This document shows, in pieces, positions 1 to 54,392 of a stretch of 54,392 bases of DNA (within the stretch, counting starts at the first letter, position 1; each line of letters begins with the position of its first letter). Under the pieces are notes generated by a model, which was given only the letters and a program-made list of their open reading frames with translations, searched no databases and was not told where the DNA came from. The stretch comes from a virus. The DNA lies in the IMG/VR virus record IMGVR_UViG_3300025767_000026, positions 1 through 54,392 of that record; one strand, 5' to 3'. Position numbers and translations under genes: made by a program.

Positions 1-735
1 GAACAGAAAGATGAAATATTACAAAAGCTAGACAACGACGAGCATTACTATGGCGAGTTTGGTAAGCAGTTTTTATCCAACTCTGACATTAAGACTCTTT
101 TAGAGGATCCGCTTAATTTTAAGCAGTCTATGGGCGACAACAATCCTAACCTTATAAAAGGATCTTATTTTCACACCTTAGTACTTGAGCCAGACAAGTT
201 AGAACGATATAAGATTATCGATGCTTCAACCCGTAATACTACTAAGTATAAAGAACTATCTGGTGGTGAGATGTGCCTGCTTGAAAAAGAAGCAGATGAG
301 CTTCAGGTCTTGAGAGATAAACTTATGGCGTGTGATGCGTCAAGAGATCTGATCCAAGACATCGATGTGAGCTACGAAGTGCCCGGAGTGTTTGAGCTTG
401 AGGGTGAGTGGTGGAAAATGAAGGCTGATATTGTAAATAGAACTCAAGGTTATGTAGTGGATTTAAAAACCACAGCAGACATTGATAAGTTTTCTAGGTC
501 TGCTCAAATGTATAACTATGACAGCCAAGCCTACATATACTCCACGTATTTTAATATGGATTTTTTATTCATAGCGGTGTGTAAAAAGTCTCAGAAAATT
601 GGTATCTTTGATTGTTCCCCTCAATTTTTAGAGCGGGGTAAAGATAAGGTAGAGAGAGCAGTAGAACAATATAGATTGTTTTATAAGGATGAAAACTTTG
701 ATCCAACGCAGTATTTTATATCTAAAACTTTATAA
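1..735 (+). CDS. RecE/ExoVIII-like PD-(D/E)XK exonuclease (5' partial)
   Basis: The reading frame is open from the first base, so the true start lies outside the window; the first internal ATG at 130 is not a convincing start because protein-like sequence precedes it. Counting from the window edge, a GSYFHTLVLEP segment (about residue 54) is typical of phage exonucleases related to RecE and DUF3799. The PD-(D/E)XK core follows as D143, D154 and K156 (KADIV, then VVDLKTT), with a later Gln/Tyr-rich helix. The family degrades duplex DNA 5' to 3' to leave single strands for annealing or recombination. The neighbouring SSB-like gene fits a DNA recombination or host-DNA degradation module. The nuclease fold is fairly secure; the exact activity is inferred. 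Confidence 0.75.
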   Translation, partial: EQKDEILQKLDNDEHYYGEFGKQFLSNSDIKTLLEDPLNFKQSMGDNNPNLIKGSYFHTLVLEPDKLERYKIIDASTRNTTKYKELSGGEMCLLEKEADELQVLRDKLMACDASRDLIQDIDVSYEVPGVFELEGEWWKMKADIVNRTQGYVVDLKTTADIDKFSRSAQMYNYDSQAYIYSTYFNMDFLFIAVCKKSQKIGIFDCSPQFLERGKDKVERAVEQYRLFYKDENFDPTQYFISKTL

Positions 736-761
736 ATTAAATTAACTTAAAACTAGAAATT

Positions 762-1076
762 ATGGCAAGTATTATCAAAACAAGTATTGATCTATCTAAA
801 ATTGATAAATCAAAAATCATCAAAGGAAAGAAAGGCCAGTACCTTCCTATCACGATTACCCTCAACGACGAGGTAGATCAGTTTGGAAACAACGGTCCAA
901 TCATTATGGAACAATCAAAAGAAGAGCGCGAAGCAAAAGCCCAAAAAATCTATCTTGGCAACGTGCAAGTTGTTTGGACTAACGGGCAGAACGTAGATGC
1001 AGCTCCTCGTAAAGACGCAGGTCAACCACAACGACAAGCAGCACCACAAGTTGTTGAGGACGACCTTCCGTTCTAA
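762..1076 (+). CDS. SSB-like protein with acidic C-terminal tail
   Basis: A 104-residue protein with a beta-rich N-terminal half, then a Gln/Ala/Pro-rich linker ending in EDDLPF. That ending closely matches the DDDIPF tip by which bacterial SSBs recruit partner proteins. The body is shorter than a canonical bacterial SSB and I cannot trace a complete OB fold by eye. It resembles a short family common in Bacteroidota phages. The gene sits between the exonuclease and the primase-helicase, as expected for a replication and recombination ssDNA-binding protein. The start ATG follows a purely A/T leader with no Shine-Dalgarno. Function is inferred from the tail and the context. Confidence 0.65.
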   Translation: MASIIKTSIDLSKIDKSKIIKGKKGQYLPITITLNDEVDQFGNNGPIIMEQSKEEREAKAQKIYLGNVQVVWTNGQNVDAAPRKDAGQPQRQAAPQVVEDDLPF

Positions 1077-1168
1077 TGAAATGTGAATTTTGCGGGAATG
1101 TCATGAAAGTACAAGATTACGACTTTTGTGACATATGCCCAGACTGTTTAGAAGACTCTAACTATTAA
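1076..1168 (+). CDS. 30-residue Cys-rich zinc-ribbon-like peptide
   Basis: A tiny frame whose ATG overlaps the stop of the SSB-like gene (TAATG). It encodes 30 residues with five cysteines arranged as CEFC near the N-terminus and CDICPDC near the C-terminus, the spacing of a minimal zinc ribbon. The C-terminus is acidic. Overlap coupling and the dense CxxC pattern argue for a real gene, although it is very short. It may be a small zinc-binding accessory of the replication module. No specific function is recognisable. Confidence 0.5.
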   Translation: MKCEFCGNVMKVQDYDFCDICPDCLEDSNY

Positions 1169-1182
1169 ATTAAATTAAATCA

Positions 1183-2898
1183 ATGCAAGTAAATAATACA
1201 GAGATCAATGGATTCTTGATTGACAAGTTCAATCAACACGATCTAGAAGCTGGACAAAAACAAGGAATCTGCCCCTTGTGTTCACCTGACAGAAAACCCA
1301 AGAATGCAAAAGCAAAGTGCGCTTCTTATGATTGGGAACGTGGTCTCGGTACTTGCCACAATTGTAGTAAATCATTTCAGTTACACACATATCAGCGTAA
1401 AGGTGCTTCAGAAAGAGAATATGTTCGGCCTGAAGCCCTTGAATTAGCTGACAGCGTTGATGTTAAAGTGCTGGGATGGTTTGCCACAAGAGGGATATCT
1501 CAGGAAACTGTTGCTAGTCTAGGTATTAGCAACGGTCCTGAGTATATGCCGCAAACCGGTAAAACCGAGAATGTCATAAAGTTTAATTATTTCATGGGCG
1601 ACCAACTTATTAATATTAAGTATCGCGATGGAAGAAAGAACTTTAAATTATATAAAGGCGCTGAAAAAGTCTTTTATAATATTAACAGCGTAGTAGGCTT
1701 CGATTACTGCGTAATAGTAGAGGGCGAAATGGATGTCCTTGCTATACACGAGTCTGGCATAACAAATGTCATCTCAGTGCCGAATGGTGCTACATTAAAT
1801 ACTAATAACTTAGAATACCTAGATAATTGTATTGATTATTTTGAGGACAAGCAAAGAATAATCATTGCAGTTGATTCAGATGAAGCCGGCCAAGCATTGC
1901 AATCAGAGTTAGTTCGACGACTAGGCTCCGAGATGTGTTACTTAGCTAGCTTTGAAGATTGTAAAGACGCTAACGAATACTTATTAAAACATGGAAAAGA
2001 AAAATTGGCGCAGCGTATTGCCGGAGCAAGACCAGTACCACTCGAAAATGTTACGACGTTCAAAGATGTGGAAGACGAAGTCACGGACTTTGTCCGAAAC
2101 GGTTTCAAACCTGGCTATCAAGTGGGTTTGGCCAATTTTGATAGCATCTTTTCTACTTATACTGGCCAATTCATTACTGTTACTGGCATTCCAAGCTCTG
2201 GTAAATCAGATTTCGTAGACCAGATGGTTGTTGGATACAACCAAAACTATGGATGGAAAACAGCTTACGCTTCCCCAGAAAATCAACCTACTTATTTACA
2301 TGCCCACAAGCTGATGCGCAAGGTATGGCAAGATATGCCAAAAGCGGAAGACATATACTCCGACCAATGGAATCAAATAGCTGATCACGTTAACAGCAAT
2401 TTCTTTTTCATTGACATGGAGCGTTATACGTTGGACGCTGTTTTGCGCAAAGGCGCAGAGCTGGTTAAGCGCAAGGGTATTAAGTGCTTGGTAATCGATC
2501 CTTTTAATAAAGTGCGAGCGCAAGACGCTTCAGGTGATGTCAACGTCTATACATTAGAGTATCTAAGTAAGATAGAGATCTTCGCTAAAAAGTATGATGT
2601 ACTTGTTATTGTTGTTGCCCACCCTACTAAAATGTATAAGGGAGCTGACGGCAAGATTGAAGAGCCAACCATGTACAATATCAAAGGCGGCGGCGAATGG
2701 TATGATGCTTCATATCACGGGCTATTGGTTCACAGGGATTACGAAGCTAAGACTGTTAAGGTCAAAGTGCTTAAGGTTAAGTTCCAAAACCTTGGAGAGA
2801 ATGGCGCAGAAGCTCATTTTAAATGGGAACATAAGTCAGGATGCTTTGTACCGCATGAGCAAATAAATATTGGCGATGATAAGATGCCCTGGGAATAG
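1183..2898 (+). CDS. DNA primase-helicase (T7 gp4-like)
   Basis: A 571-residue bifunctional replication protein. The N-terminal zinc ribbon uses C30, C33, C58 and C61. A TOPRIM primase core follows: VIVEGEMD with E180, then VDSDEAG with D231 and D233. The C-terminal RecA-like DnaB-family helicase has Walker A GIPSSGKS (335-342) and Walker B CLVIDP (D439), followed by VIVVAHPTK. Length and domain order match T7 gp4, which lays primers and unwinds DNA ahead of the polymerase. The DNA polymerase itself must lie outside the window. The start follows a repeated TTAAA leader. The identification is secure. Confidence 0.95.
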   Translation: MQVNNTEINGFLIDKFNQHDLEAGQKQGICPLCSPDRKPKNAKAKCASYDWERGLGTCHNCSKSFQLHTYQRKGASEREYVRPEALELADSVDVKVLGWFATRGISQETVASLGISNGPEYMPQTGKTENVIKFNYFMGDQLINIKYRDGRKNFKLYKGAEKVFYNINSVVGFDYCVIVEGEMDVLAIHESGITNVISVPNGATLNTNNLEYLDNCIDYFEDKQRIIIAVDSDEAGQALQSELVRRLGSEMCYLASFEDCKDANEYLLKHGKEKLAQRIAGARPVPLENVTTFKDVEDEVTDFVRNGFKPGYQVGLANFDSIFSTYTGQFITVTGIPSSGKSDFVDQMVVGYNQNYGWKTAYASPENQPTYLHAHKLMRKVWQDMPKAEDIYSDQWNQIADHVNSNFFFIDMERYTLDAVLRKGAELVKRKGIKCLVIDPFNKVRAQDASGDVNVYTLEYLSKIEIFAKKYDVLVIVVAHPTKMYKGADGKIEEPTMYNIKGGGEWYDASYHGLLVHRDYEAKTVKVKVLKVKFQNLGENGAEAHFKWEHKSGCFVPHEQINIGDDKMPWE

Positions 2899-3171
2899 AT
2901 GGGTAGCGGCACAAAAAATAAGAAAGGTAAACTAATGGGCAATTACACGCCCACGCCGGAGGAAGAACAAGCTTTTATGTGGTGTGTTAGAAACGGCATT
3001 AGAATATCTCCTTTGGCTGCTACGCGAGGAACCCCAACTGAATGGCATATAGTTATTGAAACCAATAACAAAAAATCCGTAAGCCCTGAATCATATGGGC
3101 CTGGGTTAATATGGGAAAAGTTACACGAGTTTTTTACTTATTATTATGAGAAATATAGAGAAAGAATATAA
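2899..3171 (+). CDS. Conserved-type phage hypothetical protein
   Basis: A 90-residue protein whose ATG directly follows the primase-helicase stop and whose 3' end overlaps thyA by 26 bases. An alternative start lies twelve codons downstream, at a second ATG (2935), so the first residues are uncertain. The body holds MWCVRNGIRISPL and a C-terminal aromatic helix (EKLHEFFTYYYEKYRERI). There is no catalytic motif, signal peptide or membrane segment. Tight packing between replication genes supports a real gene. Function unknown. Confidence 0.6.
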   Translation: MGSGTKNKKGKLMGNYTPTPEEEQAFMWCVRNGIRISPLAATRGTPTEWHIVIETNNKKSVSPESYGPGLIWEKLHEFFTYYYEKYRERI

Positions 3172-3961
3172 AGAGCTATTGTCACAGGTTTTAGAAGCCG
3201 ATGACAAGCCAGATCGCACGGGGGTCGGAACAAGATCTATATTCGGTGCAACTATTGCTCACGACATGGATCTTAACTTTCCACTGCTTACCGGCAAAAA
3301 AGTTTCTTTTAATGCAGCAAGAACAGAATTGCTTTGGATACTCAACGGCAGAACTGACTTAAAGTATTTAGAAGATAACGGCGTTAAGTATTGGAGGCCG
3401 GACTATGAGCGATCAGGCAGAACTGACGGCACGCTTGGCCCGGTGTATGGAAAACAATGGCGTGATTTTAACGGCGTAGATCAGCTGCAGAATCTTGTGC
3501 ATAGCATTAAGCGCGATCCTAGCTCAAGGCGCCTTATGATCAGCGCATGGGCTCCGCATGAGATGCATGATATGGCATTGCCTCCTTGCCATCACGCTTT
3601 CCAAGTTTATATAAATAACGGGAAAATGGATTTGTTGTGGATGCAGCGATCTGCCGACTTGTTTCTTGGTTTGCCTTATGACATTGCAATGTATGGCTTA
3701 TTACTAGAGATGCTAGCTAAAGGCGCTGGGTACAAACCTGGAAGATTGATTGCTCAGTTAGGTGATTGCCACCTATACAATAATCATATTGATCAAGCAA
3801 AGTTATATATTTCTAACGGCATTAGAGTAATGCCTAAGCTTATATTAGATAAGGGTATTGATGCAACGTGCTCTATACCGGAGGCAAGCGACATAAGAAT
3901 ATGGGGCTATGACCCATACCCAGCGATTAAAGCTGAAATTAATGTAGGAACAACTAACTAA
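3146..3961 (+). CDS. thyA: Thymidylate synthase
   Basis: A 271-residue folate-dependent thymidylate synthase converting dUMP to dTMP with methylene-tetrahydrofolate. The catalytic cysteine is C148 in LPPCHH. The dUMP-binding arginine segment RRLMISAW precedes it, and the FLGLPYDIAMYGLL helix and the QLGDCHLYNNH segment follow, all standard ThyA landmarks. Length matches bacterial ThyA (about 264 residues). The start overlaps the upstream gene. Together with ribonucleotide reductase and the MazG-type gene it forms a deoxynucleotide supply cluster that makes the phage less dependent on host pools. Confidence 0.97.
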   Translation: MRNIEKEYKELLSQVLEADDKPDRTGVGTRSIFGATIAHDMDLNFPLLTGKKVSFNAARTELLWILNGRTDLKYLEDNGVKYWRPDYERSGRTDGTLGPVYGKQWRDFNGVDQLQNLVHSIKRDPSSRRLMISAWAPHEMHDMALPPCHHAFQVYINNGKMDLLWMQRSADLFLGLPYDIAMYGLLLEMLAKGAGYKPGRLIAQLGDCHLYNNHIDQAKLYISNGIRVMPKLILDKGIDATCSIPEASDIRIWGYDPYPAIKAEINVGTTN

Positions 3962-3972
3962 AATTAAAAAAA

Positions 3973-4776
3973 ATGTATTATATTTATCACATACCAAATA
4001 AAAAGATTGGCGTTACACGTGATCTTAATAAACGGGTTACTGTAACGCAAGGATACAAGGAGGGTGAATACGAAGTTCTAGATTCTAGTGAAGATATTAA
4101 TTATATATCTTACAAAGAATTAGAGCTTCAACTACTCTACGGGTATAAGATTGATAATCAATTATATAAAAATTTATTTAATAATAAAAAGAAACCAATG
4201 TTACTAAACGCCACAGACGCCACTACTACTTTCCCGTGTCCGCTTAATAAGCTTAAGGGGCAGCTCATGGATGTTAAAGGATTATCCTGGCATACGCCGG
4301 AAGGCCATGAGTTTGAAATTAACGAAGCAACCATTCCTTGGATATTAGCCAACGCCAAAGTGTCAATGTATGATAAGACTCGGTCTTATATATACAACAA
4401 GGCTTTCTATGAGGCTTTTGCAGAAGACACTGCTGATAACAATGTTTATGACAACATCCGCGAATGGGCATTCCAGCGTGGATTATATGACAAAGGCGAT
4501 TCAAACACACAATATCTTAAGCTAATGGAAGAGGCTGGGGAACTAGCTCAAGCATTATTAAAGAAAAACAAAAACGAAATTATCGATGCTATCGGTGATA
4601 TAGTTGTTGTGTTGACTAACCTAGCGCATATGGAAGACTTAGCGATTGAAGCCTGCATTGATGCTGCTTATGATGAGATTAAAAATCGTAAAGGCGCAAT
4701 GGTAAACGGCACTTTTGTAAAACAACAATCGTTCCCAAGCGGAACTACTGATCACTGGAAAAAAGTAACACTATGA
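3973..4776 (+). CDS. MazG-like NTP pyrophosphohydrolase with extra N-terminal domain
   Basis: The C-terminal third (about residues 165-255) is an all-alpha NTP pyrophosphohydrolase: LKLMEEAGELAQALL supplies E186, E187 and E190, and NEIIDAIGD supplies E202, D205 and D209, the EExxE...ExxD metal-binding pattern. Such enzymes hydrolyse (d)NTPs to monophosphates and can lower (p)ppGpp or non-canonical nucleotides. The first ~75 residues begin YYIYHIPNKKIGVTRDLNKR, which resembles the opening of a GIY-YIG nuclease domain, though key residues are not all evident. The middle section is unassigned. The MazG domain is confident; the N-terminal reading is tentative. Confidence 0.8.
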   Translation: MYYIYHIPNKKIGVTRDLNKRVTVTQGYKEGEYEVLDSSEDINYISYKELELQLLYGYKIDNQLYKNLFNNKKKPMLLNATDATTTFPCPLNKLKGQLMDVKGLSWHTPEGHEFEINEATIPWILANAKVSMYDKTRSYIYNKAFYEAFAEDTADNNVYDNIREWAFQRGLYDKGDSNTQYLKLMEEAGELAQALLKKNKNEIIDAIGDIVVVLTNLAHMEDLAIEACIDAAYDEIKNRKGAMVNGTFVKQQSFPSGTTDHWKKVTL

Positions 4777-5012
4777 GAGACAAAGTAATTAAACAAGTAG
4801 TAGATAAGATCATGAGCCGATCTGATGTAGGCTTTAAAAAGTATGGCGTAACGCTACACGAAGACGATCAATCTCTTGACACTTGGCTGAATCATTTGCA
4901 AGAAGAGCTTATGGATGCTGTAAATTATATTGAGAAAGCACGAATGGTGTTGCGTGATGAAGTTGAAGATTGTTACATAAGAGATCAAAACGATGCGGAG
5001 AAAGAGATCTAA
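4773..5012 (+). CDS. Small helical phage protein, possibly MazG-like
   Basis: A 79-residue protein whose ATG overlaps the stop of the MazG-like gene (ATGA), implying translational coupling. The core reads GFKKYGVTL, then WLNHLQEELMDAVNYIEKA, a pattern common in short phage proteins. The EE..D spacing recalls half of an all-alpha NTP pyrophosphatase. It may work on nucleotides with its upstream partner, but length and incomplete motif leave that open. Its 3' end overlaps the resolvase gene by 20 bases. Confidence 0.6.
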   Translation: MRDKVIKQVVDKIMSRSDVGFKKYGVTLHEDDQSLDTWLNHLQEELMDAVNYIEKARMVLRDEVEDCYIRDQNDAEKEI

Positions 5013-5442
5013 AAAGAAAGGACCAGTACAGGCAAAGCGGATAACGTATGACGGGATAAACTTTGCTTCGGGCCTTGAGAGATACATGTACATGGCTTTG
5101 AAGAAAGCTAAAATTAGCGCTGAATACGAGGGCACAACGTTTGAGCTTTTACCAGCGTTTGATTTTGTAAATGAATCAATAGAGCGCCAATCAAATGGCA
5201 AAGGCGAATATAGAAACCGTGGCTGCAAAAAAATATTAAACATTAAATATACGCCGGATTTTGTAGCGGATGATTTTATAATTGAGTGCAAAGGAAGAGC
5301 CAACGAATCGTTTCCAATTAGATGGAAGTTATTTAAAAAGTGGTTGTGTGACAACAACGACAATAGGGTGTTATATAAACCACAAAATCAAACAGAATGC
5401 GACAAGACAATCGACATGATCCGGTTAGCCAGAAAAAGCTAG
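4993..5442 (+). CDS. Endonuclease I-like Holliday junction resolvase (PD-(D/E)XK)
   Basis: A 149-residue nuclease resembling T7 gp3 endonuclease I and DUF1064-type proteins. The catalytic set is visible as E29 (in SGLERYMY), D89 (in YTPDF), E98 and K100 (IIECKG), equivalent to the E-D-E-K set of T7 endonuclease I. A very basic N-terminus (RRKRSKKK) would aid DNA contact. Members cleave branched DNA, clearing recombination intermediates before packaging. Size matches T7 gp3 (149 residues). It overlaps genes on both sides. Confidence 0.78.
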   Translation: MRRKRSKKKGPVQAKRITYDGINFASGLERYMYMALKKAKISAEYEGTTFELLPAFDFVNESIERQSNGKGEYRNRGCKKILNIKYTPDFVADDFIIECKGRANESFPIRWKLFKKWLCDNNDNRVLYKPQNQTECDKTIDMIRLARKS

Positions 5443-5570
5443 CTAGACAAAAATACGTCGAGCGCCAGATCGACAAGTGGGCTAGGTGGTCTATGGCTAC
5501 CAGAGGCCGGATTAAGTTCAAAGAACTTGTAGAGATACAGGATAAATATAATATCAAATGTTATGGCTAA
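5397..5570 (+). CDS. Small basic hypothetical protein
   Basis: A 57-residue frame overlapping the end of the resolvase gene by 46 bases. It is rich in Lys, Arg and Gln and protein-like: QKYVERQIDKWARWSMATRGRIKFKELVEIQ has amphipathic helix character. The ATG at 5397 is used because it is the first in frame; a later internal ATG is possible. Its stop overlaps the next start. It belongs to a run of tiny overlapping genes before nrdB. No function recognised. Confidence 0.45.
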   Translation: MRQDNRHDPVSQKKLARQKYVERQIDKWARWSMATRGRIKFKELVEIQDKYNIKCYG

Positions 5571-5703
5571 AACAAAAACAATCAGCATTGTTACGTATAA
5601 GAAAGTAACGAAAAGAAGACCAGGCGTTCACGCAAAAACTAAAAATAGTAACTCTAAAACAAGCAAAAATTATGTCAAAAAATATGCAGGACAAGGAAGA
5701 TAA
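5563..5703 (+). CDS. 46-residue basic phage protein
   Basis: Encodes 46 residues, about a third Lys or Arg, with the segment RRPGVHAKTKNSNSK followed by NYVKKYAGQGR. I recall near-identical short proteins in many Bacteroidota phages, which supports a real gene. It overlaps genes on both sides by a few tens of bases or less. The strongly basic, low-hydrophobic composition suggests nucleic acid binding, but function is unknown. Confidence 0.6.
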   Translation: MAKTKTISIVTYKKVTKRRPGVHAKTKNSNSKTSKNYVKKYAGQGR

Positions 5704-5833
5704 GGGCTGGACAATACAACTAGGAGTATATCCTGGGGTTGTATTTGGCTTTAGAACATACAACAACGAAGATTCAACAATCCACGTGCTATACGTGCCA
5801 TTTTTTGATGTGGCTGTTATAATAGATAAGTAA
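5672..5833 (+). CDS. 53-residue hypothetical protein upstream of nrdB
   Basis: Starts inside the preceding small gene and ends with a TAATG overlap onto nrdB, so it is probably translationally coupled to the reductase subunit. The sequence is beta-rich (GWTIQLGVYPGVVFGFRTY, then a hydrophobic LYVPFFDVAVII) and resembles a short conserved phage family of unknown role. It is too short for a stable membrane protein call. Function unknown. Confidence 0.55.
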   Translation: MSKNMQDKEDKGWTIQLGVYPGVVFGFRTYNNEDSTIHVLYVPFFDVAVIIDK

Positions 5834-6801
5834 TGGGATTATTTGACGAGAGGATAGCTTATAAGCCCTTTGAATACCCTGATTATTACACAGAGGGTTG
5901 GCTAAAGCAAGCGCAGGCATTTTGGCTGCACACAGAGATCTCAATGCAATCAGATATTAAAGACTGGAATGAAAAACTCACCCCAAAAGAAAAAAGCCTT
6001 GTTGGAAACATTTTACTTGGCTTCGCTCAGACAGAATGTGCAGTGTCCGATTATTGGACCCAAAAAGTGGTATCTTGGTTTCCGAAACATGAGATAAAAC
6101 AAATGGCTATGATGTTTGGTAGCCAAGAGACAGTACACGCTGTAGCGTACAGCTACTTGAATGAAACATTAGGACTAGAAGATTATGAAGCGTTTTTACA
6201 CGAGCCTGCAACGGCTGATAGGTTCGAAAACCTGGTGGCATACGACGGGGAATCCCATATTGGAATTGCTCGTTCTCTTGCTGTTTTTAGTGCTTTTGCG
6301 GAAGGAGTTAGCCTTTATAGCGCTTTTGCTGTATTATATTCTTTTCAAATGAGAAATCTTTTGAAAGGTATTGGGCAGCAAATGAAGTGGAGCGTTCGTG
6401 ACGAGTCATTACACAGTAAGATGGGCTGTCAGTTGTTTCGCCATATGTGCGAAGAGAACAATCAACTAGCGCATCTATGCAAGGCTGATATAATCAAAGC
6501 GGCTGAGACAATGGTTGATCTCGAGATTAAATACATTGATAAGATGTTTGAGATGGGGGATATCGAAGGTATATCTGCTAATGACTTAAAGCATTTTATA
6601 AAAAAGAGAGCAAATGAAAAACTCGTGGAACTTGGTTATGCCGATTTATCTGGGCATTTTGTTTTTAACGGAGCTGCTGCCAGTAATCTTGATTGGTTTT
6701 ATCACCTCACTGGCGGGCACACTCATACTGATTTCTTCGCTATTAGGTCTACGGATTACAGTAAAGCGGGCGAAAACGAGGATTTTGAAGATATTTGGTA
6801 A
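5833..6801 (+). CDS. nrdB: Class I ribonucleotide reductase beta subunit
   Basis: A 322-residue ferritin-like radical-generating subunit. Metal ligands are visible as E68, E99, H102, E157, E191 and H194, and Y106 lies seven residues after E99, the position of the E. coli R2 radical tyrosine. All carboxylates are present, so this is not one of the metal-free substituted variants. It supplies the radical for NrdA, which reduces ribonucleotides to deoxyribonucleotides. It is separated from nrdA by one small gene. The start overlaps the upstream stop. The identification is secure. Confidence 0.95.
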   Translation: MGLFDERIAYKPFEYPDYYTEGWLKQAQAFWLHTEISMQSDIKDWNEKLTPKEKSLVGNILLGFAQTECAVSDYWTQKVVSWFPKHEIKQMAMMFGSQETVHAVAYSYLNETLGLEDYEAFLHEPATADRFENLVAYDGESHIGIARSLAVFSAFAEGVSLYSAFAVLYSFQMRNLLKGIGQQMKWSVRDESLHSKMGCQLFRHMCEENNQLAHLCKADIIKAAETMVDLEIKYIDKMFEMGDIEGISANDLKHFIKKRANEKLVELGYADLSGHFVFNGAAASNLDWFYHLTGGHTHTDFFAIRSTDYSKAGENEDFEDIW

Positions 6802-6813
6802 TAAAAAAAAGAT

Positions 6814-7038
6814 ATGAAAGGACAAAAACAAAGCAAGGCAGACTTGCACGACAAACAAATCAAAGCTATTGTTAATACTTTGAAAAACATAATTGGAGAA
6901 CTAGATAATATTCGTAACTTATCGGTTGGCACATTAGAAACTGTAAAGCTTATGTCTGGTTATCAATCGGCATTAATGCAGCTACAAGAACAAATGAAGG
7001 AAGAAGCTAAAGGAAAGGAAGAAGAAAATGTGGGATAA
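6814..7038 (+). CDS. Small coiled-coil protein between nrdB and nrdA
   Basis: A 74-residue, highly charged, mostly helical protein (NTLKNIIGELDNIRNL, then QSALMQLQEQMKEEAK) with heptad-like spacing. Its end overlaps the nrdA start by 11 bases. Other phages place glutaredoxin genes near nrd genes, but no CxxC is present here, so it is not a thioredoxin-fold reductant. It may be an assembly or regulatory partner of the reductase; this is only positional inference. Confidence 0.6.
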   Translation: MKGQKQSKADLHDKQIKAIVNTLKNIIGELDNIRNLSVGTLETVKLMSGYQSALMQLQEQMKEEAKGKEEENVG

Positions 7039-8746
7039 TGATTGGATCAAGGGTGAGGATTACCCTGAATGGGGTAACACGGACGTTTACAAGAAAACAA
7101 TCGCTGGAGGTTATCTTCTTTCTGGGGAAACTCCTCGTGCTGCTTATATGCGCGTTGCTAGCAGCGTCGCTCGCAGGCTTTATAAGCCTGAGTTAGCGGA
7201 GGTTTTCTTTGATTATATCTGGAAAGGCTGGCTATGCTTAGCTTCACCAGTATTATCTAATACAGGTACCGACAGGGGTTTGCCTATTAGTTGCTTTGGT
7301 ATCGATGTCGGAGATAGCATTCAGGAAATCGGTGGAAAGAATTTAGAAATGATGTTGCTCGCTAAGCACGGCGGTGGAGTAGGCATTGGTATTAATATGA
7401 TCAGACCCGCTGGCACTAGGATAACAGGTAACGGCACATCCGATGGAGTCGTACCATTTTGTAAAATCTATGATTCCACCATACTTGCTACGAATCAAGG
7501 CTCAGTTCGACGCGGAGCTGCTTCAGTCAATATTAACATTGAGCACAATGACTTTCTCGACTGGCTTGACATACGAGAACCTAAAGGGGACGTCAACAGA
7601 CAAAGCCTTAATCTACATCAATGCGCAGTTGTTGGCGATAAGTTTATGCGAAAGCTTGAACAAGGAGATGCGGGAGCTAGGGATCGATGGAGTAAACTAC
7701 TTAGAAAGCGAAAAGCAACTGGAGAACCGTACATACTATTTAAAGGAAATACTAATAAAGCAAATCCGCAAGCATATAAAGCCAACGGACTAAAGGTACA
7801 TATGACTAACATATGTAGTGAGATTACATTACACACAGATGAGAATCATAGCTTTGTTTGCTGCTTGTCATCATTAAATCTAGCAAAATATGAAGAATGG
7901 AAGGACACTAACCTTATATATGACGCTATCTGGTTTCTTGATGGAGTTATGGAGGAATTTATTCAAAGAGCCAAAGGTTTACGTGGGTTCGAGAACGCTG
8001 TTCGATCTGCGCAACGCGGGAGAGCGTTGGGACTGGGAGTACTCGGATGGCACACATATCTCCAAGAGAAAGGCCTTCCTTTCGAAGGCTTACTGGCTCA
8101 GTTTGAAACTCGGAAGATTTTTTCGCAGTTCAAGATTGAAAGCGAACGAGCCTCAATGGCTTTGGCAGAAACTTACGGCGAACCTCTTTGGTGTGTCGGT
8201 ACTGGCTTACGTAATACTCATTTACGCGCAATCGCGCCCACTGTTAGTAACTCTAAGTTGTCTGGTAACATATCGCCTGGCATTGAACCTTGGGCGGCTA
8301 ACGTATTCACTGAACAAAGCGCGAAAGGCACGTTCATCAGAAAAAACCCAACATTAGTTAAACTCTTAAAAAAACACAAATTAAATACAAATGAAATCTG
8401 GGATAAAATCCTGGCTGACGGCGGTTCGGTTCAGGATATCAGTGAGCTGGATAATATACAAATGGCGCACGAAGTTACTGCTAAAGAAGTTTTCAAAACT
8501 TTTAAAGAAATTAATCAACTTGAATTGGTTAATCAGGCGGGGATAAGGCAACAGTACGTAGATCAGTCAGTTAGCTTGAATTTGGCTTTCCCTAGTGAAG
8601 CAACCCCGAAGTGGATTAATCAAGTTCACATGGAAGCGTGGAAGAAGGGTATTAAAACATTATATTATGTTCGCACAGAATCAGTATTGAGAGGAGATAT
8701 TGCTGCATTAGCAATGGACCCAAACTGTTTATCTTGTGATGGATAA
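7028..8746 (+). CDS. nrdA: Class I ribonucleotide reductase alpha subunit, compact form
   Basis: A 572-residue catalytic subunit. Active-site features are the NICSE loop (N261, C263, E265), C89 in ISCFG and C278/C279 in FVCCLSS as the redox pair, and the LYYVRTES tyrosine pair for radical transfer. The C-terminus ends CLSCDG (C567, C570), the swinging dithiol re-reduced by thioredoxin or glutaredoxin. There is no N-terminal ATP cone: the protein enters the ten-stranded barrel region almost at once, so dATP overall-activity inhibition is probably absent. E. coli NrdA is about 760 residues. It is the last gene of the + strand operon. Confidence 0.95.
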   Translation: MWDNDWIKGEDYPEWGNTDVYKKTIAGGYLLSGETPRAAYMRVASSVARRLYKPELAEVFFDYIWKGWLCLASPVLSNTGTDRGLPISCFGIDVGDSIQEIGGKNLEMMLLAKHGGGVGIGINMIRPAGTRITGNGTSDGVVPFCKIYDSTILATNQGSVRRGAASVNINIEHNDFLDWLDIREPKGDVNRQSLNLHQCAVVGDKFMRKLEQGDAGARDRWSKLLRKRKATGEPYILFKGNTNKANPQAYKANGLKVHMTNICSEITLHTDENHSFVCCLSSLNLAKYEEWKDTNLIYDAIWFLDGVMEEFIQRAKGLRGFENAVRSAQRGRALGLGVLGWHTYLQEKGLPFEGLLAQFETRKIFSQFKIESERASMALAETYGEPLWCVGTGLRNTHLRAIAPTVSNSKLSGNISPGIEPWAANVFTEQSAKGTFIRKNPTLVKLLKKHKLNTNEIWDKILADGGSVQDISELDNIQMAHEVTAKEVFKTFKEINQLELVNQAGIRQQYVDQSVSLNLAFPSEATPKWINQVHMEAWKKGIKTLYYVRTESVLRGDIAALAMDPNCLSCDG

Positions 8747-8780
8747 AAGTTATAACCATTTGATTGTTATAATAACTTTT
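8745..8780 (+). terminator. Stem-loop directly after nrdA
   Basis: AAAAGTTATAAC pairs with GTTATAATAACTTTT across a short loop, leaving a three-base bulge. The arm begins inside the nrdA stop codon and ends in TTTT. It could act as a weak intrinsic terminator or a 3'-end stabiliser. It is A/T-rich, so weaker than the hairpin that follows. Confidence 0.5.
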
Positions 8781-8809
8781 AGTTAGTTAGGTTAGTTAGT
8801 TTAGTTTGT

Positions 8810-8846
8810 AAGAGCGGTAGCGAAAGTTGCCGCTTTTATTTTTTCT
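8810..8846 (+). terminator. Strong GAAA-loop terminator between convergent operons
   Basis: AGCGGTAGC, loop GAAA, then GTTGCCGCT forms a stem with G-U pairs, followed on the + strand by TTTATTTTTTCTTTTTT. On the - strand the same stem lies immediately after the stop of the last late gene, so it may serve both operons. This is the junction where the left and right arms meet. Confidence 0.8.
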
Positions 8847-8946
8847 TTTTTGTAATAGGTACACAATTAGGGACTTTCTTGCCTGCTTTGTTTTTTGTTC
8901 CTACCATTTGGTATCCTTTCCAACAAGGGGTGCTTTTCTTTTTCAT
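8836..8946 (-). CDS. 36-residue Lys-rich phage protein at end of lysis cassette
   Basis: A 36-residue protein with CWKGYQMVGTKNKAGKKVPNC flanked by lysine clusters. I recall this short Cys-Trp-Lys-Gly...Pro-Asn-Cys pattern from many marine phages, and two cysteines twenty residues apart are conserved in it. The start overlaps the endolysin stop (ATGA), indicating coupling. It is the last gene of the late arm and abuts the convergent terminator. Function unknown; a virion or lysis accessory role is possible. Confidence 0.65.
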   Translation of the reverse strand: MKKKSTPCWKGYQMVGTKNKAGKKVPNCVPITKKKK

Positions 8947-9410
8947 GAGTTTATTATGCTATACGTTGTTTTTCCTTTGATACGCGCTGCCTTCAGCATG
9001 CGTCGACGGTTATTCTCTGGCGACACATAGCTCACATGAATCCAATCAGGGTTTTCATCATCCCCAAATTCCCAAATTAATTGGTCATAGTCCAGTTCGT
9101 CTTTAATAAAAATAAACATCTCTTTATTAGACATGTGCCCAAAAGTATCGTCAATGTCGATCGCCTCTCCTCGCATGTGCTGGGACGATTTAGCGCCCCC
9201 TATTGCGCGATTAAGCGCCATAGAGCGGAAGAAGCTATTGATTTTAATTGGGCCATCCACGTAAGCCCTAAGCGGCTCAAAAACATTCTCTGCTAAGGTC
9301 TGCATTCTGCGTAACTGTTCCTCGCTAGGGGTATTGTCGATGCCTTGCTTTGTAGCTGTTTGTGAAAACGTAGCTTCTTTATATGAAATATGATCGCTTA
9401 TTTTTTCCAT
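8943..9410 (-). CDS. M15-family peptidase endolysin
   Basis: A 155-residue peptidoglycan peptidase of the M15 group. Zinc ligands are H78 and D85 in SSQHMRGEAID and H125 in WIHVSY, with E114 of LIWEF as the likely catalytic acid; SFFRS before the first histidine is typical. It lacks a signal peptide, so it needs a holin to reach the wall. It directly follows a small membrane protein gene and is followed by an overlapping 36-residue gene, together forming a lysis cassette at the end of the late operon. It could alternatively be virion-associated, but position favours lysis. Confidence 0.88.
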   Translation of the reverse strand: MEKISDHISYKEATFSQTATKQGIDNTPSEEQLRRMQTLAENVFEPLRAYVDGPIKINSFFRSMALNRAIGGAKSSQHMRGEAIDIDDTFGHMSNKEMFIFIKDELDYDQLIWEFGDDENPDWIHVSYVSPENNRRRMLKAARIKGKTTYSIINS

Positions 9411-9575
9411 TTATTCTTCCTTGTCGTTATGTTTAACCATTAGCCACCACTTAGTAGCGGTGTATCCAATAGCTGTAACTGTTAAAACAATTTTTAATCC
9501 TAGTTCAATCTCGGCAAAATTAAGAGCCATAGTAACTGTGTTTATGAGGTATATTTTCAAATCCGTGTCGTTCAT
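9411..9575 (-). CDS. Small one-TM holin-like protein
   Basis: A 54-residue protein with a single hydrophobic segment (about residues 26-44, GLKIVLTVTAIGYTATKWW) and a charged C-terminus ending KHNDKEE. Its stop abuts the endolysin start with no gap, the classic holin-endolysin arrangement. Similar short proteins sit beside lysins in other Bacteroidota phages. The start lies ten bases after the giant ejection-protein gene. A second, better recognised holin candidate lies near 48.5 kb, so this one may be a holin, pinholin or antiholin. Confidence 0.65.
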   Translation of the reverse strand: MNDTDLKIYLINTVTMALNFAEIELGLKIVLTVTAIGYTATKWWLMVKHNDKEE

Positions 9576-9582
9576 GGCTTAG

Positions 9583-12500
9583 TTAGTTATCTATTTTATT
9601 GTCTTTTTTCTTTTGTTTTTCAACACGCAAAGAGTCTTGATAAGCAAACCACTCTTCCGTACTCATGCCTTTGAGCCTCTCATTCCTCCGTTTTATTTCT
9701 TGTTCTCTATTTGCAGCGCGGGTAGTCTTGGCTTTCTTAATACCGTCGGCTTTTCTTATAGCCTTAGCTTGAGCTTTTATAAGATCCTCCTCTTCAATTG
9801 TTGCTCCAACTTGCCAGTTCTTGTATCCCATTGATAGAGCAATTCTTTGATAAACGCTATTTCTTTCGTCGAAGGCTTCTGAAATGCTGGTTAGCTCATC
9901 GTAAGCTCGATCTAAAGGTATATTTGCTCCAGCTGCCGCGGCTTTGCCTAATACAGAGTATAAAGGGCTGGGCTGAAAACGACCGTCAATCATTAAATCA
10001 AGTCCTCTTTCTGCTATAACGTCTTTTTCAAATCTTTTGGTTCTTAATGCGCTATAGAATTTACTAGCTTTTGATCCAATTGGAGGGGATATGCTAAGGG
10101 CTGTAAACACAACTTTAGCATCATCCTGAAAAAATTCCTTCTTCTCTTGCTGGCGTATGTACTCAAGCACGGTATTTTTAAGAGCAGCCACAACCGCTCC
10201 GCCTATCCCGCTGCCTTTCAAGATAGTGTCTAAGCCGGAGTTAAGAGCTCTCGTATATATATCCTGTGCTTTAGCAGCCTCGATTTCTGCTTCTGTGTCT
10301 GTGAGGGTTTCCTCCTCGTCATCGTCAAAGCCGGGTATTAAAGCAAACAGTGCCCCTTGCAACGAAGAGAATATTGCGTTTTGAACAGCTAAATAATATA
10401 CGGCTCTAGAAATGTTCTCTTTAGGGTCCCCACGTCTGTATGCAAGGTCTAATATAGCCTTCTTGCCTCTTCTAGTATATTGCGCGGCGGTGTTCTGAAA
10501 TGTTAGAATAAGTCTACCCAACACACTAGCTTGCTCTTGAGAAATTAAAGAAGGATCTGATGATTGTTGAGTGCTATCAGATAGCCTAGAAAAATCTTTC
10601 CATGCTTTTTCTTCTGCTTCCTTATCCGTGTATTTTCTTCCTTTTTTGCCGTCTATTACAACAGTTTCGTTTTTATAAGTATTAACCCTGTTTCTATAAA
10701 AAGCTGCTCCACCGGAAGCAATAGCAAAACTATCCGCTATCTGCGTGGGCGTAAACCCTATCTTTAAAAGATATGCTAAAATAGCTTGCGGAGAATTTGA
10801 GCTGCTATTCGCTTGATTGGCTATTTCCGATTCAGACACATCCATTCTTAATCCGCCTCGCCTTTCTTTTAACTTAGGAGAATTAAAAATCATTACCCAG
10901 TCCTTCCAGTATTGTGGTTGATTTGCAAAAGCAGCTGCAGCCTTCAGTGGATTATTGTCACCCCAATTTATAAAGTTTATAGTAGATAAAAGCTGCAATA
11001 CAGCTGATCTGCGGTTAAAGAACATAATAGCGCCTGTAGATCTATTCACCCAGTTATTCCAAGCGTTAACCTGTTTAGAAGACCCGCTAGGGCGGTTTGT
11101 GCCGTTTTTCATTCTATACAGAGAATCTAACATAGCGTCGGCCCACTCATTACCTAGGTTTGCGCGCAACTTGTTCATATTTTCTGGTGAAAAAATAATA
11201 TCCGCGTTAGCTATAAATTCTTTTAAAAACTTCTGGCGACCTTTGCCCTCGGTTAAATTATAAATATCACTTAATAAAGTATCTGCTGTCCAGTATTTAC
11301 TAGGGGATGGCCATCCTTCTTTAAGATTAGTTACTCTTTTTAACTGCCCAACAAAACTAAGCAGCTCAGGGCTCCCCATAATTTCCAGGTTTAATTGCGC
11401 AATTTCTTTTTCTGATAATCCAGGAATGTCAATTCCATTTGATTTCCATAAATATACTCGCAAAGCGTGGTCGTATGTAAAGTCTGTTCCTTTTATTTTT
11501 TTCTTTAATAATTTAGCAATATCAGGATTTTCTTTAAGCAGCATGCTATACAACCTTTTTGCCGACTGTCTAGCCCTGTCAATATTAATAATACCAGCTA
11601 CATAAGGATCCATCAAATTTTCCTCAAAAAACTCGCGATGAGCATCGCCTTCCTTGCCGGATCCCATTAAGCTGTACAATAGGCCCATAAAGTCTTCAGC
11701 TCTAGGCGGAATAAATAAGTTAAATTTACCCTTCCCGCGGCCAGCCTGTCTAGCGCCTATATCAGAATATTTGTTTTGTCGCGGGTCATTAAACTTTTGC
11801 TCTATAATATAGTTAATACCTTCGTTAAGGTTTATGCTCGCTTTTGCAGCAGAAGACGGCGCTTCTTTTCTTTCCAGCACCACCTGAATGGCATCCTCGT
11901 TTTCGCCTATATATTCGGTGTAGTTCCACCCTAAATTATCCGCGAGCTTTTTGCCTAATACAGAATATAAACTAGCTCTGGAGATGCCATCTCCGTGGAA
12001 TGTTAATCTACCGTAATACGTTTGCGCTTTAAGATGATCGGCTACAGCGTTGCCAATACCGGCAAAAACTTTTAAAGGATTAACGCCATCCTCTTTAAAG
12101 CTTTCAGATAAAGCCATTTTACCCTGTCGTCCAGCGGCTACGTCATGAAACATTAATGAAAGAGTAGGTATATCGCTGTAATCTTCTTCGTCTGTTAATA
12201 AAATCTCTATTTCCGCTTTACCAACTTTAAAAGTGTCGGACGTGTAAGACGTAGGGTCCATGCTATCGCCATCAAAATTTGGGTCAAATTCTATATTATA
12301 GCTAGTGTTTAAGCTCGCTTTCCCCATTATGCTACCCTTCGCAAAATGAGTGTAGTAGCTTTTGAGGGCATTTTCGTGCCACGCGGCCGCAAATTCTACA
12401 TTTCGTATGCCGCTAAATTCAATGTTCTCAAAATTGCCATCGTAGCTTTTAAAAGTAACGTCTTTCATCGCAAAAGCAGTTAACGGATGATTATACCTCA

Positions 12501-15500
12501 TCCACGTATCGCTTCCTGGAGCCCATTCGGAGGGCATGTTCTGGCGGAATAGATGACCAATCTTTTTATCTAATGATTTTGCAATTAGTGCTCCCTTATA
12601 CCCGTCAAGCACATTGTTAAGCACGTCCTCGGTAACCTCTTGGTTATTTTTGTTTAGATAAGCCCCAATATAGTTAGTGACTACTATTGCAGGTAGAGCA
12701 TGCTCATATATCGCAAGGCGGCTTGCTCCAATGCCATCTTGTACATAAACTAGCCCGGCCATTCCGCGTAGAGGAGACTTAGTATGCGATGACATAGATG
12801 CAAAAATATTAGCAGCCCCCGTCGAAGCGGTTAGAGACGGATCAAGAGTATTAAAGTGATTTATTAATTTTTCTATAAAAGCCCTATCTCTTTTTGCAGA
12901 TTCATTAATTTCGTTAGCAGCGAGTTTCCCTTTTTTATTAATACGGTTATTATATTCAGGCCCTGAAACACCTTGTCTGCCTCGATTAAACCGCTTGCCG
13001 TTTTTGTGAATATTATACTTTATATTGTTGTCTTTATCTTTACCCTCAACTATTGTAAAGCCGTTTTTCGCTAATATCGGGAAGGCTTCATAGAATTCTA
13101 GGTTAGAATTAAAGATTCTGTAGGGCAAGCCGCTGTTAAAAGACTGAGACAAAAATATTACTAGTTCATCAACGGTTATAACTTCATCCTTAAGCAGGTT
13201 ATTTACCACCGCGATTACAGCCTGCTGATTGTCCCCGTTTTTTATCTTCTCTCCGTTTTTGTCGTAGACCCCTAAGTATTCGCTGTCCAATCCAAACGCG
13301 TTGGCGAATGATCTTCTTGCCGTAATAAAATTAAGCGTTTGTATAAGGTAGTCTCTATTATCTTCGGTTTCAATTGTTTTAGACTTCAATCTTTTTGATA
13401 AAATTTTAAGCCTATTTGCAAATTCATTAAAAAAGATTGTAGCCAACTCCCCCGCTTTTTCCTCTAAAATATTTTCTATATCATATTTTTTAATAATTTC
13501 TAGAATATCTTTTTGCTGAATTTTATTTTTGCTGAGGGGGAATTTCTGCTGTGTAAGCATGTCGTCAACAAAACTAGGCATGGTTTCAACAACAAACCCC
13601 GCCTGCGCTGGGTTTAAATTAATAGAGTACTTAAGATTAAATCCTGCTGGATCACGCTGCAATGCCTCTGTTAATACAATACCAAAGTTAGATACTTCGT
13701 TAACGCTAGGCAATCCCTGCTGGTTTAGAAACTCTTGTAGATTAACGAGGTCGCCATCGTCGTTGGTTTCATTAAGATAGTTTAGCAACATATCAGGAGC
13801 CATCCCTGAAGCAATCATTGCTGCAAATCTTTCTTTTAATTTGCTTTTTGTGGATTTACCGGCAGCAGGATTGTCCCAATATTTAACCCACTCTGCCTCT
13901 GTTATATCTTTTCTGTCAAATACACCTTTTCCTACGGCACCTAGTTCTTTTCCAGCTTCGTAAGTGCTTTCTCTAACCTGGCCAGAGCCGTCTTCTTTCA
14001 TCACTCGTACTTTCCAGTCGTCGATGCGCATGTTTATGAAGTTCTGAGGTATCAGATTATATAAGCCAAAAGAAGATCTTACAAATTTTGCAAAGGTATT
14101 TGTGTACGCAATAGCCACCACCTCTTTTTGTAAATATTTAGTTAGCTCTTTTTCTAAAAAAATGCTTAACTCTTCTCTGAATAATTTTTGCTCGCTTAAT
14201 GATAAATTATATGAATTAGACCCCTGGCGCTTCTCAAATTTAAACTTTGGCGAAGTAGCAACAAATTTAGATAAAGCCTCGTATACTTTCTCTAGCACGT
14301 CGTTAGAGATTAACGTAGGCATTAACTTTCTAGCTTTCTTTAAGAAGTCTACTTTAGCAGGTAGTCCCTCGGTCTTGCTTGCAGAGGAAGGCGTCACGTC
14401 ATCCATCTCAACAGTTGCAGCTTCGGCGTCCCCTAACTCCTGTAGAAACTCATTATCAATACCCAGGGCCTGTACAGCTCCTAGCGCTTTTCTATAAGCA
14501 AAGGCGTTGATCCAGCCATGTAGGTTGTCATTCTTTTCTTCAAAAGTTCCATCTTTAGCTGTGTTAAAATTTATAATATGATTAATTAACTCCGACTTAG
14601 CTATTATAAGATAGTATTCCATGTCAAAGCCCGGAAGTGTTTTAAATGCGGGAGCTCCGGTTTTAGGCTGCGGTCTATCTGCGTACACTTTCATCAATGC
14701 CATGTAAGCATCGCTTTGGTCAAGCACTTCCACTGCAGCTAAAGCTTTTCGCTCTTTGTTACCGCTTTCCCATGCCGATTTATGCTTTTCATATATAGCT
14801 TGTGTGCTTTCTTTCAAAGCTTTGTTACGAGTTACGTCGCTGACATTTATAGAAGCTTTATTATTGTCTTCTTCCTCTTCGGCTCTAAACTTCAGGTTAT
14901 TTCGTCGACTATAGCTAGCTATATATTGCAAAGCGTCTTGTACTGAGTTGATCCCGAACAAATAAGATTTATCACCAAACATAGCTCGGTTAAGGCTATT
15001 TACAAAGGCTTTTATATCATGCAGCCCTCCTAAAGCGCTCCCCTTTAAAGCCCCTATTCTAACAAAGTCGTTAAGCAACTGCATAACCTCGTCCGCATCT
15101 ATGTTGTTGGTGTCCTCGTATTTCCCAGCTGCTTTGGCTCTTTCTTGATAAGCATTAAGCCTGGCCTCAAAAACTTTATACTGATCTGCAGTAAGATTTC
15201 TTTTTGCATAATTTACAATACTGCTAATCATCCTTTTTGCGTCTCCTGCCAATTCGTCATTAACGAATATTTTATTTTGTCGACCGCGCTTATGCGCAAG
15301 CTCATGCAGCGGAGCAACAGAGGCAATAGCCGCCTCTATGTCGCTACTGAAAGCGATCGCCCCCATAACCGCACCATGGTTAACTATAATAAGTCCCGTG
15401 CCAGCAACTTCCTCAGCGCTGTTGTTTGCTCCCATCATCGCTCTATCCGCAAAATCTATGAGCGCCGCTTTTTCCTTATCGCTTAAGCTAGGGTTATCCT

Positions 15501-18453
15501 CAATATATTTTTCAATTTGTTCTAAAGCAGTAAAAGAGGAGTCTACCTCAACGACGCGGATGCCTTTGGTGTTTTTTATTGCATATAGATTAAGACGATA
15601 TGCAGCAAATGCTCTGGCCTGGGATGGAGTGAAAAAACTAGCGTCTCCTCTGACTTTTGCTTGCTCAGCACTAAGATCTTCTGTTTTTATATTAGCCCTG
15701 TCTAGCGCTTTTTTTTCTAGAGCCTTCCGATTTTCCGTAAGACTAGACTCCCGGTCGTTCATAACCTGGCTGTATTCGCCCTCCAGCCTTTCCATGGCTT
15801 TCTTGTTATAGCTCGACCCCGCGTCCTCATTAGCAGCTAAACTCTCTGCGTCTTGGCGAATCTTTTTTGCTTTTCTATTAGCCTCTAAAAGCGCTCCAAT
15901 TTGATCAGGTGTATATTCAGATAAATCTGCAACACTTAGGCTAGTTAAATCCGCGGCTTTTTTAATAAGCTGCCTTTTTCTATCTTTAAGTTTTTGTTTT
16001 TCAGAAGAAGGTGTTGCTGGGTCGCTAAGGTCCCCTTGTATAGACGTAAGCTCGTTCTTTAATTTAGTTAATTCGCTAGCGTCTCCTATAGATTTAAACT
16101 CGTCATGTATAACACTATGCAAGTTACTAGCCATACCTCCTCCAGATAGATACATACTAGAGATAGCTACGTTCGCAACAAAATCTAGATCATACCCATC
16201 AAATATATTTTTGTCTTCACCGAGCACGGTCATGTCGACTAGGTTCTGGGCAACTAATGTTAGCCCCTCCTCCGCTTGTTCCATGGCCACAGCTCCCACT
16301 CCCCCAATGCCAATACCTAAGCTTCTAGCTGCAATCCTGCCAGCGTGTTCCCCTAGTTGTTGTTTAAAAAAAGTAGAGCCGTAAGAGCGCGACATCTTAC
16401 CAATGTTTTTTAATAAATACGTAGCGCCAAGCTTTTCTGCTATTGCAGCAGTGCCACCGTACATTAATCCAGTAAACCCTATTTGCAATTCGCTATAATC
16501 TAACGCGTCCCGGTGGTATTCCAGTTCTTTATTTATCCGGGCTTTTTCAAGCGGGCTAGTTGCCGCGCTAAGCTGCTCCTCTAAAGCACTAATCATCATA
16601 GGGGCATTTTTGCGCCCAATTTCCATTTCTGCTATTTTACTACCGCCTTCCATTGCAAAAAATGCTCCAGCCTGTAAGTTGGCAAATCTTGTAGCAGCTA
16701 CTCTAGCTGCGGCACGTGTGGCAGCAACTTGGGCGGCAGCAGTGGCGCCGGGAACCGATAGCCCTGTTCTCAATAAGCCAATTCCTCCGGAGGCGAGGGT
16801 TGTCGCGGCTGTAACCAGCAAAGAAGGCGAGTTTTGTATGGTAGCGTCGACCACCCACTCGGCAAGAGTCGATTTATCCCCAACTGTAAGAGGCATAGGC
16901 ATCTCATTGCTAATCTGATTTTGCAGCCGCTCGTTGTAATTGACAGCTTGCTTGTTTACTTCGGTAACATAGTCGTAAGCGTCGCTACCCTCAGGCGACC
17001 CCAGGTAATTTGCCATAACAACAAACTGGGCGGCTTTTGTGGCAAACATAGCTACAGGAGCCATTATCCCCGCTTCCAGCATTGCACCCAGTTGATTGGC
17101 TTTGCTGTAGTCTTTAGAGAAAGTTTCATACTCAATATTGCTTAACTCTATCTGCTCTATTTTTTTTCTTCGGACTACATCTCTATATTCGAGCTCTCGG
17201 CCCATTTGGGTTAGCTCAAGTTGGTCTTTTTTTAATCCTTCAAGGTGTAGCTCTTCCAGCTCCTGGGCTTCGATAATAAGTGAATTGTAAGCCTCTATAG
17301 TAGCAGGGTCAGAGTTTGAGTCAACATCTCCCAAGCGATCGAAGCCATCTGCTATATTTTTTGATGAAGCATTGTATTTTCCAACACGGGTTTCATATGC
17401 AGATTTTTTTTCAAGGTAGGGAGAGATTTCATTGTCAAGCTCTGTAGATTCAGTGATGACATTATCAATGTCCCTTTGGCGCCCCGCGAGCCATCTTGGG
17501 TCGTCGGTAATATTAACAGTAGGAGGAACATAGGTTCTCCCATCTACAGTGGTAATTTTATATAGCTCTTCTCCATATATAGCTTCATAATCGCGCTTAT
17601 CCTGTTTTTGTTGGGTTTTAATTCGGGCGCTTGATCCATGGGTACCGTCTATATCCGCTATATTATCTTGGGCCTCTTGAAGTTCGGATGATGAGGATCT
17701 CCTTGCCTCTAGCTGCTGGGCTCTTGATTTGTGTTCGTTAAGAACACCGGATATTAGTTTAGAGTCCGCGAGGTCTGTGTTGAATTTTCCTGTTTCTTTA
17801 TAATTATTATAATCGTCTAAATCTTTTTGGTTGCCGAATAGCGGGAAAGTTTCATATCTATTATCGACAGGGATCTTAGCAAGCTCATATTTCTTTGAAC
17901 TTTCGGCGGCCAAGCCGGCTTTTTCATAGCTAGCCCCTAATTTTTTCCCTTCAAAATATTTGTCGGCAATATCTTTCTGAACTTCTGGGTCCTGTATGGA
18001 GACTTGCCGGCTTGCCGCATGGACTCTTTGATTAAGCGACAGAGGCTGTACTTCATCGCTTCCATTAGAAGCTATATTAGCAGCAAAAGACGTGTCTTCG
18101 ACTTGTACGGGTCTCCCCATCAACGCGGCATAATCATCAAAGTTGTCTGGATGAACGCCCTTTCTTTTTTTAGAGCGGGTTGTTTGGGGAGCGACCCACT
18201 CTCTGCCTGCAGAATTATTTAAAAAGTCATCTTCGTAGATGGTTTCGTTTTTATAAGTAATAAATCTAATTGGCTTCAATGCAGCTGCGTTGGGAACCTT
18301 TGGTGATTCGCTGTCTTCAAATAAAGCATTAGCGCTTTTTATCCACTCCTCAGGAGTTATGCCATCACTTTCTGCTAGGGTCAAAATCTCTTTGCCAGAT
18401 AATTTATCGCCATCAGCCAATGTATATAGTGCATTTGGATCTATCTCGTTCAT
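9583..18453 (-). CDS. Giant internal virion/ejection protein (LPD38-type, gp16-like position)
   Basis: A 2956-residue protein, the largest gene here, in the position of T7 gp16. The N-terminal ~450 residues are charged and helical. Several glycine/alanine-rich hydrophobic stretches (about 480-740) could insert in membranes. An HELAH zinc-protease motif lies at 1050-1054, with E1122 a possible third ligand. Residues about 2460-2710 match my memory of the LPD38 region of large polyvalent phage proteins (NRRSAVLQLLSTINFINW, then FQNTAAQYTRRGKKAILDL). KASxN-type motifs recur at about 1199, 1608, 2045 and 2204. I infer a packaged protein ejected into the cell to help DNA entry. Internal enzyme activity is unproven. 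Confidence 0.85.
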   Translation of the reverse strand: MNEIDPNALYTLADGDKLSGKEILTLAESDGITPEEWIKSANALFEDSESPKVPNAAALKPIRFITYKNETIYEDDFLNNSAGREWVAPQTTRSKKRKGVHPDNFDDYAALMGRPVQVEDTSFAANIASNGSDEVQPLSLNQRVHAASRQVSIQDPEVQKDIADKYFEGKKLGASYEKAGLAAESSKKYELAKIPVDNRYETFPLFGNQKDLDDYNNYKETGKFNTDLADSKLISGVLNEHKSRAQQLEARRSSSSELQEAQDNIADIDGTHGSSARIKTQQKQDKRDYEAIYGEELYKITTVDGRTYVPPTVNITDDPRWLAGRQRDIDNVITESTELDNEISPYLEKKSAYETRVGKYNASSKNIADGFDRLGDVDSNSDPATIEAYNSLIIEAQELEELHLEGLKKDQLELTQMGRELEYRDVVRRKKIEQIELSNIEYETFSKDYSKANQLGAMLEAGIMAPVAMFATKAAQFVVMANYLGSPEGSDAYDYVTEVNKQAVNYNERLQNQISNEMPMPLTVGDKSTLAEWVVDATIQNSPSLLVTAATTLASGGIGLLRTGLSVPGATAAAQVAATRAAARVAATRFANLQAGAFFAMEGGSKIAEMEIGRKNAPMMISALEEQLSAATSPLEKARINKELEYHRDALDYSELQIGFTGLMYGGTAAIAEKLGATYLLKNIGKMSRSYGSTFFKQQLGEHAGRIAARSLGIGIGGVGAVAMEQAEEGLTLVAQNLVDMTVLGEDKNIFDGYDLDFVANVAISSMYLSGGGMASNLHSVIHDEFKSIGDASELTKLKNELTSIQGDLSDPATPSSEKQKLKDRKRQLIKKAADLTSLSVADLSEYTPDQIGALLEANRKAKKIRQDAESLAANEDAGSSYNKKAMERLEGEYSQVMNDRESSLTENRKALEKKALDRANIKTEDLSAEQAKVRGDASFFTPSQARAFAAYRLNLYAIKNTKGIRVVEVDSSFTALEQIEKYIEDNPSLSDKEKAALIDFADRAMMGANNSAEEVAGTGLIIVNHGAVMGAIAFSSDIEAAIASVAPLHELAHKRGRQNKIFVNDELAGDAKRMISSIVNYAKRNLTADQYKVFEARLNAYQERAKAAGKYEDTNNIDADEVMQLLNDFVRIGALKGSALGGLHDIKAFVNSLNRAMFGDKSYLFGINSVQDALQYIASYSRRNNLKFRAEEEEDNNKASINVSDVTRNKALKESTQAIYEKHKSAWESGNKERKALAAVEVLDQSDAYMALMKVYADRPQPKTGAPAFKTLPGFDMEYYLIIAKSELINHIINFNTAKDGTFEEKNDNLHGWINAFAYRKALGAVQALGIDNEFLQELGDAEAATVEMDDVTPSSASKTEGLPAKVDFLKKARKLMPTLISNDVLEKVYEALSKFVATSPKFKFEKRQGSNSYNLSLSEQKLFREELSIFLEKELTKYLQKEVVAIAYTNTFAKFVRSSFGLYNLIPQNFINMRIDDWKVRVMKEDGSGQVRESTYEAGKELGAVGKGVFDRKDITEAEWVKYWDNPAAGKSTKSKLKERFAAMIASGMAPDMLLNYLNETNDDGDLVNLQEFLNQQGLPSVNEVSNFGIVLTEALQRDPAGFNLKYSINLNPAQAGFVVETMPSFVDDMLTQQKFPLSKNKIQQKDILEIIKKYDIENILEEKAGELATIFFNEFANRLKILSKRLKSKTIETEDNRDYLIQTLNFITARRSFANAFGLDSEYLGVYDKNGEKIKNGDNQQAVIAVVNNLLKDEVITVDELVIFLSQSFNSGLPYRIFNSNLEFYEAFPILAKNGFTIVEGKDKDNNIKYNIHKNGKRFNRGRQGVSGPEYNNRINKKGKLAANEINESAKRDRAFIEKLINHFNTLDPSLTASTGAANIFASMSSHTKSPLRGMAGLVYVQDGIGASRLAIYEHALPAIVVTNYIGAYLNKNNQEVTEDVLNNVLDGYKGALIAKSLDKKIGHLFRQNMPSEWAPGSDTWMRYNHPLTAFAMKDVTFKSYDGNFENIEFSGIRNVEFAAAWHENALKSYYTHFAKGSIMGKASLNTSYNIEFDPNFDGDSMDPTSYTSDTFKVGKAEIEILLTDEEDYSDIPTLSLMFHDVAAGRQGKMALSESFKEDGVNPLKVFAGIGNAVADHLKAQTYYGRLTFHGDGISRASLYSVLGKKLADNLGWNYTEYIGENEDAIQVVLERKEAPSSAAKASINLNEGINYIIEQKFNDPRQNKYSDIGARQAGRGKGKFNLFIPPRAEDFMGLLYSLMGSGKEGDAHREFFEENLMDPYVAGIINIDRARQSAKRLYSMLLKENPDIAKLLKKKIKGTDFTYDHALRVYLWKSNGIDIPGLSEKEIAQLNLEIMGSPELLSFVGQLKRVTNLKEGWPSPSKYWTADTLLSDIYNLTEGKGRQKFLKEFIANADIIFSPENMNKLRANLGNEWADAMLDSLYRMKNGTNRPSGSSKQVNAWNNWVNRSTGAIMFFNRRSAVLQLLSTINFINWGDNNPLKAAAAFANQPQYWKDWVMIFNSPKLKERRGGLRMDVSESEIANQANSSSNSPQAILAYLLKIGFTPTQIADSFAIASGGAAFYRNRVNTYKNETVVIDGKKGRKYTDKEAEEKAWKDFSRLSDSTQQSSDPSLISQEQASVLGRLILTFQNTAAQYTRRGKKAILDLAYRRGDPKENISRAVYYLAVQNAIFSSLQGALFALIPGFDDDEEETLTDTEAEIEAAKAQDIYTRALNSGLDTILKGSGIGGAVVAALKNTVLEYIRQQEKKEFFQDDAKVVFTALSISPPIGSKASKFYSALRTKRFEKDVIAERGLDLMIDGRFQPSPLYSVLGKAAAAGANIPLDRAYDELTSISEAFDERNSVYQRIALSMGYKNWQVGATIEEEDLIKAQAKAIRKADGIKKAKTTRAANREQEIKRRNERLKGMSTEEWFAYQDSLRVEKQKKKDNKIDN

Positions 18454-18480
18454 ACTTTTTTATTTGAAATTTTATTTAAC

Positions 18481-19722
18481 TTAGTTTGCGGGAACTATAT
18501 AGTCCTCAGCCGCTGAGGGGGTCATTGTAGAAAGATCAGTGCCTTCTGGGAACTTATATTTTTTAGTGTTGTTTTCGCCAACCGCGGTGATTGCGCCGTC
18601 CTCTTCTTTGCGAAAGGTATACATATCCGCTGCTCCATCATAATAAGCAGTAAATTCGGTTGTTTCCCCAACTGGCAGGGTGGCGACGCGCCCAGATATT
18701 ATTCCATTTTTCTTAGCTGATCTTTTACTGGTGATATTGTCCGGATACCCTTCTTCTCCCCAATTTGTAGTCGCTTCCGTTCCTGGCTTGTTGTTGGCTT
18801 TAACGCCTTTCTTTTCGTATCGACTCGCTCCTTCCGCGGAAGATTCATCTAAGCCTGCCATGTACGATTGTACAATGCGATCCTCAAGCTCCTTGTTGTT
18901 ATATAGGTGAGCGTCGGGCACAATAGGTCCCCCTATGTTTAAAAAATCATCAGTAGCCATAGAAAGTAAAGACTCTCGGCCTCCCTTTTTAAGGTTATTG
19001 CGCAATGTGCGTTCTGCATCCCGTCGTTTGAACGCGTCCATAGGTTTGCCCGTGCGCTTGGATTCCTCATAGATGGCATTGTTCTGCGTTTCAAATGTTC
19101 CGTAAGTAGTATAGTCTTTGTTAAAGTACTCTGGCAAATCATTTAATGAGGTTGAAACTCCATTGGCGCCTTTAAAGTATACATTGCCGTTGGGGCCAAT
19201 TTCCATTTCCATGGAGTCGGTCAATGCATCGGTGAGGAGTTCTGTTTTATCTGGGTCATTTCCAGAGGAAATCAAGCCATTGTTAAAATCAGGCAATTCT
19301 TTTTTGCGCTCCTTAAACTTGTCAAGATCAGCGGATAAGGTTCTCATATATTGATTTACATCTGCCATTTTTGCAATAGCTTCCGTGTGTGCTGAACTTC
19401 CCGCAGGAAACTTTGAAGCAGTCCTCGCCGCGTCCGCATATTCCATCCGTCTATCTGCCATTGTAGCAGTTATATAATCCCTGTTGACAGGAGGAACTTT
19501 GTCAAAATCCAAACCTCCAGGTAGCCCTGCCATGTAGCTGGATACCTTTGCTTCGGTAGCAGCAGCTTTTGCCATACCGGGGCTTATTCCCATGCCACCA
19601 GACGCTTCTCTAGTCTTGCTACCAAAAGTCTGCCCGCGAGACTGATACATCGCCTGGGCCCCTGTCACCAACCAGTTCTCCCCGGACGCGTAATTAGTTG
19701 CTGTTGCTTTATTTTTTGCCAT
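18481..19722 (-). CDS. Internal virion protein candidate (gp15-like position)
   Basis: A 413-residue hydrophilic protein without recognised domains. Helical charged stretches (DADLDKFKERKKELPDF-like) are followed by a C-terminal part with small beta segments. It lies between the gp14-like and gp16-like genes, the place of T7 gp15, though it is shorter than gp15 (747 residues). The N-terminus (AKNKATATNYASGENW) is Ala/Ser/Thr-rich, as in packaged ejection proteins. The assignment is by gene order only. Confidence 0.6.
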   Translation of the reverse strand: MAKNKATATNYASGENWLVTGAQAMYQSRGQTFGSKTREASGGMGISPGMAKAAATEAKVSSYMAGLPGGLDFDKVPPVNRDYITATMADRRMEYADAARTASKFPAGSSAHTEAIAKMADVNQYMRTLSADLDKFKERKKELPDFNNGLISSGNDPDKTELLTDALTDSMEMEIGPNGNVYFKGANGVSTSLNDLPEYFNKDYTTYGTFETQNNAIYEESKRTGKPMDAFKRRDAERTLRNNLKKGGRESLLSMATDDFLNIGGPIVPDAHLYNNKELEDRIVQSYMAGLDESSAEGASRYEKKGVKANNKPGTEATTNWGEEGYPDNITSKRSAKKNGIISGRVATLPVGETTEFTAYYDGAADMYTFRKEEDGAITAVGENNTKKYKFPEGTDLSTMTPSAAEDYIVPAN

Positions 19723-19744
19723 GATATTGTTTTATAATTTAACT

Positions 19745-20389
19745 TCAGACCCCCCCGTTTATTATTGATCCAAACGCGCTCTCGGCAACTGAAGGAAGCC
19801 CCATAACTACACTGCCCCCAGCCTTAGCTAAATCAGTAACGCCGTTCACCATTGCGTCAGTAGCGTCAGCTCTTGCTTGATCAGCAGCGGCGCTTCTTGC
19901 TTGGGCTTGCCCTAGTAATGTTTTAGTTCTACCCTCTTCTTTGTCTTGTACCACTTGCTCGCCTTGCGCAACCATCAATTGGTTTTGGCCAGCCTGTTGA
20001 GCCGATAGCATTTGATTTCTATTTTCTTGCTGTCCAATGCTTGCGGACGCGCTTTGTAAGTTTTGATTTTGTTGGTTTGACATTGCTTGCGCTAAAGCCG
20101 CAATACCAGACCCGCCAGCCGCTCCCTGCATTGCTCCCATAGTATTAGCCATGCCCTGCTGTTGCTGCTGCGCCATAAAATCTGCTTGCTGAGTATTTAC
20201 TGTTAAATCTTCAGCTGTATTTTGCAGACCAGAATATACGTTATTAAACTGCATGCCCTCATATGCCGCTTGGCGACTTGCTAATTGGGCACTTGCATCT
20301 CGCTGCTCTTGCCTCCGCGCACCACCTCCAATTGAGGCTCCAACTATACTGCCTATTGCGCCGATTCCTTGTGATAATGGATCTGCCAT
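19745..20389 (-). CDS. Internal virion protein, gp14-like
   Basis: A 214-residue protein with an N-terminal glycine-rich hydrophobic segment (QGIGAIGSIVGASIGGG), then long Gln/Ala-rich helices (MAQQQQQGMANTMGAMQ and a coiled-coil-like region), and a hydrophobic C-terminus. Size and architecture match T7 gp14 (196 residues), which is ejected into the outer membrane as the first part of the DNA translocation channel. It is the first gene of the three-gene ejection block and is preceded by a promoter-like element. Confidence 0.7.
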   Translation of the reverse strand: MADPLSQGIGAIGSIVGASIGGGARRQEQRDASAQLASRQAAYEGMQFNNVYSGLQNTAEDLTVNTQQADFMAQQQQQGMANTMGAMQGAAGGSGIAALAQAMSNQQNQNLQSASASIGQQENRNQMLSAQQAGQNQLMVAQGEQVVQDKEEGRTKTLLGQAQARSAAADQARADATDAMVNGVTDLAKAGGSVVMGLPSVAESAFGSIINGGV

Positions 20390-20403
20390 AATTTGTTATT
20401 TTA

Positions 20404-20422
20404 TATTTATATTATTACGCTT
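20404..20422 (-). promoter_or_regulatory. TATAAATA late promoter-like element before ejection genes
   Basis: Read on the - strand the element is AAGCGTAATAATATAAATA, ending 14 bases before the gp14-like start. Its first 19 bases are nearly identical to an element before the packaging operon, and the TATAAATA octamer equals the T4 late promoter consensus. The implied leader would be very short. Confidence 0.5.
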
Positions 20423-20434
20423 CTTACATGTTTA

Positions 20435-20770
20435 TTAACTACTTATAAATACCTCACTGTTAACAGCAAACAATTCTTTTTTGCTTGTTGAGGTAACTTC
20501 CATGTCTACTGCGCCGTGGTATCCTATGATACCCGATGTATTTGCAGAGTTGTCCTTCACAAAAAAGATAAAATCGTTTGTGCTATCAGGAGGAGGGGTA
20601 AGACTCGATAACTGGCAAGTGATGCTTGTGGATGTTTTTGCTGTACACACGCCCAGTCTGTATACATTGCTTGTCTCGCTGTCTTGGTAATATACAATAT
20701 CGCTACCAACCTGTATAGATACATTTAGCGGTTTTGCAAAGCTGATTGTTATTTGTTCTAAAGTAGCCAT
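20435..20770 (-). CDS. Small beta-rich structural protein
   Basis: A 111-residue protein, mainly predicted beta strand (ISFAKPLNVSIQVGSDIVYY, then VYRLGVCTAKTSTSITCQL), with no catalytic motif. It begins one base after the preceding late gene's stop and so is cotranscribed with the nozzle and the 315-residue protein. It is probably a tail or virion accessory. A two-cysteine pair is present but not in a zinc pattern. Function unknown. Confidence 0.6.
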   Translation of the reverse strand: MATLEQITISFAKPLNVSIQVGSDIVYYQDSETSNVYRLGVCTAKTSTSITCQLSSLTPPPDSTNDFIFFVKDNSANTSGIIGYHGAVDMEVTSTSKKELFAVNSEVFISS

Positions 20771-20771
20771 A

Positions 20772-21719
20772 TTATCCTAATTGTATGATTGATAATGGGT
20801 TATCGTTCGGGAAAGGGGAGGCTAGGTCGCCCGTCAGGGTCCACGTCCAAGTTTTATTAGCCCCCGAGGTATTTGCTGGGAATATAAACGTATGATCAAC
20901 AAACCCGCCGGCTCCTATTGTCAAGGTAACATTGTTGTTTGTATCAATATAGGAATCCACTGGGTATGGGGCAGGCAACGCTATAGTAACATCGGCTCCT
21001 GCTCCGCCGTAAAATGTCATAATACGAGTCTGGCCAGCGGCTTGTATTTTAGCAGTGCTTATAATATAAGAAGTAACCTCGACTACTGGCACGTATATTT
21101 CTCGAGCTTTTGCAACAAAATTCAAATCATTTAATGTTTTACTCTGTCCGTTAATTAAATATTTGACGGTAAAGATTCTAGATAAAATATTCCCCAGCCC
21201 GTTGTCAACATAGGTTATTATATAAGCGTCTTCGTTTCTAGCCGCTCCAAGGGTCTGATAATAATACGGCGGCACGTCATACGCATATCCGCTGTCAGCA
21301 GTGAAGGTTTTTGTAAACAAGGTCACTTCGGTGCCGCTTACTGCGGTTTGTGAGAATGCAATAGGGGTTGTAGCAGACTCTTGCGTGTTAAGCTGTGCAA
21401 TAGTATATTCCCCGTCAATAGTGAATGTTTGTTCGTCTGCCGTGCCGTCGATGTCAATTAGCAGCGTTATGTCTGCCGCAGGCATGGTAAAACCAGCCGC
21501 AAAAGTCACAAGAGCATTAATATTAACCCCTGCCTGAGAAAACACTACGCTGTCTACTTCCGCTGGTAAGTTTTGTGTCGTAAAATTACCACTAGAAATA
21601 GTATAACCCGCAGCAGGAGCTATCACTAAGGTGACGGTGGAATTACCTCCTCCTGAGATATTCTCTCCAGACTCCGCTTCAAAGGTCGATTGCGTGATTG
21701 TATATGTTTGTGCTGGCAT
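20772..21719 (-). CDS. Beta-sandwich-type virion protein
   Basis: A 315-residue Thr/Ser/Gly/Ala-rich protein that reads as strings of short beta strands, with repeated aromatic-Thr patterns (TYTITQSTF, YTISSGNFTT, YTIAQLNT), typical of Ig-like or fibronectin-like virion domains. It lies between the nozzle gene and the ejection genes with two-base gaps. It is probably exposed on the tail or head. No enzymatic motif is seen; the exact role is unknown. Confidence 0.6.
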   Translation of the reverse strand: MPAQTYTITQSTFEAESGENISGGGNSTVTLVIAPAAGYTISSGNFTTQNLPAEVDSVVFSQAGVNINALVTFAAGFTMPAADITLLIDIDGTADEQTFTIDGEYTIAQLNTQESATTPIAFSQTAVSGTEVTLFTKTFTADSGYAYDVPPYYYQTLGAARNEDAYIITYVDNGLGNILSRIFTVKYLINGQSKTLNDLNFVAKAREIYVPVVEVTSYIISTAKIQAAGQTRIMTFYGGAGADVTIALPAPYPVDSYIDTNNNVTLTIGAGGFVDHTFIFPANTSGANKTWTWTLTGDLASPFPNDNPLSIIQLG

Positions 21720-21721
21720 AA

Positions 21722-24700
21722 TTAGTTGTTCGGATCGTTTTTAACTGTAACTGTAAATGTTGTATTGCCTGTATAAGGAGCAATGCTCGATGGCTGGCCA
21801 ATGCCCTGCGCCGCAAATTGTTTTAAATCTAGGGTGCCAACTTGTCCGTTGTTATCCCATGTGTCATTTAGCCCCCTAATATAGTTATAATATATATTTT
21901 CTTTATCTAAGAAAGTTGTTACCGCCCCATCCTGCTGGTCAGTTTGTATGAGCGGAGATATCCACCCGCCGTCTCCCTCGTAAGATAGTGTTTTAAAGTT
22001 CTTAATCTTATTAGGCAAGTCATTAAATATAAACTGGACACTGGATTTAGCTGTGGCTCCTTCGTAAAAAGTATTGCGCAGCTGATTGTCGTGGGACCAA
22101 AGCATGCCATTAGACATCGTGTAGTAATCGCTGTTTAGAGATATGCCAAACTCAGGAATAAAGGACTTACGTGTTGGCCACCCATCCATAGCTTCTTTAA
22201 AAGAAACGGTCTGGCTATTTAAAGTTAAGTTGTAGCAATCAGAATAAATATCGTAATTTCCAATAACAGTAGTGGCTTCTTTTAAGTTGTCATAAAAGAA
22301 ATCGTTCATACCTTTGCTGGATATTTCCGTGAGCCCATCCATGGATAAGCGCAGAACAGAAGATCTTTTCTTGTCAGAGAAATAAGCCCTAAAACCAAAT
22401 GAAGCAAAGCTTTCCGGGTTTTTAGATATACCGTATTCCCCTGCAAATGGCACTGCTTGGCCTAGTACATTGTTGGTCGATGTCACATTGGCATTCCCGT
22501 CAGCGTTGTATAACGCATCTTTATTTGCCAATATGCGGATAATCTTATCTTCGCATAGGGCCACTAGGTTAGTGTCTCGGGTATGGAGCTTTTGTATACT
22601 GCCATACATTGGGTTTAAGTCTTTTGTTATTTTTTCAGCTTGTACAAATTGGTTTAAGCTGTTCAATCCTGATGTAGAATTATAAAGGCCCGAATAGATA
22701 AGCCCAGAGGGTCTTCTTTCTTCCCCATAAGGCTCTTCTAGCACTGTGGATACTTTAGTACCCTTATCTATAAACGGAGCGTTAAAATCGTCTCTAACGC
22801 GATTTGATTCTACGCCATTGCCAAATGCAAAACAGTTATGCCAGGTTAAAGTCTTAAGTGTCTGGTAATCTGCAATTGGATAAGCATCGCTCGCCTCGTA
22901 GTATAGGTCTAAGTCTGCTAATTCTTTTGGTTCGGTTTCAAAAATACCAGGGTCATTACTTGGGTAATCTGAGGCCTCATCCTCACCTAGTATAATTACA
23001 TTAATTTGGTTGGGCCCACCGGGAAAGTTAGGGTTAACCGTCTGAACCAAGCCTGTTTCAAATAAAATATATATCCTTTCATATACATTGTTGTTCCCAA
23101 CCGCCACGGTATTGGCCTCGTCAATTGTGTAAACAGTTCCTAAGTGATTGGCAAATTTTATTTTTGTTCCTTTTGTACCAAGTTTCCGCCAAGCCCTAAG
23201 ATTAATACCATACTGAACTTTTCTTTCGAGCACAAGATCATAGGGCTTGCTGTTAGGGTTGTCGTAATGCGCCCAAGTAGGCATCCACCCTCCATCGGAT
23301 GTAATCTTTAGCCCGCCATTATAGTGCTCTTTTCCATATAGTCTTTTAGGGGAGTGACCTCCACCCCAGATCTGCACATATAGGTTTTCGTTGCCGTAAT
23401 ACCCGTCGTCAGCGTGGATGGTTACCTCGCCGTTAATCACAACAGGAGCTCCAAATGACTTGAAATTCATTGCATTCGTAGCTACTAACGGCCCAGTTGC
23501 AAATAAGTTATCTAACAATGTTGCGTTCTGCTCAATATTGACAAAGAATTTGCCTTGGAATTTAGCTTTATTGTCTTCAGCCTGATATGCATAAATTTCA
23601 ACAAAATTTCCAGCGGGGGCCACAAGAGTTTGGTCGACATTGTATAAAAAATTAACATCATCCTCAAACGCGCGGTCAACAATTATTCGGGCTGATTCGT
23701 CCGCTGCGGAAGCGTTCCAGTCTATAGTGACTATCTTATAATATTCTGATTTTGATGTGCCGTCGGTAAACGCGATATACCTGCCTACTAGTAAAGCAAA
23801 CTTTGTTTCGTCTGTTATACCTTGAGCCCCGTCTTCGCGCCCTATTAGAAATGTTTTTGACCCAGGGGTGGGGGTTTTACCAGCTGACCATGAAGGTTGC
23901 TCAGTGTATGAGCCATAAGCGTTAACGAAAGAAAGTGTTGCCGAATGAACTAAGGCTCTTACTTGAGTAAGCTCTAAAGGAGCCTCGTTTTTAATAGAAA
24001 GCACTTTGTATTTATTATCCGTGGAAGTAACTGGCGCGGTAGAGCCTTGTCCTTTCTTTAATATAATATAGGATTCTTCTGTTATTTTATTTCGTTCGGA
24101 CGATGGGAAAGACACCCAAGCGGTAACCCCGTCTTCTGACTTATAAACCCTATCTGCCGCAAGGTTATAATACTGATCTGAAGAATCTTTTACAAAATAT
24201 TTATAGTGAGAAAAACCGCCGGGAGGAGGATTATCGCTTTGTACTTGTATTTTATTTGGCGTGCTAGACTTTGCTTTGTCTACTTTAACGGAGGCTTTAT
24301 CCGATGTAAATACTGGTGTTTCTCTTCCGTAAGCGTCTTTAAATACCACACCTATTTGATAGTCTCTGTCCGATTTAACAGATTTTGAAGGAATAGTTAT
24401 GTCTATAGTGCCCTCTGAGCTGACAGAAGAGCTTAATGCAATTTTTTCGCTTATTGTATAATTTTGTAGATAATTACCGTACACTATTCTATTACCCACC
24501 AACTCCTGAGCCTTAGCTAGCCGAGGCACATTATCCCAGGGTCTTAGCAGCTGATTAGACTGTACAACTTTATATATTAGCTTACTAGTTATTTTAAATC
24601 CCTCCCAAACCCCTGTCTCTGTTAAATCTGCAGGATCAAAGTCGTCGACTATATATATAGTGCTATTATTTGTTTCTTTATATAGGACCTCTATTTTTTT

Positions 24701-25861
24701 GACATCTACAGGAGGGGTGTCAAATGCATCTAAAGTAATTTGCTGGACTGCATTAGCCATGCCTTTGTTGTATCCCTTCGATGCATCATAATCAAACCCC
24801 GTAGCCAAGAAAGCTACCTCTGTAAAAGGCGAAAAGCAAGAAAACTCATTATTTTCGTATTTCCATCTATAGCCAAACCGCGGGAATTTACCCTCAAACG
24901 GAGGAGAGTCTTGCTGAAGTTTACAGGTATACGTATACGTGTCGCTATCTGGCAACAATGGCGAGCTAGAAATAACCTTAACCCCAATTTGCAGGGGGTT
25001 GGTTACGGCAATTACCTGTAGCGTTACGATATATACGTCACTTTCGGTATCCGTCTCCAGGGCTATCCCCTCTAATTTTAAAAAATCACCCACTACATAA
25101 GCTGCTCCTGAATTTAAAGCAAATCCATAGATTGCTGTGCCGGCCGCAATAGCAGGGCGTAGCGAGTCATTGTTTAACTGCGTGGCTTCGGTAAAGTTAT
25201 AAGTGACAGAAGTGTTTACGTTGCTCACCCCGTTAATAAGCCTATCGCTATTGGCTAAAGCCATAGAGGGAGCGGATAACGGTGATTTTTTAATTACTGT
25301 TACATCACTTTCAATGAAATCTCTACCCTTATACGTGCTGTGAGTGGTGAAGTTTGCTGTGCTAAAAACACCTTTGGTTACCTCCAGCTTTTTAGGCTCA
25401 GAGTTGTCGTCTGTCCAGAACAAGTAATTGTCAAGTATATTTACCCCTGTAATAAGCTTGTTTACGGAAAAATTTAAAATGTTTTGAGTGTCAACGAGTA
25501 CAGGACGTACTACCTTGTATGTGTCTTCGTATTCTAAAATACAATCCACAGTGGAAGAAGTAACAAACCAATATAGTTTGTCGTTAATGTCGTCTTTAAC
25601 CCCTCCAATACACTTGGCATCGAGCGGTAAGCCGTAGTAGTTTGCTGTTTCGGAATCTAAAGCCCAATCTGTAGAGGGTATCCCCTTTTTTTCTTTGCGA
25701 ACTTGATTGCCAAGAATATTTTGAATAGCACCCACGTCGCTACCCTCAGACGAACCTACTTGTATGTTTAATGCGTCTCTATATTCACCACTAGGTAATA
25801 ATCTCTCGTCAAGGTCTTTATTCATTCGACCCCTAACAAATAACCTTTTTAATTCTGGCAT
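21722..25861 (-). CDS. Tail nozzle / stabilization-type protein (gp12-like)
   Basis: A 1379-residue protein. The N-terminal signature, RMNKDLDERLLPSGEYRDAL followed by NIQVGSSEGSDVGAIQNILGN, is the one I associate with the large tail nozzle or 'stabilization' proteins of Bacteroidota podophages and P22 gp10-like proteins. The rest is beta-rich with many aromatic and glycine turns, compatible with a beta-propeller plus inserted Ig-like domains. T7 gp12 is about 800 residues, so this is enlarged. It directly follows the two connector-like genes, as expected for the protein that closes the tail tube. Confidence 0.78.
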   Translation of the reverse strand: MPELKRLFVRGRMNKDLDERLLPSGEYRDALNIQVGSSEGSDVGAIQNILGNQVRKEKKGIPSTDWALDSETANYYGLPLDAKCIGGVKDDINDKLYWFVTSSTVDCILEYEDTYKVVRPVLVDTQNILNFSVNKLITGVNILDNYLFWTDDNSEPKKLEVTKGVFSTANFTTHSTYKGRDFIESDVTVIKKSPLSAPSMALANSDRLINGVSNVNTSVTYNFTEATQLNNDSLRPAIAAGTAIYGFALNSGAAYVVGDFLKLEGIALETDTESDVYIVTLQVIAVTNPLQIGVKVISSSPLLPDSDTYTYTCKLQQDSPPFEGKFPRFGYRWKYENNEFSCFSPFTEVAFLATGFDYDASKGYNKGMANAVQQITLDAFDTPPVDVKKIEVLYKETNNSTIYIVDDFDPADLTETGVWEGFKITSKLIYKVVQSNQLLRPWDNVPRLAKAQELVGNRIVYGNYLQNYTISEKIALSSSVSSEGTIDITIPSKSVKSDRDYQIGVVFKDAYGRETPVFTSDKASVKVDKAKSSTPNKIQVQSDNPPPGGFSHYKYFVKDSSDQYYNLAADRVYKSEDGVTAWVSFPSSERNKITEESYIILKKGQGSTAPVTSTDNKYKVLSIKNEAPLELTQVRALVHSATLSFVNAYGSYTEQPSWSAGKTPTPGSKTFLIGREDGAQGITDETKFALLVGRYIAFTDGTSKSEYYKIVTIDWNASAADESARIIVDRAFEDDVNFLYNVDQTLVAPAGNFVEIYAYQAEDNKAKFQGKFFVNIEQNATLLDNLFATGPLVATNAMNFKSFGAPVVINGEVTIHADDGYYGNENLYVQIWGGGHSPKRLYGKEHYNGGLKITSDGGWMPTWAHYDNPNSKPYDLVLERKVQYGINLRAWRKLGTKGTKIKFANHLGTVYTIDEANTVAVGNNNVYERIYILFETGLVQTVNPNFPGGPNQINVIILGEDEASDYPSNDPGIFETEPKELADLDLYYEASDAYPIADYQTLKTLTWHNCFAFGNGVESNRVRDDFNAPFIDKGTKVSTVLEEPYGEERRPSGLIYSGLYNSTSGLNSLNQFVQAEKITKDLNPMYGSIQKLHTRDTNLVALCEDKIIRILANKDALYNADGNANVTSTNNVLGQAVPFAGEYGISKNPESFASFGFRAYFSDKKRSSVLRLSMDGLTEISSKGMNDFFYDNLKEATTVIGNYDIYSDCYNLTLNSQTVSFKEAMDGWPTRKSFIPEFGISLNSDYYTMSNGMLWSHDNQLRNTFYEGATAKSSVQFIFNDLPNKIKNFKTLSYEGDGGWISPLIQTDQQDGAVTTFLDKENIYYNYIRGLNDTWDNNGQVGTLDLKQFAAQGIGQPSSIAPYTGNTTFTVTVKNDPNN

Positions 25862-25864
25862 ATC

Positions 25865-26743
25865 TTAGTGTTTTATTTGCTTAGACTTACCTCTCATTAC
25901 CTGAGTTAGCTCTTCAATTTTAAGATTAGATAATCTCAGCTTAGCGGTTCTAATGGCTGCAAATTTTTCTTTGTTAAACCTTTGTACAAGGTATTCTTGA
26001 GTATTGGCTCGGGTAGCTAAGATAGCGTGAGCAAGGTATTTGTACATAGCCTCTTCCGCAAACTTGTGCACTTTCATTTCTTCAACAGTGCCAACGCCGT
26101 CTGAGATGTACTTAAGGGTCACTGTTCTACCGGTTAAGTCAGAGCTAAAGAAGATTTTAGACTTTATTGGGTCAATAAAAAATACGCCATTAGACTGAGC
26201 AAAAGCGGGATCAATCCCATACCTTTGACCAAGCAGTGACGCGTAAGAAGCATTCTCTTCAATATTACTTAATTCGCTAGATTCAGAGCCTGTGGCTGTT
26301 TTAAACTTTTTCCAGGTTTCTGACTCGGCAGCGGTGATTATGTTACCTTCCCCGTCAAATAAATATTCGTAGCTGCTATCCTGTAGTAGCGGTAAAGGGT
26401 TACTGGTTTTCTGGGCGGGGATTAAAACGCGTTCGACGCCTCCTCCGTCAACCCATGTTAGTTTAACATAGTTAACATAGTCGTGGGGCAGTAGCATTTG
26501 CAGAGTTAACGGCACATCAATTTCCTGCGACTTTTCAGATTTGAAAGTATCGTAGCTTAATTCCTGCAAAGCTCTTTGAGCGTGAAAGGCAACATCTGTT
26601 CTTTTTACTTTAGATATAATCTTATCCTCTCCAACATAAGAGACAATAAAATTAGTAATAATATCATCTAAGTATATAAATTGGTAATTGCCTAAATTAT
26701 CACCCTCGTAATATTCTTGCTGAGTTCCTGTGAATAGTGCCAT
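25865..26743 (-). CDS. Head-tail connector / tail tubular A-like protein
   Basis: A 292-residue protein with an N-terminal helical section (DDIITNFIVSYVGEDKIISK, then DVAFHAQRALQELSYDTF) that resembles connector-adaptor proteins of podophages. A beta-containing middle and a C-terminal helix pair (HKFAEEAMYKYLAHAILATR) complete it. It sits three bases from both neighbours, between another connector candidate and the nozzle, the position of T7 gp11. The ring assignment rests on order and helix pattern. Confidence 0.65.
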   Translation of the reverse strand: MALFTGTQQEYYEGDNLGNYQFIYLDDIITNFIVSYVGEDKIISKVKRTDVAFHAQRALQELSYDTFKSEKSQEIDVPLTLQMLLPHDYVNYVKLTWVDGGGVERVLIPAQKTSNPLPLLQDSSYEYLFDGEGNIITAAESETWKKFKTATGSESSELSNIEENASYASLLGQRYGIDPAFAQSNGVFFIDPIKSKIFFSSDLTGRTVTLKYISDGVGTVEEMKVHKFAEEAMYKYLAHAILATRANTQEYLVQRFNKEKFAAIRTAKLRLSNLKIEELTQVMRGKSKQIKH

Positions 26744-26746
26744 TTA

Positions 26747-27454
26747 TTATGCTTTTTCTTGTTGAATTCTTTCGGTCTCTTCGCTGTTGGCGTACTGGTA
26801 TACATCCGGTGTTTTTAATAACATGCCAGATAACTCCAGTATCTTTTCTACAAGCTCGGGCTCTTCTGATTCATGGAGCTGAAAGTTAGTTGAAGTTCCT
26901 GCGTTATACTGTGGAACCCCTAATACCATGGTGTAGTTCCACTCCGCGGTGGTTGGTATCTTTATATAATTACATGTTACGGCTGTAGTTAATTGAGCGG
27001 GACCATATACTTTAAGTTGGTTCTCGTCTCTTGTATATATTGGGCGGCTTACCGTTGGCGCAGTTAATGGCGATTGAGCTATGTAGATATACTCTCCTTT
27101 GGTTAGTCTTTCTGCCTCGGCTATTTTAGTAGCGGCTGTAATGGGGTCCACGTATTGGACTTTTACAGTCCCTAGCCTATATAGGTCAGCGGGGAGCGCA
27201 GTACCTCCTGTAACAGCTCCTTCTGTTTCAAATTCGCTGATCTTTTCGTTTAGTATGTTAAGCATGTCTGAATACTCAGTGTCATTGCCATGCATTCTTC
27301 CGAACTGGTTTATATCGTAAAAATATTGCTCAAAAATATCTCTTTGCGCTTGATTGGCAAATAAGTTAAATTCTTGAGGGGTTAAGTATCCTCTTTGCTC
27401 TTTGTTTAAAATAGCAAGAACCCTTTGGTACACTGTGTCTACGCTTACTGCCAT
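26747..27454 (-). CDS. Connector/adaptor-like virion protein
   Basis: A 235-residue protein starting with a helical region (TVYQRVLAILNKEQRGYLTP, then FNLFANQAQRDIFEQYFYD) common to a family of phage connector proteins. The middle is beta-rich and the C-terminus helical and acidic. It precedes the gp11-like gene by three bases. Upstream is a strong hairpin and a TATAAATA octamer, so it probably heads the tail-tube transcript. It may form one of the rings under the portal. Confidence 0.62.
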   Translation of the reverse strand: MAVSVDTVYQRVLAILNKEQRGYLTPQEFNLFANQAQRDIFEQYFYDINQFGRMHGNDTEYSDMLNILNEKISEFETEGAVTGGTALPADLYRLGTVKVQYVDPITAATKIAEAERLTKGEYIYIAQSPLTAPTVSRPIYTRDENQLKVYGPAQLTTAVTCNYIKIPTTAEWNYTMVLGVPQYNAGTSTNFQLHESEEPELVEKILELSGMLLKTPDVYQYANSEETERIQQEKA

Positions 27455-27467
27455 AATTTTTTTTTGT

Positions 27468-27475
27468 TATTTATA
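27468..27475 (-). promoter_or_regulatory. TATAAATA octamer before the tail-tube genes
   Basis: An exact - strand TATAAATA lies 13 bases upstream of the connector gene start. Four of its bases overlap the distal arm of the neighbouring hairpin. It lacks the GCG of the longer element but has TAATTAC just upstream. It may be a late promoter. Confidence 0.4.
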
Positions 27476-27512
27476 GTAATTAGGCCACCTTTTACAGCGG
27501 CCTAATACTATA
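27472..27512 (-). terminator. Strong imperfect inverted repeat between head and tail genes
   Basis: On the - strand TATAGTATTAGGCC pairs with GGCCTAATTACTATA across a 12-base loop, with one bulged base. No U-tract follows, so it may be a processing or attenuation hairpin rather than a classic intrinsic terminator. CACCTTT just upstream can instead pair with AAAGGTG in the loop, giving an alternative fold. Confidence 0.6.
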
Positions 27513-27519
27513 AAGGTGA

Positions 27520-28362
27520 CTATTTAAGTCGTTTGCTTACGCTTTGGAATACCTCCACGCCTTCATCTGTTTTAAACCATGCTGCTAAAGCAGAATATGG
27601 GTTTTCATCAAATGGCACTGTCATAAGCTTTCTATTTGTAGATGTCCAAGTAAATGTTCTTTGGTCTTGTGATAGACTAATAAACCCTTGTTCTACAGAT
27701 CGCACCCCTACATTACGCAGCTGTACGTTTTCATCTCCTGCTAATTGTAAGAATAAAGCCGGATTTCTCTTAGCATAAATAAGAGCGTCTCTCTTAATTT
27801 CTTTAGACGTCATATTTTTTACAGCGGAACCTTGGTCTACTCGGATGATAGCTTCGAGCATATCAACGTCAAGCTCTCTGGCTAAGTTTAATGCGTCAAT
27901 TTCTATTTCTATATCACTTATATCCCATTCAGCAACTTGCACCGCATCAAATTCTTCGTACATAACACCTTTAAGCGGGTGGTATAATGATAATAGTTTT
28001 TGTAAATTTTGCCTTTGGGCTGGAACGGTTATTGTTCCATTTCTAAAAACAATATGCTCTAAAGTAGCAGGGCCTTCTTGCTCATCAACAAACGGGCTTT
28101 TCTGATTTGTAGCGTATCGTAGTTCTCTTTGGTACCCTAATTCAGGGTCAAACCAAAGCAAATTTCTTTTTTCCGTATGCTTCCCTGGTAGGGTTGAAAT
28201 AATTGGCTGTTTTCTTCCAATTAAAAAATAAGTACGGTCTTTAAATTCCCAGCTAGGTTTTACTGGTTTTTGTATTTTTGGAGCCGGAGCGGAGGCGACC
28301 TCTTGCTCAACAGCAATATTTTTTGGCGCTTCTGTGTTAGCGCTCACTTGTTTCTTTGCCAT
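27520..28362 (-). CDS. Virion-associated protein downstream of the capsid gene
   Basis: A 280-residue protein with a disordered Lys/Pro/Ala-rich N-terminus (to about residue 35), then a compact domain with FLIGRKQPIISTLPGK, FRNGTITVPAQRQNLQKLLS and SLYHPLKGVMYEEF, ending in helices and a small beta section. Similar genes follow the capsid gene in flavobacterial phages as I recall them, but no role is established. It lies between hairpins on both sides and so may form its own transcript segment with the capsid gene. It could be a capsid accessory. Confidence 0.6.
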   Translation of the reverse strand: MAKKQVSANTEAPKNIAVEQEVASAPAPKIQKPVKPSWEFKDRTYFLIGRKQPIISTLPGKHTEKRNLLWFDPELGYQRELRYATNQKSPFVDEQEGPATLEHIVFRNGTITVPAQRQNLQKLLSLYHPLKGVMYEEFDAVQVAEWDISDIEIEIDALNLARELDVDMLEAIIRVDQGSAVKNMTSKEIKRDALIYAKRNPALFLQLAGDENVQLRNVGVRSVEQGFISLSQDQRTFTWTSTNRKLMTVPFDENPYSALAAWFKTDEGVEVFQSVSKRLK

Positions 28363-28398
28363 GATATAATAGAATTAAAAAGTTAAAAATGAAGCTAT

Positions 28399-28414
28399 GG
28401 GCCCCGAAGGGCCC
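28399..28414 (-). terminator. UUCG-capped hairpin after the capsid gene
   Basis: On the - strand GGGCCC, loop TTCG, GGGCCC: a perfect six-pair GC stem with the extra-stable cUUCGg loop, 17 bases past the capsid stop. T-rich sequence begins about eight bases later, so termination may be partial, letting the capsid message dominate. Confidence 0.65.
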
Positions 28415-28430
28415 TTTGCCTCAATAAATA

Positions 28431-29843
28431 TTAAGCTGCAGTATCTTTGAACAAGATAAAGTTGTTAGCTCCTTGAACACATAGACATCTTTCAGATAGC
28501 ATATGTACGTTCATTTCATCGATGTCAGAAGTATAATTTCCTCCAACTGAACCAGTGATCCAAGACTTCATACGACGATCATCAGCTTCAGAAGCACGAT
28601 AACGGATGTGTAAGAAAGGACGTTGGATGTTTTTACCTAATGTTTGATCATAAACAGTAGATACACCAGCAGGAACAAGAACACCGTCGATATCCGCGGT
28701 AAGACCACGAGTAGCAGCGTCATTCAAGTATTTCCAGTCAGTTTTGTAGAAATCATAAGATCCACGACGGAATCCGCTGAAACCTAAATTAAGAGCCATG
28801 TCTTCGCTGTTGTCAAATACCCCGTAAGAAGTACCGCCAGTTCCGTAAGAGTTAGCACGCGCAAGCATATTGTCAATAGCCAATGAAGTACCGCGATCTA
28901 AGAAAAGCATGTTTTCTTCGATAGCTCCTTGCTTGTCAAGTTCTTGAAGAACTAAGTCAAACTCAGCAAGACCAGTAAGTCCAGAAGCGTTATTGAAATC
29001 ATGATCGTTGAAAACTAATCCACGAGACTCAATAGCAGAGAAAAGACCTTCAGTACCACGAACAGTAGCTCCAGAAGCATCAGTAATACCAGAAGAGGCA
29101 GTTACTTTTTCAGCTTCAACCATGCTCATTTCAAGATAGTCTTCGAAACGCAAACGAGTTTCATGCTCAGACTTCAAATACCAAAGGTATCCAGAGGTTC
29201 CCATTTCACTTGTTACTTCAACCCAACCGATCTGAGCAGTGTCAGAACCATTGATTGAATACTTATCTTTCAAGATAATTGGTGAGTTAGAATACTTTTG
29301 GAAACCAGCATCAATTGATCCTTGCATTCCAAGAGAGCCTTTTCCAAACTCAGACCCGTAAACGAATACTTTTAGAGCCGGAGTTCCGGTGTGGATAGCA
29401 GCTGGCCAAGTATCTGAGTCAAGAGGGAAAGCCTCAAGAGAGTTATCGGCTACACTTTTAACAAAAGCACGAACAGTTGTATATCCTGTAGCTACAATGA
29501 TAGTTTGGTTAGCACGAATTGAGTGACCTGTAATGTTGATTGTATTTTCAGCATTAGAATCAGCGGCAAGGACGGCAGCGTCATAAGCAACGTGTAAACG
29601 TCCTTGTTCTGACCATACAACTTCGTCAGAAGCCATTGGCATTTCAGCTCCTACCATACGCAAGAAAGAAGATACAGAACGATTTCCGTAACGCTCTACC
29701 TCTTTTTCGTATACTTCAGGTAAGAATTGTTTAGTAAAGTTAAAGTCGTTGGCTCCGATAGATAAATAGTTCTTATCAAACAACGTTTTGGTTGGTTGCG
29801 GGGTTAATCCTGCTGGAAAAGCCCCTGATGATGCAAAACTCAT
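28431..29843 (-). CDS. Major capsid protein (HK97-fold type)
   Basis: A 470-residue protein matching capsid proteins of Bacteroidota podophages. It begins with Ser/Ala/Gly-rich sequence and has an E-loop-like acidic section, and its C-terminal region (FLHIRYRASEADDRRMKSW, then GSVGGNYTSDIDEMNVHML and ERCLCVQGANNF) is the one I recall from crAss-like and flavophage capsids. It directly follows the scaffold gene. Its arginines are written almost entirely as CGT, unlike most neighbours, as expected for the most abundant virion protein. There is no recognisable N-terminal protease domain. Confidence 0.88.
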   Translation of the reverse strand: MSFASSGAFPAGLTPQPTKTLFDKNYLSIGANDFNFTKQFLPEVYEKEVERYGNRSVSSFLRMVGAEMPMASDEVVWSEQGRLHVAYDAAVLAADSNAENTINITGHSIRANQTIIVATGYTTVRAFVKSVADNSLEAFPLDSDTWPAAIHTGTPALKVFVYGSEFGKGSLGMQGSIDAGFQKYSNSPIILKDKYSINGSDTAQIGWVEVTSEMGTSGYLWYLKSEHETRLRFEDYLEMSMVEAEKVTASSGITDASGATVRGTEGLFSAIESRGLVFNDHDFNNASGLTGLAEFDLVLQELDKQGAIEENMLFLDRGTSLAIDNMLARANSYGTGGTSYGVFDNSEDMALNLGFSGFRRGSYDFYKTDWKYLNDAATRGLTADIDGVLVPAGVSTVYDQTLGKNIQRPFLHIRYRASEADDRRMKSWITGSVGGNYTSDIDEMNVHMLSERCLCVQGANNFILFKDTAA

Positions 29844-29870
29844 AGTTTTTTAATTTTAAATTGTTAATTG

Positions 29871-31028
29871 TTATTTTCTAATTTTCACTTTTAGGCGAGA
29901 AGAATTATCTCCGCTTACTGCTCTCACTTTTAATCCGCTAGCGTCCGTAACTGCTTCATGCGCACCACGAGGGTCCATATTAACGTTTTTGGATCTTGCA
30001 ATACTATCCTTGATAGCATCGGCTTTGCCTTGTTCATAAAAGTGATTCGCAACCGCGTCGGCATTCATTGCAGTAAATAATGATTTGTGATATCCCTTTG
30101 CGTCTTTCATCGTATTTTTATCGTCAAGGAACTTCTTAACAAAATTATTGATGTCAGACTGTGTGTTCTTCACCTCGGATGCATTGTTTACTTTAAACCG
30201 ATATCTTTTATCTCCAACATTATATTCAAAACCTTTGAACTCGTCTGAAAATACTTCGTCTGTTTTTTGTAAAAATGCACTTTTCTGCTGTGTTGCCACT
30301 CGAGTTGTCTCCTCGTTTTCTTTATTATAGCGATTAAAAAATTCAACCGCTTTCTGCTGGTCCTGAGTTAATTTAGAACCTGCTTTAATTTCTTCGTAAT
30401 ATTTAGACTTTTGCCCTTCTAAATGATTCTTGGCTAAAGCCATTTCTTCTTTAAAAGCTAATTTCTTTCTTTTAATGTCGCGCTCGTCATCTAAATCTTC
30501 ATCATAATCAAACTTATCTTCAATTAAAAATGAAATTTCATCATCTGTTAAATGAGGTTTAGCTTGTTTATAGTATTGAAACAGTAGTTGATTCTCTTCT
30601 AACGAGCTGTAGTCTTGGTTCAATCTAACATAATCTTCTAAGCTGCCACCGGTGTCATTCATAAAGTCTACAACTTTTTGAATGTTTTCAGGTAATTCAA
30701 CGCCTTTTGAGTTAGCCTCATCAAGGGCTTCGTCAAATTGCTCTTCTAGCTTTTCAACTTTTTCTGCGACTTCTTCTTCGCCAATCTCCTCCAATGCTTC
30801 AAAAGCAGGCTCCTCCTCAATATTATCCGCTATAGGAGCTTCGGTCTCTCCCTCTAGAGGCTCATCTTTCTCTAAAGGCTCCTCATCTTCTGCCTTTTCT
30901 TGTTGGAAGTTGCGTAAGTCAACTTTAATTACCCCTGGGTCTAAATTTTCTTCAACTACAGGAGCTTCTTCTACGTGCGGAGTTGTTTCTTCAACAGCCT
31001 CGGCTACTTTGTTTTCTTCTTCGTTCAT
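29871..31028 (-). CDS. Scaffolding protein
   Basis: A 385-residue protein with an extremely acidic N-terminal third (EEEN...VEETTPHVEEAP), long central helices rich in Glu, Lys and Gln with coiled-coil character, and a basic C-terminus (DNSSRLKVKIRK). This charge layout, and the place between portal and capsid genes, is typical of phage scaffolding proteins that bind the inner capsid face and leave before packaging. No protease motif was seen. A TATAAATA octamer lies 26 bases upstream. Confidence 0.75.
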   Translation of the reverse strand: MNEEENKVAEAVEETTPHVEEAPVVEENLDPGVIKVDLRNFQQEKAEDEEPLEKDEPLEGETEAPIADNIEEEPAFEALEEIGEEEVAEKVEKLEEQFDEALDEANSKGVELPENIQKVVDFMNDTGGSLEDYVRLNQDYSSLEENQLLFQYYKQAKPHLTDDEISFLIEDKFDYDEDLDDERDIKRKKLAFKEEMALAKNHLEGQKSKYYEEIKAGSKLTQDQQKAVEFFNRYNKENEETTRVATQQKSAFLQKTDEVFSDEFKGFEYNVGDKRYRFKVNNASEVKNTQSDINNFVKKFLDDKNTMKDAKGYHKSLFTAMNADAVANHFYEQGKADAIKDSIARSKNVNMDPRGAHEAVTDASGLKVRAVSGDNSSRLKVKIRK

Positions 31029-31054
31029 GATAAAATATTATATGATTGTATACT

Positions 31055-31062
31055 TATTTATA
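31055..31062 (-). promoter_or_regulatory. TATAAATA octamer before scaffold and capsid genes
   Basis: An exact - strand TATAAATA, preceded by GGTAA, begins just past the portal stop and ends 26 bases before the scaffold start. It may be a late promoter raising scaffold and capsid expression. Confidence 0.4.
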
Positions 31063-33486
31063 TTACCTAGGTTCGAAGGAACCTAAGTCAAACCCCCCAA
31101 GGACATCATTGCCTGATGACTCAAAGTTTTTAGGCGGTGTATTGTTTTGTCTTTGATCAATAAGATCTGATTGACGAGATGCTTGCTTATTTACGCGCTG
31201 GTCTTTACGGTCTTCTTTAAATCCCTCTTTGGTTTTGTAGACATCAGCCTCCATAGTCTTAAGCTGCATGTTCATTTGGAATTCAAGCTGCATTAATTGC
31301 TTTTTAACCTCAGCCTCCGCCATTAGCCTTTCCCGCGCCATTTGAGCCTTCATCTGCTCCATTTGCATTTCCATTTGCTGCAAAGCTTGTGCTTTTTGCA
31401 CTTCAGCCTGCGCTGCTACTTGCTGTGCCTGAGCATTAGCCTGCGCCTGCGCTTGAATATTAGCTTGTTGCATTTGCTGATCTTTTTCCAGTTTTTGTTT
31501 TCTTCGTATTTTAAGCAACTGGTTGGCAAGCTTAATGTTCTTAATTTCGCGCAGATCAATAGCGTCTCCAAGCTCAATAAGCCCAGCAGACAATGCCATT
31601 TGTATATTGTTCTCTAGCAGTTGCTTCTCCTCGTCGTCTGGAGTGAGTTCAATAAAAATACCAAAATCATATAAATGCAAGCTAGACATTTCCTCTAATG
31701 TAGCAACATTATGTGCTCCGATGCTCTGGATAAACGCGTCTTTTGTCGGTGAATATTCTAATATATCTGAAATGCGCAAGCTTAGACACTCCGCGGTTTC
31801 AGCTGTTAAAAATAATCCAGCTTGTAATATATGACGAGTTGCAGTGTTTGAGTTAGCCGCGGCAAGTTTTTGGACGCCTACTAAAGCATTTTTATCTGGA
31901 GAGCTGCCGTCTCTAGCTTCATTAAGACCCGTAACATCACGGATCATCTGTAAGTAATAGTTATAGGTTTGGATTAACGAGGCGAGTTTATTATTGCCGC
32001 TACCGCTGGTTAGCTCTTGGATTGGCATTTTGCCGGGGTTCATGTCGCCGGTAGAAGTAAAAGATCTACCAATAACAGAACCTGTTTGGAAGAACATGTT
32101 TAAAGCTTCTTGCGGGTTATAATTTGTGCCGTTGCCTAAATCAATCTCAGCTAAACCGTCTGCATCAAGATAAACCCCATCAGGAACCATTCTTGATAAC
32201 ACTTGCTGAAGCTTTAAGTGCGTTAGTTGGATCATATCGGCGAAGCCTTCGATACGGCTAACTAAAGATTCAATACGCCCTTTGTACATTCTAGGGGCAA
32301 CAATACTATAGTTCATTTTTACTTTAGTATGGTCACTCTTTGGGCGCATCATATTCTTAGCAAGCTCCCACTTTAATATTGTGTTGGTACCTAAGACCAT
32401 GGCCCCTTCGTATAACACCTCTAAAGATCGAGATACTTTTTCAAAGTTACCGTCTAACACGTCCATAGGCGGGTTAAACTGATCGTCTTTAATTATTATT
32501 TTAGAGCCCCCTGTAGCGGACTCTTTAACCTTATATACTTCATTCATATATGTTTTATAATTGAAGTATAAAATCTGCACAGAGTTTTGGTCGATGTTGT
32601 TGGTCGCATCCATCCCCCTGTTGTAGAAATCTGTATTTTGAATGCCTTGCTTAGTTATATCTTCAAGGTCTTCATTTGTTAAGCTTGGAAATTGCTTCTT
32701 TAATTCGTTGAGCGGAATTGTTTTTACTTCACCAACATAGTAAATGTCTTCAAAATAAGGGGAGTCTGTATAAGAATAAATAATATCTGCTGGATCAACA
32801 TAGTCTACTTTTACGCCTTCAGAGGTAGAAAAGGTATTTTTAACGCAGGCCATACCAAGAACGGCAAGGTCATAATTCAATCTTCGTCTGGTTAGATCGT
32901 ATTTATTACCTTCTAATATAGTATTTAAAGCTTGTTCTTGCGCAATTTCAGCTGCTTGTTTATAGCTAAGCTGCATATGCAGTTCTAATTCTTCTTTTGA
33001 ATCAGGCAGTTCTTCTTTTTTGTTTTCAAATAAGCTAATGCCAAATTCTTTCTGAACAAACTCATTAAGCTCCTGGGTCTGCATATCGCGTATGATTGAC
33101 TCCATGTATTCCGTACGCTTGCTCATCCCATAAGGATCTTGAGAGAAAGCTTTAATATCAAAAACGCGATCAGACATTCCGTTCACCACAATATCCACAA
33201 ACTTAGGAATAATAGGCACAGGCTTCCAGTCAATATTCAAATAAGATAAGTCACCGTTAGTTGATAATTCATCTTTATACTTCTGTACAGACTGCTCGCC
33301 TCTAGCGTACAATCTTCGTCTATGAAATGTATTTTGATTATTATGGTATCGATTTGTACCAGAGTCCCTTTTAAACCACTCGTTTTCTATAGCCTTAGCA
33401 ACCTTGAGTCCATACTCTTGGCTAACTTTTTCTAAATCACTAGCGATTTGGCTTGGGAAATAACTTTTTACAACTGCTTCAGCCAT
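31063..33486 (-). CDS. Portal protein
   Basis: An 807-residue protein in the portal position between terL and scaffold. The N-terminal two-thirds has wing/stem-type sequence (VDIVVNGMSDRVFDI; QALNTILEGNKYDLTRRRLN; WELAKNMMRPKSDHTKVKM). It is followed by a long Gln/Ala/Met-rich helix (about residues 670-750) suited to a portal barrel extending into the capsid, and a disordered tail. The family forms the dodecameric gate for DNA packaging and ejection. It overlaps terL by eight bases. Confidence 0.88.
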   Translation of the reverse strand: MAEAVVKSYFPSQIASDLEKVSQEYGLKVAKAIENEWFKRDSGTNRYHNNQNTFHRRRLYARGEQSVQKYKDELSTNGDLSYLNIDWKPVPIIPKFVDIVVNGMSDRVFDIKAFSQDPYGMSKRTEYMESIIRDMQTQELNEFVQKEFGISLFENKKEELPDSKEELELHMQLSYKQAAEIAQEQALNTILEGNKYDLTRRRLNYDLAVLGMACVKNTFSTSEGVKVDYVDPADIIYSYTDSPYFEDIYYVGEVKTIPLNELKKQFPSLTNEDLEDITKQGIQNTDFYNRGMDATNNIDQNSVQILYFNYKTYMNEVYKVKESATGGSKIIIKDDQFNPPMDVLDGNFEKVSRSLEVLYEGAMVLGTNTILKWELAKNMMRPKSDHTKVKMNYSIVAPRMYKGRIESLVSRIEGFADMIQLTHLKLQQVLSRMVPDGVYLDADGLAEIDLGNGTNYNPQEALNMFFQTGSVIGRSFTSTGDMNPGKMPIQELTSGSGNNKLASLIQTYNYYLQMIRDVTGLNEARDGSSPDKNALVGVQKLAAANSNTATRHILQAGLFLTAETAECLSLRISDILEYSPTKDAFIQSIGAHNVATLEEMSSLHLYDFGIFIELTPDDEEKQLLENNIQMALSAGLIELGDAIDLREIKNIKLANQLLKIRRKQKLEKDQQMQQANIQAQAQANAQAQQVAAQAEVQKAQALQQMEMQMEQMKAQMARERLMAEAEVKKQLMQLEFQMNMQLKTMEADVYKTKEGFKEDRKDQRVNKQASRQSDLIDQRQNNTPPKNFESSGNDVLGGFDLGSFEPR

Positions 33487-35698
33487 TATTTTCTATTATT
33501 TGAGATCTACCGCCGCTATTATTATACCGGCCTAAATTTATATTTAACTTTTGGGTTTGTCTTTCACCTACTGGTCTATACATGTGTTTGTTGCATGCCA
33601 TTATCGCTAGCCCCGAGCTTATTGCAGCATCAAATTTTGTTCTGTTGTTTATGTCAAAACGAGCCCAGTCATTTAATGTTTGATTGAAATACATTGAACC
33701 GTATGTTCCATCGTCTTTTAAACCAATATATTTATCAATATAAGATTCAATTGCAGCAGCATGCGCTTGCTTAATGTCTTCACTTGAGTTAGGTATTCCA
33801 CCTATTTCTTTTTCAGTAGTGGATAACTTGTTCCAAATTTTATCAGGGCGATTCATGGAGTAACCACGATACCCTCGTCTTTTAAAATAATACAATAGTC
33901 TCGGCTTATTGTTCTCTGCCAGTATTGGCATGCCGTAAAATACACAGGCCATTAGTACGTCTTCAAAAAATATTTCAGCGGTTTGAGGCCTAGCTACATA
34001 CTCTAAAAAAAACGTATGTGGCGGCGCATCTTCCATGCTAAACGTAGTAAGCCCATGCAAAGCTCCTTTTGAGCCATCGCCTCCGACAGTTCCTGATATA
34101 TCATAACTATCACACCCAAACGCTCCAATATGATCGTTTCCTGGGAATTTTGTTCCGCCTTTTATTACTTGTCTGTTTTGCAGCTCTCTTTTTGGCACCC
34201 AGCTTATTCTAAAGCGGCCGTGGGGGTTTGGCGTAAAAACTACCTCAGAGTCTTTAACCCCGTTTTTCCATTGGAAACTGCCTTTTGTTACAAGGTTAGA
34301 ATGCAATAGATCCCCATTGTAATCTATTTGCTGATGTATTTTAACTAAGTTAAATATACTATTTTTAGCTTCATCACGGAAAGCGTGCTCTTCTGTGCGT
34401 GGAAATTGACGGTAGAATTCATTCAGCGCGTCTGGGTCGCCTTTTAAACCGGCTGCTTCGTTTTCCCAATGCTCTACAACGCCTACATCTATTATATCGC
34501 CAAGCGGTCCTTTAATAGGTGTTTCAGGAGTAGTGAACACTGGTTGCCCGTACTCGTCAATAAACCCCTCGTAGTTCCATTCCATTGGTATAAACAAAGA
34601 GTATAAGCCTGTCTTTGTTTGTCCGTTTGCATTTCTTTTTGTTACGTCAGAGCCATCATACAGCTTCTTAAAGTTTTCTCCTCCTTTATCTAAAGCGTTT
34701 GAGGTTGAACCCATCATACACTTCCCAATAATACGAGAACCTAATCGCAGCGTTGTTTTTGTAACTCGCCAGTTATTTAATATATTGTCAGGTCTTTCCC
34801 ACTTACCGCTTTCGTCGTGTACTAAAAGCTTTAGTTTTTCTCCATCATAGGAGTTATCTCCAGTGTTCTTCCAGTCGATAGTTGTGTCAAGCCCCTGCAG
34901 TTGTTCTCTTTGGTCGTTAGCCTGTATAGACTTTCTTGTTAGCTTTGACGCTGGCACTCTATATGCTAATTCTGTTTTTGGACGGTCCATACCGTCTTGT
35001 ATAGGTTTGAAAAAGAAAGGATAGTTAACCGAGATCGGCACTACTTTATCCGTAAACATTTTCTTTGCGTCACTACCAGACTTTGATAAGATACCAAATC
35101 GGGCATCACTAGATATTGTCGCCATGTTTACCGTCTCACCGGAGGCCATAAAAGAAAACCCAGAACGACGGTTTTTAAGATAACACATGCCGTAGCATCG
35201 TTTATCCGCTTTACAGGCTTCCCAAAATATAAAGAACAATCTGTTAGCCTCTCGAAAATCAGGCTGCCCTACGTCAATCTTGCTCCACTGTAGATACATA
35301 TAATGTGTACCTGTTAAATATGTTGGCTTATTTTGATTCATAAACCAATGTCCTTCATCTCTCCGAGTGAATTCGTCGTCAATATAGGATCCCCAGGAGT
35401 CCTTAAACTCATCCGGGTATTCCTTCCAGTCAAATATAGTCTTGATATTTTTAAGAGCCTTAGGATACTCCTTAGGAGCCCATTTGTTTTCGCCTTTATC
35501 TATGTTTTTAGGAGCCGGTGGTAATGCAATCTGAAAGTTTTGTATTTCATATATTTCGCCAATACGTCCGGTCTTACTAATAACAACAAGGTCATGCTCT
35601 TTATTATAGCCGTACTCCCATGATTTAGACTTATTAAGCCTAGCTATCGTAGTAAGTTTAACTGGCTGAACTACCTTATATAACGTTTGTGCGTACAT
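33479..35698 (-). CDS. terL: Terminase large subunit
   Basis: A 739-residue packaging motor. A variant ATPase loop KNRRSGFS occupies 175-182, as in crAss-like and flavobacterial phage terminases, with Walker B LLVHDES (D295, E296). The C-terminal RNase H-like nuclease begins GCDSYD (D530), followed by PILAENN and later conserved segments. It cuts concatemers and pumps DNA through the portal. It is longer than most TerL proteins (about 500-650), mainly in the N-terminus. It is flanked by the portal gene and a 91-residue candidate small partner. Confidence 0.92.
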   Translation of the reverse strand: MYAQTLYKVVQPVKLTTIARLNKSKSWEYGYNKEHDLVVISKTGRIGEIYEIQNFQIALPPAPKNIDKGENKWAPKEYPKALKNIKTIFDWKEYPDEFKDSWGSYIDDEFTRRDEGHWFMNQNKPTYLTGTHYMYLQWSKIDVGQPDFREANRLFFIFWEACKADKRCYGMCYLKNRRSGFSFMASGETVNMATISSDARFGILSKSGSDAKKMFTDKVVPISVNYPFFFKPIQDGMDRPKTELAYRVPASKLTRKSIQANDQREQLQGLDTTIDWKNTGDNSYDGEKLKLLVHDESGKWERPDNILNNWRVTKTTLRLGSRIIGKCMMGSTSNALDKGGENFKKLYDGSDVTKRNANGQTKTGLYSLFIPMEWNYEGFIDEYGQPVFTTPETPIKGPLGDIIDVGVVEHWENEAAGLKGDPDALNEFYRQFPRTEEHAFRDEAKNSIFNLVKIHQQIDYNGDLLHSNLVTKGSFQWKNGVKDSEVVFTPNPHGRFRISWVPKRELQNRQVIKGGTKFPGNDHIGAFGCDSYDISGTVGGDGSKGALHGLTTFSMEDAPPHTFFLEYVARPQTAEIFFEDVLMACVFYGMPILAENNKPRLLYYFKRRGYRGYSMNRPDKIWNKLSTTEKEIGGIPNSSEDIKQAHAAAIESYIDKYIGLKDDGTYGSMYFNQTLNDWARFDINNRTKFDAAISSGLAIMACNKHMYRPVGERQTQKLNINLGRYNNSGGRSQIIENNG

Positions 35699-35973
35699 TA
35701 CTTAGACCTTTTTTCTGCAAACCCAGAGAAAGCTTTTTTAGCTTCTTCTTTTGGCTTGTTTTCAAGCACTCGCTCTTCTTCTTGTATTCTATTAAGAATT
35801 TCAAATGCGTCAAAGATAGCTAGCTTTTTTGTAGCCGCGGCGTTCTTAAGCCGGTCGGCAGAAACATCATCCTCTGTGTTAGTGATAATTTTTTCTTGGG
35901 CTACTTTAATTAGTTCTTCAACCGCTTTGTGCCCAGCTAGGATTATACTCTTCTTCGTCTCCTTGAAATTCAT
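35698..35973 (-). CDS. Small helical protein upstream of terL (TerS candidate)
   Basis: Translation probably starts at the ATG at 35973 (MNFKETKKSIILAG). A longer frame begins at 36093, but the added residues lie wholly inside the upstream gene and look non-coding. The 91-residue product is helical and charged (GHKAVEELIKVAQEKI, then DRLKNAAATKKLAIFDAFEI). It touches terL with a one-base overlap, the usual place of the small terminase. It lacks a clear helix-turn-helix, so TerS is only a candidate role. Confidence 0.6.
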   Translation of the reverse strand: MNFKETKKSIILAGHKAVEELIKVAQEKIITNTEDDVSADRLKNAAATKKLAIFDAFEILNRIQEEERVLENKPKEEAKKAFSGFAEKRSK

Positions 35974-36511
35974 ATTTGATTGTAATAGATTGGATTGGTA
36001 CTCGGTATAAACGCTCTTGATCAATAATAAATTCATATTCTGATCTTGGCTGAAAGCCCACAAGGATACCCGCGGGAAACTCATTATTACCATGTTTGAT
36101 AACCCCTTTTAAGGGTACTTCTTTATCTGCAGCAAAAAACTCCTTGTTCTTTAACGGCTTTACAAAACAAAAACCTTCAGTAGGTTTCCACTCTTCGCTT
36201 GGCGTCTTGTATGCAAATATTTGGTCAGGGTTAGCTAAATATATATTTTCAGCAAAATAACTTTTACTGTTTTTTTCTTTACCCTTAACGTCGTAGAATC
36301 TTCTAAACACATTGTGGTGGACAATGATTTCATTGCCAGGCTGTATTTCTGAGTGGCCCATCATAGGCTTGCTTATTACAACCCCGTGCCTGCTTACATA
36401 TTGATGATTCTGTAATTCTGTATTTAACAGTAGTTCTTTGCCATCAATATCCGCTTTAGCAGTAGACCTGCCGTCTTTTGGCTTAATAACAAAGTCATAT
36501 ATACTTTTCAT
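35918..36511 (-). CDS. Tandem GroES (Cpn10)-like protein
   Basis: A 197-residue protein that reads as two consecutive GroES-like barrels. Domain one (about 4-101) opens IYDFVIKPKD, has HGVVISKP and PGNEIIVHHNVFRRF, and ends NPDQIFAYK, mirroring the co-chaperonin pattern (VIVKP, GxVxxxG, vGDxVlf, edDIlAi). Domain two (about 110-185) starts GFCFVKPL, has GVIKHGN and PAGILVGF, and ends VPIQSITIKYE. It differs from the stand-alone GroES near 51 kb. It could be a second co-chaperonin for virion assembly or a barrel-fold protein of other use. The family assignment is by pattern only. Confidence 0.5.
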   Translation of the reverse strand: MKSIYDFVIKPKDGRSTAKADIDGKELLLNTELQNHQYVSRHGVVISKPMMGHSEIQPGNEIIVHHNVFRRFYDVKGKEKNSKSYFAENIYLANPDQIFAYKTPSEEWKPTEGFCFVKPLKNKEFFAADKEVPLKGVIKHGNNEFPAGILVGFQPRSEYEFIIDQERLYRVPIQSITIKYEFQGDEEEYNPSWAQSG

Positions 36512-36729
36512 TAATAATCTAAGTTGTATTCAACGGAGATCCCCATGTTTTTATTAAAATCCTTCCACGCCATTACTTCGTTTTGTTTTTTAATATATAT
36601 GGAAAACTTATCGGTTTCTTCTACGATACTTTCTATTGTATGACCACCATACACTTCCTGTCCAACAGAGTAGTGCATGGCGTCAATTTTATAGTCTTTA
36701 CCAATACTAATCTTTCTTATCAGCGACAT
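36511..36729 (-). CDS. Small conserved-type phage protein in packaging operon
   Basis: I use the ATG at 36729 (MSLIRKISIGKDYKIDAMHY); in-frame ATGs at 36735 and 36750 are possible but overlap more of the upstream gene. The 72-residue product has MHYSVGQEVYGGHTIESIV and WKDFNKNMGISVEYNLDY, a pattern I recall from Bacteroidota phages. It is beta-rich, without a catalytic motif. Its stop overlaps the next start by one base. Function unknown. Confidence 0.6.
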   Translation of the reverse strand: MSLIRKISIGKDYKIDAMHYSVGQEVYGGHTIESIVEETDKFSIYIKKQNEVMAWKDFNKNMGISVEYNLDY

Positions 36730-36967
36730 CTTCATTTTTTTTATATTCACCGGTAGCTAAGTTAATAGAGACCGACCCGTATTTCTTTTCTAATTCAGCC
36801 TTAGTTCCTGCAATCTGCTCGTTCATGTAGGATATAGAATGGAGTAACCCATGCTTTTCTGCTTCAATAACCCCTACGCGGTGGAGCGCGTCCGATAAAT
36901 TACTTTGTTGACTGTTTAATAACCCCAACTCTTCGGCGGTTATTTTTTGTGTTTTCTTTTTTGACAT
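36707..36967 (-). CDS. Small coiled-coil protein, first gene of packaging operon
   Basis: An 86-residue protein with a basic N-terminus, a helical Gln/Leu/Glu-rich centre (LNSQQSNLSDALHRVGVIEA, then NEQIAGTKAELEKKYG) and GSVSINLATGEYK near the end. It heads the packaging and head operon, directly after a promoter-like element. It overlaps the next gene. Function unknown; a DNA-packaging accessory is conceivable. Confidence 0.6.
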   Translation of the reverse strand: MSKKKTQKITAEELGLLNSQQSNLSDALHRVGVIEAEKHGLLHSISYMNEQIAGTKAELEKKYGSVSINLATGEYKKNEDVADKKD

Positions 36968-36990
36968 TTTGATTAAATTTAATTGATTTC

Positions 36991-37009
36991 TATTTATATA
37001 ATTACGCTT
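36991..37009 (-). promoter_or_regulatory. TATAAATA late promoter-like element before packaging operon
   Basis: Read on the - strand: AAGCGTAATTATATAAATA, ending 23 bases before the first packaging gene. It differs from the element before the ejection genes at one position across GCGTAATWATATAAATA. TATAAATA matches the T4-type late promoter core. Confidence 0.55.
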
Positions 37010-37025
37010 TACAAATATAAGTTAA

Positions 37026-37748
37026 TTAGTTATTAATATTGCCGATACTCGATTCGGCTACACCTATAATATTTGCAATGTTTGCATTTGCAACACCGAT
37101 TACATTATCGTCCCAGCCCGCTGGCGTATAAGTTATTTCAAGCTTTATAGGGTTTGTTGCGTTTAAAAATTCTATTGGATATGAAATTTCAGTGCCTAAA
37201 GTAGGGCTAACACCTTTATAATCATTATCTGAATTCAGCAATGCACAGTTTAGATACCCATCAGAATTCATGTCTGAGATGGCGTCTGCCGTTAGCGTAA
37301 TGTCATTGTAAGATGACGCTGTCCAATCCAGGGTACGCAATCCGTAGTTTGAGCCGCTTGTCCCGTTAAACTCCACGCCATCGTAATCGCCCGCGGCTAG
37401 AGTTGTCGTGTCCCCACCGCCACCCCAGGCCGTAGAAGGCACTGCTTGCGTGTCGGCTGTATTGCCAGTCGCTCCAGCTAATACTTTCAAAGTAGCCGCC
37501 GTTATAGTTCCGCCAACACTGGATAAGTCAAAAAACAAAAACGTCCTGTAACACGTTGAAACATACACATTTTTAGAAAAAGTATACCGCACTTGCATAC
37601 CGGTGAAAAACGTGTTGGTTGTTATCGTGGTAGCGGCAGTTCCTGCTGCTCCGTTTCTTGTTGTTGTGAGCCAATTTATTGTAGACCCGCTGGTGTCTTC
37701 TCTTTCAATAACCCCTTGTAAGGTAGCGTTTATAGTTATGGTTGCCAT
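37026..37748 (-). CDS. Tail or receptor-binding protein with DNRLRE/CBM-like fold
   Basis: A 240-residue Thr/Gly/Asn-rich beta protein. The segment CYRTFLFFDLSSVGGTITAA resembles the core of DNRLRE or carbohydrate-binding modules that occur on surface proteins. The C-terminus carries a short repeat, IGVANANIANIIGVAESSIG, of the kind found at the tips of phage tail proteins. It is the last gene of the tail-fiber block and lies two bases from the next fiber gene. A saccharide or receptor-binding role is inferred. Confidence 0.6.
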   Translation of the reverse strand: MATITINATLQGVIEREDTSGSTINWLTTTRNGAAGTAATTITTNTFFTGMQVRYTFSKNVYVSTCYRTFLFFDLSSVGGTITAATLKVLAGATGNTADTQAVPSTAWGGGGDTTTLAAGDYDGVEFNGTSGSNYGLRTLDWTASSYNDITLTADAISDMNSDGYLNCALLNSDNDYKGVSPTLGTEISYPIEFLNATNPIKLEITYTPAGWDDNVIGVANANIANIIGVAESSIGNINN

Positions 37749-37750
37749 AG

Positions 37751-38938
37751 TTAAGCTATCTGAACATAAGTGTTATCAGGGCAGAAATATATTTCAGCAG
37801 CTCCAGTTATAGAATCTACAACGTATCCTACTATTCTTAAGTAAGCATTGGTAGCAGTCGGAGCGGTTGTTGTCATATCCCCGTCCGTGGCGCTAATATA
37901 ACATTTACCGCCGTCGGAAAAACCATTGTAAGCAGTAGATCGAGCAAACCCCCTAACCAATATCCCAGCTGAGGGCGATGATCCGAGCGCTATACCAAGC
38001 ATTCCGGTTGATTCTGTCGCAATAGTATTGTTTGCTTTTCTCCACGTAGGATTGCCAAGAGCATTGCCAAGACAGATCAGTTCGCCGGCCGCAAATCCAG
38101 GCGCTTCAAAAGCCCCAAAAGTAACAATTTCTCCATAAAACTGAGAATTGGAGGTTGGATAAGTGTATTCAACCGTGTTAAGGCTTATATCGTTGTCTAA
38201 ATTAATCGTGACGCCACCAGATGTACCTCCTCCGTTTAAATTTGTGCCAGCGGTTACTTCAGTAATGTCCCCTGTATTATTTGTAAACGGCAAGTCAGAT
38301 ACGTTAGCCTGCGCGATAGTGCCGTCGTCACTAAACCATATTTTAGCCCCAGTAGCAAGGGGGGTACCAGAGCTATCTGTTGCGGCTAGAATAGCGTTGC
38401 CTGTCCCAACATATGTTATAGCTACATCATCAGCATTCGCTGTTATACCTGTTCCGCCAATTACGTTTAAGGTGACAGCACCCGAGCTACCCCCGCCTGT
38501 CATACCCGTGCCAGCGGTAACTTCCGTTATTGCCCCAATATCGGCTGCAACCTCAGCCACGGAACGACTTTCTAAACCAGTTGTTGTAAATCTCGCGTAT
38601 TCACCAGTAGCAACAGTAGTTGAATTTATCTTGACAATATTAGTATTAGAAATACCAGTTGTTATACTATGAGTATGAGACGTAGCGGTTACCCCGTTTG
38701 TTGTTGCCGAGGTAAGCGTACCAGGGGTTCCCATTGTCACCGGTCCAGTACCAGTAATTGTCGTAAAATTCATACCGTTACCGGCGCTCACAGAAGTTAC
38801 CCCTTGTAAATCTGTAAGCGTTATCCAATTAGTACCTGTTGCTGTGGAGCTTAATATTTGCCCGGGGGTGCCAGCGTCCCCTGAAGAATCTCTTACCTCA
38901 CCGCCAAATCTAACATCCTGTAAAAACTGAATTGCCAT
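37751..38938 (-). CDS. Tail fiber protein
   Basis: A 395-residue Gly/Thr/Ser-rich fiber-type protein. It begins MAIQFLQDVRFGG, followed by repeated ITEVTAGTxxxGGGxSG units characteristic of trimeric phage fiber shafts, and ends in a more globular C-terminal domain (about 260-395, ICLGNALGNPTWRK, RIVGYVVDSITGAAEIYF). Its start shares MAI-FL with the neighbouring 772-residue fiber, hinting at a common assembly mode. It probably forms the distal host-binding fiber. Confidence 0.75.
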   Translation of the reverse strand: MAIQFLQDVRFGGEVRDSSGDAGTPGQILSSTATGTNWITLTDLQGVTSVSAGNGMNFTTITGTGPVTMGTPGTLTSATTNGVTATSHTHSITTGISNTNIVKINSTTVATGEYARFTTTGLESRSVAEVAADIGAITEVTAGTGMTGGGSSGAVTLNVIGGTGITANADDVAITYVGTGNAILAATDSSGTPLATGAKIWFSDDGTIAQANVSDLPFTNNTGDITEVTAGTNLNGGGTSGGVTINLDNDISLNTVEYTYPTSNSQFYGEIVTFGAFEAPGFAAGELICLGNALGNPTWRKANNTIATESTGMLGIALGSSPSAGILVRGFARSTAYNGFSDGGKCYISATDGDMTTTAPTATNAYLRIVGYVVDSITGAAEIYFCPDNTYVQIA

Positions 38939-38963
38939 TTAATTTAATTTAATTGAATTATTA

Positions 38964-41282
38964 TTATGAGTAGGTCGGAGTGACGCTTGTAGCGCCTCTA
39001 GCAGAAGTAATAATTACGTCTACATTATTTGCAGGAGTTTGACCAAAGGATATTTTAATTGTGCTTGTGGAAGCCACATCTGCCAATGTTGTTCTTGCGA
39101 CATCCGCAAATACAGTTTCTTTACTTATAGAATCAAACAATTGTACAATTATATCTTCTGTTCCTAAGTTATGGACTATTTGGGCCGCGCCGCTTACTAA
39201 ACTAGCAACTAAAATTTGAGCAACAACTGATCTAGCCGCTAAGCCGTCCGGTGTTACAACTCTCGATGGGTCTGTGCCTGCTTGTACTTCGGCAACAGTA
39301 GCTAGTTCAACAATACCCTGTACGGCCGCTGTTGCAGCAACTTCATCGCCTGTGTTAGTGCCGCTCTGCCCAACTAAATAAGTTTGATTAATTGCGGTTC
39401 CCTGCCAAACCCCGGTAGCAATAGTCCCTAAAGTAGTAATATTAGTAGACCCCGGCCATTGGACAAGCCCAGACGGTGTTATAACTCTACTTGTATCAGT
39501 CCCGGCATTAACTTCAGCGCCAGTCGCTAGTTCAACAATACCTGCTACTAAAGTAGTGGCTGCCACCTCGTCTCCAGTGTTAGTGCCGCTCTGGCCTACA
39601 AGGTACGTTTGGTTAATAGCAGTACCTTGCCAAGTTCCAGAGCTAATAGTGCCTAGCGTTGTGATGCTAGTTTGGCCCGCATATGTGCTTGCAATATCTA
39701 CAGCTGGCGACCCCGCTGTGCCTCCTATCGTTATCCTATCTGCCGTACCGCCAACACTAACAACTTTTGCATCTGTGTAGGTGGTACTAATAGAGGTCCC
39801 CTGCCAAGCGCCAGTGCTTATCGTACCTAATGTTGCTATTTGCACTGACCCAGTCCATCCGTCTAAACCATCGGGGGTGACAGCTCTTGTAGCATCCGTC
39901 CCTGTATTAGTTTCAGCAATAGTAGCTAGCTCAACAATACCGCTTGCAGTTGTTGAAGCATTAACAATGTCCGGGATGTTTTTATTTAAAACTGTCCAGT
40001 TAGTTAGAGATGCCGCAACCGTGCCTGTGATTTGAGATATAAGCACATCCCCTACTTGTACAGCTTCAGTAAAAAAGTTTCCAGCGGCGGTAACAGTATA
40101 TGTATCACCCGCTATTACTGTGGGAGAGCCTGTGTCAAGCGCTGGTGCATTAGTAGAAGCGTTGTAGCCTCCTTTGTACGCCATACCCACGGTAACTGCA
40201 CTATCAACATAGTCTTTAACAGCAGCCGATGTGGGCAGCGACGTATCATTGTCATTAGAAGCAATCCCTTCAGCCTCTGTAATAATATCCCCGGGAATTC
40301 CGTCCAGCTTGCTTTTGTCTGTCCCGGTCATTAACCCTGCGTTACCGCCGGAAACAACTAGAGGTATGGTGGCGTCGGTGCCATCAGAGCTAGTTACAAT
40401 CCCGTTGCTAGCAGAGGCGGTATATCCTAAGTTTGTTGTAACATTAGTTACTTTAGCGTTATTGGCAATTACATTATTATACAAGGCTGAAGTCATGACC
40501 CCCGCAACCGAGCCTGTAGCCGCTCCTATAGCGACATTTGTACCAGTAGAGCTATTAATGGTTACGTCTGTAGTAGTCGAGGTCTTACTTAAATTAGTTG
40601 CCACATTAACTTCAGCTCCAGTGGCAATACCATCAAGTTTTGTTTTATCGGTTGAAGTCATAACACCAGCAAGTAATGTTGTTGCTGCTGTTAATGTTGC
40701 ATCAGTTCCTGTGCTTGAAGTTACAGGCACTGTAGTTGTTGTCCGCGTGCCTTGAGCAATATTAGTTCCTACATTTACCTGAGCTCCGGTCGCTATGCCG
40801 TCCAGTTTGGTTTTATCAGTGGCTGTCATTACGCCCGCAACTGATACTGTTGCAGCAGGTAATACAGCATTAGTTCCATCTGAGCTATTAACTGTTAACG
40901 TAGTAGAGGAAGAACTTGTTGATAAATTTGTGGAAACGTTACTTACCTTAGCATTGTTGAGTATTACATTATCATATAATGCTGAAGTCATGACCCCTGC
41001 GTTTGATGTGGTAGCTGCTCCTATATCAACGTTTGTGCCGGTAGAACTATTAATAGTTACGTCTGTAGTGGTAACAGTCTTAGTTAAGTTAGTGCTCCCA
41101 GACCCTTGAGACGTTAAATCTACCCAGCCAGCGCCGGTGTATACATATAGGTTATCGTCGGTAGTGTTATAATAAACCTGCCCTTCGAGAGGTGTTGCCG
41201 GGGCGCCTGCTAAGTTCTGGAATACAGCGAGCTGCAGCTCGTTTTTGTTAAGATTGATGTTACTTAAAAAATTAATTGCCAT
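38964..41282 (-). CDS. Long repetitive tail fiber protein
   Basis: A 772-residue fiber. An N-terminal cap (MAINFLSNINLNKNELQ, VYYNTTDDNLYVYTGAGW) is followed by several repeats with SVAGVMTxxDKTKLDGIATG, a motif common in phage fiber shafts. A second repeat set combines TLGTIxxGxWQGTxI with GIVELATxAEVxxGTDxSR. The C-terminus is a small globular domain (VHNLGTEDIIVQLFD). Repeats are clearly related at protein level but differ at many synonymous positions. It is likely a trimeric fiber or tailspike arm. Confidence 0.8.
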   Translation of the reverse strand: MAINFLSNINLNKNELQLAVFQNLAGAPATPLEGQVYYNTTDDNLYVYTGAGWVDLTSQGSGSTNLTKTVTTTDVTINSSTGTNVDIGAATTSNAGVMTSALYDNVILNNAKVSNVSTNLSTSSSSTTLTVNSSDGTNAVLPAATVSVAGVMTATDKTKLDGIATGAQVNVGTNIAQGTRTTTTVPVTSSTGTDATLTAATTLLAGVMTSTDKTKLDGIATGAEVNVATNLSKTSTTTDVTINSSTGTNVAIGAATGSVAGVMTSALYNNVIANNAKVTNVTTNLGYTASASNGIVTSSDGTDATIPLVVSGGNAGLMTGTDKSKLDGIPGDIITEAEGIASNDNDTSLPTSAAVKDYVDSAVTVGMAYKGGYNASTNAPALDTGSPTVIAGDTYTVTAAGNFFTEAVQVGDVLISQITGTVAASLTNWTVLNKNIPDIVNASTTASGIVELATIAETNTGTDATRAVTPDGLDGWTGSVQIATLGTISTGAWQGTSISTTYTDAKVVSVGGTADRITIGGTAGSPAVDIASTYAGQTSITTLGTISSGTWQGTAINQTYLVGQSGTNTGDEVAATTLVAGIVELATGAEVNAGTDTSRVITPSGLVQWPGSTNITTLGTIATGVWQGTAINQTYLVGQSGTNTGDEVAATAAVQGIVELATVAEVQAGTDPSRVVTPDGLAARSVVAQILVASLVSGAAQIVHNLGTEDIIVQLFDSISKETVFADVARTTLADVASTSTIKISFGQTPANNVDVIITSARGATSVTPTYS

Positions 41283-41288
41283 AGTAGT

Positions 41289-41981
41289 TTAGTTTAAATG
41301 CGCCTTGCCTGAAAACGCGCCAGTAAATGATATAGTTATGTTGTTAGCGTCAATAAAGTTTATTTCTCCGTGTACTACACTGTCGCCAGAGTCAACCACG
41401 GTGACCGAAGGTTTTTTATTTAATCCATGCGATATAACCCAATTTGCTGCAGGGATATTTTGGCTGTGCGTGTAATGCTTATCAGTCCCAAGGTTCAAAG
41501 ATGATATATAATAAGTTTTTAAATCCGATAAGTTACCATTTGAATTTAAAGCAACAAGAGATAAAGTATAGAAGTCAGGGTCAACACCGTTAACAGAATA
41601 GTCAACTAATTCATAATGCCCAAAATTATCTATATTATTAGACTCAGATATTAATATTTGTTTGCCTATTAGTATGCTTAAAAAATTCGGCACATGCTGC
41701 CCAGATATATCGGTTTTATGTACATATATCTCTATAATATCACTAAAAGGTTGGTTTGAAGGCTCCTCAAGAAGCGTCATTGTTTTTGGTATACCTATTG
41801 TTCCAAATTCATATTTAAAACCGATCTGCCCATTAACAGCCACCTTGCCGCCTAAGTTTAGGTAAGCAGCAATCTTTAAAGCATTAAACTGTACAGTAGC
41901 AAGGTTTGCGTCATTAGTCCCAATCCAAGCATCTTGATCCTGCAGTGCGATATCTTGTGGATAGGTATATATTCTTGCCAT
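41289..41981 (-). CDS. Tail protein with recurrent N-terminal module (copy 1)
   Basis: A 230-residue protein. The first ~45 residues (MARIYTYPQDIALQDQDAWI, then GTND) match a module also starting the proteins at 47551-48243 and 53173-53778. The middle (IGKQILISESNNIDNFGHYE, DPDFYTLSLVALNSNGN) aligns with the 47.5 kb copy. The C-terminal third differs (SHGLNKKPSVTVVDSGDSVV, a motif of virion proteins). It is probably a tail-attached adaptor whose end differs between copies. Confidence 0.65.
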   Translation of the reverse strand: MARIYTYPQDIALQDQDAWIGTNDANLATVQFNALKIAAYLNLGGKVAVNGQIGFKYEFGTIGIPKTMTLLEEPSNQPFSDIIEIYVHKTDISGQHVPNFLSILIGKQILISESNNIDNFGHYELVDYSVNGVDPDFYTLSLVALNSNGNLSDLKTYYISSLNLGTDKHYTHSQNIPAANWVISHGLNKKPSVTVVDSGDSVVHGEINFIDANNITISFTGAFSGKAHLN

Positions 41982-41988
41982 TGATGTT

Positions 41989-42004
41989 TTTTTATATAAT
42001 TACC
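41989..42004 (-). promoter_or_regulatory. Variant late promoter-like element
   Basis: Read on the - strand: GGTAATTATATAAAAA, close to the GCGTAATTATATAAATA element but with TATAAAAA as its core. It lies immediately upstream of the 230-residue tail gene. Confidence 0.3.
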
Positions 42005-42023
42005 GGTTTTTGTTATTTATTAC

Positions 42024-43880
42024 TTACAATTTTAAATTAGCCTGCTCGGCGTTATCGCTTGCTTTTTGCGCATAAGCATTAATTGATTGCTGCACTTCTG
42101 AGTTAGAAGAGAATTCTGTTAAGTCAACCGTTGCAGTCCCCGTCGTATTATTAATAATTGTCCCAGCACCAGATACCCTCCAGTTGCCTGAAGTAATTGT
42201 GGAGTCAAGCGTTATTACAGCCCCCACCAATGAAAGGGAACAATCACCGCCGGAAGATTTATTTGTAATCAGAAGCTCTCCTGAAAACTGACGGAATGCC
42301 ATGCGGCCACTGCCGTTGCAATCTAGAATAGGGATATTATTACCTGGGTTGTTTGCTCCTACGGAAGCGCACTCGTTAGCAATTAGTAAACCATTAGCCG
42401 CAATGCCTACTGTCCCTTCTCGGAAAATACAGCGCTCAGCATAGCCAAATATACCGCTAAGATTTTGCATTGCAACTTGTGTATAATAAGAGCTACCGTT
42501 GTCTCCAAGGTCTCCAGACAAAAGCAAGCCGTCAAATTCACAACCAACGAGAGTTGCAGCTGGGTCAACCGTGATTTGCGTTGTTCTTGACGACCTACCA
42601 AAGAATTTCATATTGGTGTGTGTGCCAGTTATAGTAAAAGCGGATCTTGCGGATATATTAAATAAAGAATACTTGTTAGCGATAAGCTGGGCATCGACAT
42701 CATTATTTACAGGCTGCTGTTTGGTGCCTATTGGGAATTTTGTCCCCGTGTTACTTGTGGTTGGATCAATCCAGACGCTTCCATTGTCAAATGCAGCATA
42801 TTGCGTTAGCACCGGGAAAGACACTTGGGAAGTATCCACAATTGCCGTACCCGTGGAATTATCAATGACCCTTAAAGATCCGGTGCATCGTATAATACCG
42901 TCATTAACCGTGGAGTCTATCACAACAGTTCCTCCTGAGTTTATATTGATTTCAATATCCTCCGGTCCTGTTTTATTTATAATCTTAAGATCACCATGCC
43001 AATTTTTAATACTCACATCCCTGCCCGCGCCGCCGCAATCGATTATAGGGTATACGTTATTTTGCACAATACCATCCCAACAATCAATAAATGCTGTTTG
43101 ACCAACGCCTGATACAACAAACGTGCCTGCTATTAAACAGCGATACGCATAGCCCTCCACCATCTGAACATCTAATAATCTGCAATCTTCAAATGTGGCT
43201 AGGTTATCAAATTCCCCTTGAATGGTTGCATCGAATATATCTACTCCAAATGTAGCTGCTCCAGGCTCAAAGGTTAAAACAGTTTTATTAGGGTTGGTGC
43301 CGTAAACCTCAAAGTTTTCTATATCGTCTCCAGTCGTAAATGTGAAGTTTCCTATAATGTTAAGCCTATTAATACCGCGAACGTCAGCGATAAGCTTAGC
43401 GTCCTGTATATTGTTTACCGGTGCCTGAGGTGTTCCCTTCGGAAATACTGTGCCAGTTACGCCCCTTATTGCGTCTACTGTAATAGCCCCACCAAAAGAA
43501 GAAAACTCAATAGCCGCGTTAGATATAAGACCCGCCGCATTCTGGCTACGTATTGACACCTGGTTTAAATTAACTACGTCTCCAACGTTGCTGTTTGCCC
43601 CTGTTAAATTAACGGCATAATTGCCGTCTTCAAATGTTACTGTATAACCACTTATGATCTCAATAGTTCTTGCGTATACAATGCCCCCTAGCAATATTTC
43701 CGTATTATGCTGATGTGTTTTTAGATGAGCCATCCCTTCCGCTGAAGACTCCAGCGCTTTTAAATCCAATCTAAATTGGTTTAACGGGAGGTCACGGATT
43801 TCAGCCGGAGTCGCCTGCACTAAGGTAGTATAAGCCTTAGGTATCGATATTACTTTGGTGCCCCAGTCTATAGAAATCAT
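42024..43880 (-). CDS. Duplicated beta-helix tail protein
   Basis: A 618-residue protein with two homologous ~200-residue halves after an N-terminal ~140-residue part. Half one runs from TGTVFPKGTPQAPVNN to GTAIVDTS; half two from TGTKFPIGTKQQPVNN to GTATVDLT. Both contain PI-DCxGxGR and ITNK or INKT steps, typical of a right-handed parallel beta-helix. The N-terminal part includes HLKTHQHNTEILLGGIVYAR. A C-terminal helix ends the protein. It may be a virion spike or adaptor; no catalytic triad is evident. It overlaps the next gene by four bases. Confidence 0.7.
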   Translation of the reverse strand: MISIDWGTKVISIPKAYTTLVQATPAEIRDLPLNQFRLDLKALESSAEGMAHLKTHQHNTEILLGGIVYARTIEIISGYTVTFEDGNYAVNLTGANSNVGDVVNLNQVSIRSQNAAGLISNAAIEFSSFGGAITVDAIRGVTGTVFPKGTPQAPVNNIQDAKLIADVRGINRLNIIGNFTFTTGDDIENFEVYGTNPNKTVLTFEPGAATFGVDIFDATIQGEFDNLATFEDCRLLDVQMVEGYAYRCLIAGTFVVSGVGQTAFIDCWDGIVQNNVYPIIDCGGAGRDVSIKNWHGDLKIINKTGPEDIEININSGGTVVIDSTVNDGIIRCTGSLRVIDNSTGTAIVDTSQVSFPVLTQYAAFDNGSVWIDPTTSNTGTKFPIGTKQQPVNNDVDAQLIANKYSLFNISARSAFTITGTHTNMKFFGRSSRTTQITVDPAATLVGCEFDGLLLSGDLGDNGSSYYTQVAMQNLSGIFGYAERCIFREGTVGIAANGLLIANECASVGANNPGNNIPILDCNGSGRMAFRQFSGELLITNKSSGGDCSLSLVGAVITLDSTITSGNWRVSGAGTIINNTTGTATVDLTEFSSNSEVQQSINAYAQKASDNAEQANLKL

Positions 43881-44092
43881 ATTAAATTATTGTATAAAGT
43901 GTGTATCTGCTGCTCAAGCATAGTGATCCGGTTGGATAGCTGCATGTTCTGAACCTCAAAGTTTCTAACAATGGCCTCAAGCTTGCGCATTTCTTCCCTG
44001 GTCGCTGTCGAATAGTCGCGGATAGCTATAATATTTTTATACCCGGCGCTATCGACTAATCCCATGTCTGTAATTGTTATCTCTTTACTCAT
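43877..44092 (-). CDS. Small coiled-coil tail accessory
   Basis: A 71-residue protein: a short N-terminal part (KEITITDMGLVDSAGYKN), then a clear coiled coil (EEMRKLEAIVRNFEVQNMQL, then RITMLEQQIHTLYN). It overlaps the genes on both sides by four to eight bases, implying co-translation with the two beta-helix tail proteins. It may trimerise those proteins. Function inferred from architecture only. Confidence 0.6.
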   Translation of the reverse strand: MSKEITITDMGLVDSAGYKNIIAIRDYSTATREEMRKLEAIVRNFEVQNMQLSNRITMLEQQIHTLYNNLI

Positions 44093-45737
44093 CCCTAATC
44101 ATAAATATATTTACGTCAAATCCACTAGATGTAATTGTTCCTGAAATAATTGATTGCTTATACAATGTTCCTGTGGTAGCTTTTCTAACGCGACCTGTAA
44201 CCGCTTGATTGTTTGTATAACTAAACCCTGTGTCCTCAATAATACCGTTGGCATCTGTTACGCCAGATAATACATCCGTACCAAGTGTTAAATCTCCTCC
44301 AGCCCCAGCCTCTAGTAATACACGCGCCCCAGCAACAGGCAAATTTGTTTCGACATCGAAGACAGAAACCCTAACTGTTTTTGTGTTGTTTATAACTACA
44401 GTTGCACCGTTGGAAGTATATGTTGGCGTATTGCCTCCGTTTACATTTATTGTAACAGTGCCTAGGGCACTTAAAATTTGTATTGCAGAAGTTGTAGTCC
44501 CATTAGCACCGTAATTTGTAAAAGTAATATTAGTTAAATTATAAGTATTCCCCGCGCTAAACCGCATGGCGTGAAATGTCCCGGACTGTATAAATTCACA
44601 ATCATGTATCCGAGTAGAGCCAAATGCTGCCGGCACGGTATTGTTTAATGTTGGTAATGGCGTAATTGCGTCTGTTCTAATAATTGTATTTTTAATCTCC
44701 CCAGCATTAATTAGTGTCTTACATTCTATATCTGCCCCGTCTATATTGCAAGCCGATGTATATGTAATCTCATTGTGGTTTCTTAAGTTTGAGCTTGACC
44801 GAAATATTCCAGCGGTGCCGGAGACTTTAAAATCTGGGCGCGTATCAAAGCCGCCATAAATCCTACCTCCCCCAATAATTGTATTAGTTATTGTAATATC
44901 GTCTAATGCATTATTAAGGAACACTTCAACTCCTTGTTGATTAGAGTCTACATAACCGTCAATAAACGTTACAATAGTATTTCCGCTAACAAACACTGTT
45001 GGAACTAACGAGTTTCTATCCCCTACTACTAATTTTCCACGTGCCTGCATAGAGTTTGCAGAGCCACTCACGACTCCATATCTATTGCTTTTTATGTTTT
45101 GATCAAAATCAAGAAAATCAATAAAAGAAGCAACAGGCCCTGCGCCGTCGCCCCGAGTAACAATTAATCCTTCACCGTAATCAATAGCGTCCATCGCCAC
45201 ATTTTCAGATTTAGCAAATCCGCCTATAAAAGTCGCTCCAACCGCGTACCAAATTACGGCCGCTTGATTAAGCGTCCCGCTTTGGGATTCTGCCCACAAC
45301 AATACATTTGGGCTAATTGCCGTTAAGATATATCCACCCTGCGATGGGTACGTTAAATACTGGTCATTGTTAGCCCCACTGCCTGCTAGGTTGTATTGAT
45401 AAAAATTTGATCCGTTGCCAGAACCTATTGCAACTTCAACTCCCCAAGTAGTATTTAAATCAAAAGCATCCGATACATATACCTTGCAAAACCACAGATT
45501 GTTGCCAGAATAATCTACGGCACTGCCAAGATAATCTACACCAATTCTTGTGCCCGGATTCGTGGTGTTTACTTTTTTACCAACAGCCCCAACAGCACTG
45601 CCCGGCGTGTCTTGCTGATATGCATTAGCTGCCTCAGAAGCGGGAGAACCCCCTCCTGTATTGTAGTTTCCCCAGCCGACGCTGCTGTCTGAAGAATTTA
45701 ATCTCGTACCATTAAATACTACGTTAGCTACTGCCAT
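44085..45737 (-). CDS. Beta-helix tail protein with C-terminal Ig-like domain
   Basis: A 550-residue protein. The N-terminal ~200 residues look like a beta-sandwich or lectin-like section (LWFCKVYVSDAFDLNTTWGV). A parallel beta-helix-like middle is rich in Asn/Thr/Ile steps. The C-terminal ~95 residues begin VRVSVFDVETNLPVAGARVL and contain GVTDANGIIE, the pattern of carboxypeptidase-regulatory or CNA-B-like domains used as spacers on surface proteins. It is likely a tail or spike component. No glycosidase motif was identified. Confidence 0.65.
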   Translation of the reverse strand: MAVANVVFNGTRLNSSDSSVGWGNYNTGGGSPASEAANAYQQDTPGSAVGAVGKKVNTTNPGTRIGVDYLGSAVDYSGNNLWFCKVYVSDAFDLNTTWGVEVAIGSGNGSNFYQYNLAGSGANNDQYLTYPSQGGYILTAISPNVLLWAESQSGTLNQAAVIWYAVGATFIGGFAKSENVAMDAIDYGEGLIVTRGDGAGPVASFIDFLDFDQNIKSNRYGVVSGSANSMQARGKLVVGDRNSLVPTVFVSGNTIVTFIDGYVDSNQQGVEVFLNNALDDITITNTIIGGGRIYGGFDTRPDFKVSGTAGIFRSSSNLRNHNEITYTSACNIDGADIECKTLINAGEIKNTIIRTDAITPLPTLNNTVPAAFGSTRIHDCEFIQSGTFHAMRFSAGNTYNLTNITFTNYGANGTTTSAIQILSALGTVTINVNGGNTPTYTSNGATVVINNTKTVRVSVFDVETNLPVAGARVLLEAGAGGDLTLGTDVLSGVTDANGIIEDTGFSYTNNQAVTGRVRKATTGTLYKQSIISGTITSSGFDVNIFMIRDE

Positions 45738-45757
45738 ATTGGTATAAATGTTTTTAT

Positions 45758-45785
45758 TATATGGGCGCCCGAAGACGCCCGTATA
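45758..45785 (-). terminator. UUCG-capped hairpin between tail genes
   Basis: On the - strand TATACGGGCGTC, loop TTCG, GGCGCCCATATA: one C-A mismatch and one wobble in a 12-pair stem with a cUUCGg loop, 12 bases past the upstream stop. The A/T-rich tail has no pure U-run. It is the same loop design as the hairpin after the capsid gene. Confidence 0.65.
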
Positions 45786-45797
45786 ACCTTTTTATTA

Positions 45798-47516
45798 TTA
45801 AACGTCAGACGTTCTAATAGCTGTAACAGTAGTGTTTGAACCACTAAATGTTGCAGATGAAATAAACTGCTTAATTGGGCTACCCCCTCCGTCGCGGACA
45901 ATTACAACAAGCCCTCTATCTGAGCTATAAATAGCCGTGAAAGAAGTTGTAGAGGCGCTCGCAAGCACATCAATATAAGTGATGTAAACATCGTTGGCGG
46001 CTGTAGCATTAACAGTGGCAAAGTCCTCTTGCCCATCTGTGCTAGAAATTGTAAATGTTGAACCGGAATAAGAAGAATATTCTAACCTTCTATCAAACCC
46101 ATTGTCATCTACAACGCGGATAGTCCCGGATGCAGGAGTGTCCAATGGTATCGCCGTGCTAACAACAACAGATGTGATATTGTCAGCCGTTAGACCTCCA
46201 CCTGCTAATGATAATTGATTTTGATCAATTGCAGGGTCGCCATTAACATCTGTGCTACTACCATCCCAAGGAGCAACTAATACGCGGTCTTCTCCGCTAA
46301 CTAGGCCACCTACGGTAAACGTAACATTGTTTGGTGGGTTTACAGCAGTGTTTGTTAAATCAGATAATGTGTCTCTGTTAGTAAGGTCGTTCGTTTCAAT
46401 ACCAATACCATAAGCGCCAATAATAGCAGAACCAGTAGAATTCCCAACAAACGGGAATGAAAGCGTACGAGCTAAAGCAGTGCCTACAGCATTAGCTGTT
46501 GCTGTTGAAGCGCCAGTAATTGTTTGTGTATTTGTAGGAGCAGCGCCTGTCAATAACTGTATCCACATTTTAGTAGCTGAGGTTGGGCTATTAATAGCAA
46601 GCATCTGTCCTGTTCCACCTGTCCAGCTAACTGCTTCAAAAGCTGCAAACGTTCCAGTTGGCCCATTTACAGTAATTTCATGAGTGATACCTCTAAATAG
46701 CTCACCATTTAATCCGTAAAGTGTTTCAGACGTTCCCTCTCTTGTTAGCCATTTAGCTCTTTCATAGAAATCATTAATTGAGTTAGTTGGCGTGTTGGAA
46801 TCCCACTTAGAGTAATAAAACTCATTGACTGTATCGTTGTTTACATCAATACCATTATACCCTTGGGTGGTATTTGTAATTCCCGTGTAACCTGCTATTG
46901 TGCCAATTAACGTTTGATTGTTAAGGTCAACTAATTCAGACAGCGCCAATACATTATTGCCCTCTACTGCCGAGTTAACGGTAAACTCCGTATAAGTATA
47001 CCCAAATGCACGTGAAGTACCAATAAGCCTTCTATTATCAATATTAGCCCCTGCAGTGCGTACCGGCAATAAGAATCGGTGTGAAATACCTGCAGCAGAG
47101 TTAACGCCTCCGCCAGTGGCTAAATTCCACCAGTCGTCAGCAAGCACTACTCCGTTTTGAATAATTTGAATTTTGTCTACATTACCAAAGTTTACAAACC
47201 CAGCGTAGATTTTTTCTGTACCAGCTGTACCTTGCTTAATAGATCCATCATAAAGGTGCTCTGACGCATTGTCGTCAATGTTATAATTACCTTTAAGCTG
47301 TATAATGTTGTCGGTTGATCTAGCCGATGGATCAGTATCTGTAATGTCAAGGGCGTCATCGCCTGATGAAACAGCATCATCCGCTAAATCTTGTAGCCAC
47401 CTGTGAAACTCAATCACAGTGGTATACGATGGAGATGCCCCACCGTGGTCGTCACCGATATATCGGATATCTCCTGTTGCTCTGGTTACTGTCCAGTCTG
47501 CTGCTACTATAGCCAT
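45798..47516 (-). CDS. Marine-phage tail/structural protein of unknown fold
   Basis: A 572-residue protein. The N-terminus (DWTVTRATGDIRYIGDDHGG, then PSYTTVIEFHRWLQDLADDA) is a family I recall from many marine phage genomes, annotated only as structural or hypothetical. The protein is Asn/Thr/Gly-rich and beta-dominated, with no catalytic motif seen. It lies between the second modular tail protein and a hairpin, so it may have its own transcript segment. An N-terminal helical domain followed by a beta body suggests an adhesin-like role. Confidence 0.65.
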   Translation of the reverse strand: MAIVAADWTVTRATGDIRYIGDDHGGASPSYTTVIEFHRWLQDLADDAVSSGDDALDITDTDPSARSTDNIIQLKGNYNIDDNASEHLYDGSIKQGTAGTEKIYAGFVNFGNVDKIQIIQNGVVLADDWWNLATGGGVNSAAGISHRFLLPVRTAGANIDNRRLIGTSRAFGYTYTEFTVNSAVEGNNVLALSELVDLNNQTLIGTIAGYTGITNTTQGYNGIDVNNDTVNEFYYSKWDSNTPTNSINDFYERAKWLTREGTSETLYGLNGELFRGITHEITVNGPTGTFAAFEAVSWTGGTGQMLAINSPTSATKMWIQLLTGAAPTNTQTITGASTATANAVGTALARTLSFPFVGNSTGSAIIGAYGIGIETNDLTNRDTLSDLTNTAVNPPNNVTFTVGGLVSGEDRVLVAPWDGSSTDVNGDPAIDQNQLSLAGGGLTADNITSVVVSTAIPLDTPASGTIRVVDDNGFDRRLEYSSYSGSTFTISSTDGQEDFATVNATAANDVYITYIDVLASASTTSFTAIYSSDRGLVVIVRDGGGSPIKQFISSATFSGSNTTVTAIRTSDV

Positions 47517-47550
47517 AATTTTTTTTTTAGTTGTTAGTTTTGTTTGTTGT

Positions 47551-48243
47551 TTATATGTAGTTTAGTATTAATCTGTTTGCCCAGTCTGTTTCCAAATCTG
47601 TAACGCCTTGCGCTGTTGTTATAGTACCTGAAATATATTTTGTAATTACGGGTGAAGAATTTAGCAAGTACCCAGCGTAAACGGTTAAGCCAACCGCATC
47701 ACTCCTATAGCTTGTAACGGTATTAGAGGATCCTCCTCCGCTACCTGTGCCATAACTTGATATGCCATAATAGCTATTTTCTGTCATACTCCCATTTGAT
47801 GAAACTACCGACAGGGACGCATCGTAAAAATCAGTAGATCCATCCTGAGCTAAAGCATTTAAAGTATAGACTCCAAAATTATTTACATTATCTACTTGAG
47901 ATAATATTATTTGCCCACCTACCAGATTCTGCAAGTATTGTAATACAAGATTGTTATTTGTAGCAAACTTGCTTATTTTTATTGTTGTTATAGCGGAGAA
48001 AGCTGTGCCGTTGCCAAACCCAGCCTCAAAGCTTATTGTCTGCGCGTTACGGCCGTAAAGAAGGTCAGTCTGAAAAAAAAAGTTGCATTGCCCTACGATG
48101 CCAACCGCATTAGCGTTGTTTAGAAAACTAGCAACACCTTGCACTGTAAAGTTCTTTGTAATGCCCCCATTAAAATCTGTGCCTACCCACTTATCTAATG
48201 AGGTAACAGCAAGGTCAGTGCCATAATTGCCTATCCTGCCCAT
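47551..48243 (-). CDS. Tail protein with recurrent N-terminal module (copy 2)
   Basis: A 230-residue protein beginning MGRIGNYGTDLAVTSLDKWV with GTDF and KNFTVQGVASFL, matching the module of the 41.3 kb and 53.2 kb proteins. Its centre (GGQIILSQVDNVNNFGVYTL, STDFYDASLSVVSSNGS) also aligns with the 41.3 kb copy, while the C-terminus is unique (SSPVITKYISGTITTAQG). Its last base is shared with the holin gene start region. It is a likely virion attachment module with a variable tip. Confidence 0.65.
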   Translation of the reverse strand: MGRIGNYGTDLAVTSLDKWVGTDFNGGITKNFTVQGVASFLNNANAVGIVGQCNFFFQTDLLYGRNAQTISFEAGFGNGTAFSAITTIKISKFATNNNLVLQYLQNLVGGQIILSQVDNVNNFGVYTLNALAQDGSTDFYDASLSVVSSNGSMTENSYYGISSYGTGSGGGSSNTVTSYRSDAVGLTVYAGYLLNSSPVITKYISGTITTAQGVTDLETDWANRLILNYI

Positions 48244-48707
48244 TACTTTTTCTTAAATAAACTTGTAGCTTTCTCTGTTGTTCTTCCGCCAAAGTAAGCT
48301 AGCACTACCGCCATCATTACGCTTTCAAAAGTATTATTCCACAATGAGTTAATCGTGAAGGGTACGCCGTCAATACTGTCTAATATACCTGCTAGCGTAA
48401 AAACAACGATGCACCATACCAATACTAGGGGGCGTACGTTTTTACTTAACCAGCTATCTGAAATTGAATCCGCAAGCCAACGATTTGTAACGGCCTCCAT
48501 CTCTTTATTCTGCTGATCAAATATAAGCGTCTGTAATTTTATCTTATCCTCCTGCGATATATCTGATTTAGTAATCGCAGCAATAGCTTCCCCAGGCGAA
48601 GTAATACCCTCCAGTACACTTCCCAGTGCTGGGTTGATTAAGGTAGCAGCGCCCAGTAACATTTTACCGAGCGTGCTTTCTTTAAAAGGTTTTTTTTCTC
48701 CTGACAT
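48243..48707 (-). CDS. Holin (three-TM / GTA-type)
   Basis: A 154-residue membrane protein. A cytoplasmic helical region (NRWLADSISDSWLSKNVRPL) precedes hydrophobic segments at about 94-110 and 126-141, with a basic C-terminus (SLFKKK). This is the layout of the 'holin of 3TMs, for gene-transfer release' family. It would permeabilise the inner membrane for the M15 endolysin, yet it lies 39 kb away from the endolysin, whose immediate neighbour is another small membrane protein. Confidence 0.75.
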   Translation of the reverse strand: MSGEKKPFKESTLGKMLLGAATLINPALGSVLEGITSPGEAIAAITKSDISQEDKIKLQTLIFDQQNKEMEAVTNRWLADSISDSWLSKNVRPLVLVWCIVVFTLAGILDSIDGVPFTINSLWNNTFESVMMAVVLAYFGGRTTEKATSLFKKK

Positions 48708-48710
48708 AGT

Positions 48711-48998
48711 TTAACATTTCCAACGGCGGCGCGCGGCGCAGATTCTTTTATCTGGCGTCTTGCTGCAGTCTATATTATGCATGTTCATTTGTCCTTTAGA
48801 TCTCGCGCAATAAGAGGTACGTCTGCTTCCACCCCCCGGTTGAGGTGCTTTAAGATTTCCCCCTGTCTCTTTATTATATGCTTTACGCCCGGCTTCAGTC
48901 ATTCCAGCGCCTTCTTTAGCGGTTAAGAAATGTCTACCCTTGCCTTTAGTGGTTTTGCGCAGTGCTTTAAATGGTGAGTTAGATTGATCGTATGCCAT
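48711..48998 (-). CDS. Small basic protein, DUF6321-like
   Basis: A 95-residue, strongly basic protein with LTAKEGAGMTEAGRKAYNKE, then GGNLKAPQPGG and a Cys-rich basic tail (YCARSKGQ; CSKTPDKRICAARRRWKC). It resembles the widespread phage family DUF6321 as I remember it, for which no function is agreed. Charge suggests DNA contact inside the virion. Gaps of two to three bases to both neighbours. Confidence 0.65.
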   Translation of the reverse strand: MAYDQSNSPFKALRKTTKGKGRHFLTAKEGAGMTEAGRKAYNKETGGNLKAPQPGGGSRRTSYCARSKGQMNMHNIDCSKTPDKRICAARRRWKC

Positions 48999-49000
48999 GA

Positions 49001-49993
49001 CTATTTGTTTTTGCTCATGTAGCCACCCATTTTAAAAGGTGTTTTACCTGATTTAGCAGCACCCCACATTTTAGTAGGCGAGGGGCTCCTCATTTCCACT
49101 GGGGTCTCAGGAGCGGTTTTTCTATTATGGCGCTCTTGTATTCTTTGCTTTTTCTTTTCTTGGCTAGCATCATATCTAGCCTCCTTGCGCTCTGTTCTTT
49201 TATGTAAGCGGAATTCTTTAGCAGTTTTAGTCCTTGGATCCGTTGGTTCTTTGGCTTCTGGAGCTACTTGTTTTACTTCATTGCCGCTGGAATCATACAC
49301 CGTAGAGTTTGGGTCTCCTTTGATACGCGCGTCGTAGGTGTTGCTATTAGCTCTGTTTTTCCCTTTATTCTGTTGGGCGTACGTAGAAGAGGCTTGCGAT
49401 TTTGCCGCGTCTAAAGATTCTTGGCTAATTTTTCCTTTATCAAATTGGCGCTGGGCCTTACGCACTCCTTTGTCAGCAACGTTTCTTGCTCTATTTGCAC
49501 GGCGAACTTCCCATGGCTCATATGTGTCTCTTACTTCTGTAGGATCTTTTACCTCTTTACTTTCTTCTGCTTTTATTTCACCAGGGACCGCTATATCCGG
49601 AAGTGTATCGCCGGTCGGTATAGTGTTGTTTGCTAACCCTTCTTTAGTTGGGTTGACGGTGCCAAATTTTTCCAGGTTATAAGCATTCACGACTTCTTGA
49701 GGCACCCCCACATCGGATGCTGTTTTAATTCTAGTCTTATTGCCCCCAGAAATAATTGTAGGGTCGCCTTGGCTGTAGTTGATTTTGGTAGTCACCACGC
49801 GCGCATTACCTTGTTCATCTTGCCCCATATTTGTCGTAACAATAGGATCTGGAACTGGCGTTGTAGTCTGCTTTAGCGGGCTCATTCTTTCAAACTTTGC
49901 CGCGTTTTTTCCTGCTGCGTCAACAGTGACTTCTTGGTTAGCTGGGGCAGATCCATATTTGGTTGCTGCTCTCTGTGTAATAGGTGTTGCCAT
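49001..49993 (-). CDS. Disordered virion protein with SPTKMWGAAK tail motif
   Basis: A 330-residue, low-hydrophobicity, Lys/Glu/Arg/Asn-rich protein with no folded domain evident. An N-terminal section with KFERMSPLKQTT leads to a highly charged helical middle (WEVRRANRARNVADKGVRKA). The end is SPTKMWGAAKSGKTPFKMGG. The same SPTKMWGAAK stretch occurs in the 57-residue protein at 50382-50555, written with different codons. It is probably a virion-associated or assembly protein; function unknown. Confidence 0.6.
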   Translation of the reverse strand: MATPITQRAATKYGSAPANQEVTVDAAGKNAAKFERMSPLKQTTTPVPDPIVTTNMGQDEQGNARVVTTKINYSQGDPTIISGGNKTRIKTASDVGVPQEVVNAYNLEKFGTVNPTKEGLANNTIPTGDTLPDIAVPGEIKAEESKEVKDPTEVRDTYEPWEVRRANRARNVADKGVRKAQRQFDKGKISQESLDAAKSQASSTYAQQNKGKNRANSNTYDARIKGDPNSTVYDSSGNEVKQVAPEAKEPTDPRTKTAKEFRLHKRTERKEARYDASQEKKKQRIQERHNRKTAPETPVEMRSPSPTKMWGAAKSGKTPFKMGGYMSKNK

Positions 49994-49995
49994 AA

Positions 49996-50382
49996 TTATT
50001 TAGTTTTTTTATAAGCTTCGCCTTCCCATTCGAAGTTCCCGCCCTCTGTGCCTTGTTCTTTAGGATTATCCATAGACATTAAATGTCCGTTCATTCTTTT
50101 ATATACTCTTGCTGGTGATCTAGTATCTTTCTTCCAAGTTACCGTATCGTCGGTGTATTGTAAGCGCCCTTGCTCCATTTGCTCGTGATGAACATTTTCA
50201 TGCTCTACCGCTTCTTCTTTCTTTTTTGCAGACGCATTCTTATTTACAAACGTAGTACCGTCTCTATTAGCTTCAGCTACAATACCGTCCCCTAGTTCTC
50301 TTTCAAACACAGGATGGTTGTATGATGATAACTCTTCGTTGATGCCGAGTAATTCGCCTTTGCGTTTTAGTTGGAAACCCAT
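49996..50382 (-). CDS. Small HExxH metallopeptidase-like protein
   Basis: A 128-residue protein with HENVH at 61-65 inside EEAVEHENVHHEQMEQGRL, followed by YTDDTVTWKKD and ending WEGEAYKK. The pattern EHExVHxEQ...G.L.Y.D..V.WK...WE.EAY recurs in a short phage family as I recall. HExxH suggests zinc binding and peptidase activity, but the size is small and no third ligand is established. Its start overlaps the stop of the upstream 57-residue gene. Confidence 0.55.
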   Translation of the reverse strand: MGFQLKRKGELLGINEELSSYNHPVFERELGDGIVAEANRDGTTFVNKNASAKKKEEAVEHENVHHEQMEQGRLQYTDDTVTWKKDTRSPARVYKRMNGHLMSMDNPKEQGTEGGNFEWEGEAYKKTK

Positions 50383-50555
50383 TATTTATGTTTTGGTCCG
50401 CACATCTTAGCTGGAGAAGATTTTTTCCCATGCGCCACTTTCGCCGCACCCCACATTTTTGTCGGGCTAGCACAGCCGCATCCGCAACCTGATTTTCCTT
50501 TGATTATCCCGCCGTTCATTTTGGCGCGTGATGTTATAGGTGTAAGCTCGCTCAT
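50382..50555 (-). CDS. 57-residue Cys-rich small protein
   Basis: Encodes 57 residues with a CGCGC run, SPTKMWGAAK, then SPAKMCG at the end. Both termini overlap neighbouring genes (ATGA upstream, TAATG downstream), which strongly supports translation as part of this operon. The three cysteines may bind metal or form disulfides. The SPTKMWGAAK motif is shared with the 330-residue protein nearby, so the motif may be a docking or processing signal. Function unknown. Confidence 0.6.
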   Translation of the reverse strand: MSELTPITSRAKMNGGIIKGKSGCGCGCASPTKMWGAAKVAHGKKSSPAKMCGPKHK

Positions 50556-50992
50556 CTGTTTTTGTCTTTAATCATATCGTCTATGGCCTTGTTCATGACC
50601 TTATCGGTATATGTCTTGTTTTTAAAAAATACGTTTGATTCGGTAACAGGGATGTCCTCCTCTGCTAGTAGTATACGGTAAATGCGCTTAATCATAAGCT
50701 GGCACTTGAAAGATGTTTTAAATATACTGTATTTGATTGAAGTCCTATTTCTGTGGCGCCAAACGTCGATCCACCCATCACGCCTTAAACGTTCCCACCG
50801 GTTTTTATCCCAGCAGTGAGTGTACGCTCCGTCTTTGAAGCCTTGTATTGTAAAATGCTTTTCGCAGTCCAAGAATATAAGTAACTCAAGATCCGCGTCT
50901 TTTAACCCATAAGATTTACAGGCCCATTTTCGAACGAGCCTGTAATACTTAAATAAATTTATTTCTTTTAAATCGTCTGCAGACAGTCTCAT
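50552..50992 (-). CDS. Winged-helix-like phage protein
   Basis: A 146-residue protein with NLFKYYRLVRKWACKSYGLK, then DADLELLIFLDCEKHF, WDKNRWERLRRDGWIDVWRH, YSIFKTSFKCQLMIKRIYRI, and YTDKVMNKAIDDM. I recall close relatives in many Bacteroidota phages. The helical core with a DGWI..WR turn resembles MarR-type winged helices, so DNA binding and late transcription control are possible. That reading is inference from pattern. It overlaps genes on both sides by four bases, just after groES. Confidence 0.6.
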   Translation of the reverse strand: MRLSADDLKEINLFKYYRLVRKWACKSYGLKDADLELLIFLDCEKHFTIQGFKDGAYTHCWDKNRWERLRRDGWIDVWRHRNRTSIKYSIFKTSFKCQLMIKRIYRILLAEEDIPVTESNVFFKNKTYTDKVMNKAIDDMIKDKNR

Positions 50993-51246
50993 TCCACTAT
51001 TACAATATCACCTGCTTTTAACACATAATAAAGTTTTTCGTTAAATTGAATCCCATGGCCTGCGTGTCGGTCATAATGAACGGTATCCCCATCTTTCAAT
51101 CCTTCCACAAGATTGCCTGCTGAGATTACCTTTCCCTTTAGGTACCTAATGTCACTGTTCTGTTGTTCAGTGAATTCTAAGCCACCAACCATTTTTGGCT
51201 CTTCCTTAATCTTGTCTACGACTATATAATAGTTAATTGCTTTCAT
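50989..51246 (-). CDS. groES: Co-chaperonin GroES
   Basis: An 85-residue Cpn10. It opens [13 protein letters not shown], has a mobile-loop-like KMVGGLEFTEQQ, then GKVISAGN, DGDTVHYDRH and LKAGDIVIVE, in register with bacterial GroES (about 95 residues). The mobile loop would carry the GGLEF contact to GroEL. It starts inside the 3' end of groEL (14-base overlap), so it is translated from the same message, downstream of groEL, the reverse of the bacterial groES-groEL order. A phage GroES can enlarge or retune the folding cage for capsid or tail proteins. Confidence 0.85.
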   Translation of the reverse strand: MKAINYYIVVDKIKEEPKMVGGLEFTEQQNSDIRYLKGKVISAGNLVEGLKDGDTVHYDRHAGHGIQFNEKLYYVLKAGDIVIVE

Positions 51247-52801
51247 TGATCCTCATATTATTAATTACACAATCAGCAGACAATATAGTGGTTGCAACAC
51301 TAACCGCATTTTTCAGAGCAGTCTTCGTTACCAAGACAGGGTCAATAATACCGGCTTTAACCATATCGGCAGGCTTACCTGTGATTACGTTAATACCTTT
51401 GTTTTTGCCATAAACGAAATCATCAGGAACCGTAAGCCCCGCGTTTTCAAGTATGATATCAAAAGGAGCTTGAATGGCTTCTTGTAAAACAACTTCGCCT
51501 AAAGATTCAGGCTTTAAAGCAATAGCAGCGTTTAATAAAGCAACACCTCCACCGGCAACAATACCTTCCTTCAATGCAGCCTTAACCGCATAGATGGCAT
51601 CTTCCACCCGATCCTTCTTTTCTTTTAATTCAATCTTTGAGTAACCACCTACCTTGATAACCGCAACTGAACCATTAAGCATGGCCAAGCGTTGTTCTAT
51701 CTTCTTTTTAATGTATGGGTTTGTCTCATTCTTAATCTTCTCCTCTACCATAGCCACACGCTCGTTTAGGGCTTCACCAAGGTCTCCAATCTGCAGAACA
51801 GTATACTTATCATCTGTGATTGATTTAACGGCTCTACCGAGGACCAATGGACTTATTAGGTCAAGGTCATCCCCTAGCTCCTCATTCATAACTTGGGCGC
51901 CCGTCAAAAATGCCAGGTCTTCGACCGTGTCACGACGGGTTGGGCCGAAGCCCGGGGGATCAATAATGTTTACTTTAATATTACCTTTAATCTTATTAGC
52001 AATAAGGGTAGCCAGCGGCTGCTGTTCTACCGATGCTACTATAAGAAGTGATTCACCTGCTTTTATCACGTGTTCTAAGACACTTTGTATCTTTCTGATA
52101 TTAGGTATAGGAGAGTCAACAATAAGGATGTACGGCTTGTCTAAGACAGCAATACCCTTGTCCTTGTCTGTGGCCAAATGGATTGACTTTAAACCAGACT
52201 CGACCTGGGCACCGTCAACAAACTCAACGTAAGTTTCTTCAGTGTCTGATTCCTCCATTAGCACAACCCCGTCTTTGCCAACCTTAGAATAGGCTTCGCC
52301 TATCTTTTTGCCGAGCTCAGCATCGTTGTTGCAACTAATAGTAGCGACCGAGTCAAGCATCTTACCGTTAACCGGTATGCTTTGCTTGTCTAGTAGCTTT
52401 AATACTTTATTCGCTGCGGAGTGGATACCTTCTTTAACATGTCTTAAATTATGATCCTTAAGGTATTTGTCTGCCTCAGTAAGTAGTGAGTGCGCGAGGA
52501 CGGTAGCTGTAGTAGTACCGTCACCCGCTTCTCTCACTGTATTCTTCGCGGCTTCCTTGATTAACGTAGCGCCAATGTTTTCAACAGGGTCGAACAAGAC
52601 TACGGATTCCGCCACCGTTACACCGTCTTTTGTTATGACCGGTCTACCCATGGCATCCTCATAAATCACGCATTGTCCTGAAGCACCTAACGTGGACTTC
52701 ACTGCGTTGGTTAATTTTGTAACACCGCTAATGATGTTTTTTCTGGCGCTGTCGCCAAATGACAGATCCTTTACGATCTGACTAGGGTTATTGAATTCCA
52801 T
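51233..52801 (-). CDS. groEL: Chaperonin GroEL
   Basis: A 522-residue Cpn60. ATP-site landmarks are intact: D59 in [16 protein letters not shown] at 93-98, and [12 protein letters not shown] in the second equatorial half. The apical region is recognisable ([29 protein letters not shown]). The C-terminus ends NMRINESN and lacks the Gly-Gly-Met tail that lines the E. coli cavity. It is slightly shorter than E. coli GroEL (548). It lies in the late arm between structural genes, so it probably folds virion proteins. The start follows an A/T-only leader. Confidence 0.96.
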
Positions 52802-52818
52802 TTAATTGAATTTGATTA

Positions 52819-53112
52819 TTACTTCTCGAATGTTTTGACCACCTTAGGTCCTTTTAAAAAATCAATCTTTTTAACGTAGTGATCTACCGATGCGTCAATT
52901 GCTCTCTCTGCAGATTCAATGGACTCCCGCCGGGTAACATCATTCCACCTGTCTTCAATAAAAGGATGGAGATATTCCGTCTGGTAATACCCATTAGATA
53001 GTTCTACAATGCGCCAATTTGATTTATCAGCTAAATGCGACCAAAATTCGATGGTCTGTTGGTCCGGTTGTGGTTGACTACCCCACGAATGAGTCTGGTA
53101 AAATAGTGTCAT
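52819..53112 (-). CDS. Hypothetical phage protein upstream of groEL
   Basis: A 97-residue protein with NWRIVELSNGYYQTEYLHPF, then WNDVTRRESIESAERAIDAS and VKTFEK at the end, a pattern I recall from other phages. It is mixed alpha/beta, with no catalytic motif. It lies 17 bases upstream of groEL and probably heads the groEL transcript, being preceded by a promoter-like element and a hairpin. Function unknown; involvement with chaperonins is only positional. Confidence 0.6.
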   Translation of the reverse strand: MTLFYQTHSWGSQPQPDQQTIEFWSHLADKSNWRIVELSNGYYQTEYLHPFIEDRWNDVTRRESIESAERAIDASVDHYVKKIDFLKGPKVVKTFEK

Positions 53113-53138
53113 GGTTTTGGTTTTAAATTACTACTGGT

Positions 53139-53157
53139 TATATACATATAATCACGC
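53139..53157 (-). promoter_or_regulatory. Promoter-like element before the groEL transcript
   Basis: On the - strand GCGTGATTATATGTATATA aligns with the GCGTAATTATATAAATA element found before the packaging genes. The octamer is degenerate here. It overlaps the base of the GC hairpin and precedes the 97-residue gene. Confidence 0.35.
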
Positions 53158-53174
53158 GCTTTGCGCGTTTTTTT
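53154..53174 (+). terminator. GCGC hairpin with + strand T-tract
   Basis: ACGCGC, loop TTT, GCGCGT, followed by six more T residues on the + strand. It is a textbook intrinsic terminator only in the + direction, although surrounding genes read on -. On the - strand it lies right after the stop of the 201-residue tail gene, and its A-tract precedes the stem. It may block antisense transcription or act bidirectionally. Confidence 0.6.
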
Positions 53175-53778
53175 AAGCGGATTGGGTTTTTTGGATAAAA
53201 TAAATTACATCCCACAGCTCTGCGGAGCCCCCGTGGGAGTTGATTTTTAATTCTGCGCCGTTCGCAGCAAAATTTGCATCAGAATAATACTGATATACCT
53301 CATGAAAATTCTGCTCTGCGCCATTTCCCTTAGCAAACGTCAAAACTTTGCTCACCCGAGCAAAATCTCCCACCGGTGAATAGATAGAAAAGTCCAAATG
53401 CGTGGTCTGAGTGTTTGAAGCGCTAGCCTTAAACACAACAGTTAGCATATATACGTTATTTACACCCGTTGCTTGCAATTTTTGCGTCACAGAATTGTAA
53501 AAAGTAGGTGCACCAGGAGAAAGAACAACATTTCCAGCATTATTCGGTATCGTAACCGCAACACCATCAACCAAAGCAAGCTTATTCGATGCATTGTAAA
53601 CCGTATCATCATATCTCGCCCACCCGGTAAGACTAGCACCAGCCTGAATATGCTGCTTCAAAGCCGCAACAGTGTAATTCTTTGTTACATAGTTCTGATC
53701 TACGCCACCATCGGTGCCAATGACTAAATCCGTGTCCTCTACAACCGAATCAATAGCGTAATTTTTAATCCTACCCAT
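53173..53778 (-). CDS. Tail protein with recurrent N-terminal module (copy 3)
   Basis: A 201-residue protein beginning MGRIKNYAIDSVVEDTDLVI with GTDG and KNYTVAALKQHI, the module shared with two other tail genes. The remainder is a different beta-sandwich domain (GVAVTIPNNAGNVVLSPGAP, THLDFSIYSPVGDFARVSKV, HEVYQYYSDANFAANGAEL) resembling C-terminal domains of phage tail proteins. It is placed apart from the main tail block, before the chaperonin genes. It is likely a virion surface protein. Confidence 0.68.
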   Translation of the reverse strand: MGRIKNYAIDSVVEDTDLVIGTDGGVDQNYVTKNYTVAALKQHIQAGASLTGWARYDDTVYNASNKLALVDGVAVTIPNNAGNVVLSPGAPTFYNSVTQKLQATGVNNVYMLTVVFKASASNTQTTHLDFSIYSPVGDFARVSKVLTFAKGNGAEQNFHEVYQYYSDANFAANGAELKINSHGGSAELWDVIYFIQKTQSA

Positions 53779-53789
53779 CTATTTATGCT

Positions 53790-54047
53790 TTAAGTTACTC
53801 TATAATTGCGTTTTCCCTCCTTCTTAGTGCCCTCGCCATCATTTCCACGGTTAGCAGCAACACTTTTAAACGTACGCGTCTTGTGATCGAAGTCTTTACC
53901 CTTCACACTCTTACCCGCAGCCACAGCAGCACGCCGTAACCTCTGATTCTCGGCACGCTTCGCCTTCCTAGCAGGTGAATTAGCATAAGCCAAATCCCTA
54001 GCAGCCTTAGCCCGCCGCGCCGTAGCAGATAATTTTTGCTTAGCCAT
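53790..54047 (-). CDS. Small basic protein at the head of the late arm
   Basis: An 85-residue, very basic Ala/Lys/Arg-rich protein (SATARRAKAARDLAYANSPA, then RLRRAAVAAGK) ending with DFDHKTRTFKSVAANRGNDG and EGTKKEGKRNY. I recall the C-terminal pattern from marine phages. It is the first clear late-arm gene. Composition suggests binding to nucleic acid, perhaps packaged or involved in switching host processes. No HNH catalytic set is complete. Function unknown. Confidence 0.6.
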   Translation of the reverse strand: MAKQKLSATARRAKAARDLAYANSPARKAKRAENQRLRRAAVAAGKSVKGKDFDHKTRTFKSVAANRGNDGEGTKKEGKRNYRVT

Positions 54048-54063
54048 CCTAATATAAGTGTTT

Positions 54064-54087
54064 GTTTATATAACCATATAATTACAT
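54064..54087 (-). promoter_or_regulatory. Promoter-like A/T element before the first late gene
   Basis: On the - strand GTAATTATATGGTTATATAA then ACA (core TATAAACA). The first part, GTAATTATATG, matches the GTRATTATATG of the element before the groEL transcript. It lies 17 bases upstream of the first late-arm start. Confidence 0.35.
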
Positions 54088-54102
54088 GACATTAGCCTAC
54101 TA

Positions 54103-54126
54103 TTAAATACCTAATTAAGTACCTAA
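54103..54126 (-). repeat. 12-base tandem direct repeat
   Basis: Two adjacent copies, TTAGGTACTTAA and TTAGGTATTTAA on the - strand, differ at one base. They lie upstream of the promoter-like element of the first late gene, where an operator or activator site would be expected. Confidence 0.6.
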
Positions 54127-54378
54127 CGTCACACAGTGTAAAATTTTTTGTAAGATATATAGAACTGAAGGGTTGTATATACGATATTCGCCCCACCGGT
54201 TGTAACTAAAGTCAAATCTTTTTGCCCAGTCCCCCTGTCGTTTTTCTGGTTCGGGTTGACGATTGGGGTTGCGGTCCTGGTCTTGGTACTGATGTTGAGG
54301 TACTGATTCCCTGCACGGTTCCAGGTTTTCTGGCACGGCACGGCACGGCATGGCACGCGGCGCAGCACAGCGGAGCAA
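54115..54378 (-). CDS. Doubtful ORF at GC-rich right end
   Basis: An 87-residue frame. The C-terminal part (DWAKRFDFSYNRWGEYRIYN, then PSVLYILQKI) looks protein-like, while the middle is Gln/Asn/Arg/Pro low complexity and the N-terminus reads through a pentanucleotide repeat. A second overlapping frame on the same strand is about as long. If genuine, the start may lie beyond the window edge. Low confidence. Confidence 0.25.
   Translation of the reverse strand: MLRCAAPRAMPCRAVPENLEPCRESVPQHQYQDQDRNPNRQPEPEKRQGDWAKRFDFSYNRWGEYRIYNPSVLYILQKILHCVTLGT
54332..54356. repeat. Pentanucleotide tandem repeat GGCAC
   Basis: Five consecutive units of GGCAC, the fourth being GGCAT, within the GC-rich right end. 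Nothing like it occurs elsewhere in the window. Confidence 0.7.
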
Positions 54379-54392
54379 CGCGTAGCGTGTAT

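Follow-up and report, generated by a model that had tools for sequence, protein, structure and literature searches.

A giant protein closing the late structural operon of an environmental phage carries a predicted zincin metallopeptidase domain

The zincin-like metallopeptidases (MPTases) of phage polyvalent proteins (Iyer et al. 2017, PMC5512222; PF18818) are found in giant proteins that are encoded in late operons and carry varied companion domains. Their core comprises three strands, an N-terminal helix and two C-terminal helices (PMC5512222), with an HExxH motif after the strands and a Glu on a later helix, and Iyer et al. tied these domains to anthrax lethal factor (PMC5512222). Two further giant proteins with an HExxH motif are DdrB of phage P1 and the virion RNA polymerase (vRNAP, gp50) of phage N4. 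The N4 protein is ejected, has an RNA polymerase domain and closes a portal-MCP-ejection operon in which two smaller ejection proteins precede it. In the crass phage PhicrAss001, the cargo proteins gp45-gp50 are present in the virion, in capsid and tail (PMC10172136); gp47, gp49 and gp50 are RNA-polymerase-associated. Among cultured flavophages, gp21 of vB_FspP_elemoA-F (Elemovirus; elemoA below) is annotated as a 'structural protein', and phi38:1 gp101 and phi19:3 gp129 are annotated virion structural proteins. Here we describe a giant protein that shares features with each of these systems.

The window, by which we mean the whole stretch of DNA analysed, is the virus record IMGVR_UViG_3300025767_000026, 54,392 bases in length, and its host is probably a marine member of the Bacteroidota. 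A PHROG search identified a single minus-strand block of virion genes, among them those for the terminase, the portal and a major capsid-type protein. Genes for replication and nucleotide metabolism lie on the plus strand, with ribonucleotide reductase and thymidylate synthase among them. At 51233-52801 (minus strand) a 522-aa phage GroEL is encoded; GroEL and GroES genes were also found in elemoA and in the phage ctfjg026. As in the polyvalent class, the giant gene lies among late virion genes: it closes the late structural/cargo operon and is preceded by the genes for terminase, portal, MCP, muzzle and two smaller proteins. Downstream of the muzzle gene the operon encodes proteins of 315, 111, 214, 413 and 2956 aa, and the same order is seen in the reading frames of a relative, L002 (108, 206, 418 and 2950 aa).

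The muzzle-type tail protein (1379 aa; 21722..25861, minus strand) scores 33.6 bits with Pfam crAss_MUZ and 32.3 bits with crAss_MUZ_C, against a cut-off of 27, and also matches a PHROG virion structural protein. Its matches above cut-off to the crassvirus muzzle models PF25731 and PF25729 link the podovirus-like group of the window to crass-type tails. The window thus resembles PhicrAss001 in its muzzle, and differs from it in that no RNA-polymerase-associated function like that of gp47, gp49 and gp50 was seen. Directly upstream of the giant ORF lies the gene of the 413-aa protein (18481..19722, minus strand), which by position and size is a candidate second cargo/ejection protein and has counterparts at the same place in L002 (the 418-aa frame) and elemoA (450 aa). 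The Gly/Ala/Gln-rich protein of 214 aa (19745..20389, minus strand) is a candidate small ejection protein by position, size and composition, and resembles T7 gp14 in position and look. Neither protein had a family match in the PHROG and Pfam searches.

The giant ORF occupies 9583..18453 and about 16% of the window, starts with ATG and encodes 2956 aa. A first-pass annotation made from the sequence had described it as a single gene covering about a sixth of the window, which is correct; it lies on the minus strand, a point the annotation left unstated. The protein would consist of four parts. An N-terminal helical 'ejection core' (residues about 228-1011; 15421..17772, minus strand) is homologous to phi38:1 gp101, phi19:3 gp129 and elemoA gp21. 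It is followed by a zincin metallopeptidase domain (residues about 960-1160; 14974..15576, minus strand) predicted from an AlphaFold2 model. A variable cargo region (residues about 1161-2226; 11776..14973, minus strand) includes a window-specific domain at residues about 2008-2178 (11920..12432, minus strand). The C-terminal domain (residues 2227-2900; 9754..11775, minus strand) is the most conserved part in alignment A2, where its family signature is AFANQPQYWKDWVM.

The libraries we searched do not contain this family, although proteins of its general kind are already known. The giant protein had zero matches to Pfam up to E 10; its only PHROGs match (0.34) was of unknown function, and nothing below E 0.24 was found among PDB sequences. 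Whole-protein tblastn against 50,697 phage records returned zero matches. A whole-protein search for relatives in metagenomic viruses found three. When the conserved C-terminal domain served as the query, 402 related IMG/VR loci were found, the best 80 of which were fetched, together with eight contigs from genome bins of bacteria and archaea. Counts of homologues out of 68 below refer to the non-redundant, full-length set, the window included. Five homologues (L084, L087, L088, L089 and L091) were binned as Alphaproteobacteria, Woesearchaeota, Ilumatobacteraceae and Aliivibrio; since the cultured relatives infect Bacteroidota, these are probably phage contigs put in wrong-host bins.

The motif HELAH is found at residues 1050-1054 (15292..15306, minus strand) and a Glu at residue 1122 (15088..15090, minus strand), exactly where the first-pass annotation had placed them. 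The predicted roles are two zinc ligands and the catalytic Glu for HELAH and the third zinc ligand for E1122, on the helix after the HELAH helix. From composition, the chance of one HExxH in the giant protein is about 0.02. Exactly one HExxH is present in 67 of the 68 homologues, against an expected total of 0.67 over all 68, and the control motifs HDxxH, HQxxH, HKxxH, HAxxH and HSxxH occur 0 to 4 times each across the same set. The sole exception, L080, reads HGALH at the matching place (about residues 951-955 of its giant ORF), having naturally lost the catalytic Glu but kept the pair of His. In A3, a 65-sequence alignment of the zincin region with a mean column identity of 14%, four columns alone are invariant, namely H1050, E1051, H1054 and E1122; its members were picked by and aligned on HExxH, which favours the motif columns. 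The evidence free of this selection is the count over the 68 homologues, in which HExxH was counted unconditionally, and the downstream Glu. A realigned set with L045 first (A5) has the same four invariant columns and no others, and the distance from HExxH to Glu ranges across the family from 51 to 112 residues. The conservation of two His and a Glu among homologues, on which the first-pass annotation had made its proposal depend, was therefore found.

The AlphaFold2 model of window residues 925-1205 (pLDDT 77.8, pTM 0.76) has strands at 966-970, 1013-1015 and 1021-1025, HELAH in a helix at 1047-1059 and E1122 in a helix at 1120-1132. A shorter model of the L045 domain (pLDDT 80.9, pTM 0.77) has the same order of strands and helices, and in both models this order matches that of the polyvalent-protein MPTases (PMC5512222), including a Glu on the second C-terminal helix, here the invariant E1122. 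The window zincin did not match the Pfam MPTase-PolyVal profile PF18818 at E up to 10; it belongs to a sequence family of its own, which none of the searched libraries found. Members of A3 weakly match scattered Pfam zincin families: M91 at 4.8e-5 in L045, just under cut-off, M78 in four members, and ATLF, M12B, Mx and M57 once each. Foldseek searches with the two models, twice against PDB and once against BFVD, gave nothing significant (best E about 1-2 in PDB and 0.15 in BFVD). Among the matches listed in the second PDB search, lethal-factor chains had the top TM-scores to the query (0.31-0.35) at E about 3, a resemblance of the model that we take as a hint only. The structural expectation of the first-pass annotation was thus borne out in part: the predicted HExxH and E1122 lie in two helices beside three strands, and no solved structure matched significantly. 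Its proposal of a zinc peptidase inside a giant polyvalent-type protein is supported by the four invariant residues and the predicted topology, and on these grounds the reading of a mid-protein zincin zinc protease is sound. Direct kinship of the domain to N4 vRNAP C1 or P1 DdrB was rejected, hhalign scoring no better than with HExxH-keeping shuffles.

The window terminase points to Elemovirus, to the Cellulophaga phages phi38:1, phi19:3 and phi46:3, and to Tenacibaculum and Maribacter phages; the window phage is related to the cultured flavophages of Elemovirus, Pervagoviridae and Pachyviridae. The operons of elemoA, phi38:1 and phi19:3 have the gene order of the window and end in a giant gene with a structural annotation. 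A profile of the window family scored 93 bits with elemoA gp21, 85 with phi38:1 gp101 and 65 with phi19:3 gp129 in hmmsearch, where reversed sequences reached at most 13 bits. The elemoA gp21 also carries HEIFH at residue 1543. By hhalign, A3 aligned with the gp21 zincin along 145 columns, HExxH and the helix of the Glu among them, with a probability of 93.9 and a score of 53. No control, whether reversed, shuffled or shuffled with HEIFH kept, exceeded 7% or a score of 25, and none of the remaining gp21 segments scored. By these comparisons the predicted zincin of the window is homologous to that of Elemovirus gp21, a region found in 68 records of cultured Flavobacterium phages. The two proteins share their operon place, N-terminal region and zincin; gp21 is longer (3694 aa) and bears a DUF3293 domain, and a profile search detected no homology in it to the conserved C-terminal domain of the window.

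In contrast, phi38:1 gp101 (1691 aa) and phi19:3 gp129 (1871 aa), which have a window-like operon place and a homologous N-terminal core, are shorter than the window protein and have no HExxH. This suggests that the zincin domain is dispensable for the core ejection role, and that the zincin and what follows it were gained or lost between lineages that share the core. The phage ctfjg026 (L095, MW202828) has a terminase 63.5% identical to that of the window, yet its giant protein had zero tblastn matches. This ORF of 3859 aa contains HEFGH twice, at residues 1615 and 2500, and the second HEFGH region matches A3 with an hhalign probability of 81%. We claim no N-terminal homology for it, the profile score (19 bits) being near the decoy level of 13.

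Behind the zincin, the cargo region varies within the family. The window protein combines the predicted zincin with unassigned domains. A HAD-like DFDDT motif is present within the cargo region of 46 of the 68 homologues, and a zeta-toxin/P-loop kinase (zeta toxin or AAA_33 match) in 6 of 38 scanned relatives; the window has neither. In L001-L003 a HAD-like FDFDDTLA domain occupies residues 2010-2200, where the window carries another domain. The same comparison disposes of an RNA polymerase reading of that segment: FDGD near residue 2093 resembles NADFDGD, but its place is taken in L001-L003 by FDFDDTLA, and no RNA polymerase domain such as that of N4 vRNAP was recognised in the window protein. 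A copy of the window domain at 2008-2178 is found directly behind the zincin of L036 (residues 1007-1207; blastp E 7e-6). This one unnamed domain, unmatched in the phage collection, thus stands at different places in the giant proteins of the window and of L036, as though it had been transferred as a unit. The pattern of differences in the cargo region suggests swapped modules. A second conserved motif, EHxxP, lies at window residues 1917-1921 (about 12691-12705, minus strand) and occurs in 47 of the 68 relatives; in alignment A4 its E and its H are both close to invariant (at least 90%). Two split genes were not counted as evidence for separable parts: a putative fission between core and zincin in L037, where the break coincides with a homopolymeric A tract and resembles a frameshift, and the split of L007, which lies inside its HAD-like domain.

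The label of ejection protein, given in the first-pass annotation, stands as a prediction and gains from the operon position and from homologues in cultured phages that are annotated as virion structural proteins. Counting the giant protein among the ejected cargo proteins appears well founded because of the muzzle-led gene order, the similar N4 order and the cargo proteins of PhicrAss001. Two other features ascribed to the protein were not recovered. For the LPD38-type region, the Pfam LPD38 profile (PF18857) was unmatched, and hhalign to six LPD38 proteins taken from bacterial genomes gave E 0.07 and a probability of 0.8%, the best local alignment spanning about 60-100 columns and falling short of significance. 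As to membrane-prone segments, none in the window protein exceeds a hydropathy of 1.6 or attains a usual transmembrane threshold: the highest 21-residue value, 1.52, is located inside the zincin strands, and 57 of the 68 family members likewise have no segment above 1.6. Membrane insertion may instead be carried out by the smaller partner proteins.

The giant protein is most likely a virion cargo/ejection protein whose predicted zinc protease would act upon delivery or later, with its own chain or host proteins as substrates. Cleavage of itself or of host targets, raised in the first-pass annotation, is accordingly a plausible role. We regard as probable a modular protein that would be carried in the virion and reach the cell through the tail, before or together with the DNA, and whose predicted zincin would bind zinc, be proteolytically active and chiefly cut its own chain. 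Cleavage at or after delivery would release the cargo modules from the ejection core. We rank the uses of the protease in the order self-cleavage at or after delivery, host targets, maturation.

The zincin could instead chiefly cleave proteins of the host, such as those of its defences or its surface, making the giant protein an injected effector; this is possible but doubtful. Such a role accords with the hypervariability of the domain outside its catalytic residues, its absence from phi38:1 and phi19:3, the varying HAD-like and zeta-toxin-like content of the cargo region of the same protein, and the naming of host targeting among the possibilities by Iyer et al. (PMC5512222). However, the zincin is in every case flanked by the N-terminal core on one side and the cargo region on the other, a position that suits cis-processing equally well. 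A bolder version, in which these would be widespread, fast-evolving injected phage proteases directed against host proteins, drifting freely save for four catalytic residues and accompanied by swappable HAD-phosphatase-like and zeta-toxin-like-kinase domains, is offered as speculation.

Processing of virion proteins during head assembly seems improbable. The window proteins that were scanned include no other recognisable prohead protease, and P1 DdrB is processed before packaging (PMC5512222); on the other hand, the N4 vRNAP enters the virion uncut although it too has an HExxH domain (PMC5512222), and a maturation role is made less likely because phi38:1 and phi19:3 share the structural module and have this gene without a zincin. 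We give little credence to a non-catalytic zinc-binding or purely structural domain. The HGALH of L080, in which the catalytic Glu is replaced and the two His are kept, and the Foldseek result would fit it, but the general-base Glu is kept in all other homologues and metal binding alone needs no such Glu. That the HExxH arose by chance in an unrelated helix has a negligible probability: nothing speaks for it except that motif scarcity is easily overrated in a long protein, and it is refuted by the conservation of the motif across homologues, far above expectation and with only four invariant columns, so that the HExxH of this family is not a chance occurrence.

With its predicted zincin, a giant phage gene that had carried no annotation becomes an enzyme open to testing. 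The family is present in at least 402 IMG/VR viral contigs, yet the window protein is unrecognised by Pfam, PHROGs and PDB sequences. Cultured relatives carry the same predicted zincin (Elemovirus, on Flavobacterium sp. BAL314) or are naturally without it (phi38:1 and phi19:3). The role of protease domains in ejected giant proteins, a question standing since Iyer et al. 2017 and through the N4 vRNAP structure work, thereby becomes directly testable.
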